Shown: positions 1-64,000 of the stretch, one piece after another | Numbering within the stretch: the stretch's first letter is position 1 | Layout: each line of letters begins with the position of its first letter | Assembly (NCBI GenBank): GCA_021781815.1 | Contig: JAJXWB010000008.1 | Location: forward strand, 1-64,000 | DNA: 64,000 bases | DNA from: Pseudomonadota bacterium | GTDB lineage: Bacteria > Pseudomonadota > Alphaproteobacteria > Rhizobiales > Beijerinckiaceae | Direction: 5' to 3' | Notes under the pieces: generated by a model | Told to the model about the DNA's origin: nothing | Database searches by the model: none | Seen by the model: the letters and a program-made list of their open reading frames with translations, nothing else | Program-made: the position numbers and the translations under genes

Positions 1-51
<51 letters not shown>

Positions 52-356
52 TCAAGCCACTGATTTCATTAGAAATCTCGCTGGGGATGGTGACACCGTC
101 AGTCTCCGGCTGGCGCACCAGCGACGCGCTGGCCGATTTGGGCGCATCAGACTCGAGCCAAGGATCGCCGAAACAGGCGTCAACCGCTTCTCCGCGCTCG
201 CCAGGATAATCTGGATAGAACACGACGGCGTGGTTTTCCACGCGGCTTGGCATACGGCGGCAAAACCGCCGTGGCGGCGCTCGTCTGGTCAGATCCGGAA
301 TCGTATCGTCCGGCGATTGCTTGAGCGTTACAGTTGGCGCTCGATTATGACCACCT
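52..356. other. Non-coding stretch downstream of tRNA-Val
   Basis: About 300 bases between the tRNA and the stop of the stress-protein gene. I see no supported gene. A minus-strand reading frame runs through it into the tRNA, but it has no family similarity and its end is simply antisense tRNA. A tRNA 3' end is a common integration site, yet I found no second copy of the tRNA tail in this window and no integrase. Confidence 0.5.
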
Positions 357-1148
357 TCACTCATCGGCCGAACTGACCGGCGCCGTTCGCAGGACGAGCA
401 ATGGCACGCCGAGACTGATGACGAAGCGGCTGAAATCCTCGCCGTTGTCGAATAACCCGCTCTCCAGGGGCGCGACCAGCAATCGTGAAGACCGAAGCAG
501 GGCAACCGAATTGTTATTGGCGACGTCCGCAACCAAATCAGCGTGGCCGACCTCTACGTCGAGTTCCGCCGCAAGTCTTGCGACGACATCGGCGATCGCG
601 CTCGCTCCGACGCTCGACAGGCCAATTGTGACGACCGGTCCGCCCCGACGGGACCTGCCAACGGGAACGAACAGGATTCCGCCTCGCGCCGGCGCATATT
701 CCCGAACATTCATAATCCTGTGTCGCGCCGGCGAACCAAATCCGTCGAGGCCGACGACAAGAATATCGCCGGCAGCCACGGCGGGGAGCGATTCCAACGC
801 ATCCCCATGCAATCGCTCGAAGGACCATGGCAAGCCGGTTCGTTTGCCCGCCTCGCTCAGCGCTTGACGACATCTTTTGGCTTCCCGTTGGATCATTTCC
901 TCGAGCCGCCCCGGTTCAATTGCGAGTTCGCCGCCCGAAAACCCGATATGCGTCGTAAACGGCAGACGGCTCGCTTCGATCGAGGCGTCGTCAACGATGA
1001 AAAACGCCGCCAGCTCCATGCGCAATGCAGCCGCCAGCGCCGTCGAAACGGGAAGCCCGGCTTCCATGTCGCGAAGCGCGGTCGCGTACAAGATGAGTTT
1101 CGGCCTGCGGTCAGGCAGGCCGGTCGTTTGAAGTGTTGGGGCGATCAT
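357..1148 (-). CDS. Universal-stress-protein-like protein
   Basis: A 263-residue protein that begins with a beta strand (PKLILYATA) followed by helix, strand (LAAFFIV) and a long helix, and has an ILVVGLDGFG strand-loop near the middle, which is the layout of UspA-type alpha/beta domains. The second half could be a weaker repeat of the same fold. I place the start at the ATG at 1148 because GGAG lies 8 bases upstream; a TTG 18 bases earlier is possible but has no ribosome site. It overlaps the end of the Lon-like gene by 38 bases in the same direction, so the two are probably co-transcribed. The family call is by fold pattern only; I do not see a clear ATP-binding GxxGxxxxS motif. Confidence 0.6.
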   Translation of the reverse strand: MIAPTLQTTGLPDRRPKLILYATALRDMEAGLPVSTALAAALRMELAAFFIVDDASIEASRLPFTTHIGFSGGELAIEPGRLEEMIQREAKRCRQALSEAGKRTGLPWSFERLHGDALESLPAVAAGDILVVGLDGFGSPARHRIMNVREYAPARGGILFVPVGRSRRGGPVVTIGLSSVGASAIADVVARLAAELDVEVGHADLVADVANNNSVALLRSSRLLVAPLESGLFDNGEDFSRFVISLGVPLLVLRTAPVSSADE

Positions 1149-3585
1149 TGTCACGCTCCGCGCCAAACCGACGACGCGCGGCTGCGAATTGGCGCAGCTT
1201 TGCTTCGACTTTTCCGTTCACGCTATCGGAAGGAAAATTGCCGGACGAATCCCGTTCGCCAGCCCGCATGCCCGTGAGGAGTTCGACTCCCTGATCGATC
1301 GTCGAAACGGAATATATGGCGAAGCGTCCTGCGCCGCAGGCGTCCACGATATCTTCGCGCAGCATGAGATGTTTGACGTTGGACGCAGGGATGAGCACGC
1401 CCTGTTCGCCAGTCAGACCGCGCGCCGCGCAGACGTCGAAAAAGCCCTCGATCTTTTCGTTCACGCCGCCAATCGCCTGAACCTCGCCGAACTGATTGAC
1501 CGAGCCGGTCACGGCCAGTGACTGGCGAATCGGCGCCTCTGAAAGAGCCGACAGCAAGGCGTATAGCTCCGCCGATGATGCGCTGTCGCCGTCAACGCCC
1601 CCGTAGGATTGCTCGAACACCAGACTTGCGTGCATCGAGATGGGAACATCGGGCGCATATCGGGCGGCCAGGAAACCCGACAAGATCAGCACGCCCTTGG
1701 AATGCAGCGGGCCGCCGAGTTCCACCTCTCGCTCGATATCGATCACTTTGCCCGCCCCCAGCCGCGTCCGCGCGGTGATCCGGACCGGCCGCCCGAAACT
1801 GGTCGCCCCAAGTTGAGTAACGGACAGCCCATTGATCTGTCCTGTCGCCGCGCCGTCGGTCGCGATTCCGATGACGCCGCGTGAAATCGCTTCGAGCGCG
1901 CGTTTGCGTAGCCGGTCCGAGCGCTGGCGTCGCTCGCCAACGGCTTTGGCGACATCGTCGGCGCTGATGTTGTCGTGCTTGGCCTGCGCAGCCCAATGAT
2001 CAGCCTCGCAGAGGATATCGCTCACCACGGCGATCTGCAGAGACAGCTTCTCCGCATCCTCGGCAATGCGGGATGCTTCATCGATCATGCGCGCGATCGC
2101 TGAACGATCGATCGGCCGCAATGCTTCGCGAGCGCCAATCGCCACGATCAACTGCGCATAGAGGGCGACGTTGGAGCGCGTCCGATCGAATTCGTCATTG
2201 AAATCGACCTCGACCTTGAACAATTCGGTGAAGTCCAGATCGAGCGCCATCAGGAGATAATACAACCAGCGGTCCCCAAACAGCACGACCTTGACATCCA
2301 ATGGAATGGGATCCGGCTCCAACGATGTTGTCGAGACGACGCTCAATTGTTCCGCGAGCGACGTGATCCTGACCTCGCGGCTGCGGAGGCTTCGTTTGAG
2401 CGCGGGCCATGCGAACGGTTGTGAGAGGATTTCACGCGCGTCGACGATCAGGTAGCCGCCATTGGCCCGATGCAACGATCCGCCGCGAATGAGCGTGAAA
2501 TCAGTGAGCAGAGCGCCCATCTGTGCGATATGCTCGATTCTGCCGATAAGATTCTGGAACGTTGGGTTGGGTTCGTAAACGATAGGAGCGCCGCTGCGCT
2601 CGCCATCCTTCTCGCCGACGACGACGTTGACGTGGTAACGTCTGATCCGCGGATCCTGCGCCCGCGCCCCGCTCGCCATCGGAATTGAGGCATTCGCCGC
2701 CATGGCCGCTGATTCGAGAAACACGTCAATGTTTGTCAGGAGGTCTTCGGATACCTCCCGCAGAAAATCTTGCACTTCCTGTACCCGTGAGAACGCATCC
2801 AAGACTTGACGCACGGCGACTCCTACCGTGCCGCTCGCCATTTCCTTGTTCAGAACCCGCACACGATCCCGTCGGATCTTTTCCAGCGACGGCATCCGCT
2901 CCACGATATTTTTCAGCTCTTCCTGCAAGCCGCCGATATTGGCCTGGATGCGTTCACGCTCGGTCAGCGGAAGCGTTTCGAATTCGTCAGGCTTGATGAC
3001 CTTCCCCTCCCGCATCGGCGCGAACGCAAATCCGACCGGCGTACGCATGATGGAAATCGACATCTCCCGGGCCTTATCGCCGAGCTGCGAGAACGCCCGC
3101 TCCTGCGCTTCCTCGAATTCGCTGTCGATCGCGCTGCGGCGGGACTTGTAATCGTCTCCCTCGAATAGGGCGGGGATCGCTATCCCAAGATCCGCGATCA
3201 AATCTGTCATCGCATCGCGCAAGCGCACGGCTGTCCCCGGCGGCAATTTCAGCGCCCGAGGTTTTTCTGGCGATGCAAAATTGTTGACATAGACCCAATC
3301 GTCAGGCGCGGGGCCTGTTCGCACATGTTCCGAAAGAAACTTCGTTAGGGACGTGCGCCTGTCGGCGCCAGGAAGGTCCATCGCGTAGAGATTGAAGCCT
3401 TGCTTTCGCATCCCTATGCCGAAATTCATCGCGCCGATTGCGCGCGTCTGCCCGACCAATCCGACAATCTCCGGACCTGCGCCGGCGATGTCGCCCAAAT
3501 CGACCGGATCCGTCGTGGGGCGCAGCGCCTTCGTGGGCAAAGGCTGCGCGTATCCTGAGAGTGGCCCCAATGTCTCTGTTGTCAT
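1111..3585 (-). CDS. Lon-like protease (AAA_32/S16 family)
   Basis: An 824-residue serine protease of the Lon-like group that lacks the Lon N-terminal substrate domain. The C-terminal S16 domain carries the catalytic Ser668 (GDSASS) and Lys711 (GGVNEKIEGFF); the 43-residue spacing equals that between Ser679 and Lys722 of E. coli Lon. The N-terminal AAA part has the glycine-rich region as MDLPGADRRTS near residue 70, where relatives have a recognisable Walker A (GPPGTGRT type), so nucleotide binding may be weak. The expected role is cytoplasmic protein quality control. It sits between the DUF3775 gene and the universal-stress-like gene on the same strand. The ATG at 3585 has GAGAG just upstream. 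Confidence 0.88.
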   Translation of the reverse strand: MTTETLGPLSGYAQPLPTKALRPTTDPVDLGDIAGAGPEIVGLVGQTRAIGAMNFGIGMRKQGFNLYAMDLPGADRRTSLTKFLSEHVRTGPAPDDWVYVNNFASPEKPRALKLPPGTAVRLRDAMTDLIADLGIAIPALFEGDDYKSRRSAIDSEFEEAQERAFSQLGDKAREMSISIMRTPVGFAFAPMREGKVIKPDEFETLPLTERERIQANIGGLQEELKNIVERMPSLEKIRRDRVRVLNKEMASGTVGVAVRQVLDAFSRVQEVQDFLREVSEDLLTNIDVFLESAAMAANASIPMASGARAQDPRIRRYHVNVVVGEKDGERSGAPIVYEPNPTFQNLIGRIEHIAQMGALLTDFTLIRGGSLHRANGGYLIVDAREILSQPFAWPALKRSLRSREVRITSLAEQLSVVSTTSLEPDPIPLDVKVVLFGDRWLYYLLMALDLDFTELFKVEVDFNDEFDRTRSNVALYAQLIVAIGAREALRPIDRSAIARMIDEASRIAEDAEKLSLQIAVVSDILCEADHWAAQAKHDNISADDVAKAVGERRQRSDRLRKRALEAISRGVIGIATDGAATGQINGLSVTQLGATSFGRPVRITARTRLGAGKVIDIEREVELGGPLHSKGVLILSGFLAARYAPDVPISMHASLVFEQSYGGVDGDSASSAELYALLSALSEAPIRQSLAVTGSVNQFGEVQAIGGVNEKIEGFFDVCAARGLTGEQGVLIPASNVKHLMLREDIVDACGAGRFAIYSVSTIDQGVELLTGMRAGERDSSGNFPSDSVNGKVEAKLRQFAAARRRFGAERDNDRPNTSNDRPA

Positions 3586-3667
3586 CTTGCTCTCGTTCGT
3601 CCGTGCGGATCGTCAGCGTCGTCCCTGGATTCCGAAAGTTGGCCAGTCGACGTGTCGGGATGATGGA

Positions 3668-3754
3668 GCGGCTCAGCGGCTGCGTGATTGCCGCCGGAAC
3701 GATGCCGACGCGGCGCTCGTCGGCCTTGATCGCCTTTGGCGCATCGCCCCGCAT
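3668..3754 (-). pseudogene. Relic of alanine dehydrogenase/PntA-like N-terminus
   Basis: In the 210-base gap upstream of the Lon-like gene, an ATG at 3754 opens a 29-codon stretch that includes PKAIKADERRVGIVPAAI. This closely matches the very conserved N-terminus of alanine dehydrogenase and of transhydrogenase subunit alpha (PKEIKxxExRVxLTPAxV). The similarity stops after about 29 residues and the frame then runs into the Lon-like gene, so only a broken 5' fragment survives. Which of the two parent genes it came from cannot be told. Confidence 0.55.
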
Positions 3755-3795
3755 CGTGAGCCCCACATCGAGACCGGGCTGATCTCTCCCGGAAT

Positions 3796-4230
3796 TCAGG
3801 CGCCCGGCTCTTCCCGCTCCACGAAGTCCTGGCAGGACTGGTCGAAGACCGACAGGGCGTCTTCGAGATAGTCGGGCAGCAACGGGATCCCAAGCAGGTA
3901 ATCGGCCGTGTTCATCTCGCGTCGCGCATGCGCCTCCGACACGGCGGCTCGCCATTCGCCCGGCTCGAAATCGTCCCGGCCGATCCACACGAGCGCAACG
4001 AGCGCGGCCAGCTCATCAATGTCGAGCGCCTCGATAAAGTCGCGCAATTCCTGCCTGATCGGTCTGGCGGCGGCGGTCGTCAAAGTCACCGCCGCGTGAT
4101 CGTCGGACGGATTGGAGGCGTCGGGGGCGAGTCCTTCATCCTCCGCCAGCAATTCGCGGCTCTTGACGACGATAAAGCATACCTTGTCGACGCCGATCTC
4201 CGGCATGTCCGGCTCGTTTTCGCGCTGCAT
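3796..4230 (-). CDS. DUF3775 domain protein
   Basis: A 144-residue acidic cytoplasmic protein that matches the DUF3775 family along its length: an N-terminal VCFIVVKSRE strand-helix, a middle IEALDIDELAALVALVWIGR helix pair (residues about 67-86) and a conserved TADYLLGIPLLPDYLEDAL segment near the C-terminus. The function is unknown. The ATG at 4230 has GGAGAAAAGG immediately before it; a second ATG eight codons later is also possible. It lies 11 bases downstream of the groEL relic and upstream of the Lon-like gene, as part of the same stress block. Confidence 0.82.
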   Translation of the reverse strand: MQRENEPDMPEIGVDKVCFIVVKSRELLAEDEGLAPDASNPSDDHAAVTLTTAAARPIRQELRDFIEALDIDELAALVALVWIGRDDFEPGEWRAAVSEAHARREMNTADYLLGIPLLPDYLEDALSVFDQSCQDFVEREEPGA

Positions 4231-4241
4231 CCTTTTCTCCG

Positions 4242-4568
4242 TTACAGCCGTTCGGTCGCCGACATTTTATCCGCGTTCGTGACGAAACAAGGCGACACAA
4301 GGCCCCGATCGAACGGTATGCCCTCGGCGACGTCGAGATCCGTCTCCGTTGTTTTCAAGCCCTCGACCATGATCGCTGTCTCGTCGCTGACTTTGTTCAT
4401 GACCGCCGCAACGCGCGCTCCGATCGCGTCGTTATTGTGCGCGGAAAGAGCGGCGACTTGAAGCTTCCCGTTTCGCATGGCGACCTGCCGTGCAAGGGCG
4501 CGCTGTATTGCGCTCCGCGAAATTTTCTCGCGCGTGGCGGAGGAAAGATGAACCCTCTTGTGACCCAT
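4242..4568 (-). pseudogene. groEL fragment (decayed chaperonin gene)
   Basis: An open frame of 108 codons whose residues from about 35 onward match part of the intermediate and apical domains of GroEL. The recognisable pieces are NNDAIGARVAAVMNKV, TDLDVAEGIPFDRG and SPCFVTNADKM, corresponding to roughly residues 150-205 of a 545-residue chaperonin. Everything upstream and downstream of that is absent: no ATP-binding loop and no C-terminal GGM tail. The first 34 codons show no chaperonin similarity. It ends in a stop 11 bases before the DUF3775 start. It is either a pure relic or a tiny expressed remnant; I favour relic. Confidence 0.75.
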
Positions 4569-5124
4569 GATGATCTCGCCGACGCCACGCGCGGCGCCAC
4601 TTTGATCCGCCGATGTTCGCCCAACTCATCTCATGCAGTTTGGCTTGCGCCGCGCCGCATACAATAGATCTCGCATTATGCGAGTACTTGCGTTGACCTA
4701 ACGCAAACGCCTGTGTTGGTAGAGTTCGCGAGCGCTCGGCCGACGGATATTTCCGATCGGCTCCAGCAGTCTTCAATTGGTGAACCGGTCGACCCATTTG
4801 AACCGACCTGAACTTGACAGCATCGAAGCTGCGCCATGGCTCACGCTCGCGAATGGTCACGGCCATGCAGAGGCCGTTGATCGCTGCTGCGCTCGATCCG
4901 AATGATGCTGAAGGACAATCGAGCGATTAGCGCGGTTTTATACGGACATTAGCGGATCGAGAACGCCAGCCATTCCCTGCGCGAGGTCGCCTCCGCGCGA
5001 ACGCCGCGTTTCGCCACAAGCGGCAAAGCTCCATCTTTTTGGGCGCCGCCCGACCCGCCGAATTGATTCCAGCTTTCGGAGGTCGCATTCTGGCTCCGTC
5101 ATTTTCTTCAGGAGCCAGGACCAG
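4569..5124. other. 556-base non-coding region with palindromes
   Basis: I see no supported gene between the groEL relic and the dehydratase gene. The stretch is less GC-rich than its surroundings and holds two adjacent perfect palindromes: CTCGCA-TTA-TGCGAG (4670-4684) and TTGCGTT-GACCT-AACGCAA (4688-4706), the second containing a FixK-like box. The right end carries the ribosome site AGGAG (5110-5114) of the dehydratase gene. Confidence 0.5.
4693..4706 (-). promoter_or_regulatory. Candidate FixK/FNR-type operator
   Basis: The 14-base site TTGACCTAACGCAA reads TTGCGTTAGGTCAA on the minus strand. Both readings fit the rhizobial FixK2 box TTG(A/C)-N6-(T/G)CAA. It lies about 125 bases upstream of the groEL relic frame and heads the minus-strand stress block. 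I could not find a convincing -10 box at the ideal distance. A few matches to this loose consensus are expected by chance in 64 kb. Confidence 0.35.
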
Positions 5125-6951
5125 ATGGCAAGTGGCGGCAAAGGCGCGGGCGATTTTGGCAGGACGGCCAAGCGCAAGCTTCGCTCGCAACTCTGGTTCG
5201 ACAATCCCGACAATCCCGGCATGACCGCGCTCTACATCGAGCGCTACCTCAATTTCGGTCTGACCCGCGGCGAATTGCAGTCGGGCAAGCCGATCATCGG
5301 CATCGCCCAGACCGGATCCGATCTCTCGCCCTGCAACCGGCATCACCTCGACCTCGCCAAGCGCGTGCGCGAAGGAATCACGGCCGCTGGCGGCATCGCC
5401 TTCGAATTTCCGGTGCATCCGATCCAGGAGACAGGCAAGCGCCCGACCGCCACGCTCGACCGCAATCTCGCCTATCTCGGCCTGGTCGAACTGCTCTATG
5501 GCTATCCGCTCGACGGCGTGGTGCTCACGACCGGCTGCGACAAGACCACGCCCGCCTGCATCATGGCGGCGGCGACCGTGAACATTCCCGCCATCGTCCT
5601 GTCGGGCGGCCCGATGCTCAACGGTTGGTATAAGGGCGAGCGCGCGGGTTCCGGTACAGCAGTCTGGAAGGCGCGCGAGGAACTGGCGGCCGGCACGATC
5701 AATCTCGACGAATTCATGGACATCACGACGTCGTCGGCGCCTTCGATCGGCCATTGCAACACCATGGGCACGGCGTCCACCATGAACGCGCTGGCCGAGG
5801 CGCTCGGCATGAGCCTGCCGGGCTGCGCAGCCATTCCCGCGCCCTATCGCGAGCGAGGCCAGATCGCCTACGAGACCGGCCGCCGCGCCGTCGAGATCGT
5901 GTGGGAGGATCTGAAACCCTCCGACATCATCACGCGAAAATCGCTGGAAAACGTCATCGTCGCCAACAGCGCCATCGGCGGCTCGACCAATGCGCCGATC
6001 CATATGTGCGCGATCGCCCGCCATATCGGCGTCGAGCTGTCGGTCCAGGACTGGGAGACGATTGGCCACAAGGTGCCGCTGCTCGTGAACATGCAACCGG
6101 CCGGCAAATATCTCGGCGAAGAATATTTTCGCGCCGGCGGTCTGCCCGCCGTCATGAACGAACTGATGAAGCGCAAGCTCATTCACGAGGACGCGCTGAC
6201 CATCAACGGCAGGACGATGGGCGAAAATTGCCGGGGTCGCGAAATCGGCGATCCCGACGTCATCACGCCGATCGAGAAGCCGATGCTGGAGGACGCGGGC
6301 TTCATCATCCTCAAGGGCAATCTGTTCGATTCGGCCGTCATGAAGACCTCGGTCATCTCGAAGGAGTTTCGTGACCGTTATCTCTCGAGCCCGAAAGACC
6401 CGGAAGCCTTCGAAGGTCGCGCCATCGTGTTCGACGGCCCCGAGGATTATCACCACCGCATCGATGATCCCGCGCTGAACATCGACGAGCATTGCCTGCT
6501 GTTCGTGCGCGGCACGGGGCCGATCGGCTATCCCGGCGGCGCGGAGGTCGTGAACATGCAACCGCCCGCCGCCCTCATCAAACGCGGCATACTCTCGCTG
6601 CCCTGCATCGGCGACGGCCGCCAGTCCGGCACGTCCGGCTCGCCCTCGATCCTCAACGCCTCGCCCGAAGCGGCTGTAGGCGGCGGGCTCGCCATCCTGC
6701 GCACCAATGACATCGTGCGCATCGATCTGAACAAGCGCTCGGCCAACATCCTGATCTCCGACGCCGAACTGGCGCAGCGGCGCGCCGATCTGCAGAAGCG
6801 CGGCGGCTTCCATTATCCGAAGAGCCAGACGCCCTGGCAGGAAATCCAGCGCTCGATGGTCGAGCAGTTCGATGAGGGCATGGTCTTGCGCCCGGCCGTC
6901 GAATTCCATGACGTCGCGCACGAATTCCCCGTGCCGCGCGACAATCACTAG
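5125..6951 (+). CDS. IlvD/Edd-family sugar-acid dehydratase
   Basis: A 608-residue dehydratase of the dihydroxy-acid/phosphogluconate dehydratase family. The three cluster cysteines are Cys70 (SPCN), Cys138 (TGCDK) and Cys211 (GHCN). They sit at a constant offset of 11 from Cys59, Cys127 and Cys200 of the rhizobial L-arabinonate dehydratase, which holds a [2Fe-2S] cluster. Asp139-Lys140 would be the metal ligand and the carbamylated lysine; Ser504 in SGTSGS is the likely catalytic base. This points to dehydration of an aldonic acid to a 2-keto-3-deoxy acid rather than branched-chain amino-acid synthesis; the exact substrate is not decidable. AGGAG lies 10 bases before the ATG. The downstream SDR could oxidise its product. 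Confidence 0.86.
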
Positions 6952-6958
6952 CCGCCGT

Positions 6959-7054
6959 CCTTGTGAGGAGCGAAGCGACGGCGCGCTCCATTCTCGTCGC
7001 GCGCTTGTGTATGGGGGAGAGAGACGGGGATTTCTCTGCTCTGCTCACAATGAC
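6959..7054. repeat. Imperfect palindromic intergenic repeat
   Basis: About 95 bases bounded by the inverted ends TTGTGAGGAGC (6961-6971) and GCTCACAA (7043-7050), with the internal GGAGCGAAGCGACG typical of a repeat family scattered between genes in many alphaproteobacteria. It separates the dehydratase and GNAT genes. Only one full copy is seen here, so repeat status rests on general knowledge. Confidence 0.5.
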
Positions 7055-7077
7055 GACAACGTCCAGGATCCCGGACC

Positions 7078-7785
7078 ATGGAAGCCACACCACCGCCCGT
7101 CGGCCATCCCGTCGAACCACGCCCCGCAAAAACGCCGGAGCGGCGGACGATCCAGGGCGGACATGTGCGCCTCGAACCGCTGACCGCGGAGCACGCGCAG
7201 GCGCTGTTCATGGCCTGCGGGCAGCAGGGCGACGCCGATCTCTGGACCTACATGCACGACGGGCCATTCGAATCGCGCGCGGCCTTCCTCGACAATATCG
7301 CGCGCAAAGCCGTCTCGAACGATCCGCTGTTCTATGCGCTGGTCGATCCGCAGACCGGACAGGCGAAGGGCCACGCCGCTCTGATGCGGATCGACATGGC
7401 CAATCGCGTGATCGAGGTCGGCAACATCATGTACGGCCGCAGTGTTCAGCGCAGCCGCGCCGCCACGGAGGCGATCTGTCTGCTTGCGCGCTATGTCTTC
7501 GACGATCTTGGTTTCCGCCGCTTCGAGTGGAAATGCAACGATCTCAACGCACCCTCGAAACGTGCGGCGTTGCGTTTCGGCTTTACGTTCGAAGGCGTAT
7601 TTCGTCAGCACATGATCGTGAAGGGCCGCAATCGCGACACCGCCTGGTTCTCCATGCTCGACACCGAATGGCCGGGACGGAAAGCGGCGTTCGAGGCATG
7701 GTTGCGCCCCGAGAATTTCGACACGGCCGGCAATCAGGTCGCCGCGCTCACCGCCTTTGGACATGCGCGCGTGACGCAAGCCTGA
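7078..7785 (+). CDS. GNAT N-acetyltransferase, RimJ/RimL-like
   Basis: A 235-residue acetyltransferase of the Acetyltransf_3 type. After a proline-rich N-terminus of about 25 residues comes RLEPLTAEHAQALF, then GHAALMRIDMANRVIEVGNIMYG, then the acetyl-CoA region around SRAATEAICLLARYVF, and WKCNDLNAPSKRAALRFGF, all hallmarks of the RimJ/RimL branch. The substrate is unknown. It lies between the sugar-acid dehydratase and the SDR gene and may be transcribed with them, since the intergenic distances are 126 and 35 bases. The start has no strong ribosome site. Confidence 0.85.
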   Translation: MEATPPPVGHPVEPRPAKTPERRTIQGGHVRLEPLTAEHAQALFMACGQQGDADLWTYMHDGPFESRAAFLDNIARKAVSNDPLFYALVDPQTGQAKGHAALMRIDMANRVIEVGNIMYGRSVQRSRAATEAICLLARYVFDDLGFRRFEWKCNDLNAPSKRAALRFGFTFEGVFRQHMIVKGRNRDTAWFSMLDTEWPGRKAAFEAWLRPENFDTAGNQVAALTAFGHARVTQA

Positions 7786-7820
7786 AGCCACGTGGTCCGC
7801 TTGACGACGGAGTATCAAAC

Positions 7821-8567
7821 ATGACCGGACGGCTCAGGGGCAAGATCACGTTTCTCACAGCCGCAGGCGCGGGCATTGGCCAGGCCACCGCGCAGGCGTT
7901 TCTGGAGGAAGGCGCGACCGTGATCGCCACCGACCTCCGCAAAGAGAGCCTGTCGATCCTGTCGGGCGCCGATTGCCGCGCGCTCGACGTGCGCTCGACC
8001 GACGCCGTGAACGCGATGGCGAGAGACGTCGGCGGAATCGACATCTTGTTCAATTGCGCCGGCTTCGTGCATCACGGGGCGGCGCTCACGACCAGCGACG
8101 AGGACTGGGACTTTTCGTTCGATCTCAACGTCAAGTCGATGCATCGCACGATCCGCGCCTTCCTTCCGGGCATGATCGCGCGCGGTGGCGGCTCGATCGT
8201 CAACATTTCCTCGATCGCATCGTCGGTGAAGGGCCTGCCGAACCGTTACGTCTACGGCGCCTCGAAAGCCGCCGTCATCGGCCTGACCAAGGCCGTCGCG
8301 GCCGACTACATCGGCCAAGGCATACGCTGCAACGCCATCGGCCCGGGCACGGTGCAGAGCCCCTCGCTCGACGAGCGCATCAGGACGCTGGCGGCCGCCA
8401 ACAACATCAGTCTGGAGGCGGCGCGCCAGATGTTCGTCGCGCGCCAGCCGATGGGCAGGCTCGGCGCGGCGCGCGAGATCGCGATGATCGCCGTCTATCT
8501 CGCCTCGGACGAAGCGAGCTTCACGACCGGGCAGATGTTCATGGTCGACGGCGGCGTCTCGATGTAA
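7821..8567 (+). CDS. SDR oxidoreductase, 2-keto-3-deoxy-L-fuconate dehydrogenase / DHRS6-like
   Basis: A 248-residue short-chain dehydrogenase with TAAGAGIG (residues 13-20), Asp38 at the end of beta-2 (which favours NAD+), NCAG near 78-81 and the catalytic Tyr145-x3-Lys149 (YGASK). Long stretches such as FNCAGFVHHG and SSIASSVKG read almost like animal DHRS6 (BDH2) and bacterial 2-keto-3-deoxy-L-fuconate dehydrogenases. With an IlvD/Edd dehydratase two genes upstream, oxidation of a 2-keto-3-deoxy sugar acid is the most economical role; 3-hydroxybutyrate oxidation is an alternative. It starts with the ATG at 7821 after a modest GACGGAG. Confidence 0.85.
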   Translation: MTGRLRGKITFLTAAGAGIGQATAQAFLEEGATVIATDLRKESLSILSGADCRALDVRSTDAVNAMARDVGGIDILFNCAGFVHHGAALTTSDEDWDFSFDLNVKSMHRTIRAFLPGMIARGGGSIVNISSIASSVKGLPNRYVYGASKAAVIGLTKAVAADYIGQGIRCNAIGPGTVQSPSLDERIRTLAAANNISLEAARQMFVARQPMGRLGAAREIAMIAVYLASDEASFTTGQMFMVDGGVSM

Positions 8568-8570
8568 ATG

Positions 8571-8906
8571 TCAGCGCGACACCAGTTCCACGCGCACGGG
8601 CGCGACGCCGGCGCCCTTCATGCCGAGCACGCCGGCCGCGCCCGTCGAGACATCGACGATGCGCCCGCGCACGAACGGGCCACGGTCATTGACCGTCACG
8701 ACGACCGAACGCTGGTTGTGCAGATTGGTCACACGCAATTTCGTGCCAAATGGAAGGCTGCGGTGCGCCGCCGTGAGGGCGCCGACATGACCGCCGCTCG
8801 CTGTGCGGCCACGACCGCCGTAATAGGACGCCTTGCCGGTCCAGGCGGCATTGGCCGCGCCGGTCGCGGCGGTAATGAAAGAGGCGGCAATCAGGATTGT
8901 CTTCAA
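8571..8906 (-). CDS. RlpA-like double-psi beta-barrel protein
   Basis: A small exported protein of 111 residues. I choose the TTG at 8906 because GAGGAG lies six bases upstream and the product then begins with a clean signal peptide (MKTILIAASF... ending ANAA, about 20 residues). The mature part is one RlpA-type barrel with WTGKASYYGGRGRTASGG and VVTVNDRGPFVRGRIVDVS. RlpA proteins are lytic transglycosylases or related cell-wall factors; the SPOR domain of long RlpA proteins is absent and there is no lipobox cysteine. It is convergent with the SDR gene (stops three bases apart) and divergent from the epimerase-type gene. Confidence 0.82.
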   Translation of the reverse strand: MKTILIAASFITAATGAANAAWTGKASYYGGRGRTASGGHVGALTAAHRSLPFGTKLRVTNLHNQRSVVVTVNDRGPFVRGRIVDVSTGAAGVLGMKGAGVAPVRVELVSR

Positions 8907-9129
8907 AACATTCTCCTCGTTGAACTGGCGATCCCAGCCGGAGCGGGTCCGTTGAACGAAAGATCTGGACAGAAAAAGGCAAGCTTCGCCCAATTGCGGC
9001 CAAGATTCGTCAATCGTTTGCGACGCAAATGCGTTGAGGTTTAGAATGTTTCTGTTTTTCAAGAGCCTGAGGGTGATAATCTTCTCTGTTGCATAATTGT
9101 CTCTAATTCGGACATTCGGAGAAAATGGC

Positions 9130-10119
9130 ATGAAAATCCTTGTCACCGGGGCCGCAGGCATGATCGGTCAAAAATTATGCGCCCGCCTCGCACAGGACTC
9201 TGCCCTCGGCGGACGGACGATTTCGTCGCTGCACATGGTGGACGTAGCGGCGCCTGTTTTGGCCGCCGCCGCTTTTCCCGTCACTGTCGAGGCTGCGGAC
9301 ATCGCCGACCCCCGGCTCGCGCCGCGCCTGATGGCGTCGCGCCCGGATATCATCTTTCACCTCGCCGCGATCGTGTCGGGCGAAGCAGAACTCGATTTCG
9401 ACCGAGGCTATGCGATCAATCTCGACGGCGCGCGCCTTCTGCTCGACGCCATTCGCGCCGAGAACCTGAAATCGTCAGGCGCCTACAGGCCGCGTTTCGT
9501 CTTCGCCTCGTCGATCGCAGTGTTCGGCGCGCCGTTTCCGGACGCGATCACCGACGATTTTCATCTCACGCCGCTGACGAGCTACGGGACGCAGAAGGCG
9601 ATCGACGAACTCCTGCTGTCCGACTACACGCGCAAGGGCTTCGTGGACGGGGTCGGCATTCGTCTGCCAACGATCTGTGTCCGCCCCGGTCGGCCGAACG
9701 CTGCGGCCTCCGGTTTCTTCTCCAATATCATCCGCGAACCGCTGGTCGACCGGACGGCGACCCTGCCCGTCCCGGACACCGTGCGCCACACGCACGCAAC
9801 GCCCCGCGCGGCCGTCGGTTTTCTGCTGCACGCTGCGACCCTCGACGGGGAAAGGATCGGACCGCGCCGCAACCTCTCCATGCCCGGCGTCTCGGTGACG
9901 GTCGGCGAGCAGATCGAGGCGTTGCGGCGGGTGGCCGGCGACAGGGCCGTGGCGCTGATCGAACGGAAACCGGACGCCTTGATTTCCCGCATCGTGTCGG
10001 GCTGGCCGGAAAAATTCACAGCCTGTCGCGCAATCGAGCTCGGCTTCGTCGCGGAGACGTCGTTCGACGACATCATCCGCACGCATATCGACGATGAGCT
10101 CGGCGGAACGATCCCCTGA
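9130..10119 (+). CDS. denD: D-erythronate dehydrogenase-like SDR (DenD type)
   Basis: A 329-residue extended SDR: MKILVTGAAGMIG Rossmann start, FHLAAIVSGEAELDFDRGY, SSIAVFG and the catalytic YGTQK motif. The phrases VGIRLPTICVRPG, NAAASGFFSNIIREPL and HTHATPRAAVGF are typical of D-erythronate dehydrogenase (DenD) and its close relatives, which oxidise four-carbon aldonates with NAD+. The ATG at 9130 is chosen because GGAG lies eight bases upstream. No erythronate kinase or isomerase genes are nearby, so the substrate is inferred from similarity only. It fits the sugar-acid theme of the dehydratase and SDR genes just upstream. Confidence 0.8.
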   Translation: MKILVTGAAGMIGQKLCARLAQDSALGGRTISSLHMVDVAAPVLAAAAFPVTVEAADIADPRLAPRLMASRPDIIFHLAAIVSGEAELDFDRGYAINLDGARLLLDAIRAENLKSSGAYRPRFVFASSIAVFGAPFPDAITDDFHLTPLTSYGTQKAIDELLLSDYTRKGFVDGVGIRLPTICVRPGRPNAAASGFFSNIIREPLVDRTATLPVPDTVRHTHATPRAAVGFLLHAATLDGERIGPRRNLSMPGVSVTVGEQIEALRRVAGDRAVALIERKPDALISRIVSGWPEKFTACRAIELGFVAETSFDDIIRTHIDDELGGTIP

Positions 10120-10131
10120 CCGACCCGTCGC

Positions 10132-10165
10132 ATTTTTCCTTGGCTCCGCTCTATTTTTCCTTGGC
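10132..10165. repeat. 13-base direct repeat at the end of the IalB gene
   Basis: ATTTTTCCTTGGC occurs at 10132-10144 and again at 10153-10165, 21 bases apart. The second copy encodes the last residues (AKEK) of the IalB-family protein; the first lies just past its stop. This looks like a short tandem duplication of the 3' end. Confidence 0.6.
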
Positions 10166-10741
10166 CAATGCGTCGATCGCCTGGGAGAGGCCCCGGAAGG
10201 AGAAGGGAATGACGACGTCCTGACCGCCCCCGCTCTTCACGACGATGCGGCCGGACCCGGCGCCCGCTCGCCAGCGCTTCAGCGTGTCGGGCGCGGGAAC
10301 GCCAGCGGCGAAGCAGCCCGCGGGCAGGCAGCGCGTCCAGACCAGTTCGGCCGGTTGCATGTCCTTCTCGTCGACGGCGACGCGCACGACGCTCGGGAAC
10401 GAAATGTCATGCGGCGCGACGACGGTCATCTGCAATGGATCTGACGACGCGACTTTCCCGAACGCGATCTGCGCAATTGGCGAGCTCTGGCCCTTGACCG
10501 TCACGGTCTGGGCAATTTCGCACGCGCGCCGGGCGCCCGAGGCGTCTGACACCCGCTGGCATCGCAACGTCCAGTCCCCGTAGTTCGATGTCTGCGCATC
10601 CGGATCGCTCGGTACGGACGCAGGTTGCGCCCCTGCGTTCGGCTTCGCGGTCTGCGCCGCCGCCCCGCCGCCGGCGGGAATGGCGCTCAAACCCGCGCAG
10701 ATCAGTGACGCCATCGAAATTCGTCGTAATATCTCGCGCAT
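10151..10741 (-). CDS. IalB-family exported protein
   Basis: A 196-residue secreted protein of the invasion-associated locus B family. An N-terminal signal peptide (residues about 1-29, ending near GGAAAQ) is followed by the family block NYGDWTLRCQ, CEIAQTVTVKG, DISFPSVVRVAVD and RCLPAGCFA. Four conserved cysteines suggest two disulphides in the periplasm. The molecular role is unknown; IalB proteins occur in pathogens and free-living bacteria alike. The ATG at 10741 shares its A with the stop of the upstream inhibitor-like gene (TGATG), which indicates translational coupling. Confidence 0.88.
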   Translation of the reverse strand: MREILRRISMASLICAGLSAIPAGGGAAAQTAKPNAGAQPASVPSDPDAQTSNYGDWTLRCQRVSDASGARRACEIAQTVTVKGQSSPIAQIAFGKVASSDPLQMTVVAPHDISFPSVVRVAVDEKDMQPAELVWTRCLPAGCFAAGVPAPDTLKRWRAGAGSGRIVVKSGGGQDVVIPFSFRGLSQAIDALAKEK

Positions 10742-11502
10742 CACATCTTTCTGAATCCGAGCGGCTGCCCGCCTTCCTTTGGATCTTTTTGCCAGGTGCC
10801 GTCTGGCGCGCGCTCGAAGGCGGCGGAATGGCCCTTGCGCGCGGTGAGCCGCAGCTTTCCGCCCAAATAGCTCCAGGATTGCGGATCGAAAACCAGGATG
10901 CCGTTGTCCCGGCATGCCGGCGCCAGCTGCGCGCGCGAACCGGCCCCCCGCGGCGACGTCTCCAGCGTCAGCATGCAGCCCGTGTCCTTCCGCCCCTCAC
11001 GCAGCACCGCGTAACGACCGGGAATCTCGCTTGAGCGAACAGCCGGCGCGGATTGCGAAGAAGCAGCCGCCGCGTGCGCCGCCGGTTTCGCCGCGCCGCG
11101 CGTCGCCTCGTTGGCGGTCATGAGGATATAGGTCTCGCCTTCCGGTCCCTTTGCGGCGAGGCCATTCCTTTCCGCAGCGAAGGAAAGCACGGCGGCGCCG
11201 CTGCGGGCCAGCAGGTCTAGTCCACCGGACGGCGAGAGCTTCCAGCTCGAAACACTGGCGAGCACGGGCATGCCATGCCGGCAGGGCGGCGGCAACCCCA
11301 GTTCATTGCCCACGCCCGCAGTCTGCGCCCGCAACTGAATCGAGCATTTGCGCGCGCCATCGTCGCGGCTCAGTTCCCAGACGCCCGTCGCGCGTTCTAC
11401 GCTCGACAGATCGTAGGCGGCGACGGAGGAGGACGCGGCGGACGACGCCGCGAGCATGAGACCGAAAGCGAAGCAAAGGCGATCAACGGCAATCCAGCGC
11501 AT
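10741..11502 (-). CDS. Exported protein with two AprI/Inh-like domains
   Basis: A 253-residue protein with a signal peptide (about 28 residues, ending SSVAA) and two copies of a beta-barrel domain resembling the AprI/Inh metalloprotease-inhibitor family (also Brucella Omp19). The first copy runs from about GVWELSRDD (residue 41) to EGETYILM (126), the second from IPGRYAVLR (about 160) to the end. Each holds a CxxxL...C pair and an S-W strand (SVSSWKL, DPQSWSYL). An alanine-rich linker joins them. Such proteins inhibit secreted proteases or act as envelope antigens. The stop overlaps the start of the IalB gene, so the two are made together. Confidence 0.75.
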   Translation of the reverse strand: MRWIAVDRLCFAFGLMLAASSAASSSVAAYDLSSVERATGVWELSRDDGARKCSIQLRAQTAGVGNELGLPPPCRHGMPVLASVSSWKLSPSGGLDLLARSGAAVLSFAAERNGLAAKGPEGETYILMTANEATRGAAKPAAHAAAASSQSAPAVRSSEIPGRYAVLREGRKDTGCMLTLETSPRGAGSRAQLAPACRDNGILVFDPQSWSYLGGKLRLTARKGHSAAFERAPDGTWQKDPKEGGQPLGFRKM

Positions 11503-11520
11503 GTCGAACCTCCCTGCCCC

Positions 11521-12495
11521 CTACCCCGCGCCAGCCGGCGGCCATGGCGTTTCCGCGACGGGCGTGAGGGGTGCGCCGCTGCGGATGAACGAGGCTATGT
11601 TGTCGACCACGAGTCGGCTCATCGCATCGCGTGTATGGTTCGTGCCCGATCCGACGTGCGGCAGCAAGACCACATGCTCCATTTCGAGCAAATCTCGCGG
11701 CACTTTCGGCTCGTCAGCGAAGACGTCCAGACCGGCTGACAGAATTTTCCGGTCGCGCAAGGCGGCGATCAGCGCGTCCTGATCGCAGACCGAGCCGCGC
11801 GCAACGTTGATGAAAATACCATTCGGGCCGAGCGCTTCGAGAACATCGGCGTTGACGATGTGGTGCGTGTCCGCGCCGCCTGGCGTGATCGCCACAAGGA
11901 TGTCGCACGCCTGCGCCAGCGCGCTCGGCGTCGGCGCATATGGATAGGAGACGTCGTGTTGCGGCCGGCGGCCGTGGTAGACGACCCTCATCCCGAAGGC
12001 TTCGGCGCGCCGGGCGATCGTGCGGCCGATCCGGCCGAGGCCGAGGATGCCGAGCGTCCGTCCGCGCAACGAGCCTGTGAGCGGAAACGGCCCCTCCAGC
12101 CAGCGGCCGGCCCGCACGAATCTGTCGGCCTGCGGCAATTGCCGGACCGTGCAGAGGATGAGTCCCATCGCCGTATCCGCCACCTCGTCGTTCAGCACGT
12201 CGGGCGTATTGGTGACGACGACGCCATGCGCGCCTGCCCATGCCGCATCGACATGATCGTAACCAACGCCGAACGACGCGACGATCTTCAGATTTGGGAA
12301 CCGCGCCATGGCCGCGCCGTCCAGCCGCTCCCCGCCGGCGGCTGTCGCGATCGCGCGGACGCGCGGCGCGAGTTCGGCGAGCGCGCGCTCGCGATCGGCG
12401 GCGTCCCACAGCTTGTGCAGCGTACAGACGGACGTCAGGCCCTCGACGACCAGCGGCGGCATCCGGGTCATCATCAGCGTTTCAAATTCGGCCAC
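11521..12495 (-). CDS. D-isomer-specific 2-hydroxyacid dehydrogenase
   Basis: A 324-residue NAD(P)-dependent 2-hydroxyacid dehydrogenase of the glyoxylate/hydroxypyruvate reductase type. It shows the substrate-side VASFGVGYDHVD, the nucleotide-binding GLGRIGRTIARR, and the three catalytic residues: Arg in NVARGSV, Glu in DVFADEP and His in LLPHVGSGTNHTRD. After GMRVVYHGR the residues are Arg-Arg, which suggests NADPH. The start is the GTG at 12495, with GGAGG five bases upstream; two later ATG codons (12474 and 12471) lack a ribosome site. It lies downstream of the DMT transporter gene on the same strand; the substrate is not identified. Confidence 0.86.
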   Translation of the reverse strand: MAEFETLMMTRMPPLVVEGLTSVCTLHKLWDAADRERALAELAPRVRAIATAAGGERLDGAAMARFPNLKIVASFGVGYDHVDAAWAGAHGVVVTNTPDVLNDEVADTAMGLILCTVRQLPQADRFVRAGRWLEGPFPLTGSLRGRTLGILGLGRIGRTIARRAEAFGMRVVYHGRRPQHDVSYPYAPTPSALAQACDILVAITPGGADTHHIVNADVLEALGPNGIFINVARGSVCDQDALIAALRDRKILSAGLDVFADEPKVPRDLLEMEHVVLLPHVGSGTNHTRDAMSRLVVDNIASFIRSGAPLTPVAETPWPPAGAG

Positions 12496-12648
12496 GTCGC
12501 CTCCGGTCCCTTGCTCCGCGAGAAACACGCGCGCATTCCAGCTCGACCGCGCCATCATGTGCGAGCGGTCGTTGGCCGGCAAGGCCGGCCGCCCCGCCTG
12601 GAATGCTGCCGGGCGCGGGGGACATTGACGAAGCGTTCCCCGCCGGAC

Positions 12649-13587
12649 TCAGGCCCAGGCCCGTTTCCGCTCGCGGTAGAAGAGATAAAGGCCGGACGAG
12701 ACGACGACGCTCGCGCCGGCTGCGGTATAGACGCCCGGAATATCGCCAAACACGAGATAGCCGAGCGCCGTCATCCAGACGATCTGCGTATAGACATAAG
12801 GCGCGAGCACGGCGGCCGGCGCGCGGGCGTGCGCAAGAATGAGCAGATAATGGCCGAATCCGCCAAAGAAGCCGGTCGCAGCGAGGCCGATCCAGACGAG
12901 CGGCTGATCGGGCCGCTGCCAGAACAACGGCAGCAACGGCGTCAGGATCACCACGCCCGAAATGGCCGAGAAGAAATTCGTCGTCGTCGCCGGATCGGTC
13001 GCCGCCATCAGCCGCGTCAGCATGTTATAGAAAGCATAGCAAAACAGCCCGGCGATCGAATACAGCATGCCCGGCTGCATCGCGCCGAAACCCGGGCGCA
13101 CCACCACCAGCACGCCGAGGAAGCCGACAAGGATCGCGACGAGCCGTCGCGGCCCCACCCACTCGCCGAGAATGGGGCCAGCGAGTAGCGACACGACCAG
13201 GGGCAGCGCAAACGCGATCGACATCGTGTCGGCGAGCTGGAGGTGGCGCAGCGCCAGGAAATTGAACGCAGTGGAGCCGAAAAGCAGCATTGCGCGCGTC
13301 GATTGCAGGATCGGCCGTTGTGTCCTGAGCGTTCCGGTCGCCTTCCACGGATTGGCGAAGGCGAGCGCCAGCATGGTCGCTCCGACGTAGCGCGCCCATA
13401 CGATCTCCCACACCGGCACATGCCGGGCGAGCCATTTGCCGGTCGTATCGAGACAGGCGAAGCCGACCAGCGCACAGCACATCAGCACGATGCCGCGCGT
13501 GCGCGCCGACAGTTCGGCGGCGTCGGCTGCCTCGAGCGAGACGCGCGTGGCCGGCTTTGGCGGCCTGCGGGGCGTGGTAAGATTCAT
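12649..13587 (-). CDS. EamA-family (DMT) transporter
   Basis: A 312-residue inner-membrane protein with about ten hydrophobic segments in two EamA repeats. The first spans residues about 32-165 (FACLDTTGKWLARHVPVWEIVWARY is a typical first repeat motif region) and the second about 170-305 (YSIAGLFCYAFYNMLTR through YLVFGDIPGVYTAAGASVVVSSGLYLFY). Members export amino acids or other small metabolites; no substrate can be read from the sequence. A charged cytosolic N-terminus of about 30 residues precedes the first membrane helix. It is followed on the same strand by the hydroxyacid dehydrogenase gene. Confidence 0.88.
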   Translation of the reverse strand: MNLTTPRRPPKPATRVSLEAADAAELSARTRGIVLMCCALVGFACLDTTGKWLARHVPVWEIVWARYVGATMLALAFANPWKATGTLRTQRPILQSTRAMLLFGSTAFNFLALRHLQLADTMSIAFALPLVVSLLAGPILGEWVGPRRLVAILVGFLGVLVVVRPGFGAMQPGMLYSIAGLFCYAFYNMLTRLMAATDPATTTNFFSAISGVVILTPLLPLFWQRPDQPLVWIGLAATGFFGGFGHYLLILAHARAPAAVLAPYVYTQIVWMTALGYLVFGDIPGVYTAAGASVVVSSGLYLFYRERKRAWA

Positions 13588-13685
13588 TGGCTCGTTCTAT
13601 CCGCCGCCGCCCGATGATGCGACCTGTTCCGGCGCGCGAAGCGCGAGCGCGCAACGGCCATGCCCTGGGAACATGGCCGCGCCGA

Positions 13686-14537
13686 TCATCGCTCGCGGGG
13701 CCGCGCGCTTTCATGCCAGCGCCCGAGGACGGCGTTCGACAGCAATGCAAACAGGACAAAGATCGCGATTCCCGTCGCCGAGATCAGCGTCAGCGCCGCA
13801 AACATGCGGGGAATGTTGAGGCGAAAGCCCGCCTCGACGATACGGAAGGCGAGTCCGGTCCCCTGCCCGGCCGCCCCGGCCGCGAGTTCGGCGACAATTG
13901 CGCCGATCAGCGACAGGCCGCCAGCGATCCGCAGGCCTGAAAAGAAATAGGGCAGCGCCGCCGGCGCCCGCAACAGCCACAGTTTCCGCCAGCGCGACGC
14001 CCCATAGAGGTCGAACAGATCGACGAGATTGTGGTCGGTCGAGGCGAGCCCGAGCGCCGTATTCGCAAGCACAGGAAAAAATGCGACGAGAAAGGCGCAC
14101 ACGAGCACCGCCGTCGAGGGATCGAGCCAGACCAGCAGCAGCGGCGCGATGGCGATGACCGGCGTCACCTGCAGCACGATGGCGAAAGGCAGGAAGGCGC
14201 GCTCGATCCATCTCGATTGCGACAGCAGGATCGCCAGTCCGACGCCGCCCAGCGTCGCCGCGACCAGCGCCTCGAACGTGATGGTCAGCGTCACGATCAG
14301 CGAGGAGAACAGCAGCGACCAGTCCTTCGCCAGCGTCTCGGCGATCAGGCTTGGCGCCGGCAGGATATAGGGCGGGATTCGCTCGTAGGCGACAACGCCC
14401 TCCCACAACGCCAGCGCGCCAAGAAACACCGCCGCGGGCAGCGCGATTTCAACGAGGCGCGCGGCGCTGGAACTCCAGCCCTCCGGATCGCTTTCGGCGT
14501 CGGGGCGCGCCTGTGCGGCTCGCTGGTCCTCCCTCAT
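13686..14537 (-). CDS. ABC transporter permease (SsuC/TauC/ThiX type)
   Basis: A 283-residue inner-membrane permease with about six hydrophobic segments and the BPD_transp_1 EAA-type loop (DLYGASRWRKLWLLRAPAALP). The opening PPYILPAPSLIAETL is characteristic of the nitrate/sulfonate/taurine/pyrimidine-precursor permeases. Its ATG at 14537 overlaps the stop of the upstream ATPase gene by four bases (ATGA), and the ATPase in turn overlaps the binding-protein gene, so the three form one translationally coupled importer. Confidence 0.92.
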   Translation of the reverse strand: MREDQRAAQARPDAESDPEGWSSSAARLVEIALPAAVFLGALALWEGVVAYERIPPYILPAPSLIAETLAKDWSLLFSSLIVTLTITFEALVAATLGGVGLAILLSQSRWIERAFLPFAIVLQVTPVIAIAPLLLVWLDPSTAVLVCAFLVAFFPVLANTALGLASTDHNLVDLFDLYGASRWRKLWLLRAPAALPYFFSGLRIAGGLSLIGAIVAELAAGAAGQGTGLAFRIVEAGFRLNIPRMFAALTLISATGIAIFVLFALLSNAVLGRWHESARPRER

Positions 14538-15301
14538 GCCGCCTGCGCCCCGCTCGCCGCATCGAGCGCCGCCGACACGCGCCGACCGAATTCGGAGAAT
14601 GCGGCGGAATGGCGAAAATCCGGCGTGCGAACGGGCGGTCCGTCGATCTCGATCGTCTCGGCGACTCGGCCCGGCCGCGCCGAGAACACGGCGATGCGCG
14701 AGGACAGATACACGCTCTCGAACACCGAATGCGTCACGAAAATCACGGTCGTCCTCAGGCGCGCCGAAAGCGAAAGAAGGTCGTCATTCAGCCTGAACCG
14801 CGTGATCTCGTCGAGCGCGGCGAAGGGCTCGTCCATCAGCAGCAACGGCGGTCGCGTGACCAGCGCGCGCGCGATCGACACGCGCATCCGCATACCGCCG
14901 GACAGTTCGCGCGGATAGGCGTCGGCGAACGCGGACAGCCCCACGCCCTCCAGCGCCTCGCGTACGCGCCAGTCCGCCTCCCGCCGCGACGCGCCTTTGA
15001 GCCGCAACGGCAGGAACACATTGCTCGCCACCGACGCCCACGGCATCAGCGTCGGCTCCTGAAACACGAAACCGATTTCCGGCCGCGCGCCATCGCGCCA
15101 CGCAATCCGTCCGCCGCTGACGTCGCCGAGGCCCGCGATCAGCCGCAAAGCCGTCGACTTGCCGCATCCGGACGGTCCGAGCAGCGACAGGAACTCCCCT
15201 TCGCGCACATCGAGATCGAGGCCGGCCAGCGCCTCCGTTCCGTTGGCGAAGGTCTTCACGACGCCACGCATCGACACCAGCGGCATCGCGCCCGCGGTCA
15301 T
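14534..15301 (-). CDS. ABC transporter ATP-binding protein (SsuB/TauB type)
   Basis: A 255-residue ABC ATPase with Walker A GPSGCGKST (about residues 41-49), Q loop (FVFQEPTLMPWASV), signature LSGGMRMRVSIARAL, Walker B LLLMDEPFAALDE and an H-loop histidine (VTHSVFE). The layout matches the nitrate/sulfonate/taurine importers. It energises the permease encoded just downstream, with four-base overlaps on both sides of the gene. Confidence 0.95.
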   Translation of the reverse strand: MTAGAMPLVSMRGVVKTFANGTEALAGLDLDVREGEFLSLLGPSGCGKSTALRLIAGLGDVSGGRIAWRDGARPEIGFVFQEPTLMPWASVASNVFLPLRLKGASRREADWRVREALEGVGLSAFADAYPRELSGGMRMRVSIARALVTRPPLLLMDEPFAALDEITRFRLNDDLLSLSARLRTTVIFVTHSVFESVYLSSRIAVFSARPGRVAETIEIDGPPVRTPDFRHSAAFSEFGRRVSAALDAASGAQAA

Positions 15302-16302
15302 TGTTTCGGACGCAGGTCGAGGCCGACGCGCCGGTTCACGAAGGCGAGCGTATATGCTTTCGCGTACTCCAGGCCGGCATCGACGACGCCCGCCTGGACC
15401 ATCTTGTCGAAGAAGCTTTTCATCCGCGCGTCCGTCATTGCGCCGACGCCCATCGTCAGCGAATCGCCGGAATCGACAATTCCGTAGTCTTTCATCCTCG
15501 CGATCGAGAACGCGATCTGTCCATCGGTGATTTCGGGATTGTCATGTTTGATCGCCGCATTGGCGGCGGCGTTGTCGCCGTAGAGGTAATGATACCAGCC
15601 GACGATCGAGGCATCGACGAAACGCTGCACGAGAGCGGGATTTCGGGCGAGCGTGTCGGCCCGCGCCTCGATCGTGGTGGAATAGGAATCCCAGCCGTAG
15701 TCGGCGACAAGGAATACGTTCGGCCTGAATCCGCCCTGCTTCTCGACTTCGTAAGGCTCGGATGTCAGGTAGCCTTGCTGGACGGACGACCTGTCCGCGA
15801 TGAAGGGCGCCGGATTGAAGGCGTAGGGCTTCACTTTTTCTTCGCGAAATCCATACGCCTGCCTGGCCCACTGGAAGACGGTGACGAGATTGTCCTTGGC
15901 GACGAAATAGGCGCTCGCCTTCGACAGGTCTTCGATCCGGTCGAGCCCCGCGCCGGGGTGCGACATGTAAATGATCGGATCCTTCTGGAACATGCTTGCG
16001 ACAACGAGGGTCGGTATGCCCTCCTTCACCGCATCGAGCGCCTGGATCATGTTCGCGCCCATGAAAAAATCGACCTTGCCCGAAATCAGCAGCAGACGGT
16101 TGTTGGCCTGCGGGCCGCCCGGAACGATCTTTACGTCGAGCCCGTATTTCGCATACGTGCCGTCGACGACCGCCTGATAGAAGCCGCCGTGCTCGGCTTC
16201 GGCGAGCCAGTTGGTCGCGAACGATACCTTGTCGAGCGCCTGTGCGCCGCCGGATACGAGGATGGCTAGCGCGGCTGCAAACAATTTCGGTTTCAGTTTC
16301 AC
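15298..16302 (-). CDS. ABC transporter substrate-binding protein (SsuA/THI5-like)
   Basis: A 334-residue periplasmic binding protein. I use the GTG at 16302 because GGAGG lies four bases upstream and the product then starts with a signal peptide (MKLKPKLFAAALAILVSGGAQA, cut after about residue 22). The mature part begins VSFATNWLAEAEHGGFYQA, the hallmark of NMT1/THI5-like proteins that bind pyrimidine precursors, sulfonates or related compounds, and continues with KYGLDVKIVPGGPQ and GKVDFFMGANM. The likely cargo is a small heterocycle or amine; the divergent creatininase-family gene supports a cyclic amide-type compound, but this is inference. Confidence 0.88.
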   Translation of the reverse strand: MKLKPKLFAAALAILVSGGAQALDKVSFATNWLAEAEHGGFYQAVVDGTYAKYGLDVKIVPGGPQANNRLLLISGKVDFFMGANMIQALDAVKEGIPTLVVASMFQKDPIIYMSHPGAGLDRIEDLSKASAYFVAKDNLVTVFQWARQAYGFREEKVKPYAFNPAPFIADRSSVQQGYLTSEPYEVEKQGGFRPNVFLVADYGWDSYSTTIEARADTLARNPALVQRFVDASIVGWYHYLYGDNAAANAAIKHDNPEITDGQIAFSIARMKDYGIVDSGDSLTMGVGAMTDARMKSFFDKMVQAGVVDAGLEYAKAYTLAFVNRRVGLDLRPKQ

Positions 16303-16513
16303 CTGACCTCCTTCGGCCGATGCGGGCCCCCGGCATGCGATGCCGATTTGTGGCCGCAGGCGGCGGCCGGTGCAAGCGCCCTGACGCAATCACGGACTGG
16401 ACCACGCGCCTCCCGGCTCGCATAGTTGCGGGCGACAGGCGCCGCGACGCCCCCGGGCGTGAGCGGCCGATGGACGTGCGCGCCCGCAGGCGCGCGTTCC
16501 TGTGGGAGCTGGC

Positions 16514-17320
16514 ATGGCTGCGACCCGCCTTTGGACCGAAATGAGCGCGCTCGATTTTCGCGACGCGGATATGGCGGGCATGATCGCCGTGCTGCCGCTC
16601 GCCGCCGTCGAACAGCACGGGCCTCATCTGCCGGTTGGCGTCGACGTCCAGATCATGCGTGGCTATCTCGACCGCGTGATCGCGCGGTTGCCGGACGACC
16701 TCCCCGTCCTGTTCCTGCCCATCCAATGCATCGGCTCGTCTCAGGAGCACACGGCATTTCCGGGGACGCTCTCGCTGCCCGCGGACGTCGCGGCGCGCGC
16801 CTGGACCTCGATCGGGGAAAGCGTCGCGCGAACCGGCTGCCGCAAGCTCGTGCTGGTCAACGCCCATGGCGGCAATGCGGCCGTTCTCGCGCAGGTGGCG
16901 CTCGACTTGCGCACGCGCTTCGGCATGCTCGTTGTCATCGCGCCCTGGAGCCGGTTCGGCTATGCGGACGACCTGTTTTCGGAGGAGGAGCGAGCGCACG
17001 GCATTCACGGCGGCGACATCGAGACCTCGCTGATGCTCGCCTTCCGGCCAGATCTCGTGCAGATGCATCTTGCCGATGATTTTCGTCCGGCAAGCGTCGC
17101 GATGGAACAGGATTTCACCTGGCTGCGCGCGACAAGGCCTATCGGCTTCGGGTGGATGGCGCAGGATTTGTCGCCCGCCGGCGCCATCGGCGACGCGGCT
17201 GCGGCGACCGCCGCCAAGGGCGAACAGACCGCCGATTACGGCGCGACCGCCTTTATCGAGCTGCTGCGCGACGTCGAGGCGTTCGACCTTGCGGCGCTGC
17301 GGCAGGAGCCGGAGTTTTGA
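16514..17320 (+). CDS. Creatininase-family amidohydrolase
   Basis: A 268-residue metal-dependent hydrolase of the creatininase family. Recognisable metal-site motifs are PLAAVEQHGPHLPVGVD (residues about 23-39), NAHGGN and HGGDIETS. Relatives open cyclic amides (creatinine) or cleave formamido-pyrimidine or mycofactocin intermediates. The ATG at 16514 has GGGAG five bases before it. It is transcribed away from the SsuABC/THI5-type importer genes, with about 210 bases between, so uptake and hydrolysis of the same substrate is a reasonable guess. Its last 68 bases overlap the convergent GNAT gene. Confidence 0.85.
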   Translation: MAATRLWTEMSALDFRDADMAGMIAVLPLAAVEQHGPHLPVGVDVQIMRGYLDRVIARLPDDLPVLFLPIQCIGSSQEHTAFPGTLSLPADVAARAWTSIGESVARTGCRKLVLVNAHGGNAAVLAQVALDLRTRFGMLVVIAPWSRFGYADDLFSEEERAHGIHGGDIETSLMLAFRPDLVQMHLADDFRPASVAMEQDFTWLRATRPIGFGWMAQDLSPAGAIGDAAAATAAKGEQTADYGATAFIELLRDVEAFDLAALRQEPEF

Positions 17321-17780
17321 GCGCATCCGGTTCGCCGAGCGCCTTCTCGAACCGGAGCGCCGGCGCGCCGTCCTCGTAATAGGCCTCGTAGCGGCCGATG
17401 CGACGAAACCCCGCCGTTTCGTAAAGCCCCATCGCGCGCGCATTCGTCTCGCGCACTTCGAGCCGGATCGAAGCGCAGCCGCGGCGCAGGGCTTCCTGTT
17501 CGACCGCCGCAAGCAGCCCGCGGCCGCATCCCTTCGGCGCCAACGGATCGCAGGCCAGCGAGAACAGGCGGCATGCCCGTGAATTGATTCGAAAATTGGC
17601 GAGCGCGTAGCCGGCGACGCGACCATTCCGCTCGGCCACGAACAGGCAGGAGGGCCGGCTCGTCAGGGCGCCCGCGAAGCTGCGACGCGACAGCAGATCC
17701 GTCTCGAACGCAGCTTGCTCGATGTCGACCAGCCGGTCGAGATCGCCTGCTACGCCCCGACGGATGGCGAAGGTGGTCAC
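17253..17780 (-). CDS. GNAT acetyltransferase (RimI-like)
   Basis: A 175-residue acetyltransferase with IRRGVAGDLDRLVDIEQAAFETD at the N-terminus, the acetyl-CoA loop LAPKGCGRGLLAAVEQEAL (a Q/RxxGxG variant with Lys-Gly-Cys-Gly-Arg-Gly) and the RimI-type LEVRETNARAMGLYETAGF. RimI-like enzymes acetylate N-termini of proteins. The C-terminal 25 residues are Arg/Ala/Pro-rich and overlap the convergent creatininase gene. Its start overlaps the stop of opgD by four bases (ATGA), so it is the second gene of that operon. Confidence 0.86.
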   Translation of the reverse strand: MTTFAIRRGVAGDLDRLVDIEQAAFETDLLSRRSFAGALTSRPSCLFVAERNGRVAGYALANFRINSRACRLFSLACDPLAPKGCGRGLLAAVEQEALRRGCASIRLEVRETNARAMGLYETAGFRRIGRYEAYYEDGAPALRFEKALGEPDALKTPAPAAAPQGRTPRRRAAAR

Positions 17781-19366
17781 GTTTCCTGGGTCCAGGGAAA
17801 CGTCCAGGTTTCCGTCAGCGTTCGCCCGTTGGCGCGCAGAAACACGCGGATGTCGCCGGTCTGGCCGACGGGAACCTGCACGTCGACAATGGCGCGAATG
17901 CCCTCGACGTGAGGATTGGCGACGACGAACGAACGCAGGATGCTTCCTTGCGAGATCGAGGCGACGGCCTCAGTCAGGCCGGCGTCCTGCGCGTAATAGG
18001 CGAGTTCCCCTCCGGAGAAGTCGATCAGGAACCGGCGCGACCCCACAGGCGGCGTTTCGCGCGAGCCGAGCGCGCGCGCCGCCGCCTGGAACGTATACGC
18101 TGTGCGCGCATTCGGCGACAGGCGCAGGAGATCCAGACTGGAGACGACCCGATAATTGTAGGAAATGGGCTTCCCCTGCTCCACCTGCTCGTTCGCCGCG
18201 AAGGACGCGACAATATTGTCGTTTGTTTCGTCCGTCGTCGGCAGCTCCACAAGTTCGACGCGGCCATCGCCCCAGGGCTCGATCGGCTCGACCCAGTAGC
18301 TCGGCCGCAACTGGTAATTGAGATCGAGATCCTGATAGCTCGAAAACTTGCGGTTGCGCTGCATCAGTCCGAAACCGCGCGTACTCTTGTCGAGGAAGGA
18401 GGAGACGGCCATCGACGTCGGATTTCGCAGGGGCCGCCAGATCCATTCGCCGGACTGGGTCAGGATCTGCAACCCGTCGGAATCGTGCAGTTCGGTGCGG
18501 AAATCGGCGTTCGGGCGTCGATCGTTGTTGCCAAGGAAGTACATCGACGTCAGCGGCGCGAGACCGAACTTCACATTCGAACGCCGCGGAAACAGCGTCG
18601 AACGAATCTCCATCACGCTGTCCTCGCCCGGATTGATGCGAAACTGAAACGCTCCGGTCACGGACACGCCGTCGAGCAGACCATAGAATATCGCATGTTC
18701 GGCGTGCTGGGCTGGCGTCTCGATCCAGAATTCGCGAAAGAACGGAAACTCTTCCTGATTCGTGCCGGACTCGACCGCGAGCGCGCGCGCCGACAGCCCG
18801 TAGGTCTGCCCGCGGCCGAGAAAACGGAAATAGCTTGCGCCGACGAAGGAGCAGACCTCGTCATAAATCCGTGGATCGTTCAAAGGGAAATGCAGGCGGA
18901 ATCCGGCGAATCCGGTGTTGACCGGCAATTGCCGGTCAAACTTCGCTTTCCCGTAGTCGAACAGCGACGCCGAATAGGGAATCGGCGTGGCGATGCCGTC
19001 GCGAATCGTGTTGACCGTCACCGGCCGTCTGTAGAGGTGGCCGAGATGAAACAACTGGAGGCGGAACGAGCCGCCCTGCGCGGCGAAGATCGCCTTGTCC
19101 GGCCTGAAGCGTATGTCGCGCCAGCCATCGTAATCGAGCGTCTCCAGCCCGTCCGGCAACCGGGCGACCGTCGCGTCGAACGGCGCGGCGGCAAGGTCGC
19201 GGGCGCGACGCACGACATCCTCGAACCCGAAATGGGGCGGCGGCGGCGCGGCGGTTGGTTGGCTGGCGGGCTTCGGCATCGGCTGCCCGAGGGCGCCGGA
19301 CCATGCCAGAGCGCCCGCGCCGAGGGCGGCGGCGCCAAGGAGCTTGCGACGTGTCGGATCTGTCAT
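17777..19366 (-). CDS. opgD: Glucan biosynthesis protein D (OpgD/MdoD)
   Basis: A 529-residue periplasmic protein for osmoregulated periplasmic glucan synthesis. It begins with a twin-arginine signal (TRRKLLGAAALGAG), as OpgD proteins do, then FGFEDVVRRARDLA and YDGWRDIRFRP. Family blocks follow: LFHLGHLYRRPV, FAGFRLHFPLN, SYFRFLGRGQTYGLSARALA, EFPFFREFWIE, SNVKFGLAPLTSMYFLG and SGEWIWRPLRNP. The length is normal for the family. No OpgH glucosyltransferase gene is in the window. A RimI-like GNAT gene is coupled to its 3' end. Confidence 0.93.
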   Translation of the reverse strand: MTDPTRRKLLGAAALGAGALAWSGALGQPMPKPASQPTAAPPPPHFGFEDVVRRARDLAAAPFDATVARLPDGLETLDYDGWRDIRFRPDKAIFAAQGGSFRLQLFHLGHLYRRPVTVNTIRDGIATPIPYSASLFDYGKAKFDRQLPVNTGFAGFRLHFPLNDPRIYDEVCSFVGASYFRFLGRGQTYGLSARALAVESGTNQEEFPFFREFWIETPAQHAEHAIFYGLLDGVSVTGAFQFRINPGEDSVMEIRSTLFPRRSNVKFGLAPLTSMYFLGNNDRRPNADFRTELHDSDGLQILTQSGEWIWRPLRNPTSMAVSSFLDKSTRGFGLMQRNRKFSSYQDLDLNYQLRPSYWVEPIEPWGDGRVELVELPTTDETNDNIVASFAANEQVEQGKPISYNYRVVSSLDLLRLSPNARTAYTFQAAARALGSRETPPVGSRRFLIDFSGGELAYYAQDAGLTEAVASISQGSILRSFVVANPHVEGIRAIVDVQVPVGQTGDIRVFLRANGRTLTETWTFPWTQET

Positions 19367-19534
19367 GGGGAAAATCGGTCTGCGAGGGAGGTGCGAGCGT
19401 CGCTAAGCTCGTAAACCGTTCGGAATATGGCCGCAAGCTGCCGCGCAGACGCGCGCTTTTCCGCCACGCGCCGCCTCCGGGGAAGGTCAGACCCGCCAGT
19501 CCACGAAAATCTCATCGCCGGACGCAATTTTTTC

Positions 19535-19562
19535 TTGTCATTAGGAAAAAGGGCCTTATGTT
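19535..19562 (+). promoter_or_regulatory. Candidate sigma-70 promoter of the polyamine operon
   Basis: TTGTCA (19535-19540) and TATGTT (19557-19562) are separated by 16 bases, giving a plausible -35/-10 pair. Transcription would begin near 19569 and produce a leader of about 500 bases before the ornithine decarboxylase ATG. No experimental support is visible. Confidence 0.4.
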
Positions 19563-19568
19563 CCGCCT

Positions 19569-20076
19569 TGCCCAAATCGCACGTGCCTGTGGTCGTGTGT
19601 CGGTCGGCGAGGATCCGGACAAGAGGCCGGTCATCTCGTCGGTAACAAACCGGCAGCCGGAGGCGAACCGGCGAACCCCGTCTGCACGGGGGATCGCGAC
19701 TTAAAGCAACGACGGACCGGGCTTTTTTGGTCTCAGTCGGCCCTTCCAAAGGTCGACAACCGAAGAGGCTTGTCTTTCTTGCCGGGCGTGCGGATCGGGA
19801 TCTCCCTGTCCAAACGATGGCCACGCTGACCGCGACGGATCGCCTTGTGGCCCTGTCGAGGAACCTCGAACCGCCCTGCGCGATTCGGGGAAAACGTGTC
19901 CTTAACGGCGCACCACCCGATCGTTTCCGTCGAGCCTCCGGGCTTGCCGTCGACGATCCAGGCTGCGGGTCGACTGACCGCTCCGCGTTTCCATCGCGCG
20001 GGCCGAGCAGAAATCGCAGCCACGAAGCATTTTGCTCTTGGCGCGGGAGACCGCGCCCTTCGTAGGGGAGGCGGCG
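19569..20076 (+). ncRNA. Long structured leader of ornithine decarboxylase (speF-motif-like)
   Basis: About 500 bases of non-coding leader precede the decarboxylase gene. It contains strong hairpins, for example GCCGG-N7-CCGGC (19656-19672) and CCCCGT-CTGC-ACGGGG (19676-19691), then a T-rich GGGCTTTTTT stretch (19719-19728). A conserved cis-regulatory RNA called speF (Rfam RF00518) is known upstream of alphaproteobacterial ornithine decarboxylase genes, so this leader is the right place for it. I assign it by position and structure; I have not compared it with the covariance model, and its exact limits are uncertain. Confidence 0.5.
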
Positions 20077-21219
20077 ATGACCGACCGAATCTTGGAATTT
20101 CTTCGTGCGCGCCGTGAATCGGGCCGCGACACCGGACCGTGCCTCGTCGTCGATCTCGACATCGTGCGCGACAACTACAACGCCTTCGCCCGGGCGCTTC
20201 CGGACACGCGCGTATTCTATGCCGTAAAGGCCAATCCCGAACCGCAGGTGCTTTCGTTGCTGGCGAGCCTCGGCTCGTGCTTCGACACGGCGTCCGTCGT
20301 CGAGATCGAGCAAGCTCTTGCGGCCGGCGCATCGCCGGACCGCATTTCCTTCGGCAACACGATCAAGAAGGAGCGGGACATCGCGCGCGCCTTTGCGCTC
20401 GGCATCCGGCTCTATGCGGTCGATTGCGAGGCGGAGGTCGAGAAGGTCGCGCGCGCCGCGCCCGGCTCGAAAGTGTTCTGCCGCATCCTGTCGAACGGCG
20501 CCGGCGCCGAATGGCCTTTGTCCCACAAGTTTGGATGCGCGCCGGAGATGGCGCCGCGTGTGCTCGAACACGCCCATCGACTGGGCCTGGGCGCCTATGG
20601 CGTCTCGTTCCACGTCGGCTCGCAGCAACGCAATCCCCGCATGTGGGACGGCGCGCTGAAGGACGCGGCGGCGATCTTCCGCGATCTTGCGGAGCGCGGC
20701 ATCCATCTGCAGATGGTCAATCTCGGCGGCGGCTTCCCGACAAAATACCTGAAGGACGTGCCGGCGGTGAAAGCCTACGGCCAGTCGATCTTCCGGTCGC
20801 TGCGCAAGCACTTCGGCAACCGCATCCCCGAGACGATCATCGAGCCGGGCCGAGGCATGGTCGGCAACGCCGGTCTGATCGAGGCGGAGGTCGTGCTCGT
20901 CTCGAAGAAGGCGGACGAGGACAAGGTGCGCTGGGTCTATCTCGATATCGGCAAGTTCAACGGACTTGCGGAAACGATGGACGAGATGATCCGCTATCCC
21001 ATCCGCACCGAGTTTGACGGCGACGATGCCGGACCGTGCGTGCTCGCAGGTCCGACCTGCGATTCGGTCGACGTACTCTACGAGAAGGATCCCTATTTCC
21101 TTCCGTTCAGTCTGGAGATTGGATCGAAAGTGCTGATCGAGGGCGCGGGCGCCTATACAACGACCTATTCGGCAGTCGGCTTCAACGGCTTCCCGCCGCT
21201 CGAGACGCACGTGATCTGA
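20077..21219 (+). CDS. speF: Ornithine (or lysine/ornithine) decarboxylase, PLP group IV
   Basis: A 380-residue decarboxylase of the alanine-racemase fold. Lys51 in FYAVKANPEP binds PLP; SFHVGSQQ, LGGGFPTKY and EPGRGMV line the cofactor; Cys328 in GPTCDSVD is the catalytic cysteine that neighbouring subunits share at the dimer interface. It makes putrescine from ornithine in the cytoplasm, and the homospermidine synthase gene downstream uses that putrescine. The ATG at 20077 follows GGGGAGG by six bases. An earlier in-frame ATG (20032) has no ribosome site. Expression is probably controlled through the long leader upstream. Confidence 0.93.
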   Translation: MTDRILEFLRARRESGRDTGPCLVVDLDIVRDNYNAFARALPDTRVFYAVKANPEPQVLSLLASLGSCFDTASVVEIEQALAAGASPDRISFGNTIKKERDIARAFALGIRLYAVDCEAEVEKVARAAPGSKVFCRILSNGAGAEWPLSHKFGCAPEMAPRVLEHAHRLGLGAYGVSFHVGSQQRNPRMWDGALKDAAAIFRDLAERGIHLQMVNLGGGFPTKYLKDVPAVKAYGQSIFRSLRKHFGNRIPETIIEPGRGMVGNAGLIEAEVVLVSKKADEDKVRWVYLDIGKFNGLAETMDEMIRYPIRTEFDGDDAGPCVLAGPTCDSVDVLYEKDPYFLPFSLEIGSKVLIEGAGAYTTTYSAVGFNGFPPLETHVI

Positions 21220-21229
21220 AGCGTCCCGT

Positions 21230-21253
21230 CCCCTCCCCCTCGCAGGGGAGGGG
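21230..21253. repeat. Nine-base-pair inverted repeat between operon genes
   Basis: CCCCTCCCC (21230-21238) pairs with GGGGAGGGG (21245-21253) around a six-base loop. It sits between the decarboxylase and GNAT genes. There is no T run after it, so it is more likely a REP-type mRNA hairpin than a terminator. Confidence 0.7.
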
Positions 21254-21357
21254 AGACATCAATCCCTGCAATCACATCCCGAACGGCCCTGCACGGCCAT
21301 GGCTTTCGCCATGCCCCTGGGGTGCGAGGGTTGTCACTGCCTCCGAAGGAGGAAGCG

Positions 21358-21939
21358 ATGACCTCTGCTGCTTTGACCCATGCGTCCGCGACCGGCGTCG
21401 CCATCGATGTCGAGCGTGACCACGATCTGTTCGCCCGCGAAAATCTGCTCGACGCCGCGATGGGCGCCTCACGATTCCGCAAGACTTCCGAACGTCTGCG
21501 CGCCGGCCGGATTCCGGCGCTCGCGCTGGTCGCCCGCGATGATCTCGGCCGCCTCGTCGGCACGGTCCGCCTGTGGCATGTCGACGCCGGCGGTTGGCCG
21601 GCGCTGCTGCTGGGCCCCCTGGCTGTAGCGGCCGACCGTCGCTGCGACGGGATCGGGGCCAGGTTGATGGGCGCGGCGATTGCGCGGGCGAAAGCGGCCG
21701 GCCACGGCGCAGTCCTGCTCGTCGGCGACGCGCCCTATTACGCACGCTTCGGGTTTTCGCGCGACGCGGCCAAAAACCTGCAAATGCCCGGCCCGGTCGA
21801 ACTCGACCGCTTCCTCGGCCTCGAATTGCGCGAAGGCGCGCTTGCGCGAGCGCGCGGCCGGCTGCGCCCGACAGGCGAACGCGCGCAAGGCCGCTCCCAT
21901 GCCGCGCCGGGTTCGCGACGCATGCGCAAGGCCGCTTAA
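21358..21939 (+). CDS. GNAT N-acetyltransferase (YhbS-like)
   Basis: A 193-residue acetyltransferase with the acetyl-CoA segment VAADRRCDGIGARLMGAAI, HGAVLLVGDAPYYARFGF and a tail that ends in basic residues. The YhbS-type VGDxxYYxRFGF signature is clear. The ATG at 21358 follows GGAGG. Its position inside the ornithine decarboxylase-homospermidine synthase cluster suggests that it may act on a polyamine or a related amine, but no residue proves it. Confidence 0.87.
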   Translation: MTSAALTHASATGVAIDVERDHDLFARENLLDAAMGASRFRKTSERLRAGRIPALALVARDDLGRLVGTVRLWHVDAGGWPALLLGPLAVAADRRCDGIGARLMGAAIARAKAAGHGAVLLVGDAPYYARFGFSRDAAKNLQMPGPVELDRFLGLELREGALARARGRLRPTGERAQGRSHAAPGSRRMRKAA

Positions 21940-21998
21940 GCGGGCCTTGCGCTGCCGGCCGGTCCGTGGCGTTCTCTCGAAACAGGGGAGGACGCCGC

Positions 21999-23252
21999 TT
22001 GACCATAGCATCCCGGACCGCCGCATCGGACGCGCAGATCGCGGACAAGTTCGACCTGCGCGCGCTGTCGCCAGAATTCTACGACGATCCCTATCCGACC
22101 TACCGCGCCCTGCGCGAACATGCCCCCGTGCATCGCCTGCCCGACGGCGGCGTGTTCCTGACGCGCCTTTCCGACATGGAGCGCGTCTACAAAGACACGA
22201 GCGTCTTCTCCTCGGACAAGAAGATCGAATTCCTGCCGAAATTCGGCAGGACGCCGCTCTACGAGCACCACACCGCCAGCCTGATCTTCAACGACCCGCC
22301 GCTGCATACGCATGTCCGGAAGATAATCAACGGCGCGCTGACGCCGCGCACCATAGCGGCGCTCGAAGGCGATCTCGTGCATCTCGTCGACAGCCTGCTC
22401 GACGCGATGGAGACGAAGGCGCGCGCGGGCCGCACGGTCGACCTGATCGACGATTACGCCATCGCCATTCCCGTTGAGGTGATCGGCAACCTGCTGAACG
22501 TGCCGCGCGACGAGCGCGGCCCGTTGCGCGACTGGTCGCTCGCCATCCTTGGCGCCCTGGAGCCAGTTGTGACGCCTGAGATGGCCGAGACCGGCAATCG
22601 CGCCGTGACCGATTTCGTCGCCTATCTGAAGACGCTCGTCTCCCGCCGGCGCGAAAAGCCGGGCGACCCCGAGCGCGACGTGCTGACACGGCTGATCGTC
22701 GGCGAGGGGGCGAACGAGAAGTTGACCGAAGTCGAACTGCTGCAGAATTGCATCTTCATTCTCAACGCCGGCCACGAGACGACAACCAACCTGATCGGCA
22801 ACGGGCTCGCCCTGCTTCTGAATCATCCCGAGTCGACCCGCCGCCTGATCGCCGACCCCGGCCTCGTGCGAACGGCCGTCGATGAAATGCTGCGCTTCGA
22901 CAGTCCGGTCCAGCTCGGCAATCGCTTCACGACCGCGGATACGGAGATCGCCGGCGTGAAGATCGCGGGAGGCATGTCGGTCAATCTGTGCATCGGCGCG
23001 GCCAATCGCGACCCCGCGCATTTCGCCGATCCCGATCTGTTCGACGTTTCCCGCAGCCCCAACCGTCACGTCGCCTTCGCTTCCGGCCCGCATCAATGCA
23101 TCGGCGTCGCCCTGGCGCGGCTCGAAGGCCGGGTCTCCGTGTCCCGCTTTCTCGACCGTTTCCCGAATTTTCGCGCCGCCGGTCCGGCGGTGCGCGCCGG
23201 TCGCGCGCGGTTCCGGGGCTTCACGAGCTTGCCGGTCGATCTCGGGATCTGA
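21999..23252 (+). CDS. Cytochrome P450
   Basis: A 417-residue soluble bacterial P450. The I-helix oxygen-binding motif is AGHETT (residues about 257-262), the ExxR pair is Glu296/Arg299 (DEMLR) and the heme ligand is Cys367 in FASGPHQCIG. It would need a separate ferredoxin and reductase, neither of which is in the window. The only good start is the TTG at 21999, preceded by GGGGAGG; no ATG occurs in frame until well inside the protein. It lies between the GNAT and homospermidine synthase genes on the same strand, about 60 and 110 bases from each. The substrate is unknown. Confidence 0.93.
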   Translation: MTIASRTAASDAQIADKFDLRALSPEFYDDPYPTYRALREHAPVHRLPDGGVFLTRLSDMERVYKDTSVFSSDKKIEFLPKFGRTPLYEHHTASLIFNDPPLHTHVRKIINGALTPRTIAALEGDLVHLVDSLLDAMETKARAGRTVDLIDDYAIAIPVEVIGNLLNVPRDERGPLRDWSLAILGALEPVVTPEMAETGNRAVTDFVAYLKTLVSRRREKPGDPERDVLTRLIVGEGANEKLTEVELLQNCIFILNAGHETTTNLIGNGLALLLNHPESTRRLIADPGLVRTAVDEMLRFDSPVQLGNRFTTADTEIAGVKIAGGMSVNLCIGAANRDPAHFADPDLFDVSRSPNRHVAFASGPHQCIGVALARLEGRVSVSRFLDRFPNFRAAGPAVRAGRARFRGFTSLPVDLGI

Positions 23253-23365
23253 CCGGACGTCATTGCGGCGCCGCACAAGACCCCTTGACCTGCGCGCCCA
23301 TGCTTGTTTCAACGCGCCGTCGCAATTTTCGCGCAGGTTGCGCGCCCGTTCGTTGGAGAGCGTAA

Positions 23366-24799
23366 ATGTCGAACTGGCCGGTCCACGCAACGATCAGCGG
23401 CCCCGTCGTGATGATCGGCTTCGGATCGATCGGCAAGGGCATGCTACCGCTGCTCGAACGCCATTTCGAATTCGACCGCTCGCGCTTCGTCGTCATCGAC
23501 CCGTGCGACGCCGATCGCGGCTTGCTGGACGAGCGTGGCGTGCGCTTCGTTCAAGCCGCGCTCACACGCGAAAATTTCAGAGAGGTTCTGCGCCCGCTTC
23601 TGACGGCAGGCGGCGGCCAGGGCTTCTGCGTCAACGTCTCGGTCGATACATCCTCTCTCGACATCATGCGCTTCGCGCGAGAAGTCGGCGCACTCTATAT
23701 CGATACAGTCGTCGAGCCGTGGCCCGGTTTCTATTTCGATTCGAAGCTCGGCAACGAGGCGCGCACGAATTACGCGCTGCGCGAATCGGTGCTTGCCGAG
23801 CGTCGCGCCAATCCCGGCGGATCGACCGCCATTTCCTGCTGCGGCGCCAATCCCGGCATGGTTTCGTGGTTCGTGAAGCGCGCGCTGGTCAATCTCGCGC
23901 ACGACCGGGGAGACGCCGCGCCGCAGCCGACGACTCGCGCAGAATGGGCAGCGCTCGCGCAACGCCTCGGCGTCAAGGGAATCCATATCGCCGAGCGCGA
24001 CACGCAGCGCGCGATCCACCCGAAGCCTCGCGACGTGTTCGTCAACACCTGGTCGGTCGAAGGCTTCGTCTCGGAAGGCTTGCAGCCGGCTGAACTCGGC
24101 TGGGGCACGCACGAGAAGTGGATGCCGGCGAACGCCGGCGAACACAAGACCGGCTGCGGCGCAGCGATCTATCTGAACCAGCCCGGCGCCAATACGCGCG
24201 TGCGAAGCTGGTGCCCGACGCCCGGCCCGCAATACGGCTTTCTCGTCACGCACAACGAAGCCATCTCGATCGCGGACTATCTGACCGTTCGCGATTCGGC
24301 CGGCAATGCGATCTACCGCCCCACCTGCCATTACGCCTATCATCCCAGCGACGACGCCGTCCTCTCGCTGCACGAAATGTTCGGCCGCGCCGGCCGCGTG
24401 CAGCCCGTCCACCACATTCTCGCCGAGCGCGAGATCGAGGACGGGGTCGACGAACTCGGCGTGCTGCTCTACGGGCACGCGAACAACGCCTACTGGTATG
24501 GCTCGCAGCTCTCGATCGAGGAGACCCGCCGCATCGCGCCCTACCAGAACGCAACGGGCCTGCAGGTGACGTCCGCTGTTCTCGCCGGCATGGTCTATGC
24601 GCTGGAGAATCCGGAACTCGGCATCATCGAGGTCGATGAAACGGATTATCGCCGCTGCCTCGACATCCAGTCGCCCTATCTGGGTCCGCTCGTCGGGCGC
24701 TATACCGACTGGACGCCGCTGACAGATCGCCCCGGCTTCTTCCCCGAGGATATCGACACGAGCGATCCTTGGCAGTTCAGGAACATTCTGGTGCGTTGA
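23366..24799 (+). CDS. hss: Homospermidine synthase
   Basis: A 477-residue NAD+-dependent enzyme that joins two putrescines, or putrescine and spermidine, into sym-homospermidine with release of an amine. The Rossmann motif VVMIGFGSIGKGMLP lies at the N-terminus; other family blocks are SVDTSSLDIM, YIDTVVEPWPGFY, CCGANPGMVSWFVK and YHPSDDAVLSL. The length equals that of the well-known bacterial enzyme. GGAGAG lies six bases before the ATG. With the decarboxylase upstream it completes ornithine to homospermidine, the main polyamine of many Hyphomicrobiales. Confidence 0.95.
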   Translation: MSNWPVHATISGPVVMIGFGSIGKGMLPLLERHFEFDRSRFVVIDPCDADRGLLDERGVRFVQAALTRENFREVLRPLLTAGGGQGFCVNVSVDTSSLDIMRFAREVGALYIDTVVEPWPGFYFDSKLGNEARTNYALRESVLAERRANPGGSTAISCCGANPGMVSWFVKRALVNLAHDRGDAAPQPTTRAEWAALAQRLGVKGIHIAERDTQRAIHPKPRDVFVNTWSVEGFVSEGLQPAELGWGTHEKWMPANAGEHKTGCGAAIYLNQPGANTRVRSWCPTPGPQYGFLVTHNEAISIADYLTVRDSAGNAIYRPTCHYAYHPSDDAVLSLHEMFGRAGRVQPVHHILAEREIEDGVDELGVLLYGHANNAYWYGSQLSIEETRRIAPYQNATGLQVTSAVLAGMVYALENPELGIIEVDETDYRRCLDIQSPYLGPLVGRYTDWTPLTDRPGFFPEDIDTSDPWQFRNILVR

Positions 24800-24808
24800 C
24801 GGGATGTC

Positions 24809-24900
24809 ATTCCGGACGCCTGCGCGGCAGGCGTTCCGGAATCCGGGAGTCGATGACGAGACGTTCGTCGTTTGCTCTGGATTCCCGCTTTCGCGGGAAT
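24809..24900. repeat. Two tandem palindromes between convergent genes
   Basis: The first hairpin (24809-24842) has a 15-base-pair stem, ATTCCGGACGCCTGC paired with GCAGGCG and TCCGGAAT around a bulged T, with a three-base loop. The second (24881-24900) is ATTCCCGC-TTTC-GCGGGAAT. Both resemble dispersed REP-type palindromes of Proteobacteria and fill the gap between the homospermidine synthase and ferredoxin oxidoreductase genes, which converge here. They may serve as a two-way transcription end. Confidence 0.65.
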
Positions 24901-24911
24901 GACAGTGTGGG

Positions 24912-27900
24912 TTACTCCGCCGCGACTTTCGTCGGCGCGAGCGCTGCGCGGAATTTCGTGAGCAGCTTGGCTTCCTCGGCTTTCGCCTTCTGGATGTGGC
25001 TCTCCTTCACGTGACCGAACCCGCGGATTTTTTCGGGCACGCTCGCGACCTGCACGGCGAGTGCGTGCGTCGCTTCGTTGAGGCCGGCTTCGAGCTCAAA
25101 CAACTGCGCCTCGTAGTCTTGCAGCAGCTTGCGTTCCAGTCGGCGCTCGGGCGTCCTGCCGAATATGTCCAGCGCAGTGCCGCGTAAAAACTTCAGCGAC
25201 GCCAGCAGACGATAGACCGTCATCATCCACGGCCCGAACGTCGTCTTGACCGCGTTGCCCTGCGCGTCCTTATGGCCGAGAATCGGCGGCGCGAGATGGA
25301 ATTCCAGCCGACCGGCGTTCTCGAACGCGGCGTCGAGCTGACGCCTGAACGATCCGTCGGTATAGAGCCGCGCCACCTCGTACTCGTCCTTGACCGCCAT
25401 CAGCTTGAACAGATAGCGCGCGACAGCCTCGGCATAGGCGGTCATGCCCGGCGTCCGCGCATGTTCGGCCGCCATCGCGCGCTCGACGAACTTCTTGTAA
25501 CGCGCGGCATAGGCGGCGTTCTGGTAGGCCGTCAGAAATTTCACGCGCCGCGAAATGATCTCGTCGAGCGACGTCGACAATTCGCGCGTCTCGGTGGCTT
25601 TGCGCATCGGCGCTACCAGCGCGTCGAATGCGTGCGGATCGGCCGCCGCGCGACGTCCCCAGTGGAAGGCGGTCGTGTTCATCGCGACGGCCTCGCCGTT
25701 GAGCTCGATCGCGCGCAGGATCGAGGCTTCCGACAGCGGCACGAAGCCACGCTGGAAGGCGAACCCCAGCATGAACATATTGCCGCCGATCGAATTGCCG
25801 AGCAGCGCGGTCGCCGCGCCGGAAGCGTCGACGAAGCCGACGTGTTCTCCCGCCGCATCCTTGATCGCGCGCTTCACGCGCTCGCCCGGCAGCGCGAAAT
25901 CCGCCATGCGCGTGATCTCGCCGGGATAGACTTCCGCAGTGTTGACGAACACTCCCGTCTCGCCGCGATCGATGGCCGACAAAACCTTCTTGGTGCCGGC
26001 GACGACAAGGTCGCATCCCAGCACGAGATCGGCCTCGCCCGCTGCGACGCGGATCGCATGCACCTCGTCCGGCCTGCGCGCGATCTTGACGTGGCAATAG
26101 ACCGCGCCGCCCTTCTGCGCCAACCCGGCCATGTCGATAACGCCGACGCCCTTGCCCTCGAGATGGGCGGCCATGCCGAGAATGGCCGAGATCGTCACGA
26201 CGCCCGTGCCGCCGACGCCGGAAACGAGGATGGAAAAGGGCTGCGGCCCGATCTCCGGAATCCTCGGCGCGGGCGGTTCAGGCAGGGCGTCCGCCGATTG
26301 CATGTCGCGCGCCGCCGCCTTGCGCGGTTTCGCGCCATGCACCGTCACGAACGACGGGCAGAAACCGTTGACGCAGGAGAAATCCTTGTTGCAGGACGAC
26401 TGATCAATGACGCGCTTGCGGCCGAACTCGGTTTCGAGCGGCTGCACCGACACGCAGTTCGACTTCACGCCGCAATCGCCGCAGCCCTCGCACACCAGCT
26501 CGTTGATGAGTACGCGCTTGTCGGGATCCGGGAACGTGCCGCGCTTGCGACGCCGGCGCTTCTCGGCCGCGCAGGTTTGGTCGTAGAGCAGAACGGTTGT
26601 CCCCTCGATCGCCGCCAGATCGCGCTGGATCTTGTCGAGATCCTCGCGTGGATGAATCGTGAGATTGGCCGGCCAGTGCGAACCGGATGGATATTTGTAC
26701 GGCTCGTCGGTCACGAGCGCGATCTTCTTGACGCCTTCGGCGGCCACCTGCCGCGCGATCATGTCAACGGTCAGCCCGCCTTCGTGGCGCTGGCCGCCGG
26801 TCATGGCGACCGCGTCGTTGAACAGGATCTTGTAAGTGATGTTGGTCTTGGTATCGACCGCCCAGCGGATCGCCAGCACGCCCGAATGATTGTAGGTGCC
26901 GTCGCCGAGATTCTGGAACACATGCTTGCGCTTCGAGAATGGCGCCTCGCCGATCCAGTTCGCGCCCTCGCCGCCCATATGGGTGTAGCCCTCGGTCGAG
27001 CGATCCATCCATTGCGCCATGAAATGGCAGCCGATGCCGGCATAGGCCCTCATTCCCTGAGGGACGCGCGTAGACGTGTTGTGCGGACAGCCCGAGCAGA
27101 AATAGGGAATACGGAAGGATGCGTCGCGGGTGTCCGCCAGCATGGCCTGCGCCTGCTGCAGACCGCGCAGCTTCTGCTCGATCTGATCGTCGTTCCTGTA
27201 GCGCAGGATACGTTCGGCGACCGCGATGGCGATCTCGTTCGTGTCGAGCGCGCCCTTGACCGGGAACAGCCAGTTGTTGTTTTCGTCCTTCTTGCCGACC
27301 ACGATCGGCGCGTTCTTCGTCCCGTAGAGTTCCTCGCGCACCTGCACTTCGATCAGCGAACGCTTCTCCTCCACGACGATGATCATTTCGAGGCCGTCTG
27401 CGAACGCCTTCAGCCCCTGCGGCTCGATCGGCCAGGGGCAGCCGATCTTGTAGAGCCGGACGCCCAGATCGTTGGCCTTGACTTCGTCGATGCCGAGATC
27501 GTCCATCGCCTGACGCACGTCGAGATAGGACTTGCCAGTCGTGATAATGCCGACTTTTGCGTTCGGTCCGCCCGAGGTGACGATCCGGTTGATCGTGTTT
27601 GCGCGCAAAAAGGCCAGGATGGCGTCGCGCTTGTATTCCTGCAGCCGCGCTTCCTGGTCCAGAATGGCGTCGCGCACGCGGATGTTGAGGCCGCCGAGCG
27701 GCATTTTGAAATCGCTCGGAACGACGGGTTGCGCGCGATCAAGCGAGCCGTCGACCGAAGACGTCGATTCGATCGTATCCTTCAGGCATTTGATGCCGAC
27801 CCACACGCTGGCGTAGCGCGACAGCGCAAAACCGTAGAGGCCGTAATCCAGAATTTCCTGCACGCCGGCCGGCGCCAGGATTGGCATCATCACATCGACG

Positions 27901-28421
27901 AGATGGAAGTCGGACTGATGCGCCGTGGTCGACGATTCGGCAGTGTGATCGTCGCCCATCAGCACCAGCGCGCCGCCGTACTTCGATGTACCCGCAAGAT
28001 TGGCGTGGCGGAACACATCGCCGGATCTGTCGACGCCTGGTCCCTTGCCGTACCAGATGCAGAACACCCCGTCGTATTTACCTTCCCCGCGCATTTCCGC
28101 CTGCTGCGCGCCCCAGACGGCGGTCGCAGCCAAATCTTCGTTGAGACCGGGCTGGAACGTAATGTCGTTGGCGTCGAACCACCGCTTGGCCGAATGCATC
28201 TGCATGTCGACCGAACCCAGCGGCGAGCCGCGATAGCCTGTAATGAATCCCGCCGTGTTCAGCCCCGCGCGCCGGTCGCGCTCCTTCTGCATCAGCAGCA
28301 GGCGCACCACCGCCTGCGTACCAGTGGCGAAGACGCGGGATTTTGTCAGATCGAATTTATCATCGAGGGAGATTCCGCCAAACGCGGACTGAGCGGCGCG
28401 CGCTTCAAGCGGCTCGGCCAT
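24912..28421 (-). CDS. Indolepyruvate ferredoxin oxidoreductase (fused subunits)
   Basis: A 1169-residue fused 2-oxoacid:ferredoxin oxidoreductase for arylpyruvates or branched oxoacids; it releases CO2 and acyl-CoA and reduces ferredoxin. The TPP-binding half includes FCSGCPHNTSTRVP (about residue 440) and the following GCHFMAQWM. A cysteine-rich stretch CEGCGDCGVKSNC and SSCNKDFSCVNGFCPS (about 640-690) would bind iron-sulfur clusters. The gamma-type domain starts at SGVGGTGVVTI (about 732). The ATG at 28421 follows GGAGG by seven bases. It stands alone, with an outer-membrane protein gene behind it. Confidence 0.93.
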   Translation of the reverse strand: MAEPLEARAAQSAFGGISLDDKFDLTKSRVFATGTQAVVRLLLMQKERDRRAGLNTAGFITGYRGSPLGSVDMQMHSAKRWFDANDITFQPGLNEDLAATAVWGAQQAEMRGEGKYDGVFCIWYGKGPGVDRSGDVFRHANLAGTSKYGGALVLMGDDHTAESSTTAHQSDFHLVDVMMPILAPAGVQEILDYGLYGFALSRYASVWVGIKCLKDTIESTSSVDGSLDRAQPVVPSDFKMPLGGLNIRVRDAILDQEARLQEYKRDAILAFLRANTINRIVTSGGPNAKVGIITTGKSYLDVRQAMDDLGIDEVKANDLGVRLYKIGCPWPIEPQGLKAFADGLEMIIVVEEKRSLIEVQVREELYGTKNAPIVVGKKDENNNWLFPVKGALDTNEIAIAVAERILRYRNDDQIEQKLRGLQQAQAMLADTRDASFRIPYFCSGCPHNTSTRVPQGMRAYAGIGCHFMAQWMDRSTEGYTHMGGEGANWIGEAPFSKRKHVFQNLGDGTYNHSGVLAIRWAVDTKTNITYKILFNDAVAMTGGQRHEGGLTVDMIARQVAAEGVKKIALVTDEPYKYPSGSHWPANLTIHPREDLDKIQRDLAAIEGTTVLLYDQTCAAEKRRRRKRGTFPDPDKRVLINELVCEGCGDCGVKSNCVSVQPLETEFGRKRVIDQSSCNKDFSCVNGFCPSFVTVHGAKPRKAAARDMQSADALPEPPAPRIPEIGPQPFSILVSGVGGTGVVTISAILGMAAHLEGKGVGVIDMAGLAQKGGAVYCHVKIARRPDEVHAIRVAAGEADLVLGCDLVVAGTKKVLSAIDRGETGVFVNTAEVYPGEITRMADFALPGERVKRAIKDAAGEHVGFVDASGAATALLGNSIGGNMFMLGFAFQRGFVPLSEASILRAIELNGEAVAMNTTAFHWGRRAAADPHAFDALVAPMRKATETRELSTSLDEIISRRVKFLTAYQNAAYAARYKKFVERAMAAEHARTPGMTAYAEAVARYLFKLMAVKDEYEVARLYTDGSFRRQLDAAFENAGRLEFHLAPPILGHKDAQGNAVKTTFGPWMMTVYRLLASLKFLRGTALDIFGRTPERRLERKLLQDYEAQLFELEAGLNEATHALAVQVASVPEKIRGFGHVKESHIQKAKAEEAKLLTKFRAALAPTKVAAE

Positions 28422-28610
28422 ATTGTTTCCTCCGGTCAGGCGGGCGCTCCGCCCTGACGCACGCAGGCATGTTAGCCTGCTTTCTGTCTTGGTATATGTC
28501 AACAGTACTGACGGAATTCAATGAGGCGATTGCTCGCGAGATCAGCAAGACATTTCGCCGGCGCGCAACCACCGACCCTGACGGCCACAGATCGCGCTGC
28601 ATCCGGAAAC

Positions 28611-28640
28611 AAAAAAGCCCGGCTCAAGCGCCGGGCTTTT
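28611..28640 (-). terminator. Intrinsic terminator of the outer-membrane barrel gene
   Basis: AAAAGCCCGGC (28613-28623) pairs with GCCGGGCTTTT (28630-28640), an 11-base-pair stem with a six-base loop. Read on the minus strand it ends in six T residues. It lies 22 bases past the stop of the porin gene. Confidence 0.85.
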
Positions 28641-28661
28641 GAAGGTCGATCGATGCCTTGG

Positions 28662-29603
28662 TCAGTACTTCGCCACCACCGGGGCGCTGCCGCCAAAGTT
28701 GAAGTGATAATTGACGCCGGCCCGGACGATATCGCCGTTAAAGCGGGTCCGCGCCTGCACGATGTTGATGAACTGCAACGCTATGCGCGGCGGACCCACC
28801 TGCGCCACGGCGAACGAGTTCGTCTGCGAGCCGAGGTCGTAATAGAGGTATTCGAGTTTGACGCTCCAGTTCTCGGCGAATTTCCATTCGCCGCCAACGC
28901 CCAGCGTCCAGCCGAGTTTAGTGCCGGAGCCGCTCGCGCCGCCCATGACAGGTTGCAGATTGGGACCAGGAGGAGAGGAAACATCCTGATACAACGCCGT
29001 CGCCGAAGACACCTGGCCATAGGCGAGACCGCCCGTGCCATAGAAGAGGAGCGTCGGCGTCACGAGATAGCCGAGACGGCCTCTGACGGTTCCCAGATAG
29101 TCGATCGCCTTCGAATTCCCGAGGATCGTTTGATAGGCGGTCCCGGCTGGACCGGGCGGAGAGGGAACCGGGCCGAATGAAACGCCGACGCCATTGCCGC
29201 CGCCGGTCAGTCCCTGAATATCGGCCTCCAGACCTGCAACCAGGCTCTGTCCGAACTGATAATTGTAGCCGATCTGGCCGCCGCCAATGAAATGGCCTGG
29301 CGAACCTGCGCCGAAGATTCCGGTCGCGCCGGTCGCAGCGCCGATCGCCGTGTTCGCGAATGGACCGCCGCCAGGGCCGGCTGCGGGGTCGACCCCGATG
29401 AAGATCGGCGACGACGCAATGTCCGTCGTGCTCGTCCGGTCCCAGGAATATCCGGCGTTCACGCCGGCGTAGAAGCCGGTCCAGCTCACCGTCGGCGCGG
29501 CGACGACCATGATCGGCGGCGCCTTGCGGGATGGCAGATCGGCTGCGAACGCGCCCGTCGCAGCGACGGTGGCTGCAACAGACAGCAGCAAGTGCTTTTT
29601 CAT
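28662..29603 (-). CDS. Outer-membrane beta-barrel protein (Omp25/RopB-like)
   Basis: A 313-residue outer-membrane protein. A signal peptide (MKKHLLLSVAATVAATGAFAA) precedes DLPSRKAPP, then the barrel opens with WTGFYAGVNAGYSWDR, the standard first strand of alphaproteobacterial Omp25/RopB-like porins. Other strands are FIGGGQIGYNYQFGQSLVAGLEADI, LGTVRGRLGYLVTPTLLFYGTGGLAYG, GWTLGVGGEWKFAENWSVKLEYLYYDLG and VRAGVNYHFNFG. Glycine- and proline-rich loops between strands are longer than usual. The ATG at 29603 follows GGGGG; the frame extends four codons further to a TTG. It is monocistronic and ends in a clear terminator. Confidence 0.9.
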   Translation of the reverse strand: MKKHLLLSVAATVAATGAFAADLPSRKAPPIMVVAAPTVSWTGFYAGVNAGYSWDRTSTTDIASSPIFIGVDPAAGPGGGPFANTAIGAATGATGIFGAGSPGHFIGGGQIGYNYQFGQSLVAGLEADIQGLTGGGNGVGVSFGPVPSPPGPAGTAYQTILGNSKAIDYLGTVRGRLGYLVTPTLLFYGTGGLAYGQVSSATALYQDVSSPPGPNLQPVMGGASGSGTKLGWTLGVGGEWKFAENWSVKLEYLYYDLGSQTNSFAVAQVGPPRIALQFINIVQARTRFNGDIVRAGVNYHFNFGGSAPVVAKY

Positions 29604-30032
29604 GTTAACCCCCAATATCGTCTGGGCGTCAGCGTCATTTCAACGACTCTGACATCCAGAATATATTTATAATTGAGTAGGTAGCGTGCAGGAACCGTTT
29701 CGTGTCGCTTTATGACAATGTTGCCTTTGGTTTGGTGACGAGCGTGACCAATTTGCAACGAATTTGTTCGCCCCGATCGTGTGTAGGGTGCAAGTGCAGC
29801 GGCATGACTGAATGCGGCGACATGATAAGTTTCGGTCTGCTCGCTGAAATCTACAGCGCATGTCAATCTGCGCGCCCACCACTGTCTCGCTTGCGCCTGA
29901 TCCCGCCAAGACGGGACGCACCGGCGCAGACATTGCAGATCATCGAATATAATTGATTTAAATCAGTTTTCTAACTCACAGATCATTAAGATCCTGCGCG
30001 CAGATTACTGGAGTTCCATCTCTGGATTACAC
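29604..30032. other. AT-rich intergenic region with an FNR/FixK-like box
   Basis: This 429-base region separates the divergent porin and c-di-GMP genes and must hold both promoters. It is clearly richer in A and T than the genes around it, notably near 29660-29680 and 29940-29995. I see no gene in it. The only regulatory signal I can name is the FNR/FixK-like palindrome at 29953-29966. Confidence 0.5.
29953..29966 (+). promoter_or_regulatory. Candidate FNR/FixK anaerobox
   Basis: TTGATTTAAATCAG matches the FNR/FixK consensus TTGAT-N4-ATCAA at nine of ten positions and centres on a perfect 12-base palindrome (29954-29965). If it acts as a class II activator site, transcription would start near 30001, about 30 bases before the TTG start of the GGDEF-EAL gene, and CATTAA at 29984-29989 would be the -10 box. 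That geometry is good. Confidence 0.5.
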
Positions 30033-32711
30033 TTGAACCTCTGGCCACATCTTAAAAGGGGATTCCCCCTCATCGTCACCAGCGCGTTGCTCACGCTGAT
30101 CGTGCTTGGTTCGCTCGTCCTGTTCATTCTGAAGATGCGCGCCGACGCAATCGAGGACTGGACGTCCAACGCCGGCAATCTCGGCTCCATGTTCGCGGAG
30201 CAGGTGGACCATGCGATGGAGGCGCTCGACGGCTCGCTGCGCACAACCGTCCGTGTGCTCCACAACACGCCGGCCGACGATCTGCGGGCGCGCGTGACCA
30301 AGCCTGGTTTCATCGCGGCGCTCCAGGCGGAGCGGGCCGAGCTGTTTCATGCGGCGCTGCTCGCGATTGCGGACGAGAATGGCGTCGTGATCGCTGGCAG
30401 CCGCGGCGCCGACACTTTGGGACTCAGCATCGCCGACCGGGATTATTTCAGGAATCTGCGCGACGCGCCGGACGCAGGACTTGTCGTCAGCCGACCAATC
30501 CTCAGCCGCGCGACAGGCGCGTGGACCGTGTTTCTCGCCCGGCGGCTTTCGGCGTCCGACGGCCATTTCCTTGGGATCGTCTTCATTGGCGTCGAGCCGG
30601 GCGATCTGATGCAGACGGCGAACTCGATCGTGGAAACGCCCGGTCAGGCCCTTTCGATGTTCGACAGGTCCGGCGCCCTCCTCATTCGCGCGCCGGCGCC
30701 GTCCATACACGGAGAGATCGGCCGCATCATCCCGGCGAGTTCAGAATGGCATGCGATCGCTGCGGCCGGCGGCGGCATGTATCGCTCGCCCGGCTGGTTC
30801 GACGACAAACCGAAATATGTCGCCGTCCGGCTGGTTCCCCACTATCCGCTGGCTGTCAACGTCGTGATCACGGAGGAGGCGGCTCTCGCCAGATGGCGGC
30901 AGCGCTCGATCGTCATCGCCGCCGCCAGCGCGGTCGCACTGGCGCTGATCGGCGCCCTGCTCCATGCGCAATTCCACCTGCGTGAGCGTCTTTCCCGGGC
31001 GCGCATCCGCTCCTGGCTGCGCGGCAGACGGCTCAGCGCCAAGTCGGACGAACTGGCGAATATCAACAAACGCTTCGGGCTGACTCTCGATTACATGGCG
31101 CACGGCATGGCGCTGTACGATGCGCAGGGGCGGGTCGTCGTCTCCAACCATTGCTATGCCGAACTCTACGGCCTGCGCCCGGACCAGATTCGGCCGGGCA
31201 TGCGCGTGCAAGACATATTCGAATTGCGCATCGCCGCGGGCGCATACGCCGGCGGCGCCCCGGACGCGTATCGCAACTTTGCGCTCAATCTGAAACTCGA
31301 CGACCGTATTGACCATCTCGCAAACGGGCGCGTCATCCACATCCGCACCAAGAGGACCGACGGGGGCGGCTGGGTGACGATGCAGGAGGACATCACCGAA
31401 CGCATCGCCTCGACCGAACGCCTGTCGCACATGGCGCTGCATGACGGGCTGACGGGGCTGCCAAACCGAGCGGCTTTCAAGAAGCATCTCGCTGCCGCAG
31501 CAAGCGGAGCGTCCGGTCCGGACGACCGGTCGATCGTCTTGCTCATCGATCTCGACGGGTTCAAATACGTCAACGACACCTATGGACACGACATTGGCGA
31601 CCAGGCCCTGGTCGAAGTCGCTGCGCGTCTTTCGCGCGCCGCCGCAGCAGCCTTCGTCGCACGGCTCGGAGGCGATGAATTCGTCGTGATGGCGAAGTGC
31701 TGCGGATGCGAGTCGACCTGCGCGTCGGCGCTCGCCGAAGATCTGATGCGCACGGTGCGGCTGCCCCTTAACTTCGACGGCCGGCGCATCTCGCTCACGC
31801 TGTCGATCGGCTCGGTCATCATCGAGGGAACTGGGTTCGACGCGACCCATGTGCTGCGGCGCGCCGACCTCGCGCTGCTGGACGCCAAGAATCTTGGTCG
31901 CGACCGCTGGCGGATGTTCGACGCGGACATGGAGCGCCGATTCGACGAGCGCGCCGGGCTCGCGCGGGAATTGCGCGAGGCGATCGAGATGGACGGCCTC
32001 GCCGTGTTCTATCAACCGATCGTCGCAGCCTCGGATCGCAAGATCGTCTGCATGGAGGCGCTGGTCCGCTGGCGCCACCCGACACGGGGCATGATCTCGC
32101 CTACGGTCTTCGTCCCGCTGGCGGAGGAGACCGGCCTCATCCTTCAGCTCGGGGAATGGGTCATGCGCCGCGCCTGCTTGGACGCCGCGGCATGGTCGCC
32201 AGACGTCCCGGTCGCGGTCAACGTCTCGTCGCTGCAGATCAGTCAGCCCGATTTCGCGCGCGGCGTATCGCATGTGCTGGCGACGACGGGGTTGCCGCCG
32301 CAGCGCCTGCAGATCGAGATCACCGAATCCGTTCTGCTGCAGAGGGACAGGCAGACGATCGCCGAATTGCATGCGCTGCACGAACTCGGCGTCTCGTTCG
32401 CTCTCGACGATTTCGGCACCGGTTACGCCTCGCTCGCCTATCTCAAGTCGATCCCGCTCGACAAGGTGAAGATCGACAAATGCTTCGTCGACGATATTTG
32501 CGTCGACAAGCAGTCGGTGGCGATTGTCGGCGCCGTCGTCGCCCTGGCCCGCGGCCTCGGAATCGTCACGACGGCCGAAGGCGTCGAAACGCAGGAGCAG
32601 TGGGACGCCCTGCGCGGCATGGGAGTCTCGACCATGCAGGGCTTTTATTTCGGCAAGCCCCGACCGATCTCGGAGATTCAACCACCCGGCAGGCGGAATT
32701 TCGCGGCCTGA
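30033..32711 (+). CDS. Membrane-bound Cache-PAS-GGDEF-EAL c-di-GMP protein
   Basis: An 892-residue sensor that could both make and break cyclic di-GMP. A first membrane helix (residues about 12-33) is followed by a periplasmic dCache-like sensor (HAALLAIADENGVVIAGSRG, DRDYFRNLRDAP), a second helix (about 290-312), a PAS domain (about 350-470), a diguanylate cyclase domain with intact GGDEF at about 546 and a phosphodiesterase domain with EAL at about 675. The EAL catalytic residues look complete: NVSSLQ, EITES, LDDFGTG, KIDK, AEGVET and MQGFYF. The frame opens at a TTG without a good ribosome site, so the start is uncertain. An FNR/FixK-like box lies 70 bases upstream. Confidence 0.9.
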   Translation: MNLWPHLKRGFPLIVTSALLTLIVLGSLVLFILKMRADAIEDWTSNAGNLGSMFAEQVDHAMEALDGSLRTTVRVLHNTPADDLRARVTKPGFIAALQAERAELFHAALLAIADENGVVIAGSRGADTLGLSIADRDYFRNLRDAPDAGLVVSRPILSRATGAWTVFLARRLSASDGHFLGIVFIGVEPGDLMQTANSIVETPGQALSMFDRSGALLIRAPAPSIHGEIGRIIPASSEWHAIAAAGGGMYRSPGWFDDKPKYVAVRLVPHYPLAVNVVITEEAALARWRQRSIVIAAASAVALALIGALLHAQFHLRERLSRARIRSWLRGRRLSAKSDELANINKRFGLTLDYMAHGMALYDAQGRVVVSNHCYAELYGLRPDQIRPGMRVQDIFELRIAAGAYAGGAPDAYRNFALNLKLDDRIDHLANGRVIHIRTKRTDGGGWVTMQEDITERIASTERLSHMALHDGLTGLPNRAAFKKHLAAAASGASGPDDRSIVLLIDLDGFKYVNDTYGHDIGDQALVEVAARLSRAAAAAFVARLGGDEFVVMAKCCGCESTCASALAEDLMRTVRLPLNFDGRRISLTLSIGSVIIEGTGFDATHVLRRADLALLDAKNLGRDRWRMFDADMERRFDERAGLARELREAIEMDGLAVFYQPIVAASDRKIVCMEALVRWRHPTRGMISPTVFVPLAEETGLILQLGEWVMRRACLDAAAWSPDVPVAVNVSSLQISQPDFARGVSHVLATTGLPPQRLQIEITESVLLQRDRQTIAELHALHELGVSFALDDFGTGYASLAYLKSIPLDKVKIDKCFVDDICVDKQSVAIVGAVVALARGLGIVTTAEGVETQEQWDALRGMGVSTMQGFYFGKPRPISEIQPPGRRNFAA

Positions 32712-32795
32712 GGATCGGCCTCTCCCCATTTCCGCCGCCTTCGTCGTGCATCGCGAACGCTGCGGTCCAGGCTATTCCGCCTGCGCCTTCGAAGC

Positions 32796-33455
32796 GTGAA
32801 CGAGCAAATGGCGATGCGAATGCGGTTGGCCCTGTGCGCGGCGGCGGTTCTGGCGCTCGGCGCCCCGCCCGCGTCGGCTCACCCGCATGTCTGGGTCACG
32901 GCCCGCGCCACAGTCCTGTTCGACAAGGACGGGCAGGTCGCCGGCATCCGCCACGACTGGGCTTTCGACGAAATGTACTCCGCCTTCGCGACGCAGGGGC
33001 TGGGCAAGGACGGCAAACCGCCGACCCGCGAGGACTTGCAGCCGCTCGCCAGAACGAATGTCGAATCGCTGGCGGAATTCGATTACTTCACCTTCGCCAA
33101 GGAAGCCGGCCGCAAGCTGGAATTCGACGGTCCGGTCGACTATTACCTCGACGCCGACGACAAGAAGATCGTGACGCTGCACTTCACCTTGCCCCTGAAA
33201 CAGCCGGCCTCGGCCAAAAAGCCGTTTTCGTTCCAGGTCTACGATCCCACGTATTTCGTCGCCTTCGCGTTCGAGAAGCAGAAGCCGGTCGCCTTGCGCG
33301 CCGCGCCGTCGGGCTGCTCATTGAGCGTAATGGAGCCGGCGCCGCTGCTCGCTGCTGATTCCCAGCGTCTGAGCGCGGCGGCGAGCGAGAATTTTTCGCC
33401 AGGCTCCGACCTCTCCTCCCGTCTCGCGCCGCGCGTTCTGGTGGCCTGCCCGTGA
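32796..33455 (+). CDS. DUF1007 family exported protein
   Basis: A 219-residue periplasmic protein of the DUF1007 family. The signal peptide (RMRLALCAAAVLALGAPPASA) ends before HPHVWVTARATVLFDKDG, the family's opening, which keeps the His-Pro-His metal-type motif. Later family blocks are HDWAFDEMYSAFA, FDYFTFAKEAG and YDPTYFVAFAF. DUF1007 proteins are usually encoded next to NicO-type nickel/cobalt or zinc transporters, as here. I list the GTG at 32796; ATG codons at 32808, 32814 and 32820 are equally possible because no ribosome site is strong. The stop overlaps the transporter start by four bases. Confidence 0.88.
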   Translation: MNEQMAMRMRLALCAAAVLALGAPPASAHPHVWVTARATVLFDKDGQVAGIRHDWAFDEMYSAFATQGLGKDGKPPTREDLQPLARTNVESLAEFDYFTFAKEAGRKLEFDGPVDYYLDADDKKIVTLHFTLPLKQPASAKKPFSFQVYDPTYFVAFAFEKQKPVALRAAPSGCSLSVMEPAPLLAADSQRLSAAASENFSPGSDLSSRLAPRVLVACP

Positions 33456-34498
33456 CGCCGCCGGCCATCGGCGCGCCCGCTCCCCGCCAGCAGGGCGAGC
33501 GCCAGCGCAGGAGGGCGCGCGTCGCGTTCATTCTGTCGGCTGCAATTCTCCTCGCCGGGCCCGCGTTCGCGCAACATCATCCGTTCGCGGTCGGCGCCGA
33601 CGAAGGGTCGGCCGGCGCAGCGTCCGGGATTCTCGCCTGGATCATCGCTGCGCAGGCGCATTTCTATCGCCTGCTCACCGACGCCGTGCGCCAGACGAGG
33701 ACGACCAGCGCCGGCTTCTGGCTGCTCGCCGGCCTGTCCTTCGCCTATGGCGTGTTTCACGCAGCCGGTCCGGGCCACGGCAAGGCGGTCATGGCCTCCT
33801 ACATGGTCGCCAACGAGCGTGCGCTGAAGCGCGGCGTCATCCTGACATTTCTCGCAGCCGCGCTGCAGGGGACGGTCGCCGTCGGCGTCGTCGCGATCGC
33901 TGCGCTGATCTTCAACGCGACCGCGCCGCGCATGACCGAAGCCGCACAAGCGATCGAATTGGCGAGCTACGGCGCCGTCGCCGGACTTGGTCTGTGGCTC
34001 GCCTGGAGCAAAGGGCGCGCCTTGTTGCTGGACGTGCGCGCCGCGCTGGCGCCCGCCGGCAGCGCGCTCGGCTCCGCCTTCACATGCGAGGCGATCGAAC
34101 CCGGCCACGTCCACACTTCCGCCTGCGGCCACGTTCATGCGCCGCATCCCGCAATGCTCGACCAGGGATTCTCGTGGGGGGCAGCGGTCGCCGCCGTCGT
34201 CGCGGCCGGCGCGCGCCCCTGCTCCGGGGCGATCCTCGTACTCGTGTTCGCGCTCGCGCAGGGCGTGTTTCTGGCGGGAGTCGGCGCGGTCGCAGCCATG
34301 TCGCTCGGCACGGCGCTCACCACCGGCGCGTTCGCATCGACCGCCGTCTTCGCCAAAGGCCTCGCGATGCGACTCGCCGCCGGCGACGGCCGCGGCGCGC
34401 TTGTCGCGCGCAGCGCGGAGTTCATTGCCGCTCTCGTTGTGCTGGTCGCCGGCCTGGGCCTGCTCGCCGGCGCCTGGTTTTCGCGCGCGGCAGCCTAG
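33452..34498 (+). CDS. NicO-family nickel/cobalt (metal) transporter
   Basis: A 348-residue inner-membrane transporter of the NicO/RcnA class. An N-terminal hydrophobic segment (residues about 24-40) precedes a mature start QHHPFAVG. Family motifs are FHAAGPGHGKAVMASY, and ARPCSGAILVLVFALAQG in the second half. A cytosolic His-rich loop (HVHTSACGHVHAPHP, about 221-236) probably binds metal. There are about six further membrane helices. The GTG start lies in the stop of the DUF1007 gene (GTGA), so the two are coupled. Whether it imports or exports the metal cannot be told. Confidence 0.9.
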   Translation: MTPPAIGAPAPRQQGERQRRRARVAFILSAAILLAGPAFAQHHPFAVGADEGSAGAASGILAWIIAAQAHFYRLLTDAVRQTRTTSAGFWLLAGLSFAYGVFHAAGPGHGKAVMASYMVANERALKRGVILTFLAAALQGTVAVGVVAIAALIFNATAPRMTEAAQAIELASYGAVAGLGLWLAWSKGRALLLDVRAALAPAGSALGSAFTCEAIEPGHVHTSACGHVHAPHPAMLDQGFSWGAAVAAVVAAGARPCSGAILVLVFALAQGVFLAGVGAVAAMSLGTALTTGAFASTAVFAKGLAMRLAAGDGRGALVARSAEFIAALVVLVAGLGLLAGAWFSRAAA

Positions 34499-34560
34499 CC
34501 TTAAAGGCTTGGCGGCGCAGGATCGCGCCCTCGCCACGCAGGGCTGGATAGGGGCGAGCC

Positions 34561-34974
34561 TCAGACCGGCGGCGCGCCCTGCGGCCGCGCCTTCGCGTCA
34601 CGGCCCGCATTGACGAACCCGTTGACCAGCGCCACAAGTCCGAGCGCTGCGGACGGGAGACTCGCCCAGTAACGCGCCGGGGACGCCAGCGGTTCAGCAG
34701 CGCCGCGCATGGCTTCGAACGACAGGTAGTACAGGCCGCGCGTTGCCCCCATGAAGGCGTCGGCGCAGAACATGAGACCAGCAGCCACGAGAAAAACGTT
34801 CGAGGCTCGACGCCCCGAGAAAGCGGCGGCGACGCCCCAGATCGCGGCCGCCGCATGGACTGCGCCCGTATCCGCGTTGAGCCGCAGCGCGGGCGCGCCG
34901 ACCGCGAAATCGAATGCCGAAAGCAGCGCAAGGACGATTGCGAGACCGAGGGTGATTTTTCGCGAGCCTTGCAT
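34561..34974 (-). CDS. Small integral membrane protein of unknown function
   Basis: A 137-residue protein with about four predicted membrane helices: residues about 7-27 (ITLGLAIVLALLSAFDFAVG), 40-55, 59-78 and 101-122. The C-terminus is short and basic and ends RPQGAPPV. I do not recognise the family with confidence. It is convergent with the NicO gene (62 bases between stops) and divergent from the SDR gene. The ATG at 34974 has no clear ribosome site. Confidence 0.6.
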   Translation of the reverse strand: MQGSRKITLGLAIVLALLSAFDFAVGAPALRLNADTGAVHAAAAIWGVAAAFSGRRASNVFLVAAGLMFCADAFMGATRGLYYLSFEAMRGAAEPLASPARYWASLPSAALGLVALVNGFVNAGRDAKARPQGAPPV

Positions 34975-35096
34975 CGTACTTCCCCATCGCCCCGAACGAA
35001 TTGCGCCTTGCGCGCCTTCTAGGTAGACACGCGGGACGAGGAAATCAAAGAGCGCGGCTGCGTCACAAGGTCCGCGCCCGAAAACGGGAGAGCCGC

Positions 35097-35894
35097 GTGA
35101 ACGATCTGTCTGCGATGCGAGCCGGGCATCTGTTCGACCTGACGGGCGAGGTGGCGCTCGTGACCGGGGCCTCGTCGGGCCTCGGGCGTCGGTTCGCCCG
35201 CGTGCTCGCGGCCAACGGCGCGAAACTGGCGCTCGTCGCCCGCCGCAAGGAGCGGCTGGAGCAACTGGCGGACGAGATCGCGGTCGCTGGCGGCCACGCG
35301 ATCGCTCTCGAAGCAGACGTCGTCGACGACGAGGCCATGAAGCGCGCGTTCGACTCGGCGGAGCGGGATCTCGGCGTGGTGACGATCTGCGTCAACAACG
35401 CCGGCGTCTCGCGCGCGTCAAGGCTGACCGACGCCGACGCCAAGGGCTGGCGCGAGACCATGGCCATCAATCTCGATTCGGTCTGGTCGGTCGGCGTCAT
35501 GGCGGCGCAGCGCATGTCCGCGGGCGGCAGAAAGGGATCGATCATCAACATGGCGTCGATCCTGTCCTATGGCGTCGGCCGCAGCAACGGCGCCTATGCC
35601 GTGTCGAAGGCGGGCGTCATGCAGCTCACCAAGGCGATGGGGTTCGAATTCGCGCGCCTGGGCGTGCGCGCCAATGCGATTGCGCCCGGCTATTTCTCGA
35701 CGGAGATGAATGCCGACTGGCTCGCCGGCGGCGGCGCGGAAATGGCAAGGTCGATCCCGATGCGCCGCTTCGGCGCGGAAGGCGAACTCGACGGCGTCCT
35801 GCTGCTGCTGGCCGCGCCGAAGGCGGGATCCTACATCACCGGCGCGACCTATCTGGTCGACGGCGGCCACACGTTGCAGGTCGCGGGAGTATAG
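35097..35894 (+). CDS. SDR-family oxidoreductase
   Basis: A 265-residue classical short-chain dehydrogenase: TGASSGLG nucleotide motif (residues about 24-31), Arg-Arg-Lys after the second strand (ALVARRKERL), which favours NADP(H), NNAG, an active-site serine in MASILSYG and the Tyr-Lys pair in YAVSKAG. The C-terminal TYLVDGGHTLQVAGV is usual for these enzymes. The GTG at 35097 is chosen because GGGAG lies just upstream; an ATG six codons later is possible. No pathway context is visible, since the neighbours are unrelated. Confidence 0.86.
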   Translation: MNDLSAMRAGHLFDLTGEVALVTGASSGLGRRFARVLAANGAKLALVARRKERLEQLADEIAVAGGHAIALEADVVDDEAMKRAFDSAERDLGVVTICVNNAGVSRASRLTDADAKGWRETMAINLDSVWSVGVMAAQRMSAGGRKGSIINMASILSYGVGRSNGAYAVSKAGVMQLTKAMGFEFARLGVRANAIAPGYFSTEMNADWLAGGGAEMARSIPMRRFGAEGELDGVLLLLAAPKAGSYITGATYLVDGGHTLQVAGV

Positions 35895-35923
35895 CCGCAA
35901 CGACCCCACGGGGCCGTTGCGGC
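35894..35923. terminator. Hairpin between convergent SDR and His-rich genes
   Basis: GCCGCAACGACCCC (35894-35907) pairs with GGGGCCGTTGCGGC (35910-35923), a 14-base-pair stem with one mismatch. The first base is the last base of the SDR stop codon. No T run follows, so it may act as a Rho-type or mRNA-stability hairpin. Confidence 0.6.
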
Positions 35924-35940
35924 GCGATCGGTCGAGCGGT

Positions 35941-36183
35941 TCAGGCTGCCTCGTCGTCCATTTCCCCGGCATTCGCGGCATGATGCTCGGCATGCGCTTT
36001 TGCCGCTTCGTTGGCGTGGTGATCGGCATGCGCGAGATGGGCATGCGCGAGATGCGCGTGATGGCCGGCATGTTCGGGCTCGCCATCATGGTGATGGGCG
36101 GCCGCATTGCGATGATGTTCGGCTGCTTTTTCCAGATGCGAGGCGGCGTGTTCGTGATGTTCGGCGGCGCGAATCGTAGGCAT
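35941..36183 (-). CDS. Histidine/alanine-rich small protein
   Basis: An 80-residue protein in which I count 21 histidines, mostly as HH pairs spaced along what looks like one long amphipathic helix (for example AAEHHEHAASHLEKAAEHH). The rest is mainly Ala and Glu, with an acidic end EMDDEAA. It has no signal peptide. Similar His-rich helices occur widely in alphaproteobacteria without known function; metal buffering is plausible from composition. GGAG lies seven bases before the ATG at 36183, which supports real translation. Confidence 0.75.
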   Translation of the reverse strand: MPTIRAAEHHEHAASHLEKAAEHHRNAAAHHHDGEPEHAGHHAHLAHAHLAHADHHANEAAKAHAEHHAANAGEMDDEAA

Positions 36184-36285
36184 TGATCGTCTCCACGGGT
36201 CCCGGAGCGCGCAAAACCGCGCGCGCCGCTGGATAGTCCCCTGACGTGACGCGGCGACGAACGATTTGCTTCGGGCGCGCGACGC

Positions 36286-37872
36286 TCAGAGACCTTCGGC
36301 GCCGCCATCCGATCGCGGGTCATGCGCCGCCTCGACATGGCGGTCGACATGCCGGATCACGCCGCCGGCGTGGCCGAAGGAATCCTCGTAAGGTGCGGCG
36401 CTCATCTCGACGCCATGCCCGGCCGCCTTCATGCGCGCGACCAGCGAGGGTTCGAACCGGTTCTCCATTTTCAGGGTCGCCGACGTCGCCTTCCAGGTCT
36501 TGTCATAACGGAAACGAGGGGCGTCGATGGCGTCGGCCAGGCCGGCGCCAAACAGAAATCGCGTGAGAACCTGCGCCTGGAATTGCGGCTGTCCGTCGCC
36601 GCCCATCGACCCATAGGACAGCACGCGCCCGTCGTCGAAGACGCAGAGCGGCGGGTTGAGCGTGTGCATCGGGCGCTTGCCCGGCGCGAGCGCATTGACG
36701 CTGGCCGGGTCGAGCGAGAACGAGACGCCGCGATTCTGCAGGAGCGCGCCGGTGGCCGGCAGCACACAGCCGGAGCCGTATTCCCAGAAGATCGACTGAA
36801 TGTAAGAGACCGCAAATCCAGAGGCGTCGATTGCGCCCATCCAGACCGTATCGCCGTCTCCCGGCGGCAACGGCCAGGGCGCAGCGCGCTTCATGTCGAT
36901 CGCGCCGGCCGCCCCGGCCAGAAACTTCGGCGCGAGGTAGCCCGCAACGTCCTCGCGGACATGATCGAAATCGACGCATACGTTGTTGCGAATCGCCAGC
37001 GCCCGCTTCGACGCTTCGACCAGCCCGTGCATGTGATCGAAACTTTCCGGGCGACCCACGCCGAGGCGCTCGAATAGGCCCAGCGTGACGAGCGAGGCGA
37101 GGCCCGCCGTCGGCGGCGGCGCATTATAGAGCGTGCGGCCCGGCAATTGCAGAGACAGCGGCGCGCGCATGACGGCGCGGTAGCGCGCCAGATCCTCGCG
37201 CGCTAGCGGCGCGCCGATCCGCGCAAGATCGGCTGCGATCTCGCGGCCAACGTCGCCCCGGTAGAAATCGTCGAGCCCGGCCTCCGCCAGATGCGCGAGC
37301 GTGGCGCCGAGTCTTTCCGCACGCCGCAGCGTCCCTTGCGTAGGAATTTTCCCGTCGACCAGAAATGTTTCGGCGAACCCGGGCGCGGCGACGAGCGCCT
37401 CCCTCTCGCGATGGCTGTAACGGGCTTCCGACGCGGATTGCATATACCCGCCGCGCGCGAGCGCCACCGCCTCGTGCAGCAGCGTGGAAAGCGGCAGACG
37501 GCCACCACAGGCCTGCGCCAGTTCGTGCGCGAGAGCCCAGCCGCCGACCGCGCCGGGCACGGTGAGAGCGGCCAGCGGCCCGCGCCGCGGAATGTAGCGG
37601 TGGCCCTGTTCGCGGTAGAATCCGATTGTCGCCCTGGCGCCAGCGAAGCCGCATGCTTCGATGTAGCGCACTCGACCGCCCGGTTCGCGAACCAGCCAGA
37701 AGGCGTCGCCGCCGATCGAATTCATGTGCGGATAGACGACGGCGATCGCCGCGGCCATGGCGAGCATCGCCTCGATGGCGTTGCCGCCCTCCGCAAGAAT
37801 GGCCTTTCCGGCGCGCGCGGCGGCCAAATGCGGAGCAGCGACGGCGGCGCGTGAGAACTCGGGCGTTTCCAT
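36286..37872 (-). CDS. Gamma-glutamyltransferase family protein
   Basis: A 528-residue Ntn-hydrolase precursor that should self-cleave before Thr342 (in GDGDTVWMGAIDASG), giving a large and a small subunit. N-terminal family blocks are AARAGKAILAEGGNAIEA and MNSIGGDAFWLV; GGDGQPQFQAQVL and PMHTLNPPL lie in the small subunit. The Thr is followed by Val-Trp rather than the Thr-His of classic enzymes, as in the YwrD/acylase-like branch, so hydrolysis of another gamma-glutamyl or acyl-amide compound is possible. I see no signal peptide, which suggests a cytoplasmic enzyme. It is 63 bases downstream of the transglutaminase/alpha-E/ATP-grasp operon on the same strand. Confidence 0.88.
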   Translation of the reverse strand: METPEFSRAAVAAPHLAAARAGKAILAEGGNAIEAMLAMAAAIAVVYPHMNSIGGDAFWLVREPGGRVRYIEACGFAGARATIGFYREQGHRYIPRRGPLAALTVPGAVGGWALAHELAQACGGRLPLSTLLHEAVALARGGYMQSASEARYSHREREALVAAPGFAETFLVDGKIPTQGTLRRAERLGATLAHLAEAGLDDFYRGDVGREIAADLARIGAPLAREDLARYRAVMRAPLSLQLPGRTLYNAPPPTAGLASLVTLGLFERLGVGRPESFDHMHGLVEASKRALAIRNNVCVDFDHVREDVAGYLAPKFLAGAAGAIDMKRAAPWPLPPGDGDTVWMGAIDASGFAVSYIQSIFWEYGSGCVLPATGALLQNRGVSFSLDPASVNALAPGKRPMHTLNPPLCVFDDGRVLSYGSMGGDGQPQFQAQVLTRFLFGAGLADAIDAPRFRYDKTWKATSATLKMENRFEPSLVARMKAAGHGVEMSAAPYEDSFGHAGGVIRHVDRHVEAAHDPRSDGGAEGL

Positions 37873-37935
37873 CCGCTCAGGTTGCAGAACGCCGCGCGTC
37901 GGTCAATCGTCGTCCGATGTCGCCCGCGACGGCGG

Positions 37936-38751
37936 TCAGGACTGCCTCTGGTTCGTCGACTGCGTCTGCTTCACGCTTATGCTGATCGTGCGCAGCCCAT
38001 GTGCGAGCGGCGACGCGCGCAGCGGCGCGCAGCCGAGACAATCGAGGGCGCAGGCGACGCGCACGTGGCCGTCGTGCATGCACAGGCAGATCGTCGGATC
38101 GAAGCCTATCCAGCCGAGTCCGTCGACGTAGACCTCGGCCCAAGCATGCGCGCCAGCTTCGGCGCCCGGCTCCTCGGGCGCGAGGTAACCGCTGACGCAG
38201 CGTGCGGGAATTCCGACCGTGCGCGCGGCGGCGACGAACACATGCGCGAAATCCTCCGCGCCGCCCGCCCCGCGTTCGAACGCCTGCGCCGCCGTCGCAA
38301 TCGCTTCCTGCGGCGCGAGCGTCATCGATTCGTGCAGAGCTCGCATCAGGAAATGCGGGCGATCAAGGTCCGTCTTGGCGCCCTTGACCGTTGCGCGCGC
38401 GAAATCGCGGATCTCCACATCGGCGAATGTATGCTCGGTGTCGCGCAGGAACACATCAGCAGGAAACCGCTCCACCTCGCCGCGCAGAACGCCGGATGTA
38501 TCGAACGTATCGACTTCGCCACGCACCAGCACCGTCAGCGTCTCGACTGCGCCCTCGCAATCGAGAGTCTGCACGAAATTGCCAAAGGCGTCGCGCGCTT
38601 CCCTGATCCCGCAGTCCAGATTGACGTCGATATTCCAGGCGGCGATGTGCTGGCTTTCGCAGTCTTTCGGCCGCAACCGCAGGAGCTGGATGACAGACCG
38701 CGCGGGCGGCGCAAATTCCTGATGGATTTCGTGACGAATGCTGATCCGCAT
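37936..38751 (-). CDS. Transglutaminase-like protein lacking the catalytic cysteine
   Basis: A 271-residue protein of the bacterial transglutaminase-like family. The N-terminal part (RISIRHEIHQEF, QLLRLRP) is the beta-rich domain and the core holds EDFAHVFVAAARTVGIPAR, then HAWAEVYVDGLGWIGFDPT with the His and Asp of the triad. The position of the catalytic Cys, usually GVCQDFAH, reads GGAEDFAH here: the codon is GCG (Ala). A Cys further on (PARCVSGY) is at a different site. So it is probably not an active thiol enzyme of the usual type. The start lies five bases after the stop of the alpha-E gene. Confidence 0.85.
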   Translation of the reverse strand: MRISIRHEIHQEFAPPARSVIQLLRLRPKDCESQHIAAWNIDVNLDCGIREARDAFGNFVQTLDCEGAVETLTVLVRGEVDTFDTSGVLRGEVERFPADVFLRDTEHTFADVEIRDFARATVKGAKTDLDRPHFLMRALHESMTLAPQEAIATAAQAFERGAGGAEDFAHVFVAAARTVGIPARCVSGYLAPEEPGAEAGAHAWAEVYVDGLGWIGFDPTICLCMHDGHVRVACALDCLGCAPLRASPLAHGLRTISISVKQTQSTNQRQS

Positions 38752-38756
38752 GAATC

Positions 38757-39716
38757 TCAGTGCACCAGATATTGCTCGGCCATGATGGTTCCGAGCCGAT
38801 CGTTGTCGTCGATGAACGTTTCGATGAATTCGTGAAGGCCGCTCTGGAAAATGGACCTTAGGTCGGCCGCCTGCAGCTTCGACAGCGTCGCGCGGGCATG
38901 CCGCTGCGCCGCGCCCTGCCGCCCATAGAGCCTGCTGAGAAGATCGAGCCAGCGCACGATGTTTTCGTAACAGGAGACGAGCGAACGCGGCATGTCTGGC
39001 TTGAGAATCAGCAGATCTGCGACCAGCCAGGGCTTGATGCTCTGCCGGTAGACCCAGTGATAGGCGGTATGCGCCGACACCGCGCGCAGGATCGCGGTCC
39101 ACTGGAAATAGTCGAGCGAGCCGCCGACGGCTTCGCTTTCCGGCAGCAGCACATGGTATTTCACGTCAAGCAGGCGCGCGGTGTTGTCGGCGCGCTCCAC
39201 GAAATGACCGAGACGCATGAAATAGAAAGCATCGTTGCGTAGCATCATGCGGTAGGCCGACCCGTCGACGTCGAGCGCCATTTTCTTGACGATTGCAAGA
39301 AGGCGCCCGAGTTCGTCGCGATCGAGCCGTTTGCCCGCCGTGCGGGCGCGCTCGAATTTCGTAAGTTCGAGCCAGGCGCCGTTGATCGCCTCCCATGTCT
39401 CGACAGTGAGCGCGGTGCGCACCGCGCGCGCGTTGCGCCGCGCTGCCTCGACGCAATTGTGGATCGACGACGGATTGTCCGCATCGAACACGAGGAAGGA
39501 CACGACGCTGCTCTCGTTCGGCTCCGCGCCGACCGCGCCGAATCGTTTGAGCCCCCCCGTCGAGATAAGCGCGCTCTCCCATTCGTTCGTCTCTCCGCCA
39601 TAGGCGCGCGGCAACGCTGCGAGCCGCGACGAGGCCTCGATGATGCGGGCGACGTGATCGGCGCGCTCGACGTATCGTGCGAGCCAGTAGAGATTGTCGG
39701 CAGTGCGCGCGAGCAT
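38757..39716 (-). CDS. Alpha-E domain protein
   Basis: A 319-residue all-helical cytoplasmic protein of the alpha-E (DUF403) family. It begins MLARTADNLYWLARYVERADHVARI and later has FYFMRLGHFVERADNTARLLDVKYH, a repeat of the same helix, typical of the family. The C-terminus FIDDNDRLGTIMAEQYLV is also conserved. The molecular role is unknown. In many bacteria it is encoded between a circularly permuted ATP-grasp enzyme and a transglutaminase-like protein, exactly as here, 11 bases from the first and five from the second. Confidence 0.92.
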   Translation of the reverse strand: MLARTADNLYWLARYVERADHVARIIEASSRLAALPRAYGGETNEWESALISTGGLKRFGAVGAEPNESSVVSFLVFDADNPSSIHNCVEAARRNARAVRTALTVETWEAINGAWLELTKFERARTAGKRLDRDELGRLLAIVKKMALDVDGSAYRMMLRNDAFYFMRLGHFVERADNTARLLDVKYHVLLPESEAVGGSLDYFQWTAILRAVSAHTAYHWVYRQSIKPWLVADLLILKPDMPRSLVSCYENIVRWLDLLSRLYGRQGAAQRHARATLSKLQAADLRSIFQSGLHEFIETFIDDNDRLGTIMAEQYLVH

Positions 39717-39728
39717 CAGAACATCCCC

Positions 39729-41153
39729 TCACGCATCGTCGATCACCCACGTGTCCTTGGTGCCGCCGCCCTGACTCGAATTGACGACGAGCGAGCCCGC
39801 CTTCATCGCGACGCGTGTCAGCCCGCCCGGCGAAACAGTCATGCCGTTCGCCCCTGTCAGAACGAATGGTCTGAGATCCACGTGCCGCGGCGCGACGCCG
39901 GCTTCGACCGCGGTCGGACAGGTCGACAGCGACAGAGTCGGTTGCGCGATGAAATTGGCCGGATTGGCCTTCAGTTTGGCGCGGAATTCGGAAATCGCGT
40001 TCTTGCTCGCATGCGGTCCTATGAGCATGCCGTAACCGCCGGACCCGTTCACTTCCTTCACCACCAGCTCTGACAGATGGTCGAGAACATAGGTCAGCGC
40101 CTTCGGCTCGCGGCACCGCCAGGTCGGCACGTTCTTCAAGATCGGCTCCTCGCCCGCGTAAAACCGGATGATTTCGGGCATGTAGGTGTAGATCGCCTTG
40201 TCGTCGGACACGCCGGCGCCGACGGCGTTTGCGAGCGTGACGTTGCCGGCGTGGCAAGCGCCCATCAATCCAGGCGCCCCCAACACGGAATCCGGCCGGA
40301 ACGCGAGCGGATCGAGAAATTCGTCGTCGATGCGACGATAGATCACGTCGACGCGCTGCGGTCCAATCGTCGTGCGCATGTAGACGACATCGTCGCGCAC
40401 GAACAGGTCGCCGCCCTCCACCAGTTCGACGCCGAGCTTGTCGGCAAGAAACGAGTGTTCGTAATAGGCCGAGTTGAACTGGCCGGGCGTCAGCACGACG
40501 ACCGTCGGCTCGCCGCTGGTTGAATGTGGCGCGACCGAGCGCAACGTCGAGAGCAGACGGTCCGGATAATCGTCGATCGGGGCCACGCGATGTTCGGCGA
40601 ACAGATCGGGAAACAGCCGGATCATCGCCTCGCGGTTCTCCAGCATATAGGAAACGCCGGACGGCGTACGGGCGTTGTCCTCCAGCACATAGAAATCGGC
40701 GTCGTCGACGCGGATCACGTCGATGCCGGCAATATGCACCCAGACATCGTGCGGCGCGCGCCAGCCTGCCATTTCCGGACGGTAGCCTGCGTTGCGCAAC
40801 ACGAGTTCGGCCGGCACGATCCCGGCCCGTAGAATGGCCTGCTCGCCGTAGATATCGGTGAGGAACATGTTCAGAGCTTTCACGCGCTGAAACAGGCCCC
40901 GTTCGAGTTTCGTCCATTCCGAACGCGCAACCAGCCGCGGGATGATGTCGAACGGGATCAGCCGTTCGGCCGCGTCCTTGTCGCCATAGACGGCGAACGT
41001 GATGCCGATGCGCCGGAACAGAAGCTCGGCCTGGGCGCGGCGCGAGGCCAGCAGATCCGGCGGCGTCTCATCGAGAAAGCGCGCCAGCCGGCGGTAGACC
41101 TCGCGCGGGGTCGCCGCGCCGCCCATCTCGTCGAAGAAGCCAGTGTCGCCCAA
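39729..41153 (-). CDS. Circularly permuted ATP-grasp ligase-like protein
   Basis: A 474-residue protein of the circularly permuted type 2 ATP-grasp family. Characteristic blocks are MGGAATPREVYRRLARFL at the N-terminus, HVAGID-type VWVHIAGIDVIRVDDADFYVLEDNARTPSGVSYMLENR, ADKLGVELVEGGDLFV, MRTTIGPQRVDVIYRRIDDEFLDPL, VVKEVNGSGGYGMLIGP (a nucleotide-binding strand-loop) and SLVVNSSQGGGTKDTWV at the end. Such enzymes are predicted amide or peptide ligases, and the family is nearly always paired with alpha-E proteins. It is the first gene of the operon with alpha-E, the transglutaminase homologue and probably gamma-glutamyltransferase. Confidence 0.92.
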   Translation of the reverse strand: MGDTGFFDEMGGAATPREVYRRLARFLDETPPDLLASRRAQAELLFRRIGITFAVYGDKDAAERLIPFDIIPRLVARSEWTKLERGLFQRVKALNMFLTDIYGEQAILRAGIVPAELVLRNAGYRPEMAGWRAPHDVWVHIAGIDVIRVDDADFYVLEDNARTPSGVSYMLENREAMIRLFPDLFAEHRVAPIDDYPDRLLSTLRSVAPHSTSGEPTVVVLTPGQFNSAYYEHSFLADKLGVELVEGGDLFVRDDVVYMRTTIGPQRVDVIYRRIDDEFLDPLAFRPDSVLGAPGLMGACHAGNVTLANAVGAGVSDDKAIYTYMPEIIRFYAGEEPILKNVPTWRCREPKALTYVLDHLSELVVKEVNGSGGYGMLIGPHASKNAISEFRAKLKANPANFIAQPTLSLSTCPTAVEAGVAPRHVDLRPFVLTGANGMTVSPGGLTRVAMKAGSLVVNSSQGGGTKDTWVIDDA

Positions 41154-41517
41154 AATCCGTCTCGCGTTGTTGATCTATCGAACGCCTCGACTGGCTGGAA
41201 CGCAAGCCTCGTACCACAAGCACAACGTTTGATATTCAGCTCGACCTGGCGAACGCGCGGGCGCCGGCGCCCAGGTTTTGAGCGGCAGGATTCATCTCAC
41301 AGGCAAACCGCCGGCGACATAGGGAGAGGCCGCCTCTGCAGTTTAGCTCCAGCTCGTTAGGTCCATCTCGCCGGCGGACCGCAAGCGCGTCCTGCCGTCA
41401 GGGCGGGCCAGGCTCGCCTCCGCGCGGGCCGCAGTCGAGCTTTCGCTAGCCCTTGCCCGCGTCCAGCTCGCCCCTTCCCCCCGCGTCGCATTTACGATAT
41501 GGCACAACCGCAACGGA
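41154..41517. other. Non-coding region upstream of the purA leader
   Basis: About 360 bases between the divergent ATP-grasp and purA genes. I find no supported gene or RNA. It must contain promoters for both sides. The only clear structure is the terminator-like hairpin at its right end. Confidence 0.45.
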
Positions 41518-41546
41518 CCCCGGCCCTTGCGCCGGGGTTTTCTTTT
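41518..41546 (+). terminator. Intrinsic terminator inside the purA leader (possible attenuator)
   Basis: CCCCGGC (41518-41524) pairs with GCCGGGG (41531-41537), followed by TTTTCTTTT (41538-41546). It faces purA and ends only 24 bases before the purA ATG, with no plus-strand gene upstream for it to terminate within this window. It could be an attenuator or the end of an unrecognised small transcript. Confidence 0.75.
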
Positions 41547-41570
41547 GAATTCGAACAAAAGTCCGCAACA

Positions 41571-42866
41571 ATGGCGAACGTGGTCGTGGTCGGCGCACAG
41601 TGGGGCGACGAAGGCAAAGGCAAGATTGTTGACTGGCTGTCGGTCGAGGCCGACGTGGTCGTGCGTTTTCAGGGCGGGCACAACGCCGGCCATACGCTCG
41701 TTATAGACGGCAAGACCTACAAGCTCGCGCTGCTGCCCTCGGGCATCGTGCGGCCGGGCAAGCTCTCCGTCATCGGCAACGGCGTCGTCGTCGACCCGCA
41801 TCATCTCGTCGAGGAGATCGGCAAGCTGCGCGCGCAGGGCGTCGCGGTCACGCCCGACAATCTCAAGATCGCCGAGAATGCGCCGCTGATTCTGTCGCTG
41901 CACCGGGAACTCGACGGCCACCGCGAGGAAGCCGCGACCGAAGGCGTGAAGATCGGCACGACCAAGCGCGGCATCGGCCCCGCTTACGAGGACAAGGTCG
42001 GCCGCCGCGCCATTCGCGTGCAGGATCTGGCCGAACCCGACACGCTCGACGACAAGATCGCGCGGTTGCTCGCCCACCACAATCCGCTGCGCCGCGGGCT
42101 CGGCCTGCCTGAGCTCGACGCGCAGGCGATCCATGCCGAGCTTATGGCGGTCGCCGATCAGGTGCTGCCCTACATGGACGCGACGTGGGATCTGCTGTCG
42201 CAGGCCCGCCGCGCCGGCAAGCGTATCTTGTTCGAGGGCGCGCAGGGCGCGTTGCTCGACGTGGACCATGGCACCTATCCCTTTGTCACGTCCTCCAACA
42301 CGGTCGCCGCCAGCGCGGCCTCGGGATCAGGGGTGGGGCCACGCGCGATCGGCTATGTGCTCGGCATCGCCAAGGCCTATACGACTCGCGTCGGCGGCGG
42401 ACCGTTCCCGACCGAACTGTTTGACGAGATCGGCCAGATCATCGGCGACAAGGGGCACGAATACGGCGTCAACACCGGGCGTCGGCGGCGCTGCGGCTGG
42501 TTCGACGCGGTTCTGACCCGCCAGGTCGTGAAAACCTCCGGAATCGACGGCATCGCGTTGACCAAACTCGACATTCTCGACGGCTTCAAAGAGATCAAGG
42601 TCTGCACGCACTATCGCCTCGATGGTCAGATCATCGACCGGCTACCCGCCTCGCAGGCGGCGCAGGCGCGCGTCGAACCTGTCTACGAGTCGATCGAGGG
42701 TTGGGAAGGAACCACCGGCGGCGCACGCTCCTGGGCCGATCTGCCAGCGCAGGCGATCAAGTATGTGCGAAGGATCGAGGAACTGATCGAGGCGCCGGTC
42801 GCTTTGTTGTCCACCAGTCCGGAGCGGGACGATACAATTCTTGTCCACAATCCATTCCAGGATTGA
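41571..42866 (+). CDS. purA: Adenylosuccinate synthetase
   Basis: A 431-residue GTP-dependent enzyme that joins IMP and aspartate in AMP synthesis. The P-loop-like [11 protein letters not shown] lies at residues 8-18, with catalytic Asp13, and the FQGGHNAGH with its conserved His near residue 41. Later blocks are [38 protein letters not shown] and [13 protein letters not shown]. The length is standard. The ATG at 41571 is the usual start; the leader carries a terminator-like hairpin and only a weak ribosome site. The next gene starts 31 bases on and probably follows in the same transcript. Confidence 0.97.
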
Positions 42867-42897
42867 CGCGACCAACCGGGAATGGTGTTAACGCGCG

Positions 42898-44199
42898 ATG
42901 GCCGATTACTATCCACTTCTCGCCAAGGCAGTAGCGGGACTGCCGGACTCCACCGAGGAAAAGCGCCGCGCGATTTACGAGCGCGCGCGCAAGGCGCTGC
43001 TTGGCCAGTTGCGCAAGATTGACCCGCCGATCGCCGAGAGCGACATTGCCCGCGAGAATTCCGCGCTGGACGAATCGATCGCGCGCCTTGAGTCCGAGAT
43101 CGCCGGCAAGGCTGCGGCAGCCCCGGCATCGAAACCAGCCCAGCCTCCGGCCGCCGCGCCGCCGCCAGCGACCCTCAAACCGCCGGCGGCCGCGCCGAAG
43201 CCGCCCGCGCCGCTGAGCAGCCCTGTCCCGCCGAAGCCCTTTTCCTTCCGCCCGCCGAACGTTGCCGGCGTCGCCGCGCCGGTGGAGCCGCCGCAAGACG
43301 ACGAGCCGAAGCAACCGACCGACGAGACGGCCGCAGCGATCGACCTGAAGCCGCCGCGCCCACGAGAGGCGCCCCGGCCTGCCGCGCCAACGCCTGCGCC
43401 GGCTGGCGACGGCGTCAAGCGCATGTGGATCGTCGGCGGCGTGATTGCGGCGATTGTCCTGCTGATAGCCGCCGCCGCCTATTTCATGCGCGACCATGGA
43501 TCGCAGGGTCTAGCGCGGCTCGGACAGGCGCCGCCGGCGACCGAGGCGCCGCCGAGCGGCAAGATTGCCGACCGCCTTGACAAGCCGGCCGCATCCAGCG
43601 GGTCGGCTGCGCCCGCGCCGACACAAAATCCGGGCGCCCCGCAGTCAATCCCTGTGGCGGGACGCGCCGCGCTGCTCGTCGAAGCGCCGGACGCGCCGGA
43701 CAAGGTCAAGACCTATGTCGGATCCGTGATCTGGAGAATCGACAGCGTGCCGACCGGCGCCGGCCGCCCGCTTGGCACGGCGGTTCATGCCGATGTCGAT
43801 ATCCCCGACGCAAAAGTGCGCATGACCCTCGATATCCAGAAGAACGAAGACGCCTCGCTGCCCGCCTCGCACACGATCAACGTCGGCTTCAACATCCTGC
43901 CGGGAAGCGATATCCCCGGCGTGAAGCAGATTTACGGGATTCAGATGCGGCGGGAGGACTCCTCCAATGGCGACGCGCTCGCCGGCATCCCCGTTCAGAT
44001 CACCGACAATCTGTACTTGATCGGACTCGCGCGCGGCGACCTGGAATCACGCAATGTCGAACTGCTGAAAAACCGCGGCTGGCTTGACGTGCCGCTGGCG
44101 CTGACCAACGGGCGGGTGGCGAAATTCAGTCTGGAGAAGGGCGTCTCGGGCGAACGCGTGATCGCCGACGCCATCGCCGCCTGGAGTCAGGAAAAGTAA
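42898..44199 (+). CDS. Proline-rich membrane protein of unknown function
   Basis: A 433-residue protein with three parts: a cytosolic N-terminus (YYPLLAKAVAGLPDSTEEKRR..., residues 1-70) that is helical and charged, a long Pro/Ala linker (about 75-175), one membrane helix (about 181-201, MWIVGGVIAAIVLLIAAAAYF) and a periplasmic C-terminal domain (about 260-433) with SVIWRIDSVPTGAG and GFNILPGSDIPGVKQIYGIQM. I do not recognise a named family, but similar proteins lie downstream of purA in other Hyphomicrobiales as far as I recall. It is convergent with rpoH. The start has only a weak ribosome site. Confidence 0.75.
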   Translation: MADYYPLLAKAVAGLPDSTEEKRRAIYERARKALLGQLRKIDPPIAESDIARENSALDESIARLESEIAGKAAAAPASKPAQPPAAAPPPATLKPPAAAPKPPAPLSSPVPPKPFSFRPPNVAGVAAPVEPPQDDEPKQPTDETAAAIDLKPPRPREAPRPAAPTPAPAGDGVKRMWIVGGVIAAIVLLIAAAAYFMRDHGSQGLARLGQAPPATEAPPSGKIADRLDKPAASSGSAAPAPTQNPGAPQSIPVAGRAALLVEAPDAPDKVKTYVGSVIWRIDSVPTGAGRPLGTAVHADVDIPDAKVRMTLDIQKNEDASLPASHTINVGFNILPGSDIPGVKQIYGIQMRREDSSNGDALAGIPVQITDNLYLIGLARGDLESRNVELLKNRGWLDVPLALTNGRVAKFSLEKGVSGERVIADAIAAWSQEK

Positions 44200-44218
44200 T
44201 CCGCCGCCAGGCGTCTGC

Positions 44219-44243
44219 AAAAAAGGCGGCGTCCTGCGCCGCC
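44219..44243. terminator. Terminator between the membrane-protein gene and rpoH
   Basis: GGCGGCG (44225-44231) pairs with CGCCGCC (44237-44243) around a five-base loop. On the minus strand it is followed by six T residues (44224-44219), so it should end rpoH transcription. On the plus strand only a short CTTTCT follows, giving weaker termination for the opposing gene. Confidence 0.8.
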
Positions 44244-44271
44244 CTTTCTGTTCCGGCATGGAAGGCCGGGA

Positions 44272-45186
44272 TCAGCGCGTCGAAGCGGATTCCGTCAGCT
44301 TCCTGTTCGGCGCCGGCAAGGCTTCGCGTTGCTGCAATCCGGCGCGCACCGCCGCCTGCACCTTCTCGAACGCCCGAACCTCGATTTGGCGCACGCGCTC
44401 GCGTGAAACCCCGAACTGCTCGGACAATTCCTCAAGCGTGAGCGGTTCGTCACGCAGGCGGCGCGCCTCGAAGATGCGACGCTCGCGTTCGTTCAGCACG
44501 CCGAGCGCACTGCGCAGCGCGGCATGACGGTTGTCGGATTCTTCGGCGTCGGCCAGCACGGCTTCCTGGGACGCGGACTCATCGACAAGCCAATCCTGCC
44601 ACTCTCCCTCGCCATCGACGCGCAGCGGCGAGTTGAGCGAGGCGTCGCCAGACAGGCGGCGATTCATTTCGACGACTTCCTGCTCGCTCACGCCGAGTCG
44701 ATGCGCGATCGTCCGGACGTTCTCGGGCTTGAGATCGCCGTCCTCCAGCGCGGAAATCTGGCTTTTGGCCTTGCGCAGGTTGAAGAACAGTTTCTTCTGG
44801 TTCGCGGTCGTGCCCATCTTCACGAGCGACCACGATCGCAGGATGTACTCTTGTATCGCCGCGCGGATCCACCACATGGCATAGGTGGCCAGGCGGAATC
44901 CCTTGTCGGGCTCGAACCGCTTCACCGCCTGCATGAGGCCGACATTGCCTTCCGACACGACCTCGCCGATTGGCAGACCGTAGCCGCGATAGCCCATGGC
45001 GATCTTGGCGACCAGACGGAGATGGGACGTGACCAGTCTGTGCGCGGCTTTGGAATCGGCATGTTCGCGCCAACGTTTGGCGAGCATGTATTCCTCCTGC
45101 GGCTCGAGGAGGGGAAATTTTCTGATTTCCGTGAGGTAGCGAGAAAGTCCGCTTTCGCCGGAGATCATGGGAAGAGCAGCAGCCAT
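44272..45186 (-). CDS. rpoH: RNA polymerase heat-shock sigma factor RpoH (sigma-32)
   Basis: A 304-residue sigma-70-family factor of the RpoH type. Region 2 reads AHRLVTSHLRLVAKIAMGYRGYGLP through GNVGLMQAVKRFEPDKGFRLATYAMWWIRAAIQEYI; the RpoH box QKKLFFNLRKAK is present after it; region 4 ends with ERRIFEARRLRDEPLTLEELSEQFGVSRERVRQIE. It directs polymerase to heat-shock promoters. The ATG at 45186 follows GGAGG by five bases; two earlier ATG codons in frame lack a ribosome site. A sigma-32-like promoter lies about 60 bases upstream, which suggests autoregulation. Confidence 0.95.
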   Translation of the reverse strand: MAAALPMISGESGLSRYLTEIRKFPLLEPQEEYMLAKRWREHADSKAAHRLVTSHLRLVAKIAMGYRGYGLPIGEVVSEGNVGLMQAVKRFEPDKGFRLATYAMWWIRAAIQEYILRSWSLVKMGTTANQKKLFFNLRKAKSQISALEDGDLKPENVRTIAHRLGVSEQEVVEMNRRLSGDASLNSPLRVDGEGEWQDWLVDESASQEAVLADAEESDNRHAALRSALGVLNERERRIFEARRLRDEPLTLEELSEQFGVSRERVRQIEVRAFEKVQAAVRAGLQQREALPAPNRKLTESASTR

Positions 45187-45248
45187 AAAATCCTCCAGGG
45201 CCCCCGTCATCGGCAGGCCGAATTCGCAGCCGCGAGACGCCGACCGCA

Positions 45249-45284
45249 ACACGGTAATATAGGGGCCGCCACCGTGGCCGAAAG
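45249..45284 (-). promoter_or_regulatory. Candidate sigma-32 promoter of rpoH
   Basis: On the minus strand CTTT (45284-45281) is followed by 17 bases and then CCTATATT (45263-45256). The alphaproteobacterial RpoH consensus is CTTG-N17/18-CYTAT-T, so only one position differs. Transcription would begin near 45249, about 63 bases before the rpoH ATG. Confidence 0.45.
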
Positions 45285-45364
45285 AGGGCGAAAACCCTAC
45301 GGGCGGCTCGCGGCGCGGTTAAGAATACGTAATCTGGCCGGCGGCCCGCGGGTTTCCGCAGCAG

Positions 45365-46384
45365 TCACAAGCGCGTGAGTTCCATCCGCACCTTGTCGAA
45401 ATCGGCTGGCGCGGAGCTTTCGAACGACATCTCCTCGCCCGTGACCGGATGCGGAAAGCCGAGCGCCACGGCGTGCAGCGCCTGCCGGCCGAGCGCTGTG
45501 ATCGCCAGGCGAGCCGCCTCCGGCAGCGCCTGCTCCTTGGTGCGAAACCCCGTGGCGTAGACGGGATCGCCGATCAGCGGGCAACCTATATGGGCCATGT
45601 GGACCCGGATCTGGTGCGTCCGGCCGGTTTCGAGCCGACAGGCGACCAATGCGGCGGCGGGACGCCCGGTCCTGTCCGCGCCATAGGTTTCCAGCGCCCG
45701 CCAGTGGGTGACGGCCTCCCTGCCCTGGCCGCCGCGCGTCACGGCCATCTTCTCGCGATGGGTCTGATGGCGGCCCAGCGGCGCATCGATCGTGCCGCTC
45801 TTGCGCCCCGGCGCCCCCCAGACCAGCGCCCTGTACTCCCGCAGGAAGGGCAAGGTGCGGCCATGGTCGGCGAACAGGGCGGCGAGCCCCCGGTGCGCGG
45901 CGTCTGTCTTGGCGACGACCAGCAAGCCGGATGTATCCTTGTCGAGCCGGTGCACGATGCCCGGCCGCCTCACGCCGCCGATGCCCGACAGGCTGTCGCC
46001 GCAATGGGCGATCAGCGCATTGACCAGCGTGCCGGTCTCATGGCCGCCGGCGGGATGGACGACGAGGCCGGCCGGTTTGTCGATCACGATGAGCGCGTCG
46101 TCCTCGTAGACGACCTTGAGTGGAATGGCCTCGGCCTGCGGCTCGGCCGGCGCGGGGGCCGGAATTTCGATGACGATTTCCGCGCCCGCGGCGACCTTCG
46201 CAGAGGCGTCGCCGGCGCCGCCGCCGCCGATGGTGACGCGCCCCTCCTCGATCAGGCCCTTGATGCGGGTGCGCGACACATGCGCTTCGGCAAGAGCCGG
46301 CCGCTCGGCCAGATAGCGATCAAGGCGCGTGCCGGCCTCGGATGGGTCGACGGAAAAGACGTGACGGGTCGAAGCTTCGCTCAT
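45365..46384 (-). CDS. rluD: RluD-type 23S rRNA pseudouridine synthase
   Basis: A 339-residue RluA-family pseudouridine synthase. The N-terminal S4 RNA-binding domain spans residues about 16-75 (GTRLDRYLAER, SRTRIKGLIEEGRVTI). The catalytic Asp148 is in RPGIVHRLDKDTSGLL. Other conserved pieces are LIVIDKPAGLVVHP and CRLETGRTHQIRVHMAHIGCPLIGDPVY. It modifies uridines of helix 69 in 23S rRNA (or a related site). The ATG at 46384 is the natural start. It is about 180 bases upstream of rpoH on the same strand. Confidence 0.93.
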   Translation of the reverse strand: MSEASTRHVFSVDPSEAGTRLDRYLAERPALAEAHVSRTRIKGLIEEGRVTIGGGGAGDASAKVAAGAEIVIEIPAPAPAEPQAEAIPLKVVYEDDALIVIDKPAGLVVHPAGGHETGTLVNALIAHCGDSLSGIGGVRRPGIVHRLDKDTSGLLVVAKTDAAHRGLAALFADHGRTLPFLREYRALVWGAPGRKSGTIDAPLGRHQTHREKMAVTRGGQGREAVTHWRALETYGADRTGRPAAALVACRLETGRTHQIRVHMAHIGCPLIGDPVYATGFRTKEQALPEAARLAITALGRQALHAVALGFPHPVTGEEMSFESSAPADFDKVRMELTRL

Positions 46385-46457
46385 CGCCCGCAGATAAAGA
46401 CGCAAGCTCCCGTCTGCAACCGCTTGCGCGCGAACAGGCGCGCGTGATTGATGCGCC

Positions 46458-47723
46458 ATGATGCAAAACAGGCCGGAAATCGTCGACATCGCCGTAGTCG
46501 GCGCAGGTCCGGCCGGCCTGATGGCCGCCGAGGCGGCGGCGCGCGCCGGCCTGCGCGTCGCAGTGTTCGACGCCATGCCGAGCGCTGGCCGCAAGTTCCT
46601 GATGGCCGGGCGCAGCGGCCTCAATATCACGAACGCGGAGGATTTCACGACATTCCTCGACCGTTACGGCGCGGCGGCGGCATGGCTGCGGCCGATCCTT
46701 GAACGATTTTCGCCGCAGGATATGCGCGATTTCTGCGCTGGCCTGGGCGTAGAGACATTCATCGGCTCCAGCGGCCGCGTCTTTCCGAAGGCGATGAAGG
46801 CCTCGCCCCTCCTGCGCGCCTGGCTCGCCCGGCTCGCCAGGCTCGGCGTCGGGTTTCGCCCGCGCATGCGCCTCGTCGATATTGGAGCGGACGGCGCAAT
46901 TGAATTCATCCGTTCGGACGGGAGAAACGAGCGCCTCCAGGCCCGCGCGACCGTGCTCGCGCTTGGCGGCGCGAGTTGGCCGCGGCTCGGCTCGACCGGG
47001 ATGTGGGCGCAGGCGCTCGCCGCGCGCGGGGTGAACATCGCGCCCTTCCGGCCCAGCAATTGCAGCGTGGAAATCGACTGGTCCCCGCCATTCCTCGCTC
47101 GGTTCGAGGGGCAGGCGTTCAAGACCGCCCGCTTTTCCTATGCCGGTCACCCCATGCGCGGCGAAGCCGTCGTGACGAAGCGCGGTCTGGAGGGCGGCCC
47201 GGTCTATGCGCTGTCGGCCGCAATCGGCGCGGATTTGCGCGATGGGCGCAAGGCGCGTCTCGTCATTGATCTGAAGCCCGATCTCGACATCGAAACGATC
47301 GCGCAAAGGCTGAACAGACGCCGCGCCGGCGACAGTCTGTCGAACGTGCTGCGCAAGGCTCTTGGATTGACGCCCGTCGCCGTCGCCTTGCTGCGCGAGG
47401 CGGCGCGCGACCTGCCGCCAGAGTCCGAACCCCTCGCGCGCCTCGTGAAATCCGTCGGGCTGCCGGTGCGCGCCGTCAGCGGCCTTGACCGCGCCATTTC
47501 AAGCGCGGGCGGCGTGCGACTCGACCAGATCGACGGCGATCTGATGTTGACGAGGCTGCCCGGCGTATTCGTCGCGGGCGAAATGCTCGACTGGGACGCG
47601 CCGACCGGCGGCTATCTGCTGCAAGCGTGTTTTGCGACGGGAAACGCCGCCGGAGAAGGCGCGGCGAAATGGGCGAAGGGCTGCGGCCCGCGACCTTCGG
47701 AACGGCCGATTGCACCCTCCTGA
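46458..47723 (+). CDS. HI0933-family FAD-dependent oxidoreductase (TIGR03862 type)
   Basis: A 421-residue flavoprotein. FAD binds at IAVVGAGPAGLMAAEAAARAG (residues about 11-31) and at GEMLDWDAPTGGYLLQACFATG near the C-terminus. The GRKFLMAGRSGLNIT block and SSGRVFPKAMKASPLLRAW are typical of the HI0933/TIGR03862 group, whose substrates are not known. Two adjacent ATG codons (46458 and 46461) start the frame. It lies divergent from rluD and 12 bases from the end of the convergent cyclase gene. Confidence 0.9.
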   Translation: MMQNRPEIVDIAVVGAGPAGLMAAEAAARAGLRVAVFDAMPSAGRKFLMAGRSGLNITNAEDFTTFLDRYGAAAAWLRPILERFSPQDMRDFCAGLGVETFIGSSGRVFPKAMKASPLLRAWLARLARLGVGFRPRMRLVDIGADGAIEFIRSDGRNERLQARATVLALGGASWPRLGSTGMWAQALAARGVNIAPFRPSNCSVEIDWSPPFLARFEGQAFKTARFSYAGHPMRGEAVVTKRGLEGGPVYALSAAIGADLRDGRKARLVIDLKPDLDIETIAQRLNRRRAGDSLSNVLRKALGLTPVAVALLREAARDLPPESEPLARLVKSVGLPVRAVSGLDRAISSAGGVRLDQIDGDLMLTRLPGVFVAGEMLDWDAPTGGYLLQACFATGNAAGEGAAKWAKGCGPRPSERPIAPS

Positions 47724-47735
47724 CGTCGGCGCGCC

Positions 47736-48509
47736 CTATCCGATGATCGCCACCGCCCGCGTCCAGCCGGCCGACGCGCGTTCGATCTTCACCGGAAAAC
47801 ACGACACCATGAAGCCGGTCGAGGGCAGGACTTCGAGATTGTGCAGCTTCTCGATGTGGCAGTAGCCGATGTGGCGGCTCGCCTTGTGCCCTTCCCAGAT
47901 CAGGCGCGCGTCATGTGTGGCCGCATAGGCCTTCGCGGTATGGACGAACGGCGCATCCCAGCTCCAGCCGTCGATGCCGGTCAGCCGCACGCCGCGCTCC
48001 AGCAGATACATTGTGGCCTCGTAGCCCATACCGCACCCGGAAGCGACATAGTCCGCCCGCCCGTATTTCGCGCCGGCGCTGGTGTTGACCACCACGATGT
48101 CGAGCGGGCGCAGCATATGGCCGATGCGTTTCAATTCATCGGCCACATCCTTCGCCGTCGCGACATAGCCGTCCGGCAAATGACGGAAATCGAGCTTCAC
48201 GCCGGGCTGGAAGCACCAATCGAGGGGAACCTCGTCGATCGTCCAGGCGCGCTCGCCGCGGTTCATCGTCGGGTGATAGTGCCAGGGCGCGTCGAGATGC
48301 GTGCCGTTGTGCGTCGACAAGCTTACGCGCTCGACCGCCCAGCCCTGCCCGTCCGGCAGATCCGCGGCCTCGAGGCCCGGAAAGAAAGGCAGGATCTGCG
48401 GCAGGCTCTGCTGGTGATCGATATATTCGATCGTCGGATGAAGGCCCGGCGGATCGGCCGGAACGTCGTTTTGCAGCGGAACGGATATGTCGATGATTTG
48501 CCGGGCCAT
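47736..48509 (-). CDS. Cyclase-family (kynurenine formamidase-like) hydrolase
   Basis: A 257-residue metal-dependent hydrolase. IIDISVPLQNDVP opens the domain and STHNGTHLDAPWHYHP carries the HxGTHxDxPxH metal-binding motif of kynurenine formamidase and bacterial cyclases. GIDGWSWDAPF and EGHKASRHIGYCHIEKLHNLEVLP follow. Substrates of this family include N-formylkynurenine, isatin and other cyclic amides; none can be assigned here, and no tryptophan-degradation genes are near. The ATG at 48509 follows GGGGGAG. Confidence 0.88.
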   Translation of the reverse strand: MARQIIDISVPLQNDVPADPPGLHPTIEYIDHQQSLPQILPFFPGLEAADLPDGQGWAVERVSLSTHNGTHLDAPWHYHPTMNRGERAWTIDEVPLDWCFQPGVKLDFRHLPDGYVATAKDVADELKRIGHMLRPLDIVVVNTSAGAKYGRADYVASGCGMGYEATMYLLERGVRLTGIDGWSWDAPFVHTAKAYAATHDARLIWEGHKASRHIGYCHIEKLHNLEVLPSTGFMVSCFPVKIERASAGWTRAVAIIG

Positions 48510-48595
48510 GCCGTCTCCCCCCGCGCGAACCCAACCCGCGCCGCTCGGCAATTCCACCACAGGACCGCCGCATTGGAAACGGGGTTGAAACTGGC

Positions 48596-48802
48596 TCAGC
48601 CTTCGTCGTCGTCCTCAGACCCGCCTGGCGATTCGAGTCTGTGCAAGCCTTGTTGCGGCGCGTGATCGGACAATTCCTCCAGGGCGACGGCGCTTGTCGC
48701 TTCCAGCGCTGCAGCGGTGCGCGACAGGCCCAGTTCGACTGCTTCGCGATGCAGATCCTGAATGAGACCGAACAGGCGAAGGCGGATGGATGATGAAGCC
48801 AT
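48596..48802 (-). CDS. Small helical protein of unknown function
   Basis: A 68-residue protein, MASSSIRLRLFGLIQDLH... with an amphipathic helix (residues about 6-22), a second helix around SRTAAALEATSAVALEEL and an acidic end SEDDDEG. There is no signal peptide. The frame extends upstream for 37 codons, but the sequence there looks non-coding. No ribosome site is strong. I list it because the composition and length look like a small conserved alphaproteobacterial protein. Confidence 0.45.
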   Translation of the reverse strand: MASSSIRLRLFGLIQDLHREAVELGLSRTAAALEATSAVALEELSDHAPQQGLHRLESPGGSEDDDEG

Positions 48803-49031
48803 TGGGAACCGGATGGAGTGGGCGCCGAAAACCAACGCATCGGTAGTCTGCGCACGAGTGTATAAACAACACGGAATCGATGCCGGATGTCTTTGTTCAA
48901 ATGCAAGATACACTTGGCATCGAGTGTTCAGCGCTTTGGCGCTGGCGAATTTTGACCTTTTTCAATATTGCAGCCGCTGACCCAAAATGTCTACTATCCA
49001 TTCGGCTCGACCGCTCTGCGTCGAGTGGACC

Positions 49032-50288
49032 TCAGATCACGAACTCTCCGGCGCGCATGACGGCCGACCGGCCACCGCCAGTATCGAGACCGTCGACATC
49101 CATCTCGGCTGAACCAATCATCCAGTCTATATGGATCAGGCTGCGGTTGGCGCCGCGCGCCGCGAGCTCGGCCTCGCTCAGCCTGTCGCCATTGACGAAG
49201 CACTTGCTGTAGGCCTGCCCGAGCGCGATGTGGCTCGCCGCATTCTCGTCGAACAATGTGTTGAAGAACAGGAGTCCGCTCTTCGAGATCGGCGACGACC
49301 ACGGGACCAGCGCGACCTCGCCGAGATGGCTTGCGCCTTCATCCGTATTGAGCACGTTGTGCAACACATCCGCGCCGGAGCGCGCATCGGCTTCGACGAT
49401 CCGTCCGTTCTCGAACCGGACAGCGATGTCCTCGATCAGGGCGCCCATGTAGGATAGCGGCTTCGACGCCCGCACATGGCCGGACACGCGCGCGCGGTGC
49501 GGCGTCGTGAACACTTCCTCCGTCGGAATGTTGGCGTTGCAGACGATCCCGTTTTTCGCGGTCGAGGCGCCCCCCGCCCATTCGTGATCATCGGCGAGGC
49601 CGACGAACAGGTCGGTTCCCGGGCCGCGGAAATGCAACGCATGAAAGCGGCGCGCATTGAGCGTGGCCGTGCGGCGCGCCAGCGCGGCGTTGTGCGCGGC
49701 CCATTCGGACGCCGGATCGGCGACATCGACGCGCGAGGCGGAAAAGATGGCGTCCCACAACTTCCGCAGCGCGCGGTCTTCGGTATCGTTCGGGAACACG
49801 CAACGCGCCCATGCCGGAGTAGCGGCGGCGATGATGGTCCAGTTGATGGCGAAGCTCGCGATGAGTTCGAGCGCCGGGCTGTAGGCCTTCGACCGCGCGC
49901 GATTGACGCGCGCAACCTTCGATGTCTCCTGGCCCGCAAGCAGCGTCGGATCGTCGCCGACGATCGCGAGTCGCGCGGCGCCATTGCGGTAGGCCTGCGC
50001 CATGCCTTCGAACAGCCAGGCCGGCGCGGCGTCGAACGACTCGTCGCGCGCGTGACGATAGCGCAGCAGGCTCTGCTCGTCGTCGTTGAGGATGACGGTC
50101 ACGAGCGACGCGCCGGCGCGATAGGCGTGCTCGGTCACGCGGCGGGCCAGATCCAGCGCCTCGACTGGCGCGGTGACGACGAGTTCCTGCCCGTCCCGCA
50201 GCCCCAGCCCGACGCGCACGGCGGTCTCGGCGAGCCGGTCGAGTTTGACGGCGTGATCGGCTGCGGACAGCGACGGCGTCACATTCAT
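49032..50288 (-). CDS. M29-family aminopeptidase
   Basis: A 418-residue metallo-aminopeptidase of the thermophilic aminopeptidase (M29) type. The C-terminal catalytic half carries NIPTEEVFTTPH, DEGASHLGEVALVPWSSPI and RSLIHIDWMIGS, which contain the Glu, His and Asp metal ligands of the family. The N-terminal half (LVVTAPVEALDLARRVTEHAYRAGA) is the usual substrate-gating domain. It trims amino acids from peptides in the cytoplasm. The ATG at 50288 follows GAGGAG by six bases; an ATG eight codons earlier has no such site. Confidence 0.92.
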   Translation of the reverse strand: MNVTPSLSAADHAVKLDRLAETAVRVGLGLRDGQELVVTAPVEALDLARRVTEHAYRAGASLVTVILNDDEQSLLRYRHARDESFDAAPAWLFEGMAQAYRNGAARLAIVGDDPTLLAGQETSKVARVNRARSKAYSPALELIASFAINWTIIAAATPAWARCVFPNDTEDRALRKLWDAIFSASRVDVADPASEWAAHNAALARRTATLNARRFHALHFRGPGTDLFVGLADDHEWAGGASTAKNGIVCNANIPTEEVFTTPHRARVSGHVRASKPLSYMGALIEDIAVRFENGRIVEADARSGADVLHNVLNTDEGASHLGEVALVPWSSPISKSGLLFFNTLFDENAASHIALGQAYSKCFVNGDRLSEAELAARGANRSLIHIDWMIGSAEMDVDGLDTGGGRSAVMRAGEFVI

Positions 50289-50365
50289 TCTGAACTCCTC
50301 ATTGCGCTGCAATTCCGTCGCGCCCGCGATGGCAAGGAGAGAGATAGCGCGGCGCGCCGTCCTTG

Positions 50366-51766
50366 TCAGGCGTTCGGGCGATCCTTCGCCTCCGAAAGCT
50401 GCGCCAGCACAGCGTCCTTCCGCAAGGCCAGCGCCTCGCGCGCGACGTCGAAAGCAAGTCTGAACGCGCCGAAGCCGTCGTTTGCGACGGTCCCGTCGCG
50501 GACGCCCGCGAGGACCGCGGCGACCGTCTGGTTGAGTTCCGTTTCCAGCGCGGCGATCTCGTCGAAAGTCTGCGCCTGCGTCGCGCGGTCTCCCAGCGAC
50601 AGAACCGCATCGGTCAACTGGCCGGCCCGCTTCGGCGGCGCGCGCGTGACCGTCGAATAGAGACCAAGGAAAACGGAGCCGACGACGCTCGCCACTGACA
50701 TGCCGATGTAGATCATGTCGCTATAGCGATCCAGAAACGTCTTCGTGTCGTCGTCCACGTACTCGGCGACGCCCGGATGCGCAAGGACGGTCGCGTCCTT
50801 GTCGGTGCTCGGCGGCTCGATGGCGGTCGCGTAACGCCCGGGTTCGCCGAGTAGATCCTTGTTCTCGAACACCGCTACGGCAAGTTCGGTCGCAACCGCC
50901 TCCGGCAAGCGCGAATGGCAGAGCAGGATATCCTCGACGCTGATGGTTTCGAGATCGTCGTCCGGAATCTTCGGCGACGCGACGATCAGGCCGGCGTCGA
51001 TCGTTTCGGCATCGACGCCGCGCATCCGGGCGGCGAGCGCCTTGGATCCATCGGCATCGATCAGGTCGAAATTCGGTTTTTGCGCGCGGTCCGGCCAGAA
51101 TATATCCGTCGCGATTTTGGATTTGCGGACGATGTAGAACACGGCGCCGGGCCCGTTCGCTTCGAACAGATGCGGCCATTCCGCAGCGTGGCGTTCTTCG
51201 ATCGGCGCCGAAGGCGGAAAACCATAGAAGGCCAGCACGTCCCGCACCAGAGCGCTGTCGCGCGCATCGTCGCCGATGATGGCGAGCCGCTTTCCCTTGA
51301 GCGCGGCGATCGATTTCACCTTGGCCGACCTTGGGGCGGCGATCAGGAGCAGCGAATGGTCGAGGATAGCCACCGCCCGCGCGCGGCCCGGGATTTTCGT
51401 ATCGCTGCGCGCGATCATGAGGTCGGCCCTCGCCTGCGAGAACCATGTTGCGGCGGCTGCAAGACTCTCCAGAGGCCGCACATCGATGCGAACGCGCCGG
51501 TTCTGCGCTGTCGCCGCCTGCAACCTTCGGGCAAACCCATATTCGACCGAATTTTCAGGGCCGGTTGCAAAAACCAGCGTTCTGGGCGCCGTCAGGAACC
51601 GGGCGAGAAACGCGACCGCGATCGCAATGGCGACAGTCAGCGCCGCAAACGCGAATTTCTGACGGCTGTTGCTCCAGCTCGCGCGAGCGGTCGCGCCAAA
51701 TAGATTCTGGGAGGCGAGCGTCGCAGTTCGCCCGCCGATGGCCCGTCCCGCAGGTCCCTTGTTCAA
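50366..51766 (-). CDS. TAXI-family substrate-binding protein with membrane anchors
   Basis: A 466-residue protein with a TRAP-transporter TAXI-type binding domain (TLVFATGPENSVEYGFARRLQ, ADLMIARSDTK, VKSIAALKGKRLAII, CHSRLPEAVATELAVAVF) between two membrane helices: one at residues about 38-58 and another at about 355-372 (MIYIGMSVASVVGSVFLGLYS), followed by a cytosolic helical tail of about 95 residues. Usual TAXI proteins are free periplasmic proteins with a TRAP permease; no permease gene is near. The start is a TTG, supported by GGGGAGG about seven bases upstream. Confidence 0.82.
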   Translation of the reverse strand: MNKGPAGRAIGGRTATLASQNLFGATARASWSNSRQKFAFAALTVAIAIAVAFLARFLTAPRTLVFATGPENSVEYGFARRLQAATAQNRRVRIDVRPLESLAAAATWFSQARADLMIARSDTKIPGRARAVAILDHSLLLIAAPRSAKVKSIAALKGKRLAIIGDDARDSALVRDVLAFYGFPPSAPIEERHAAEWPHLFEANGPGAVFYIVRKSKIATDIFWPDRAQKPNFDLIDADGSKALAARMRGVDAETIDAGLIVASPKIPDDDLETISVEDILLCHSRLPEAVATELAVAVFENKDLLGEPGRYATAIEPPSTDKDATVLAHPGVAEYVDDDTKTFLDRYSDMIYIGMSVASVVGSVFLGLYSTVTRAPPKRAGQLTDAVLSLGDRATQAQTFDEIAALETELNQTVAAVLAGVRDGTVANDGFGAFRLAFDVAREALALRKDAVLAQLSEAKDRPNA

Positions 51767-51898
51767 GCCGACGCCTCCCCTCGGCGCGTATCGCCCCTAT
51801 TGATGGCACAGCCGTCCACTCAAAGCATAGCCGACCTTGACCCGGCGGCCCCGGGGGGGCATCAAGCGCCCTCCCCGCCGCCGCGCGCAAGAGAGCCC

Positions 51899-52690
51899 AT
51901 GATCCGCTCAGCCCTCATGAATGTCATGACCTCGGCCGCCCTGAAGGCGGGCCGCGGCCTGAAGCGCGATTTCGGCGAGGTCGGGAACCTTCAGGTGTCC
52001 GTGAAGGGGCCGGGCGATTTCGTGTCCGCCGCCGACCGACGCGCGGAAAAGACGCTGTTCGAGGAATTGTCGAAGGCGCGCCCCGGCTACGGCTTCGTCA
52101 TGGAGGAGAGCGGTCGCGTCGAGGGAGCGGACGCCAGCCATACCTGGATCATCGACCCGCTCGACGGAACGACGAATTTTCTGCACGGCCTGCCGATATT
52201 CGCGATCTCGGTCGCGCTTGAGCGCGAGGGCCAGCTCGTCGCCGGGCTTGTCTACAATCCGGCAGACGACGAGATGTTCGTCGCCGAACGTGGCCAGGGC
52301 GCATGGCTCAACAACCGGCGCCTGCGCGTCGCGCAGCGACGCGATCTCGCCGACGGCCTGGTGGCGACCGGCGTCCCGCACCTCGGCAAGGCCAAGGAAC
52401 ATCCGCAGTTCAAGAGGGAACTCGCTGCAGTCATGGCGCGGGTCTCCAACATCCGCCGCCTCGGCGCCGCGTCGCTCGACCTCGCTTATGTGGCGGCCGG
52501 ACGTTTCGATGCGTATTGGGAACGTTCCCTGCAATCCTGGGACATTGCGGCGGGCATCGTGCTGGTGCGCGAGGCCGGCGGATTCATCACCGATCTGGAC
52601 GGCGGCGCGGACATGCTGATGAAGGGCGCCGTGCTCGCCGGCAACGAGCAGATGCACCGCGGGCTCGGCGATATCCTGCGCGCGGCCTGA
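51899..52690 (+). CDS. suhB: Inositol monophosphatase family protein (SuhB-like)
   Basis: A 263-residue Mg2+-dependent phosphatase. The metal-binding motifs are all present: GDFVSAADRRAEKTL, the Glu-Glu in FVMEESG, WIIDPLDGTTNFLHGLP and, near the end, QSWDIAAGIVLVREAGG. It removes phosphate from inositol-1-phosphate or related sugars, and SuhB also takes part in rRNA transcription in some bacteria. The ATG at 51899 is preceded by GAGAG; in-frame ATG codons further upstream lie in non-conserved proline-rich sequence. Confidence 0.92.
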   Translation: MIRSALMNVMTSAALKAGRGLKRDFGEVGNLQVSVKGPGDFVSAADRRAEKTLFEELSKARPGYGFVMEESGRVEGADASHTWIIDPLDGTTNFLHGLPIFAISVALEREGQLVAGLVYNPADDEMFVAERGQGAWLNNRRLRVAQRRDLADGLVATGVPHLGKAKEHPQFKRELAAVMARVSNIRRLGAASLDLAYVAAGRFDAYWERSLQSWDIAAGIVLVREAGGFITDLDGGADMLMKGAVLAGNEQMHRGLGDILRAA

Positions 52691-52780
52691 AGCTTGGCCT
52701 GATCCTGACGCCGCCGCCATTGCCGAAACATCGGAGGTAATGGCAAGCTGTTTGCGCAGCCAACGGGCGAGGAAGAACAC

Positions 52781-53728
52781 ATGTCGGCGGCCGGCGAACG
52801 AACGATGCTTTCCAGCCCGCTCATCTTTCTGGTGCGGATGATCGTCTTTCTGGCTCTGGCCGGTTTCGTGGCGTTCATCCTGCAGAACGAGATCGCGCGC
52901 GCCTTCATGGCTAATCCCGGCCTCAACGGCCTGATCCTCGGCGTGCTGGCGATCGGAATTATCCTGGCGGTCGCGACCGTCGGCCGGCTTTTCCGCGAAG
53001 TCGCCTGGGTCAACGCGCAGGGAACGCCGGATGCGGCATCGACGCCGGCGCCGAAACTGCTTGCATCGCTGGCGCGCCTGTCCGGCGACGGGCGAACATT
53101 CTCGACCCTCGCGTGGCGCGCCCTTCTCGATTCGGTCGCGGCCCGTCTCGACGAGAGCCGCGAAATCCTGCGCTATCTGACAGGCCTGCTGATCTTCCTC
53201 GGTCTGCTCGGCACCTTCTGGGGCCTGCTGGCGACGGTCGGCTCGATCGGCGACGTCATCAACGCGATGAAAGGCGGCGCGGATTCGGCGATCCTGTTCG
53301 AGGATCTCAAGGCCGGCATCGCAAAGCCGCTCGCCGGCATGAGCCTGTCGTTTACCGCCTCGCTGTTCGGCCTCGCCGGTTCGCTCGTGCTCGGATTCCT
53401 CGACCTGCAGGCAGGACAGGCGCAGAGCCGCTTCTTTGTCGAACTGGAAGACCACATGTCGGCGGCGACCGGCGAGGTCGGCGGCGCGGATGCGGCGGCG
53501 CCCGACCTGCGCGCCACGCTCGACCGCATTTCCGGCGCCGCCGACGCATCCGGTTCGCGGGCCGCGGCCTCCGCCATGGCCAATCTCGCCGAGGGCGTGC
53601 AGGCGCTGGTGCAGCACATGCGCTCCGAGCAGCAATTGATCCGTAGCTGGGTGGAGCAGCAGGCCGAACAGAACCGTGACATCAAGAAGGCGCTCGACCG
53701 TCTCGTCGCCGAGCGGGAACGTCCCTGA
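52781..53728 (+). CDS. MotA/TolQ/ExbB-like proton-channel protein
   Basis: A 315-residue inner-membrane protein. It has four membrane segments: residues about 12-33, 48-68, 130-155 (LRYLTGLLIFLGLLGTFWGLLATV, the conserved TolQ/MotA helix with Gly-Thr-Phe-Trp-Gly) and 187-208. A cytosolic stretch of about 60 residues lies between helices 2 and 3, and the last 100 residues are helical. GAGGAAG precedes the ATG. Its TGA stop shares its A with the ATG of the MotB-like gene (TGATG), so the two subunits are made together. No flagellar genes are nearby. Confidence 0.88.
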   Translation: MSAAGERTMLSSPLIFLVRMIVFLALAGFVAFILQNEIARAFMANPGLNGLILGVLAIGIILAVATVGRLFREVAWVNAQGTPDAASTPAPKLLASLARLSGDGRTFSTLAWRALLDSVAARLDESREILRYLTGLLIFLGLLGTFWGLLATVGSIGDVINAMKGGADSAILFEDLKAGIAKPLAGMSLSFTASLFGLAGSLVLGFLDLQAGQAQSRFFVELEDHMSAATGEVGGADAAAPDLRATLDRISGAADASGSRAAASAMANLAEGVQALVQHMRSEQQLIRSWVEQQAEQNRDIKKALDRLVAERERP

Positions 53729-54756
53729 TGGCGCTGTCGCGCGGCCGCCGTCTCCGCCCCGGGCCCGACTACTGGCCGGGTTTCGTCGACGCCCTGTCGA
53801 CGATGCTGCTGTCGTTCGTGTTCCTGATCACCGTCTTCATGACCGCCCAGTTCTTTCTCTCGCGCGACGTGACCGGCAAGGACGCGGCGCTGCAGCGTCT
53901 CAACCGGCAGATTGAAGAGCTTACGTCGCTTCTGGCGCTCGAAAAATCAGGCAAGGCGGAAACGCAATCCTCGCTCGCTGCTCTGTCGGCGACGCTGGAG
54001 GCGACGAAAAGACAGAACGCCGATCTCGCAGACCGACTCTCGGCAGCCGAGGGCGCGGCGAGCGGCGCCGGGGGGCGCGCCGATGAGACGACGCGGCAGC
54101 TTGCGGCGGAAAAGGAGCTTTCAGCGAAGGCCGCCGCGCAGGTCGATCTGCTCAACCAGCAGATCGCCGCTCTGCGCAGCCAGCTCGCCGCGATCGAGGA
54201 GGCGCTGCAGGCGTCGGAGGCGCGCGACAAGGATTCGCAGACGAGAATCGCCGACCTCGGTCAGCGCCTGAACGTCGCGCTGGCGCAGAAGGTTCAGGAA
54301 CTCGCGCGCTACCGTTCCGACTTCTTCGGCCGCCTGCGCGACATTCTGGGCAACCGGCCGGGCGTGCGCATCGTCGGCGACCGGTTCGTGTTCCAGTCCG
54401 AAGTCCTGTTCGACACTGGACAGGCGACCCTGAATGCGGCCGGCAAGGCGGAACTGGACAAGCTTGCGCCCGCAGTGATCGACCTCGAACGCGAAATCCC
54501 GCCCGAGATCGCCTGGATGCTGCGCGTCGACGGCCACACCGACAGGCGGCCGATCCAGTCGGCGCAGTTTCCGTCGAACTGGGAACTCTCGACCGCGCGC
54601 GCGATTGCGGTCGTGCAATATCTCATCGCCAGGGGGGTCGAGCCCGCCCATCTCGTCGCCGCTGGTTTCGGTGAATTCCAACCGATCGACCCCGGCGACA
54701 GCGAGGATGCTCTGCGCCACAATCGCCGTATCGAACTGAAGCTGACGGACCGGTGA
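53728..54756 (+). CDS. MotB/OmpA-like peptidoglycan-binding protein
   Basis: A 342-residue partner of the MotA/TolQ-like protein. One N-terminal membrane helix carries Asp21 (FVDALSTMLLSFVFLITVF) where MotB has its proton-carrying Asp. A long coiled coil follows (residues about 50-190, rich in Ala, Gln, Leu and Glu), then an OmpA domain (about 215-342) with FVFQSEVLFDTGQATLN, VDGHTD and NRRIELKL, which binds peptidoglycan. The layout makes it a stator-like unit. The coupled start and the absence of other stator or flagellar genes suggest an independent envelope machine. Confidence 0.9.
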   Translation: MALSRGRRLRPGPDYWPGFVDALSTMLLSFVFLITVFMTAQFFLSRDVTGKDAALQRLNRQIEELTSLLALEKSGKAETQSSLAALSATLEATKRQNADLADRLSAAEGAASGAGGRADETTRQLAAEKELSAKAAAQVDLLNQQIAALRSQLAAIEEALQASEARDKDSQTRIADLGQRLNVALAQKVQELARYRSDFFGRLRDILGNRPGVRIVGDRFVFQSEVLFDTGQATLNAAGKAELDKLAPAVIDLEREIPPEIAWMLRVDGHTDRRPIQSAQFPSNWELSTARAIAVVQYLIARGVEPAHLVAAGFGEFQPIDPGDSEDALRHNRRIELKLTDR

Positions 54757-54758
54757 GA

Positions 54759-55250
54759 ATGGACGATCTGGCGCTGCGCGCGCCAGCCCCGAGCGAGCGC
54801 GCCGAACTGCTCGACCTTTGGGTCGCAGGCTGGCGCGCGACCTATCCGGACATCGACTTCGACGCGCGCCGCGACTGGCTTATCGCGCGCCTTGCCGACA
54901 TCGAAGCCGTCGGCGCACAGACGATCTGCGCGTTCGGACAAACGCGCATGCTCGGATTTGTCACCATCGATCCGCACATCAGGTGGCTGGATCAACTCGC
55001 CGTTCACCCGGCGGCCTTCGGCTCCGGCGTCGCCCGCGCGCTGCTCGACCAGGCCCGGCGCGCGTCGCCGACGGGAATCGAACTCGATGTGAACGTCGAC
55101 AATCTGCGTGCGCGACGCTTTTATGAGCGCGAGGGTTTTGCCGTCGCCGGCCGGGGCGTGAATGCGATCTCCGGCCGCAAGACCCTGTTGCTGAAATGGC
55201 GCCCCGATCCTGGCGTCGCGCCGCAGATCGGAGCGGCGTCCACAAGTTGA
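54759..55250 (+). CDS. GNAT N-acetyltransferase
   Basis: A 163-residue acetyltransferase: WVAGWRATYPDIDFDARRDWL at the N-terminus, LDQLAVHPAAFGSGVARALLDQARR (the acetyl-CoA-binding V-x-P...G-x-G-x-A loop) and DVNVDNLRARRFYEREGF, the classic final GNAT motif. The substrate is unknown. The start is three bases after the stop of the MotB-like gene (ATG at 54759; a GTG at 54753 overlaps the stop), so it probably belongs to the same transcript. Confidence 0.88.
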   Translation: MDDLALRAPAPSERAELLDLWVAGWRATYPDIDFDARRDWLIARLADIEAVGAQTICAFGQTRMLGFVTIDPHIRWLDQLAVHPAAFGSGVARALLDQARRASPTGIELDVNVDNLRARRFYEREGFAVAGRGVNAISGRKTLLLKWRPDPGVAPQIGAASTS

Positions 55251-55265
55251 CCTGTCGCCAAAAGG

Positions 55266-57074
55266 CTATTCCGCCGCGTTGTCCGCAAGCGCCGCCGCGC
55301 CCGTCTCGAACTGCAGCCGCGCGAGGCGCGCGTAAAGACCGCCGCGCGCGACCAGCGAGGCGTGCGTGCCTTCCTCGACAATGCGCCCGGCGTCCATCAC
55401 CAGGATGCGGTCGGCTTCAAGCACGGTCGCAAGACGATGTGCGATCACGAGCGTCGTGCGGTTCTCCATCACATCATGCAGCGCATTCTGCACCAGCGCC
55501 TCGTTCTCCGCGTCAAGCGCCGACGTCGCCTCGTCGAGCAGCAGCACCGGCGCGTCCTTCAGGATCGCGCGCGCAATGGCGAGGCGTTGCCGCTGGCCGC
55601 CGGACAGCGTGACGCCTCGTTCGCCGATCTCGCTTTGATAGCCCTTGTCGAGTTCGCCAATGAAACCGCTTGCCGCCGCCCGATGCGCGGCTGATTCGAT
55701 CTGGGCCTGCGGCGCATCTGGCCGGCCATAGGCGATGTTTTCGGCGACGGTGGCGCCGAAGATCACCGGATCCTGCGGCACCAGCGCGAGTCTGCGGCGC
55801 ACCGCCTTCGGATCGACGGTCTTGATGTCGACGCCGTCGAGCAGGATGCGACCGCCAAGGGGATCGTAGAACCGCATCAACAATTGAAAGAGGGTCGATT
55901 TGCCGGCCCCCGAAGCGCCGACGATGGCGACGCGCTCGCCGGGCGCGATCCTGAACGACAGATCATCGACGACGCCGGCGATCGGCGCCGACGGATAGGA
56001 AAAGGTCACGCGATCGAAAACGATCTCGCCCCGCGGCGGCTCTGGCAGCAAGGCCGGGGATTTTGGCGCGAAGATCTTCGACGCGACCGCGAGAAGTTCG
56101 GCGATGCGCCCGGCCGAGCCGGCGGCGGCGGAGACCTCGCTCCAGACCTGGCTGAGTTCGCCAAGCGAGCTTGCGCCGAGCACGGCGTAAAGCACGAACT
56201 GCGAGAGCATGCCGCCGGTCATGCGATTGGCCAGCACATCGTGCGCGCCAAGCCAGAGCACGCCGATGACGCTGGCGAAGGCGAGAAAGATCGCGACCGC
56301 CGTGAGAATGGCGCGTGCGAACGTCGCTGTGCGCGCGGCTTCATACGCTTCCTCGACGGCGCCCGCGAACCGCTTTGTCGTTTTCTCTTCGGCGCAGAAC
56401 GCTTGCATCGTGCGCACGGCGCCGAGGTTCTCGGCCGCAAAGGCGCTGGCGTCGGCCAGCGTGTCCTGCGCCCGGCGCGACCGCTGGCGCACGAGGCGCC
56501 CGGACGCGATCAGCGGCAGAACGATGATTGGAATGGCGACCAGCACCAGACCGGACAGCTTCGGGCTCGACAGCACCATGAGCACGATCGCGCCGACGAA
56601 CATGAACAGGTTGCGCAGCGCCACCGAGGCCGACGAACCGAAGGCCGCCTTGAGCTGTGTCGTGTCCGCTGTCAGGCGCGAGACCAGTTCGCCGGTGCGG
56701 GCGGTGTCGAAGAACGAAGCGTCGAGGCTCGCGAGATGCGCGAACACATCGTCGCGGAGATCCGCGACAACGCGCTCGCCGAGCGTCATCACAAGGTAGT
56801 AGCGGCTGCCCGAGGCCAGCGCGAGCACGCCGACGACGGCGAGCATGGCGCCGAAATAATTGTTGATCATTCCGGCGTTCTCCGATGAGAAGCCGAAATC
56901 GATCATGCGGCGCACCGCGAAGGGAAATGTCAGCGTCGCCGCTGATGCCACCGTCAGCGCAAGCACGGCCAGCGCGATCCGCCCCTTGTTGCGCAGGGCG
57001 TAGGGCAGCAGCGGCTTGAGCGCGGCCAGCGAATTGGAGCGACGGCGCTCGGCCCTCGTAGCTTGTGTCGACAT
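55266..57074 (-). CDS. ABC exporter (MsbA-like half-transporter)
   Basis: A 602-residue half-transporter with six membrane helices (residues about 30-310) and a C-terminal ATPase. ATPase motifs are Walker A GASGAGKST, Q loop LVPQDPVIFGATVAENIAYG, signature LSGGQRQRLAIARAI, Walker B LLLDEATSALD and H loop VIAHRLAT. The membrane part contains FFDTARTGELVSRLTADTTQLK, common to lipid A and multidrug exporters. The cargo is unknown; lipid or drug export is the usual role. The ATG at 57074 has no strong ribosome site. It is convergent with the GNAT gene. Confidence 0.92.
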   Translation of the reverse strand: MSTQATRAERRRSNSLAALKPLLPYALRNKGRIALAVLALTVASAATLTFPFAVRRMIDFGFSSENAGMINNYFGAMLAVVGVLALASGSRYYLVMTLGERVVADLRDDVFAHLASLDASFFDTARTGELVSRLTADTTQLKAAFGSSASVALRNLFMFVGAIVLMVLSSPKLSGLVLVAIPIIVLPLIASGRLVRQRSRRAQDTLADASAFAAENLGAVRTMQAFCAEEKTTKRFAGAVEEAYEAARTATFARAILTAVAIFLAFASVIGVLWLGAHDVLANRMTGGMLSQFVLYAVLGASSLGELSQVWSEVSAAAGSAGRIAELLAVASKIFAPKSPALLPEPPRGEIVFDRVTFSYPSAPIAGVVDDLSFRIAPGERVAIVGASGAGKSTLFQLLMRFYDPLGGRILLDGVDIKTVDPKAVRRRLALVPQDPVIFGATVAENIAYGRPDAPQAQIESAAHRAAASGFIGELDKGYQSEIGERGVTLSGGQRQRLAIARAILKDAPVLLLDEATSALDAENEALVQNALHDVMENRTTLVIAHRLATVLEADRILVMDAGRIVEEGTHASLVARGGLYARLARLQFETGAAALADNAAE

Positions 57075-57279
57075 TGTCACTCTATAGACTTTTCCCATCG
57101 CTTCCGCGCATGAAAATCTCGTAATGCGCCCGCGACATATTGTTTCCGTCGGCCTGACCTGGGCGACATCAAGGCCGATCGGCGCGGCGGGGTTGATCCT
57201 GCGCGCAAAATCGGGCATAGCACCGCCCAATCGAGGCGGGCCTGTCCCGGCTTATCGACCCCTATTCCGGAACAGATCG

Positions 57280-57405
57280 ATGAAAGTCCGCAATTCCCTC
57301 AAGTCGCTGCGCTCGCGCCATCGCGACAACCAGATCGTCCGCCGCAAAGGCCGCGTCTACATCATCAACAAGACCCAGAAGCGTTACAAGGCGCGTCAGG
57401 GCTGA
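57280..57405 (+). CDS. rpmJ: 50S ribosomal protein L36 (type B, YkgO-like)
   Basis: A 41-residue basic protein, [20 protein letters not shown]... with [21 protein letters not shown]. The cysteines and histidine of the zinc-binding L36 form are absent, so it is the zinc-independent type B form that alphaproteobacteria often carry alone. GGAA lies about nine bases before the ATG. The ABC exporter gene is divergent. Confidence 0.96.
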
Positions 57406-57438
57406 TTTCGCCCTCGCAGGCGGATCTGGGACGCTTCG

Positions 57439-57460
57439 GCCCTGGCTTGACCGGGGCTTT
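57439..57460 (+). terminator. Terminator-like hairpin after rpmJ
   Basis: GCCCTGG (57439-57445) pairs with CCGGGGC (57451-57457) with one G-T wobble and a five-base loop, followed by TTTC. It lies 34 bases after the L36 stop. The T run is short, so efficiency is uncertain. Confidence 0.5.
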
Positions 57461-57516
57461 CGGCTTTGGCGGCCTGGCGTCTTCTGCCGGCGCCAGATGA
57501 TCCGCCGCGCGGAAAA

Positions 57517-57933
57517 TCAGCGGGGCGCGGCGGCGGCCTGCGGCGCGCGCCCGGCCAGCAGCCGCAGCAAGGCTAAGCGATTCACGCAATAATGCCTGGC
57601 ATCGCCCGCAAGAGCGCCGGCGTCGAGGTCGATCGCGCAGTCCTTCCAGTCGCGACACATCGCGCAACTGCGCCGCAGGTCCGCCACGAGAGCGGGCGCC
57701 TGCCGCTCCAGTTCGCGCGTATCAAGGTCCAGAAGGCCGAGAATCCGGTCGAGCCCCTCCGCTGTCAGCGAAAGCGAAGCCATAGCAACCAATACTGCCT
57801 CGCTTATTCCCAGTTCGCGAGCGATTTCGGCGCGGAAACCGGCGTCCATGCTGTTGAACCGGGCAGGGAAATCGCGCTGGCGGAGCGCATCGTCCGTTTT
57901 CCCGCGCGCCGTCGTGGCGGCGATCGATGTCAT
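57517..57933 (-). CDS. DUF6455-like cysteine-containing protein
   Basis: A 138-residue cytoplasmic protein. The C-terminal part has four cysteines in CAMCRDWKDC...ARHYCVNRLALLRLL, which resembles the DUF6455 domain, a small likely metal- or cluster-binding module. The N-terminal part is helical (AEIARELGISEAVLVAMASL). Function unknown. The ATG at 57933 follows AGGAGG by seven bases, so translation is well supported. It is convergent with rpmJ. Confidence 0.7.
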   Translation of the reverse strand: MTSIAATTARGKTDDALRQRDFPARFNSMDAGFRAEIARELGISEAVLVAMASLSLTAEGLDRILGLLDLDTRELERQAPALVADLRRSCAMCRDWKDCAIDLDAGALAGDARHYCVNRLALLRLLAGRAPQAAAAPR

Positions 57934-58048
57934 GGCCTGTCCTCCTGCCGCGAGAATGCGCGCGGCGGATGCGCGGTCCTTGACCAAAGACAAGATCGGC
58001 CCGGCCCCCCGCTTTGACGTCGCCGCGCGCGCGCCTTAGCTTCCCGAC

Positions 58049-58852
58049 ATGAGGCGGGTTCGACACATCTGGATCGGGGCGACGCTGCTGGCCGCGCTTG
58101 CCGCTGGTCAGGCCCGCGCCGAGGAGGACCTGCCGGTTCCCGTCCCTCGCAGGGGCGATTCCCTGCACATTCCCGGCCTGCCGCCGATTCAGCCGCCGGG
58201 CGCAGGAGCGTTTGGCCCGCGCGGACCGCGTGGGCCAGGCGTGGACGACGAGGACGAATCCAACCTGCCCGGCCTGCGGGCCATCGAGACGCCGCCCGTC
58301 GCCCCGCGGGGCGTCCCTCGGGTTCCTGAGCGTCGGCCACCGCATTCGACGCCGAGTGAAGAGACGTTGCGCGCGGGCGTGCTCGACAGGCTCTTTGGTC
58401 AGCTCAGGACTACGACGGACCCGGACGACGCCAAGGGGATCGCCGCAACGATCGAGCGCATCTGGCTGCGATCCGGCTCCGACACCGCCGATCTGCTGAT
58501 GGGGCGCGCCATGACCGCCATGGCCGCCCAAAATCTGAAAACGGCCGAGACGCTGCTCGACGCGGTCCTCGCTGTTCAGCCGGAATGGGCGGAGGCCTGG
58601 AACAAGCGCGCGACCGTGCGCTTCCTGCGCGACGACGACAACGGCGCAACGGCCGACATCGAGCAAGCGCTGAAGCTCGAGCCCCGCCATTTCGGCGCGC
58701 TGGAAGGGCTTGGCGCGATCCTGCAGAAGTCCGCCCTCGACAAGCGCGCCCTCGAAGCCTACCGCCGCGCGCTCGAAATCTATCCAGAACAGCCCGATGT
58801 CCGGAAAATCGTCGATAAACTCCAAATCGAGGTTGAGGGACGGGATATTTGA
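58049..58852 (+). CDS. Tetratricopeptide-repeat exported protein
   Basis: A 267-residue protein with a signal peptide (residues about 1-24, ATLLAALAAGQARA), a Pro/Gly/Arg-rich segment (about 30-105) and TPR-like helices from about residue 110 to the end (LLMGRAMTAMAAQNLKTAETLLDAVLAVQPEWAEAWNKRA, ALEAYRRALEIYPEQPDV). It is a protein-protein interaction module of the periplasm; partners are unknown. Its stop overlaps the TTG start of the hydrolase gene by four bases, so the two are co-translated. Confidence 0.85.
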   Translation: MRRVRHIWIGATLLAALAAGQARAEEDLPVPVPRRGDSLHIPGLPPIQPPGAGAFGPRGPRGPGVDDEDESNLPGLRAIETPPVAPRGVPRVPERRPPHSTPSEETLRAGVLDRLFGQLRTTTDPDDAKGIAATIERIWLRSGSDTADLLMGRAMTAMAAQNLKTAETLLDAVLAVQPEWAEAWNKRATVRFLRDDDNGATADIEQALKLEPRHFGALEGLGAILQKSALDKRALEAYRRALEIYPEQPDVRKIVDKLQIEVEGRDI

Positions 58853-59847
58853 GTCTCGCGTTGCTCGCGTTTGTCGCGATCGTCCCGCTGGCCTTCACGC
58901 TCTGGCGGACGCGACGCATCGAAGCGCGGTTTCCTGCAACCGGCGGCATGATTGTCGGCGAAGGCCTGCGCCTGCATGTGACGCGGCGCGAACCGGCCGG
59001 CGCGCCCAGGGGCGTGGTTGTCCTCGTCCACGGCGCGAGCGGCAATCAAGCCGACATGATGCTTCCGCTCGGCGACCGACTTGCCGCGTGCGGTTTCCGG
59101 GTGTTCGCCGTGGACAGGCCGGGGCATGGCCATAGCGCGCGCCTGACTCGCGCCGCGTCCTCTCCCGCAGCGCAGGCGCGCGCAATCCGTACCGCGATCG
59201 AGGCGAGCGGCGTCACGCGCGCGATCGTCGTCGGCCATTCCTGGGCGGGCTCGGTCGCGGTGAATTTTCTCCTTGAGCACGACGACCTGTGCGAGGGCGC
59301 GCTGCTGCTTGCGCCGGTCACGCATCCCTGGCCCGGCGGCGTGCGCTGGTATTACAGGCTTGCGGCGCAACCCGTCGTCGGCTGGCTGTTCGCTTATCTC
59401 CTGGTCATGCCCCTCGGCCTGGCGCTGCTGGAGACATCGATCGACGGCGTGTTCGCGCCCAACCCCGCGCCCTCGCGCTACGCCGAGCGCATCGGCGCGG
59501 CGCTGGCGCTGCGGCCAGCGGCCTTCCGCGCCAATGCGCGCGATGTCGTCGACCTGCGCGCCTTTCTCGAACTCCAGGCGCCTCGCATGGGCGCGATCAA
59601 GCACCCCGTTGCGATCCTGTCCGGCGATCGTGACGGCGTGGCGCTCACCGAGCGTCACAGCTTCGGCAGCGCCCGCGACATTCCCGGAGCCATCCTCATG
59701 ATGCTGAAAGGCGTCGGACATTCGCCGCACTGGATCGATCCGGACGCGACCGTCGCAGCGATCGTATCCGTCCTTGACCGCGCTCAGTCGGCGCGCGACA
59801 TCCGCCCGGACATGTCGTCCAGCGCGCCCTCGACCAGTTCGCAATAG
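58849..59847 (+). CDS. Alpha/beta hydrolase
   Basis: A 332-residue hydrolase with an N-terminal hydrophobic segment (residues about 2-18), which probably anchors it in the membrane. The nucleophile elbow is VGHSWAGS, with the catalytic Ser near residue 129; the acid is likely the Asp in LSGDRDGV and the base His in GVGHSPHW. The oxyanion-hole strand VVVLVHGASGN is typical. A lid of about 70 residues lies between strands. The start is the TTG at 58849, inside the stop of the TPR gene, with GAGGGACGGG upstream. The substrate is unknown. Confidence 0.88.
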   Translation: MSLALLAFVAIVPLAFTLWRTRRIEARFPATGGMIVGEGLRLHVTRREPAGAPRGVVVLVHGASGNQADMMLPLGDRLAACGFRVFAVDRPGHGHSARLTRAASSPAAQARAIRTAIEASGVTRAIVVGHSWAGSVAVNFLLEHDDLCEGALLLAPVTHPWPGGVRWYYRLAAQPVVGWLFAYLLVMPLGLALLETSIDGVFAPNPAPSRYAERIGAALALRPAAFRANARDVVDLRAFLELQAPRMGAIKHPVAILSGDRDGVALTERHSFGSARDIPGAILMMLKGVGHSPHWIDPDATVAAIVSVLDRAQSARDIRPDMSSSAPSTSSQ

Positions 59848-60284
59848 AGCAGCCGCGCCGGATCGACCGGGCCGGGCATGGTAATGCGCCCGGCCGGCGC
59901 GCGCCTGAAACCCATGCGCCGATAATAGGCGACGTCGCCGACGAGCACGACGAGGCGATGGCCTGCCGCGCGAGCGGCGTCCAGCGACTTGTGCACGAGT
60001 ATTTCGCCAAGACCGTGCTGACGGAACGCGGGTTCGACCACGAGTGGACCCAGGAGCAGCGCAGCATGATCGCCGATACGGATCGGCGTCATCCGGTTGG
60101 CGCCGACGAGGATTGTGCCGACGCGCGCGACGAAGGACAGGGCGTTGTCGGCTGGCAGCCCCTCGCGCAGACGATAGGCGGTCTTGGCGAAACGGCCGGG
60201 ACCGAAGGCATGCTCGGTCAGCCGCTCTATGGCGGGCAGGTCGGCGTCGGTCTGCGGCGAGAAGGAATAGGCGGGATCGGACAT
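59784..60284 (-). CDS. GNAT N-acetyltransferase (YhbS-like)
   Basis: A 166-residue acetyltransferase: FSPQTDADLPAIERLTEHAFGPGR, LGPLVVEPAFRQHGLGEILVHKSLDAARAAGH (acetyl-CoA loop RQHGLG) and LVGDVAYYRRMGF, the YhbS signature. It is related to the GNAT in the polyamine cluster. Its 3' end overlaps the convergent hydrolase gene by 64 bases. The start has no clear ribosome site. Confidence 0.87.
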   Translation of the reverse strand: MSDPAYSFSPQTDADLPAIERLTEHAFGPGRFAKTAYRLREGLPADNALSFVARVGTILVGANRMTPIRIGDHAALLLGPLVVEPAFRQHGLGEILVHKSLDAARAAGHRLVVLVGDVAYYRRMGFRRAPAGRITMPGPVDPARLLYCELVEGALDDMSGRMSRAD

Positions 60285-60459
60285 GTCGTGTCGATGGCGG
60301 GCGGGAAGGCCCCGCTCGCGCGGGCGCTCAAGAACGCGAAGGTGACTGCAATCGTCGCTGTCGCCGGGAGATCCTCATGTCTAATCTTGGAGCATGAAAA
60401 CGCCGGACGGGCAAGCCGGCCCCGCCCGCGATGCGCCCAGGTCTGATCACCGCATGCGT

Positions 60460-61086
60460 TCAGCCGATGACGACATCGACATGCGCGCGCAATTCTGTAC
60501 GGACGTTGTGGCCGAGCGGATCGAGGATGACCTTCACGCCTTCCCGGCGAACAAATTTGAAGGCCGGCACAAAGTCAGAGTCGCCGGTCACGACGACGAC
60601 CGCACGAACTGTCTCTCGGAGCGCGAGCCGGGCCATATCCAAGCCGATCCTCATATCGACTCCCTTCTGGGAGAGGGCCAGCTTGAAGTCGTCGTCCGTC
60701 AACGGGCGCGGACCGCGAATCAGTTCCTTCGCAACGCGCGGTTGAATTTGCCAGCAGTCGGGGGACATGCGCGTCTCCCCCATTCGCAGGGCGAAATGGG
60801 GCTTCAATACAAGCTGGTCATAGAGAGACTGGCTGAGGCGAAAACGCTCTGTCGCAGCCAGATTCATCCGCGACTTGCTGACAGGCTTTTGTAAGGACTC
60901 AGACGATGGCGGAGCATCATAATAATAGATGCGCAGCAGCTCGTAGCCGGCCAGTTCCGGGAGCTTTTGCAACCGCACACATTCAGCGACAACGTCGTCA
61001 GCCGTCGCGTGCCGGCCAAGCTTCTTATACAACTTCTTTGTGAGGAATCCGCCATCCAGAAGGATCGCGTAAAGAGGGCTGAACAA
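60460..61086 (-). CDS. NYN-domain protein (LabA/DUF88-like, possible RNase)
   Basis: A 208-residue PIN-like NYN protein. The acidic residues expected for metal binding are in YAILLDGGFL (Asp near residue 11), GVDMRIGLDMARLA and VTGDSDFVPAFKFVRREG. Such proteins are predicted or shown ribonucleases acting on tRNA or mRNA, and some belong to defence or toxin-like loci. Two 60-base samples of this gene gave 52% and 57% GC, against about 68% in a neighbouring hydrolase sample, suggesting transfer from elsewhere. The first start codon is a TTG at 61086 without a good ribosome site. A large inverted repeat lies upstream. Confidence 0.8.
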   Translation of the reverse strand: MFSPLYAILLDGGFLTKKLYKKLGRHATADDVVAECVRLQKLPELAGYELLRIYYYDAPPSSESLQKPVSKSRMNLAATERFRLSQSLYDQLVLKPHFALRMGETRMSPDCWQIQPRVAKELIRGPRPLTDDDFKLALSQKGVDMRIGLDMARLALRETVRAVVVVTGDSDFVPAFKFVRREGVKVILDPLGHNVRTELRAHVDVVIG

Positions 61087-61103
61087 TGAAAGTTATCCGC
61101 GTG

Positions 61104-61165
61104 GAACCGGCTCACTCCCGAGGCTCGCGCCGCCGCTTTTGCGGCTTGTCGGAATGAGCCGGTTC
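61104..61165. repeat. 15-base inverted repeat around an inner hairpin
   Basis: GAACCGGCTCACTCC (61104-61118) is the inverse of GGAATGAGCCGGTTC (61151-61165) with one mismatch. Inside, GCCGC-TTTT-GCGGC (61132-61145) forms a second hairpin. The whole 62-base structure sits 18 bases upstream of the NYN gene start, in its presumed promoter or leader. Confidence 0.75.
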
Positions 61166-61329
61166 GCTGGTCTATCGCGGTGCTGCAAACGCAGCGTGTC
61201 TCATATATCTCGCCGATTCCGTCAATTTCAAGTTAATTTTCGCCGTGCCTCGCGGCGGGAGCGCCGATGCGGGAAGCACGGATTTTCCCGTCCTGCCCGA
61301 GCATCAGAGTCCAAATTGCGGCGATGCGC

Positions 61330-62178
61330 TCATTCCGCCGGCGCTGCGTCAGTCAGGGATGCGACGCGCGGCGGCGGCGCGCTCCTCGCCAGCCGCGTCG
61401 CGATCAGGATCGCGGCGAGCGTCGTCACGTAGACAAGAACCTGCAAGCCCGAGGGCTGGTCGGCGTAGCCGACGAGCGTGTGCAGCGCGCGGCCGGCGAT
61501 GCTCGTGTCAGAGAGCAGGGCCGAGGTGTCCCAAACCGTGTCGGGCAGAAAGCCGACGAGCCCCGCCTGCTGCAGGAAGGCGACACACTGCGACGCCAGC
61601 CCCGCGGCGAGCAGCGTGATCAGCGTCGTCGTGGCGCCGAAGAGATATTTCGGCGGGATGCGCACGAGGCCGGCGAAGGTGAGGGCGCTGGTCGCCACGC
61701 CAAGCGCGAGCCCGAGGACGCCGCCGGCGATCAGCGCGCCCGTCGTCTCGGCGCCGGAGATCGCGACGCCATAGAGGAACAGCACAACTTCCGAGCCCTC
61801 GCGCAATACGGCGACGCCGACGACGGTCGCAAGCGCGGTCATCGTGCGCCCGCCAGAGGTCACGGCGGCGCCGACGGTCCTCAGTTCGATCGCGAGATCG
61901 CGGCCATGGCGCGCCATCCAGATATTATGCGAGGCGAGCATGACGACGGCGATTGCGAGCACGCCCGCATTGAACAACTCTTGCCCGACGCCCGCGAGCG
62001 CATTGGCGAGTTGCTCGGCGAAGACGGCGAGCAGCGCCGCGCCGGCGACGCCAGCGGCGACCCCGCCGGCGATCCAGCGCCCGCGGCCCGGCGCCCCCGC
62101 CGTCGCGGCCATGACGATCCCGACGATGAGCCCTGCCTCGATGACTTCGCGAAAGACGATGATCAGTGCGCCAAGCAT
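61330..62178 (-). CDS. FTR1-family iron permease
   Basis: A 282-residue inner-membrane permease with about seven hydrophobic segments and both REXXE iron motifs: REVIE in the first helix (residues about 10-14) and REGSE near the middle (LREGSEVVLFLYG). This is the FTR1/EfeU/FtrC type that moves iron across the inner membrane. It is the third gene of a minus-strand operon after an outer-membrane barrel and a cupredoxin, 17 bases after the latter. The ferredoxin-like or multicopper partners of other FTR1 systems are not seen here. Confidence 0.93.
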   Translation of the reverse strand: MLGALIIVFREVIEAGLIVGIVMAATAGAPGRGRWIAGGVAAGVAGAALLAVFAEQLANALAGVGQELFNAGVLAIAVVMLASHNIWMARHGRDLAIELRTVGAAVTSGGRTMTALATVVGVAVLREGSEVVLFLYGVAISGAETTGALIAGGVLGLALGVATSALTFAGLVRIPPKYLFGATTTLITLLAAGLASQCVAFLQQAGLVGFLPDTVWDTSALLSDTSIAGRALHTLVGYADQPSGLQVLVYVTTLAAILIATRLARSAPPPRVASLTDAAPAE

Positions 62179-62195
62179 GCGAACATCCTGTCCGA

Positions 62196-62531
62196 TTATT
62201 CGACGATGAGGAAACCGAACGTCGAGGCTTCGTTATAATCGTCGAAAAAGCGATAGCGGCCGGGCGCGAGCGCCCGGATTTCGATCGAGACCTGGGCGCC
62301 GCCGGCGACGACCTTTTCAACGCGCAGCGCCTTGCTCTCGAATTCCGCGGGCGTCGGATCGAGATTGCGCAGCACGATGGTCAAGGGCGCATTGGCGCGA
62401 GCGTGTGCTTCGGCGGGGATAAAGCGGTGATCCTTCAGCGTGAGTTGCACGGCAGCCTGCTGCGCCGTCGCTGAAGCAAATGTCGCGCACGAAGCGACCA
62501 GCGCGCCGATGAGATTAATCCGTGTCGTCAT
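62196..62531 (-). CDS. Exported cupredoxin-domain protein (FtrB-like)
   Basis: A 111-residue periplasmic protein with a signal peptide (about residues 1-23, ending SATAQ) and a cupredoxin_1 fold: VQLTLKDHRFIPAEAHARANAPLTIVLRNLD and ALAPGRYRFFDDYNEASTFGFLIVE. The normal copper-binding His-Cys-His loop is not evident; EFES and FFDD may bind metal instead. Cupredoxin-like proteins next to FTR1 permeases (FtrB type) help to load or oxidise iron. GGGGAAG precedes the ATG at 62531. Confidence 0.85.
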   Translation of the reverse strand: MTTRINLIGALVASCATFASATAQQAAVQLTLKDHRFIPAEAHARANAPLTIVLRNLDPTPAEFESKALRVEKVVAGGAQVSIEIRALAPGRYRFFDDYNEASTFGFLIVE

Positions 62532-62545
62532 GATCGCCTTCCCCT

Positions 62546-63481
62546 TCAGAATTCGAATTCGAGCTTGAGCCGCGCGCGATGACGCGCGAAATTGGTGAGG
62601 TCGAGCGACCGTCCGTCGGCGAGCGCATGGCCTGCGACCTGCGTCGAATAAGCGGCGGCAAGCATGATCTTGCGCGTTACCTGCACATGCAGCGTCGGAC
62701 CGACGAAGACCGACCGTCCCTGGAAATCGCCGAAGCCGAGGCTGTTGTAAGCCAGAAAATATTCCGCCTCGGCGCCCGCGGTGATGATCGGAGTGAAGCG
62801 CCAGACCAGCGCGCCGCTCGCGCCGAAAGTAGCCGTACGCGACCAGCTCAAATCGCCGACGGCTTTCGCCGCATCTGGCGCGTAGCTTATATTCGCGGCG
62901 GCAAAGAGGCGGTTGGCGATGAGTTCGGTATCGGCGATCAGCTTGAAGCTTGACCCCAGGCTGCGCGTTGGCGCGCCGCTCAGTCCGTCGACTCGCGACC
63001 ATTCCGGTTCGGCCATGACGGTAAGCCCGATCGGCGAACCGGGTCCGCGCCCGACCAGCAGATAGCGCAGGTTGACGGACAGGCCGCTCGCGCGCACGCC
63101 GCTGCGGTCGTCGAGACTCTCGTCGCCCTTGATGCGCTGCGCCATGCCGTGCGCTGAAATCTCGTAGGCGAAGAATTGTGTCGGAACGTGCTCGAACTCG
63201 ACTTCCTGTTCGAGCCCCAGATACGTGCCCGTGCGCCGCCGGAACGCCGCATTGGTGTCGGTCTCGATGGCCATTTCGCCTTGCAGGCCGATATCCGATC
63301 CATCTGTGAAGCCGAAAATATATTTCGTCTCGATCTCGTTGTAGACGCCCTCGACTGCAAACGGGAACGACGTCGCCGCCTCCTGCGCGCGCGCGTCGCA
63401 GGCGACGCCGGCGAAAGCGGCCCCAAGCGCAAGCAGGGCAAACCGCGCCGAAGTATACCGGCGCGTCGGTGAAGACGCCAT
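62546..63481 (-). CDS. Putative outer-membrane beta-barrel protein of the iron operon
   Basis: A 311-residue protein with a signal peptide (residues about 1-33, ending ARAQ) and alternating strands throughout. It ends RLKLEFEF, with the C-terminal Phe expected of outer-membrane barrels. Strands such as IGLQGEMAIETDT, TQFFAYEISAHGMAQ, GLSVNLRYLLVG and LHVQVTRKIMLAAAYSTQVAG support this. I do not recognise the family. The ATG at 63481 follows GGGAG. It begins the operon with the cupredoxin and FTR1 permease genes, so a role in outer-membrane iron passage is inferred from context. Confidence 0.75.
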   Translation of the reverse strand: MASSPTRRYTSARFALLALGAAFAGVACDARAQEAATSFPFAVEGVYNEIETKYIFGFTDGSDIGLQGEMAIETDTNAAFRRRTGTYLGLEQEVEFEHVPTQFFAYEISAHGMAQRIKGDESLDDRSGVRASGLSVNLRYLLVGRGPGSPIGLTVMAEPEWSRVDGLSGAPTRSLGSSFKLIADTELIANRLFAAANISYAPDAAKAVGDLSWSRTATFGASGALVWRFTPIITAGAEAEYFLAYNSLGFGDFQGRSVFVGPTLHVQVTRKIMLAAAYSTQVAGHALADGRSLDLTNFARHRARLKLEFEF

Positions 63482-63569
63482 CTATCTCAACTCCCGCATC
63501 CATTCCATGATCTTCGGCGACTTTGAACACCTCAGCGTCCACATCGCAATATCTCACAAGAAAATTGGA

Positions 63570-63584
63570 GCATTTCCAGAATGC
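63570..63584. promoter_or_regulatory. Palindrome in the iron-operon promoter region
   Basis: GCATT-TCCAG-AATGC is a perfect five-base inverted repeat about 90 bases upstream of the operon start, within an AT-rich promoter region (63482-63660). It is a candidate operator, for example for an iron regulator, but it does not match the Irr or RirA boxes I know. Confidence 0.25.
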
Positions 63585-63696
63585 CGATTTGAACTGTTCA
63601 AAACAAATTCGGGATTTTTCTGCGCATGTCATGCAACCAGAGGGAAAAATCCGCAAATTTACGAAACCGCCGGCGCGCAGGGGACCGACGCAACGA

Positions 63697-64000
63697 TCAC
63701 CAGCGCGCCGATTTCGGCGCTCCATCCAGGATTTCGGCCAGCCGCGCGCGCGTCGCCCGCGTCGCCCCCTCCGGCAGCGCATCCGGCGCGAAGAAGCCGG
63801 CTTCCGCGATCTCGCGGTCCGGGGCCTTCGCGCCGTCCTGCACGAAGTCGCGCACGATGTAGCAGGCGACATGATCGCGCCCGGCGTTACGATACAGTCC
63901 GAACAGGTCGGCTGCGCCGGTGAGCCGGATGCGGCCCTCCTCCTCGAGTTCGCGGGCAAGCGCGTCGCCGGCGTCTTCGCCGCGTTCGACGCCGCCGCCC
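63697..64000 (-). CDS. Nudix hydrolase, C-terminal part (cut by window end)
   Basis: The last 100 residues of a Nudix-family pyrophosphohydrolase; the N-terminus lies beyond the window. The visible part opens at the Nudix box, GGVERGEDAGDALARELEEE, which contains the G-x5-E-x7-REU-x-EE core; the final Gly of the box appears as Arg (EEEGRI). FGLYRNAGRDHVACYIVRDF and EIAEAGFFAPDALPEG follow, as in NUDIX enzymes that hydrolyse nucleoside diphosphate derivatives. It is transcribed toward the iron operon, with about 215 bases between. Confidence 0.8.
   Translation of the reverse strand, partial: GGGVERGEDAGDALARELEEEGRIRLTGAADLFGLYRNAGRDHVACYIVRDFVQDGAKAPDREIAEAGFFAPDALPEGATRATRARLAEILDGAPKSARW

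Follow-up and report, generated by a model that had tools for sequence, protein, structure and literature searches.

Does a low-oxygen regulator set the amount of a cyclic di-GMP (c-di-GMP) enzyme in this bacterium? The question is raised by a 14-mer, TTGATTTAAATCAG, that lies on the + strand at 29953-29966 (centre 29959.5) of the window, the 64,000-nt stretch of DNA analysed here, just ahead of a gene for a GGDEF-EAL protein. A sequence-only reading had placed an FNR/FixK-like site there, fitting the consensus at nine of ten positions, and the sequence is present exactly there on that strand: it agrees with TTGATNNNNATCAA at 9/10 positions, its final base being G and not A. Judged on sequence, the link between a low-oxygen type of site and a c-di-GMP gene is probably real, and the whole reading, an FNR/FnrN/FixK-family class II activator site for the GGDEF-EAL gene, centred near -40, appears likely.

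Nowhere else in the window does a sequence come within one mismatch of TTGATNNNNATCAA. Chance alone is expected to supply 0.98 such matches per window, and at least one turned up in 63 of 100 shuffles, so the bare match is no more than chance would give; what makes the window box credible is its position and its conservation. A count of the pattern as proof of a site was dropped, about one match per window being expected anyway. Over the genome, TTGATNNNNATCA returns 32 rows that reduce to 28 distinct places, and since 21 of the 27 places other than this one fall inside predicted ORFs, most of them are probably chance; the six outside predicted ORFs are L039, L041, L047, L057 (its first place), L058 and L061. 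A control with the reversed pattern (18+14 versus 0+0; 16+16 versus 4+4) was discarded as unfair because, in our judgement, reversal yields words containing TAG or CTA, which are rare in coding DNA. As to position, a box of at least 9/10 has a shuffle frequency of 0.018 in the 260 bp before the GGDEF-EAL ORF, and this gene alone, among 47 predicted in the window, carries a box of at least 8/10 in its 200 bp upstream (9/10); the best upstream box scores 5 to 7 in 45 of the others, and one has no upstream sequence to score. Gene calls, both for these 47 and for the ORF status of the genome matches, come from a simple custom codon-bias predictor.

The GGDEF-EAL protein and its promoter

The gene downstream of the box runs from 30033 to 32711 on the + strand, as called from a TTG codon (the real start is uncertain), and would encode an 892-aa membrane protein. 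Its architecture, assigned by Pfam and by alignment of signature residues, comprises a weak dCache_1 domain (35.8 bits, under its cut-off of 45), PAS_7 (76.5 bits), GGDEF (125.7 bits) and EAL (242.5 bits), the last two above their cut-offs. Signature residues of both domains, GGDEF and EAL, line up with those of the solved enzymes 5m3c and 4rnh, so that cyclase and phosphodiesterase activities both seem possible; the EAL domain carries the residues expected of the active form, and inspection by eye revealed no RxxD inhibitory site in the protein. The product probably makes or breaks c-di-GMP, and of the two phosphodiesterase activity would be favoured.

Sixty-six bases separate the box from the called TTG. 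The sequence-only reading had put the transcript start near 30001, with CATTAA as the -10 element and the box centre about 41 bases before the start. Its spacing agrees with the arithmetic, as a start at 30001 would give a box centre of -41.5. Its -10 element stands only in part: the hexamer CATTAA is present at 29984-29989, but it matches TATAAT at 3/6 positions (by eye), and TAAGAT at 29987-29992 on the + strand, which is the best hexamer after the box in the window and overlaps a conserved TTAA (29986-29989), scores higher and reads better as the probable -10. A start 7-9 bases past TAAGAT would fall at 29999-30001 on the + strand and put the box centre at -39.5 to -41.5. A consensus scan of 29600-33000 places two sigma-70-like promoters on the - strand and none on the + strand, which fits expectation if the box replaces the -35 element. 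In the classic arrangement the -10 lies about 2 bp further from the box than TAAGAT does, and the hemN box of the same genome has its CTATAG 3 bp further away than TAAGAT is from the window box (counted on the sequence). This tight spacing counts mildly against the class II reading.

How might such a promoter work? A regulator dimer would occupy 29953-29966, centred some 40 bases ahead of the transcript start; from there it could stand in for the -35 element and contact RNA polymerase in the class II manner, with TAAGAT serving as the -10. Low oxygen would make the regulator active, either directly through a [4Fe-4S] cluster (FNR/FnrN) or through a FixLJ-like relay (FixK). The active regulator would then cause the membrane GGDEF-EAL protein to be made and c-di-GMP to be shifted, more likely downward, via the EAL domain.

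Conservation in orthologous promoters

Matches to the GGDEF-EAL protein at E <= 1e-120 occur in 4/6 genomes of the genus, and orthologs in 3/6, the own genome included (own, G005 and G002, with identities of 100, 62 and 52%). The three were taken as orthologs because a DUF1007 gene comes next in all of them and because the divergent neighbour in the other two loci (L032, L033) is the gene for indolepyruvate ferredoxin oxidoreductase (IOR). In the window IOR lies further off, at 24912-28502 on the - strand, since an outer-membrane beta-barrel gene (28662-29615) that is absent there from L032 and L033 sits between it and the GGDEF-EAL gene. Downstream, the DUF1007 gene and then a weak nickel/cobalt-efflux-like gene (30 bits, cut-off 195) occupy 32796-34498.

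All three orthologous promoters carry a box at a matching place: TTGATTTAAATCAG in the window (9/10), ACGATTAAAATCAA in L032 (8/10) and TTGACAAATATCAA in L033 (9/10), at -80, -72 and -82 respectively relative to the called starts. Against a longer consensus, TTGANCNNGATCAANG, as given in PMC4999443, they fit at 8, 7 and 9 of 12 positions in the same order, counted by eye. In 3/3 promoters TTAA starts 33 bases from the start of the box. A search blind to FNR motifs over the three 260-bp upstream regions returned, as its best ungapped 45-mer, the block that contains the box, with 19 identical columns, compared with a mean of 13.7 and no more than 15 over 25 sets of dinucleotide shuffles. The shuffle frequency of a box anywhere in 260 bp is 0.040 for L032 (at least 8) and 0.008 for L033 (at least 9), and because the promoters share descent the frequencies of the three are not independent. 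The sample behind these comparisons is three promoters from one genus, one of the genomes (G002) being 57% complete.

The box appears to travel with the GGDEF-EAL gene, because neither the paralogs nor a DUF1007 locus elsewhere carries one. Five paralogs (L034-L038), which align over nearly their full length at 39-43% identity and some of which have uncertain starts, show no box of at least 8/10 in the stretch between 600 bp upstream and 150 bp downstream of the called start. In G003 a DUF1007 gene is present and no GGDEF-EAL match is found at 1e-120, and the 3612-bp DUF1007 locus holds no box of at least 8/10.

Among 298 genomes of the family, five match the GGDEF-EAL protein at E <= 1e-190, three of them being the orthologs already counted. 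The other two loci (L068, L069) belong to another genus; their proteins are 42 and 41% identical and paralog-like, and IOR and DUF1007 neighbours are missing from the stretch seen. They were weighed neither for nor against conservation of the box. L068 has no box of at least 8/10. As a separate observation, L069 has two boxes upstream of this distant GGDEF-EAL relative: a 10/10 box, TTGATCTGAATCAA, at -229 (relative to an ORF at 1495) and one of 8/10 at -156; TTGATCTGAATCAA also lies close to a divergent gene that, judged by eye, resembles a globin gene. On wider affiliation, a search of genome contigs gave 16 loci, the best three from Bradyrhizobium at 40%, and the PmoA/AmoA family had no match in this genome or in 14 control genomes, a result that carries no information.

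Candidate regulators and rival explanations

The genome encodes proteins that could read such a box. HTH_Crp_2 has 14 matches, 12 of them above the cut-off, and four of the proteins (L001, L002, L003 and L005) are of FNR/FixK type, with a common helix LGLTIETVSR. Their best NCBIfam models are FnrL/FixK/FNR-like, all below cut-off, and the nearest solved structures of L003, the one searched, are FixK2 (4i2o) and FNR-type regulators. An alignment read by eye finds C-x2-C-x7-C plus a central Cys in L002, L003 and L005, while L001 lacks the first Cys; PMC4999443 describes such cysteines as the mark of the oxygen-sensing FnrN branch and FixK as lacking them. Searched with the alignment of the four regulators, every one of the six genus genomes yields one or more matches at E <= 1e-30. 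A 9/10 box stands at or near the called start of three of the four regulator genes, L002 being the exception; in the case of L001 and L005 the box sits within the called ORF or at its first codon, so their true starts are probably later.

Boxes also occur at genes where they would be expected. TTGACATGCGTCAA lies between hemN and ccoN in the same genome (TIGR00538 and TIGR00780 above cut-off), and G004 carries the identical 14-mer. TTGATATGAATCAG lies 128 bp before nuoA (Pfam above cut-off, NCBIfam NuoA below), and TTGATATAAATCAG precedes an Irr-like Fur gene, 27 bp from its called start (Pfam above cut-off, NCBIfam Irr below). Among the FnrN/FixK targets of Rhizobiales, PMC4999443 includes cco, hemN and nuo, and irr for R. 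palustris. Given an unchanged geometry in the two orthologous promoters, matching regulators and boxes at expected targets, the earlier suggestion that an FNR/FixK-type site is placed for control of the GGDEF-EAL gene holds up well.

Could the box be real but answer to something other than oxygen? Dnr proteins share the FNR box, and a NO-sensing relative of the DNR/NnrR type might read it, so that the gene would respond to denitrification intermediates. PMC7232146 describes Dnr proteins as haem-binding sensors of NO. The genome does have norC/norB (L067) and nosZ (L054, TIGR04246 above cut-off), an 8/10 box, TTGATAAGAATGAT, stands on the reverse strand 69-82 bp upstream of norC (L067:927-940), and a Crp-type regulator, L009, is encoded about 4.5 kb from norB on the same contig. 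However, no DNR/NnrR protein is found among the regulators scanned (L009 was outside the scan), L006 and L011 match FtrB best, below cut-off, and all four proteins with the FNR helix are FnrL/FixK/FNR-like, which leaves a NO-responsive promoter unlikely. The box may instead have arisen by chance, the promoter being AT-rich, and be bound by no regulator; the expectation of 0.98 equally good matches per window speaks for this, as does the location of most other genome matches within predicted ORFs, but chance does not readily keep both box and spacing in three species or leave every other gene in the window (47 predicted) free of an upstream box of at least 8/10, and we regard it as quite improbable.

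Finally, the box could serve its neighbours, either mainly the downstream DUF1007 and efflux-like genes or the divergent barrel gene at 28662-29615. In three species DUF1007 comes after the GGDEF-EAL gene, so an operon is possible. Yet the G003 DUF1007 gene, with no GGDEF-EAL gene beside it, shows no box of at least 8/10 in its 3612-bp locus, the start of the barrel gene is more than 340 bp from the box, and in L032 and L033 the gene diverging from this one is IOR, not a barrel gene; service to neighbours is thus very improbable. The class II activator site for the GGDEF-EAL gene, read by a regulator of the FNR/FnrN/FixK family, is the explanation we prefer.

Known systems and the IOR side of the locus

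FNR-mediated coupling of c-di-GMP turnover to oxygen is not new, the precedent being yfgF (PMC3718329). FNR-box wiring of c-di-GMP genes is already known in other bacteria, and the window gene would be a further case. In E. coli and Salmonella Enteritidis, as described in PMC3718329, yfgF resembles the arrangement proposed here: an FNR box, TTGAT/TTGAC--ATCAA, is centred at -41.5, in class II position, and the gene behind it encodes a membrane GGDEF-EAL protein. For yfgF, E. coli experiments measured both control by FNR and anaerobic expression, whereas for the window gene they are predicted from sequence. The proteins differ too. According to PMC3718329, E. coli YfgF is a membrane GGDEF-EAL phosphodiesterase that carries MASE1 and whose GGDEF domain is inactive, in contrast to the dCache-like plus PAS_7 N-terminal part and intact GGDEF motif of the window protein. 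MASE1 is absent from the Pfam domains found in the latter at E <= 0.001, so the protein is not a YfgF and would share just the wiring. Alongside the enterobacterial yfgF, this locus would, if the reading is right, provide a conserved, lineage-specific case in which a low-oxygen regulator governs how much of a c-di-GMP enzyme is made, and it would suggest that c-di-GMP turnover came under FNR control on separate occasions, with different enzymes.

Other relatives lie closer in phylogeny. FnrL of Rhodobacter capsulatus is an alphaproteobacterial FNR homologue, and PMC7232146 lists c-di-GMP signalling genes among those it regulates or binds; in the main text of a paper on the FnrL regulon, PMC4634722, the words GGDEF and diguanylate are absent. 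Within Rhizobiales, FnrN and SinR of Agrobacterium tumefaciens likewise place a biofilm trait under FNR-type control at low oxygen (PMC4018554). Unlike the arrangement proposed here, that control acts via a second FNR-family regulator, and PMC4018554 calls the biofilm-maturation targets unclear. The FnrN/FixK regulon of Rhizobiales has a similar box and the same cco, hemN, nuo and irr targets as this genome (PMC4999443), and the main text of that paper makes no use of GGDEF, diguanylate or c-di-GMP. NO and c-di-GMP are treated together in Paracoccus by PMC5588039, whose mention of FnrP is confined to a reference. A search of open-licence literature found no report of the GGDEF-EAL gene, which is not searchable by organism name, and no paper that joins a FixK2 regulon to GGDEF, which does not imply absence from print.

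The divergent side of the locus offers an observation of its own. Ahead of IOR, a block at 28488-28521 of the window is strongly conserved in the three species (about 1210-1245 in L032 and 1170-1205 in L033), and because it overlaps the called start, the true start of IOR is probably an inner Met. By eye, the block holds an FNR-like box, which scores 8/10 in both L032 and L033 and 7/10 in the window, and an adjoining GTCAG-N5-CTGAC dyad, one arm of which is altered in the window; a repeat search with arms of at least 6 does not list this dyad. The region may ancestrally have been a two-way low-oxygen switch, in which one FNR-type box governed the c-di-GMP enzyme and another, FNR-like, governed the divergent IOR, an idea that is speculative and on balance rather doubtful. 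IOR is probably oxygen-labile, and under a two-way switch ferredoxin-linked keto-acid metabolism and c-di-GMP turnover would be co-induced as oxygen falls.
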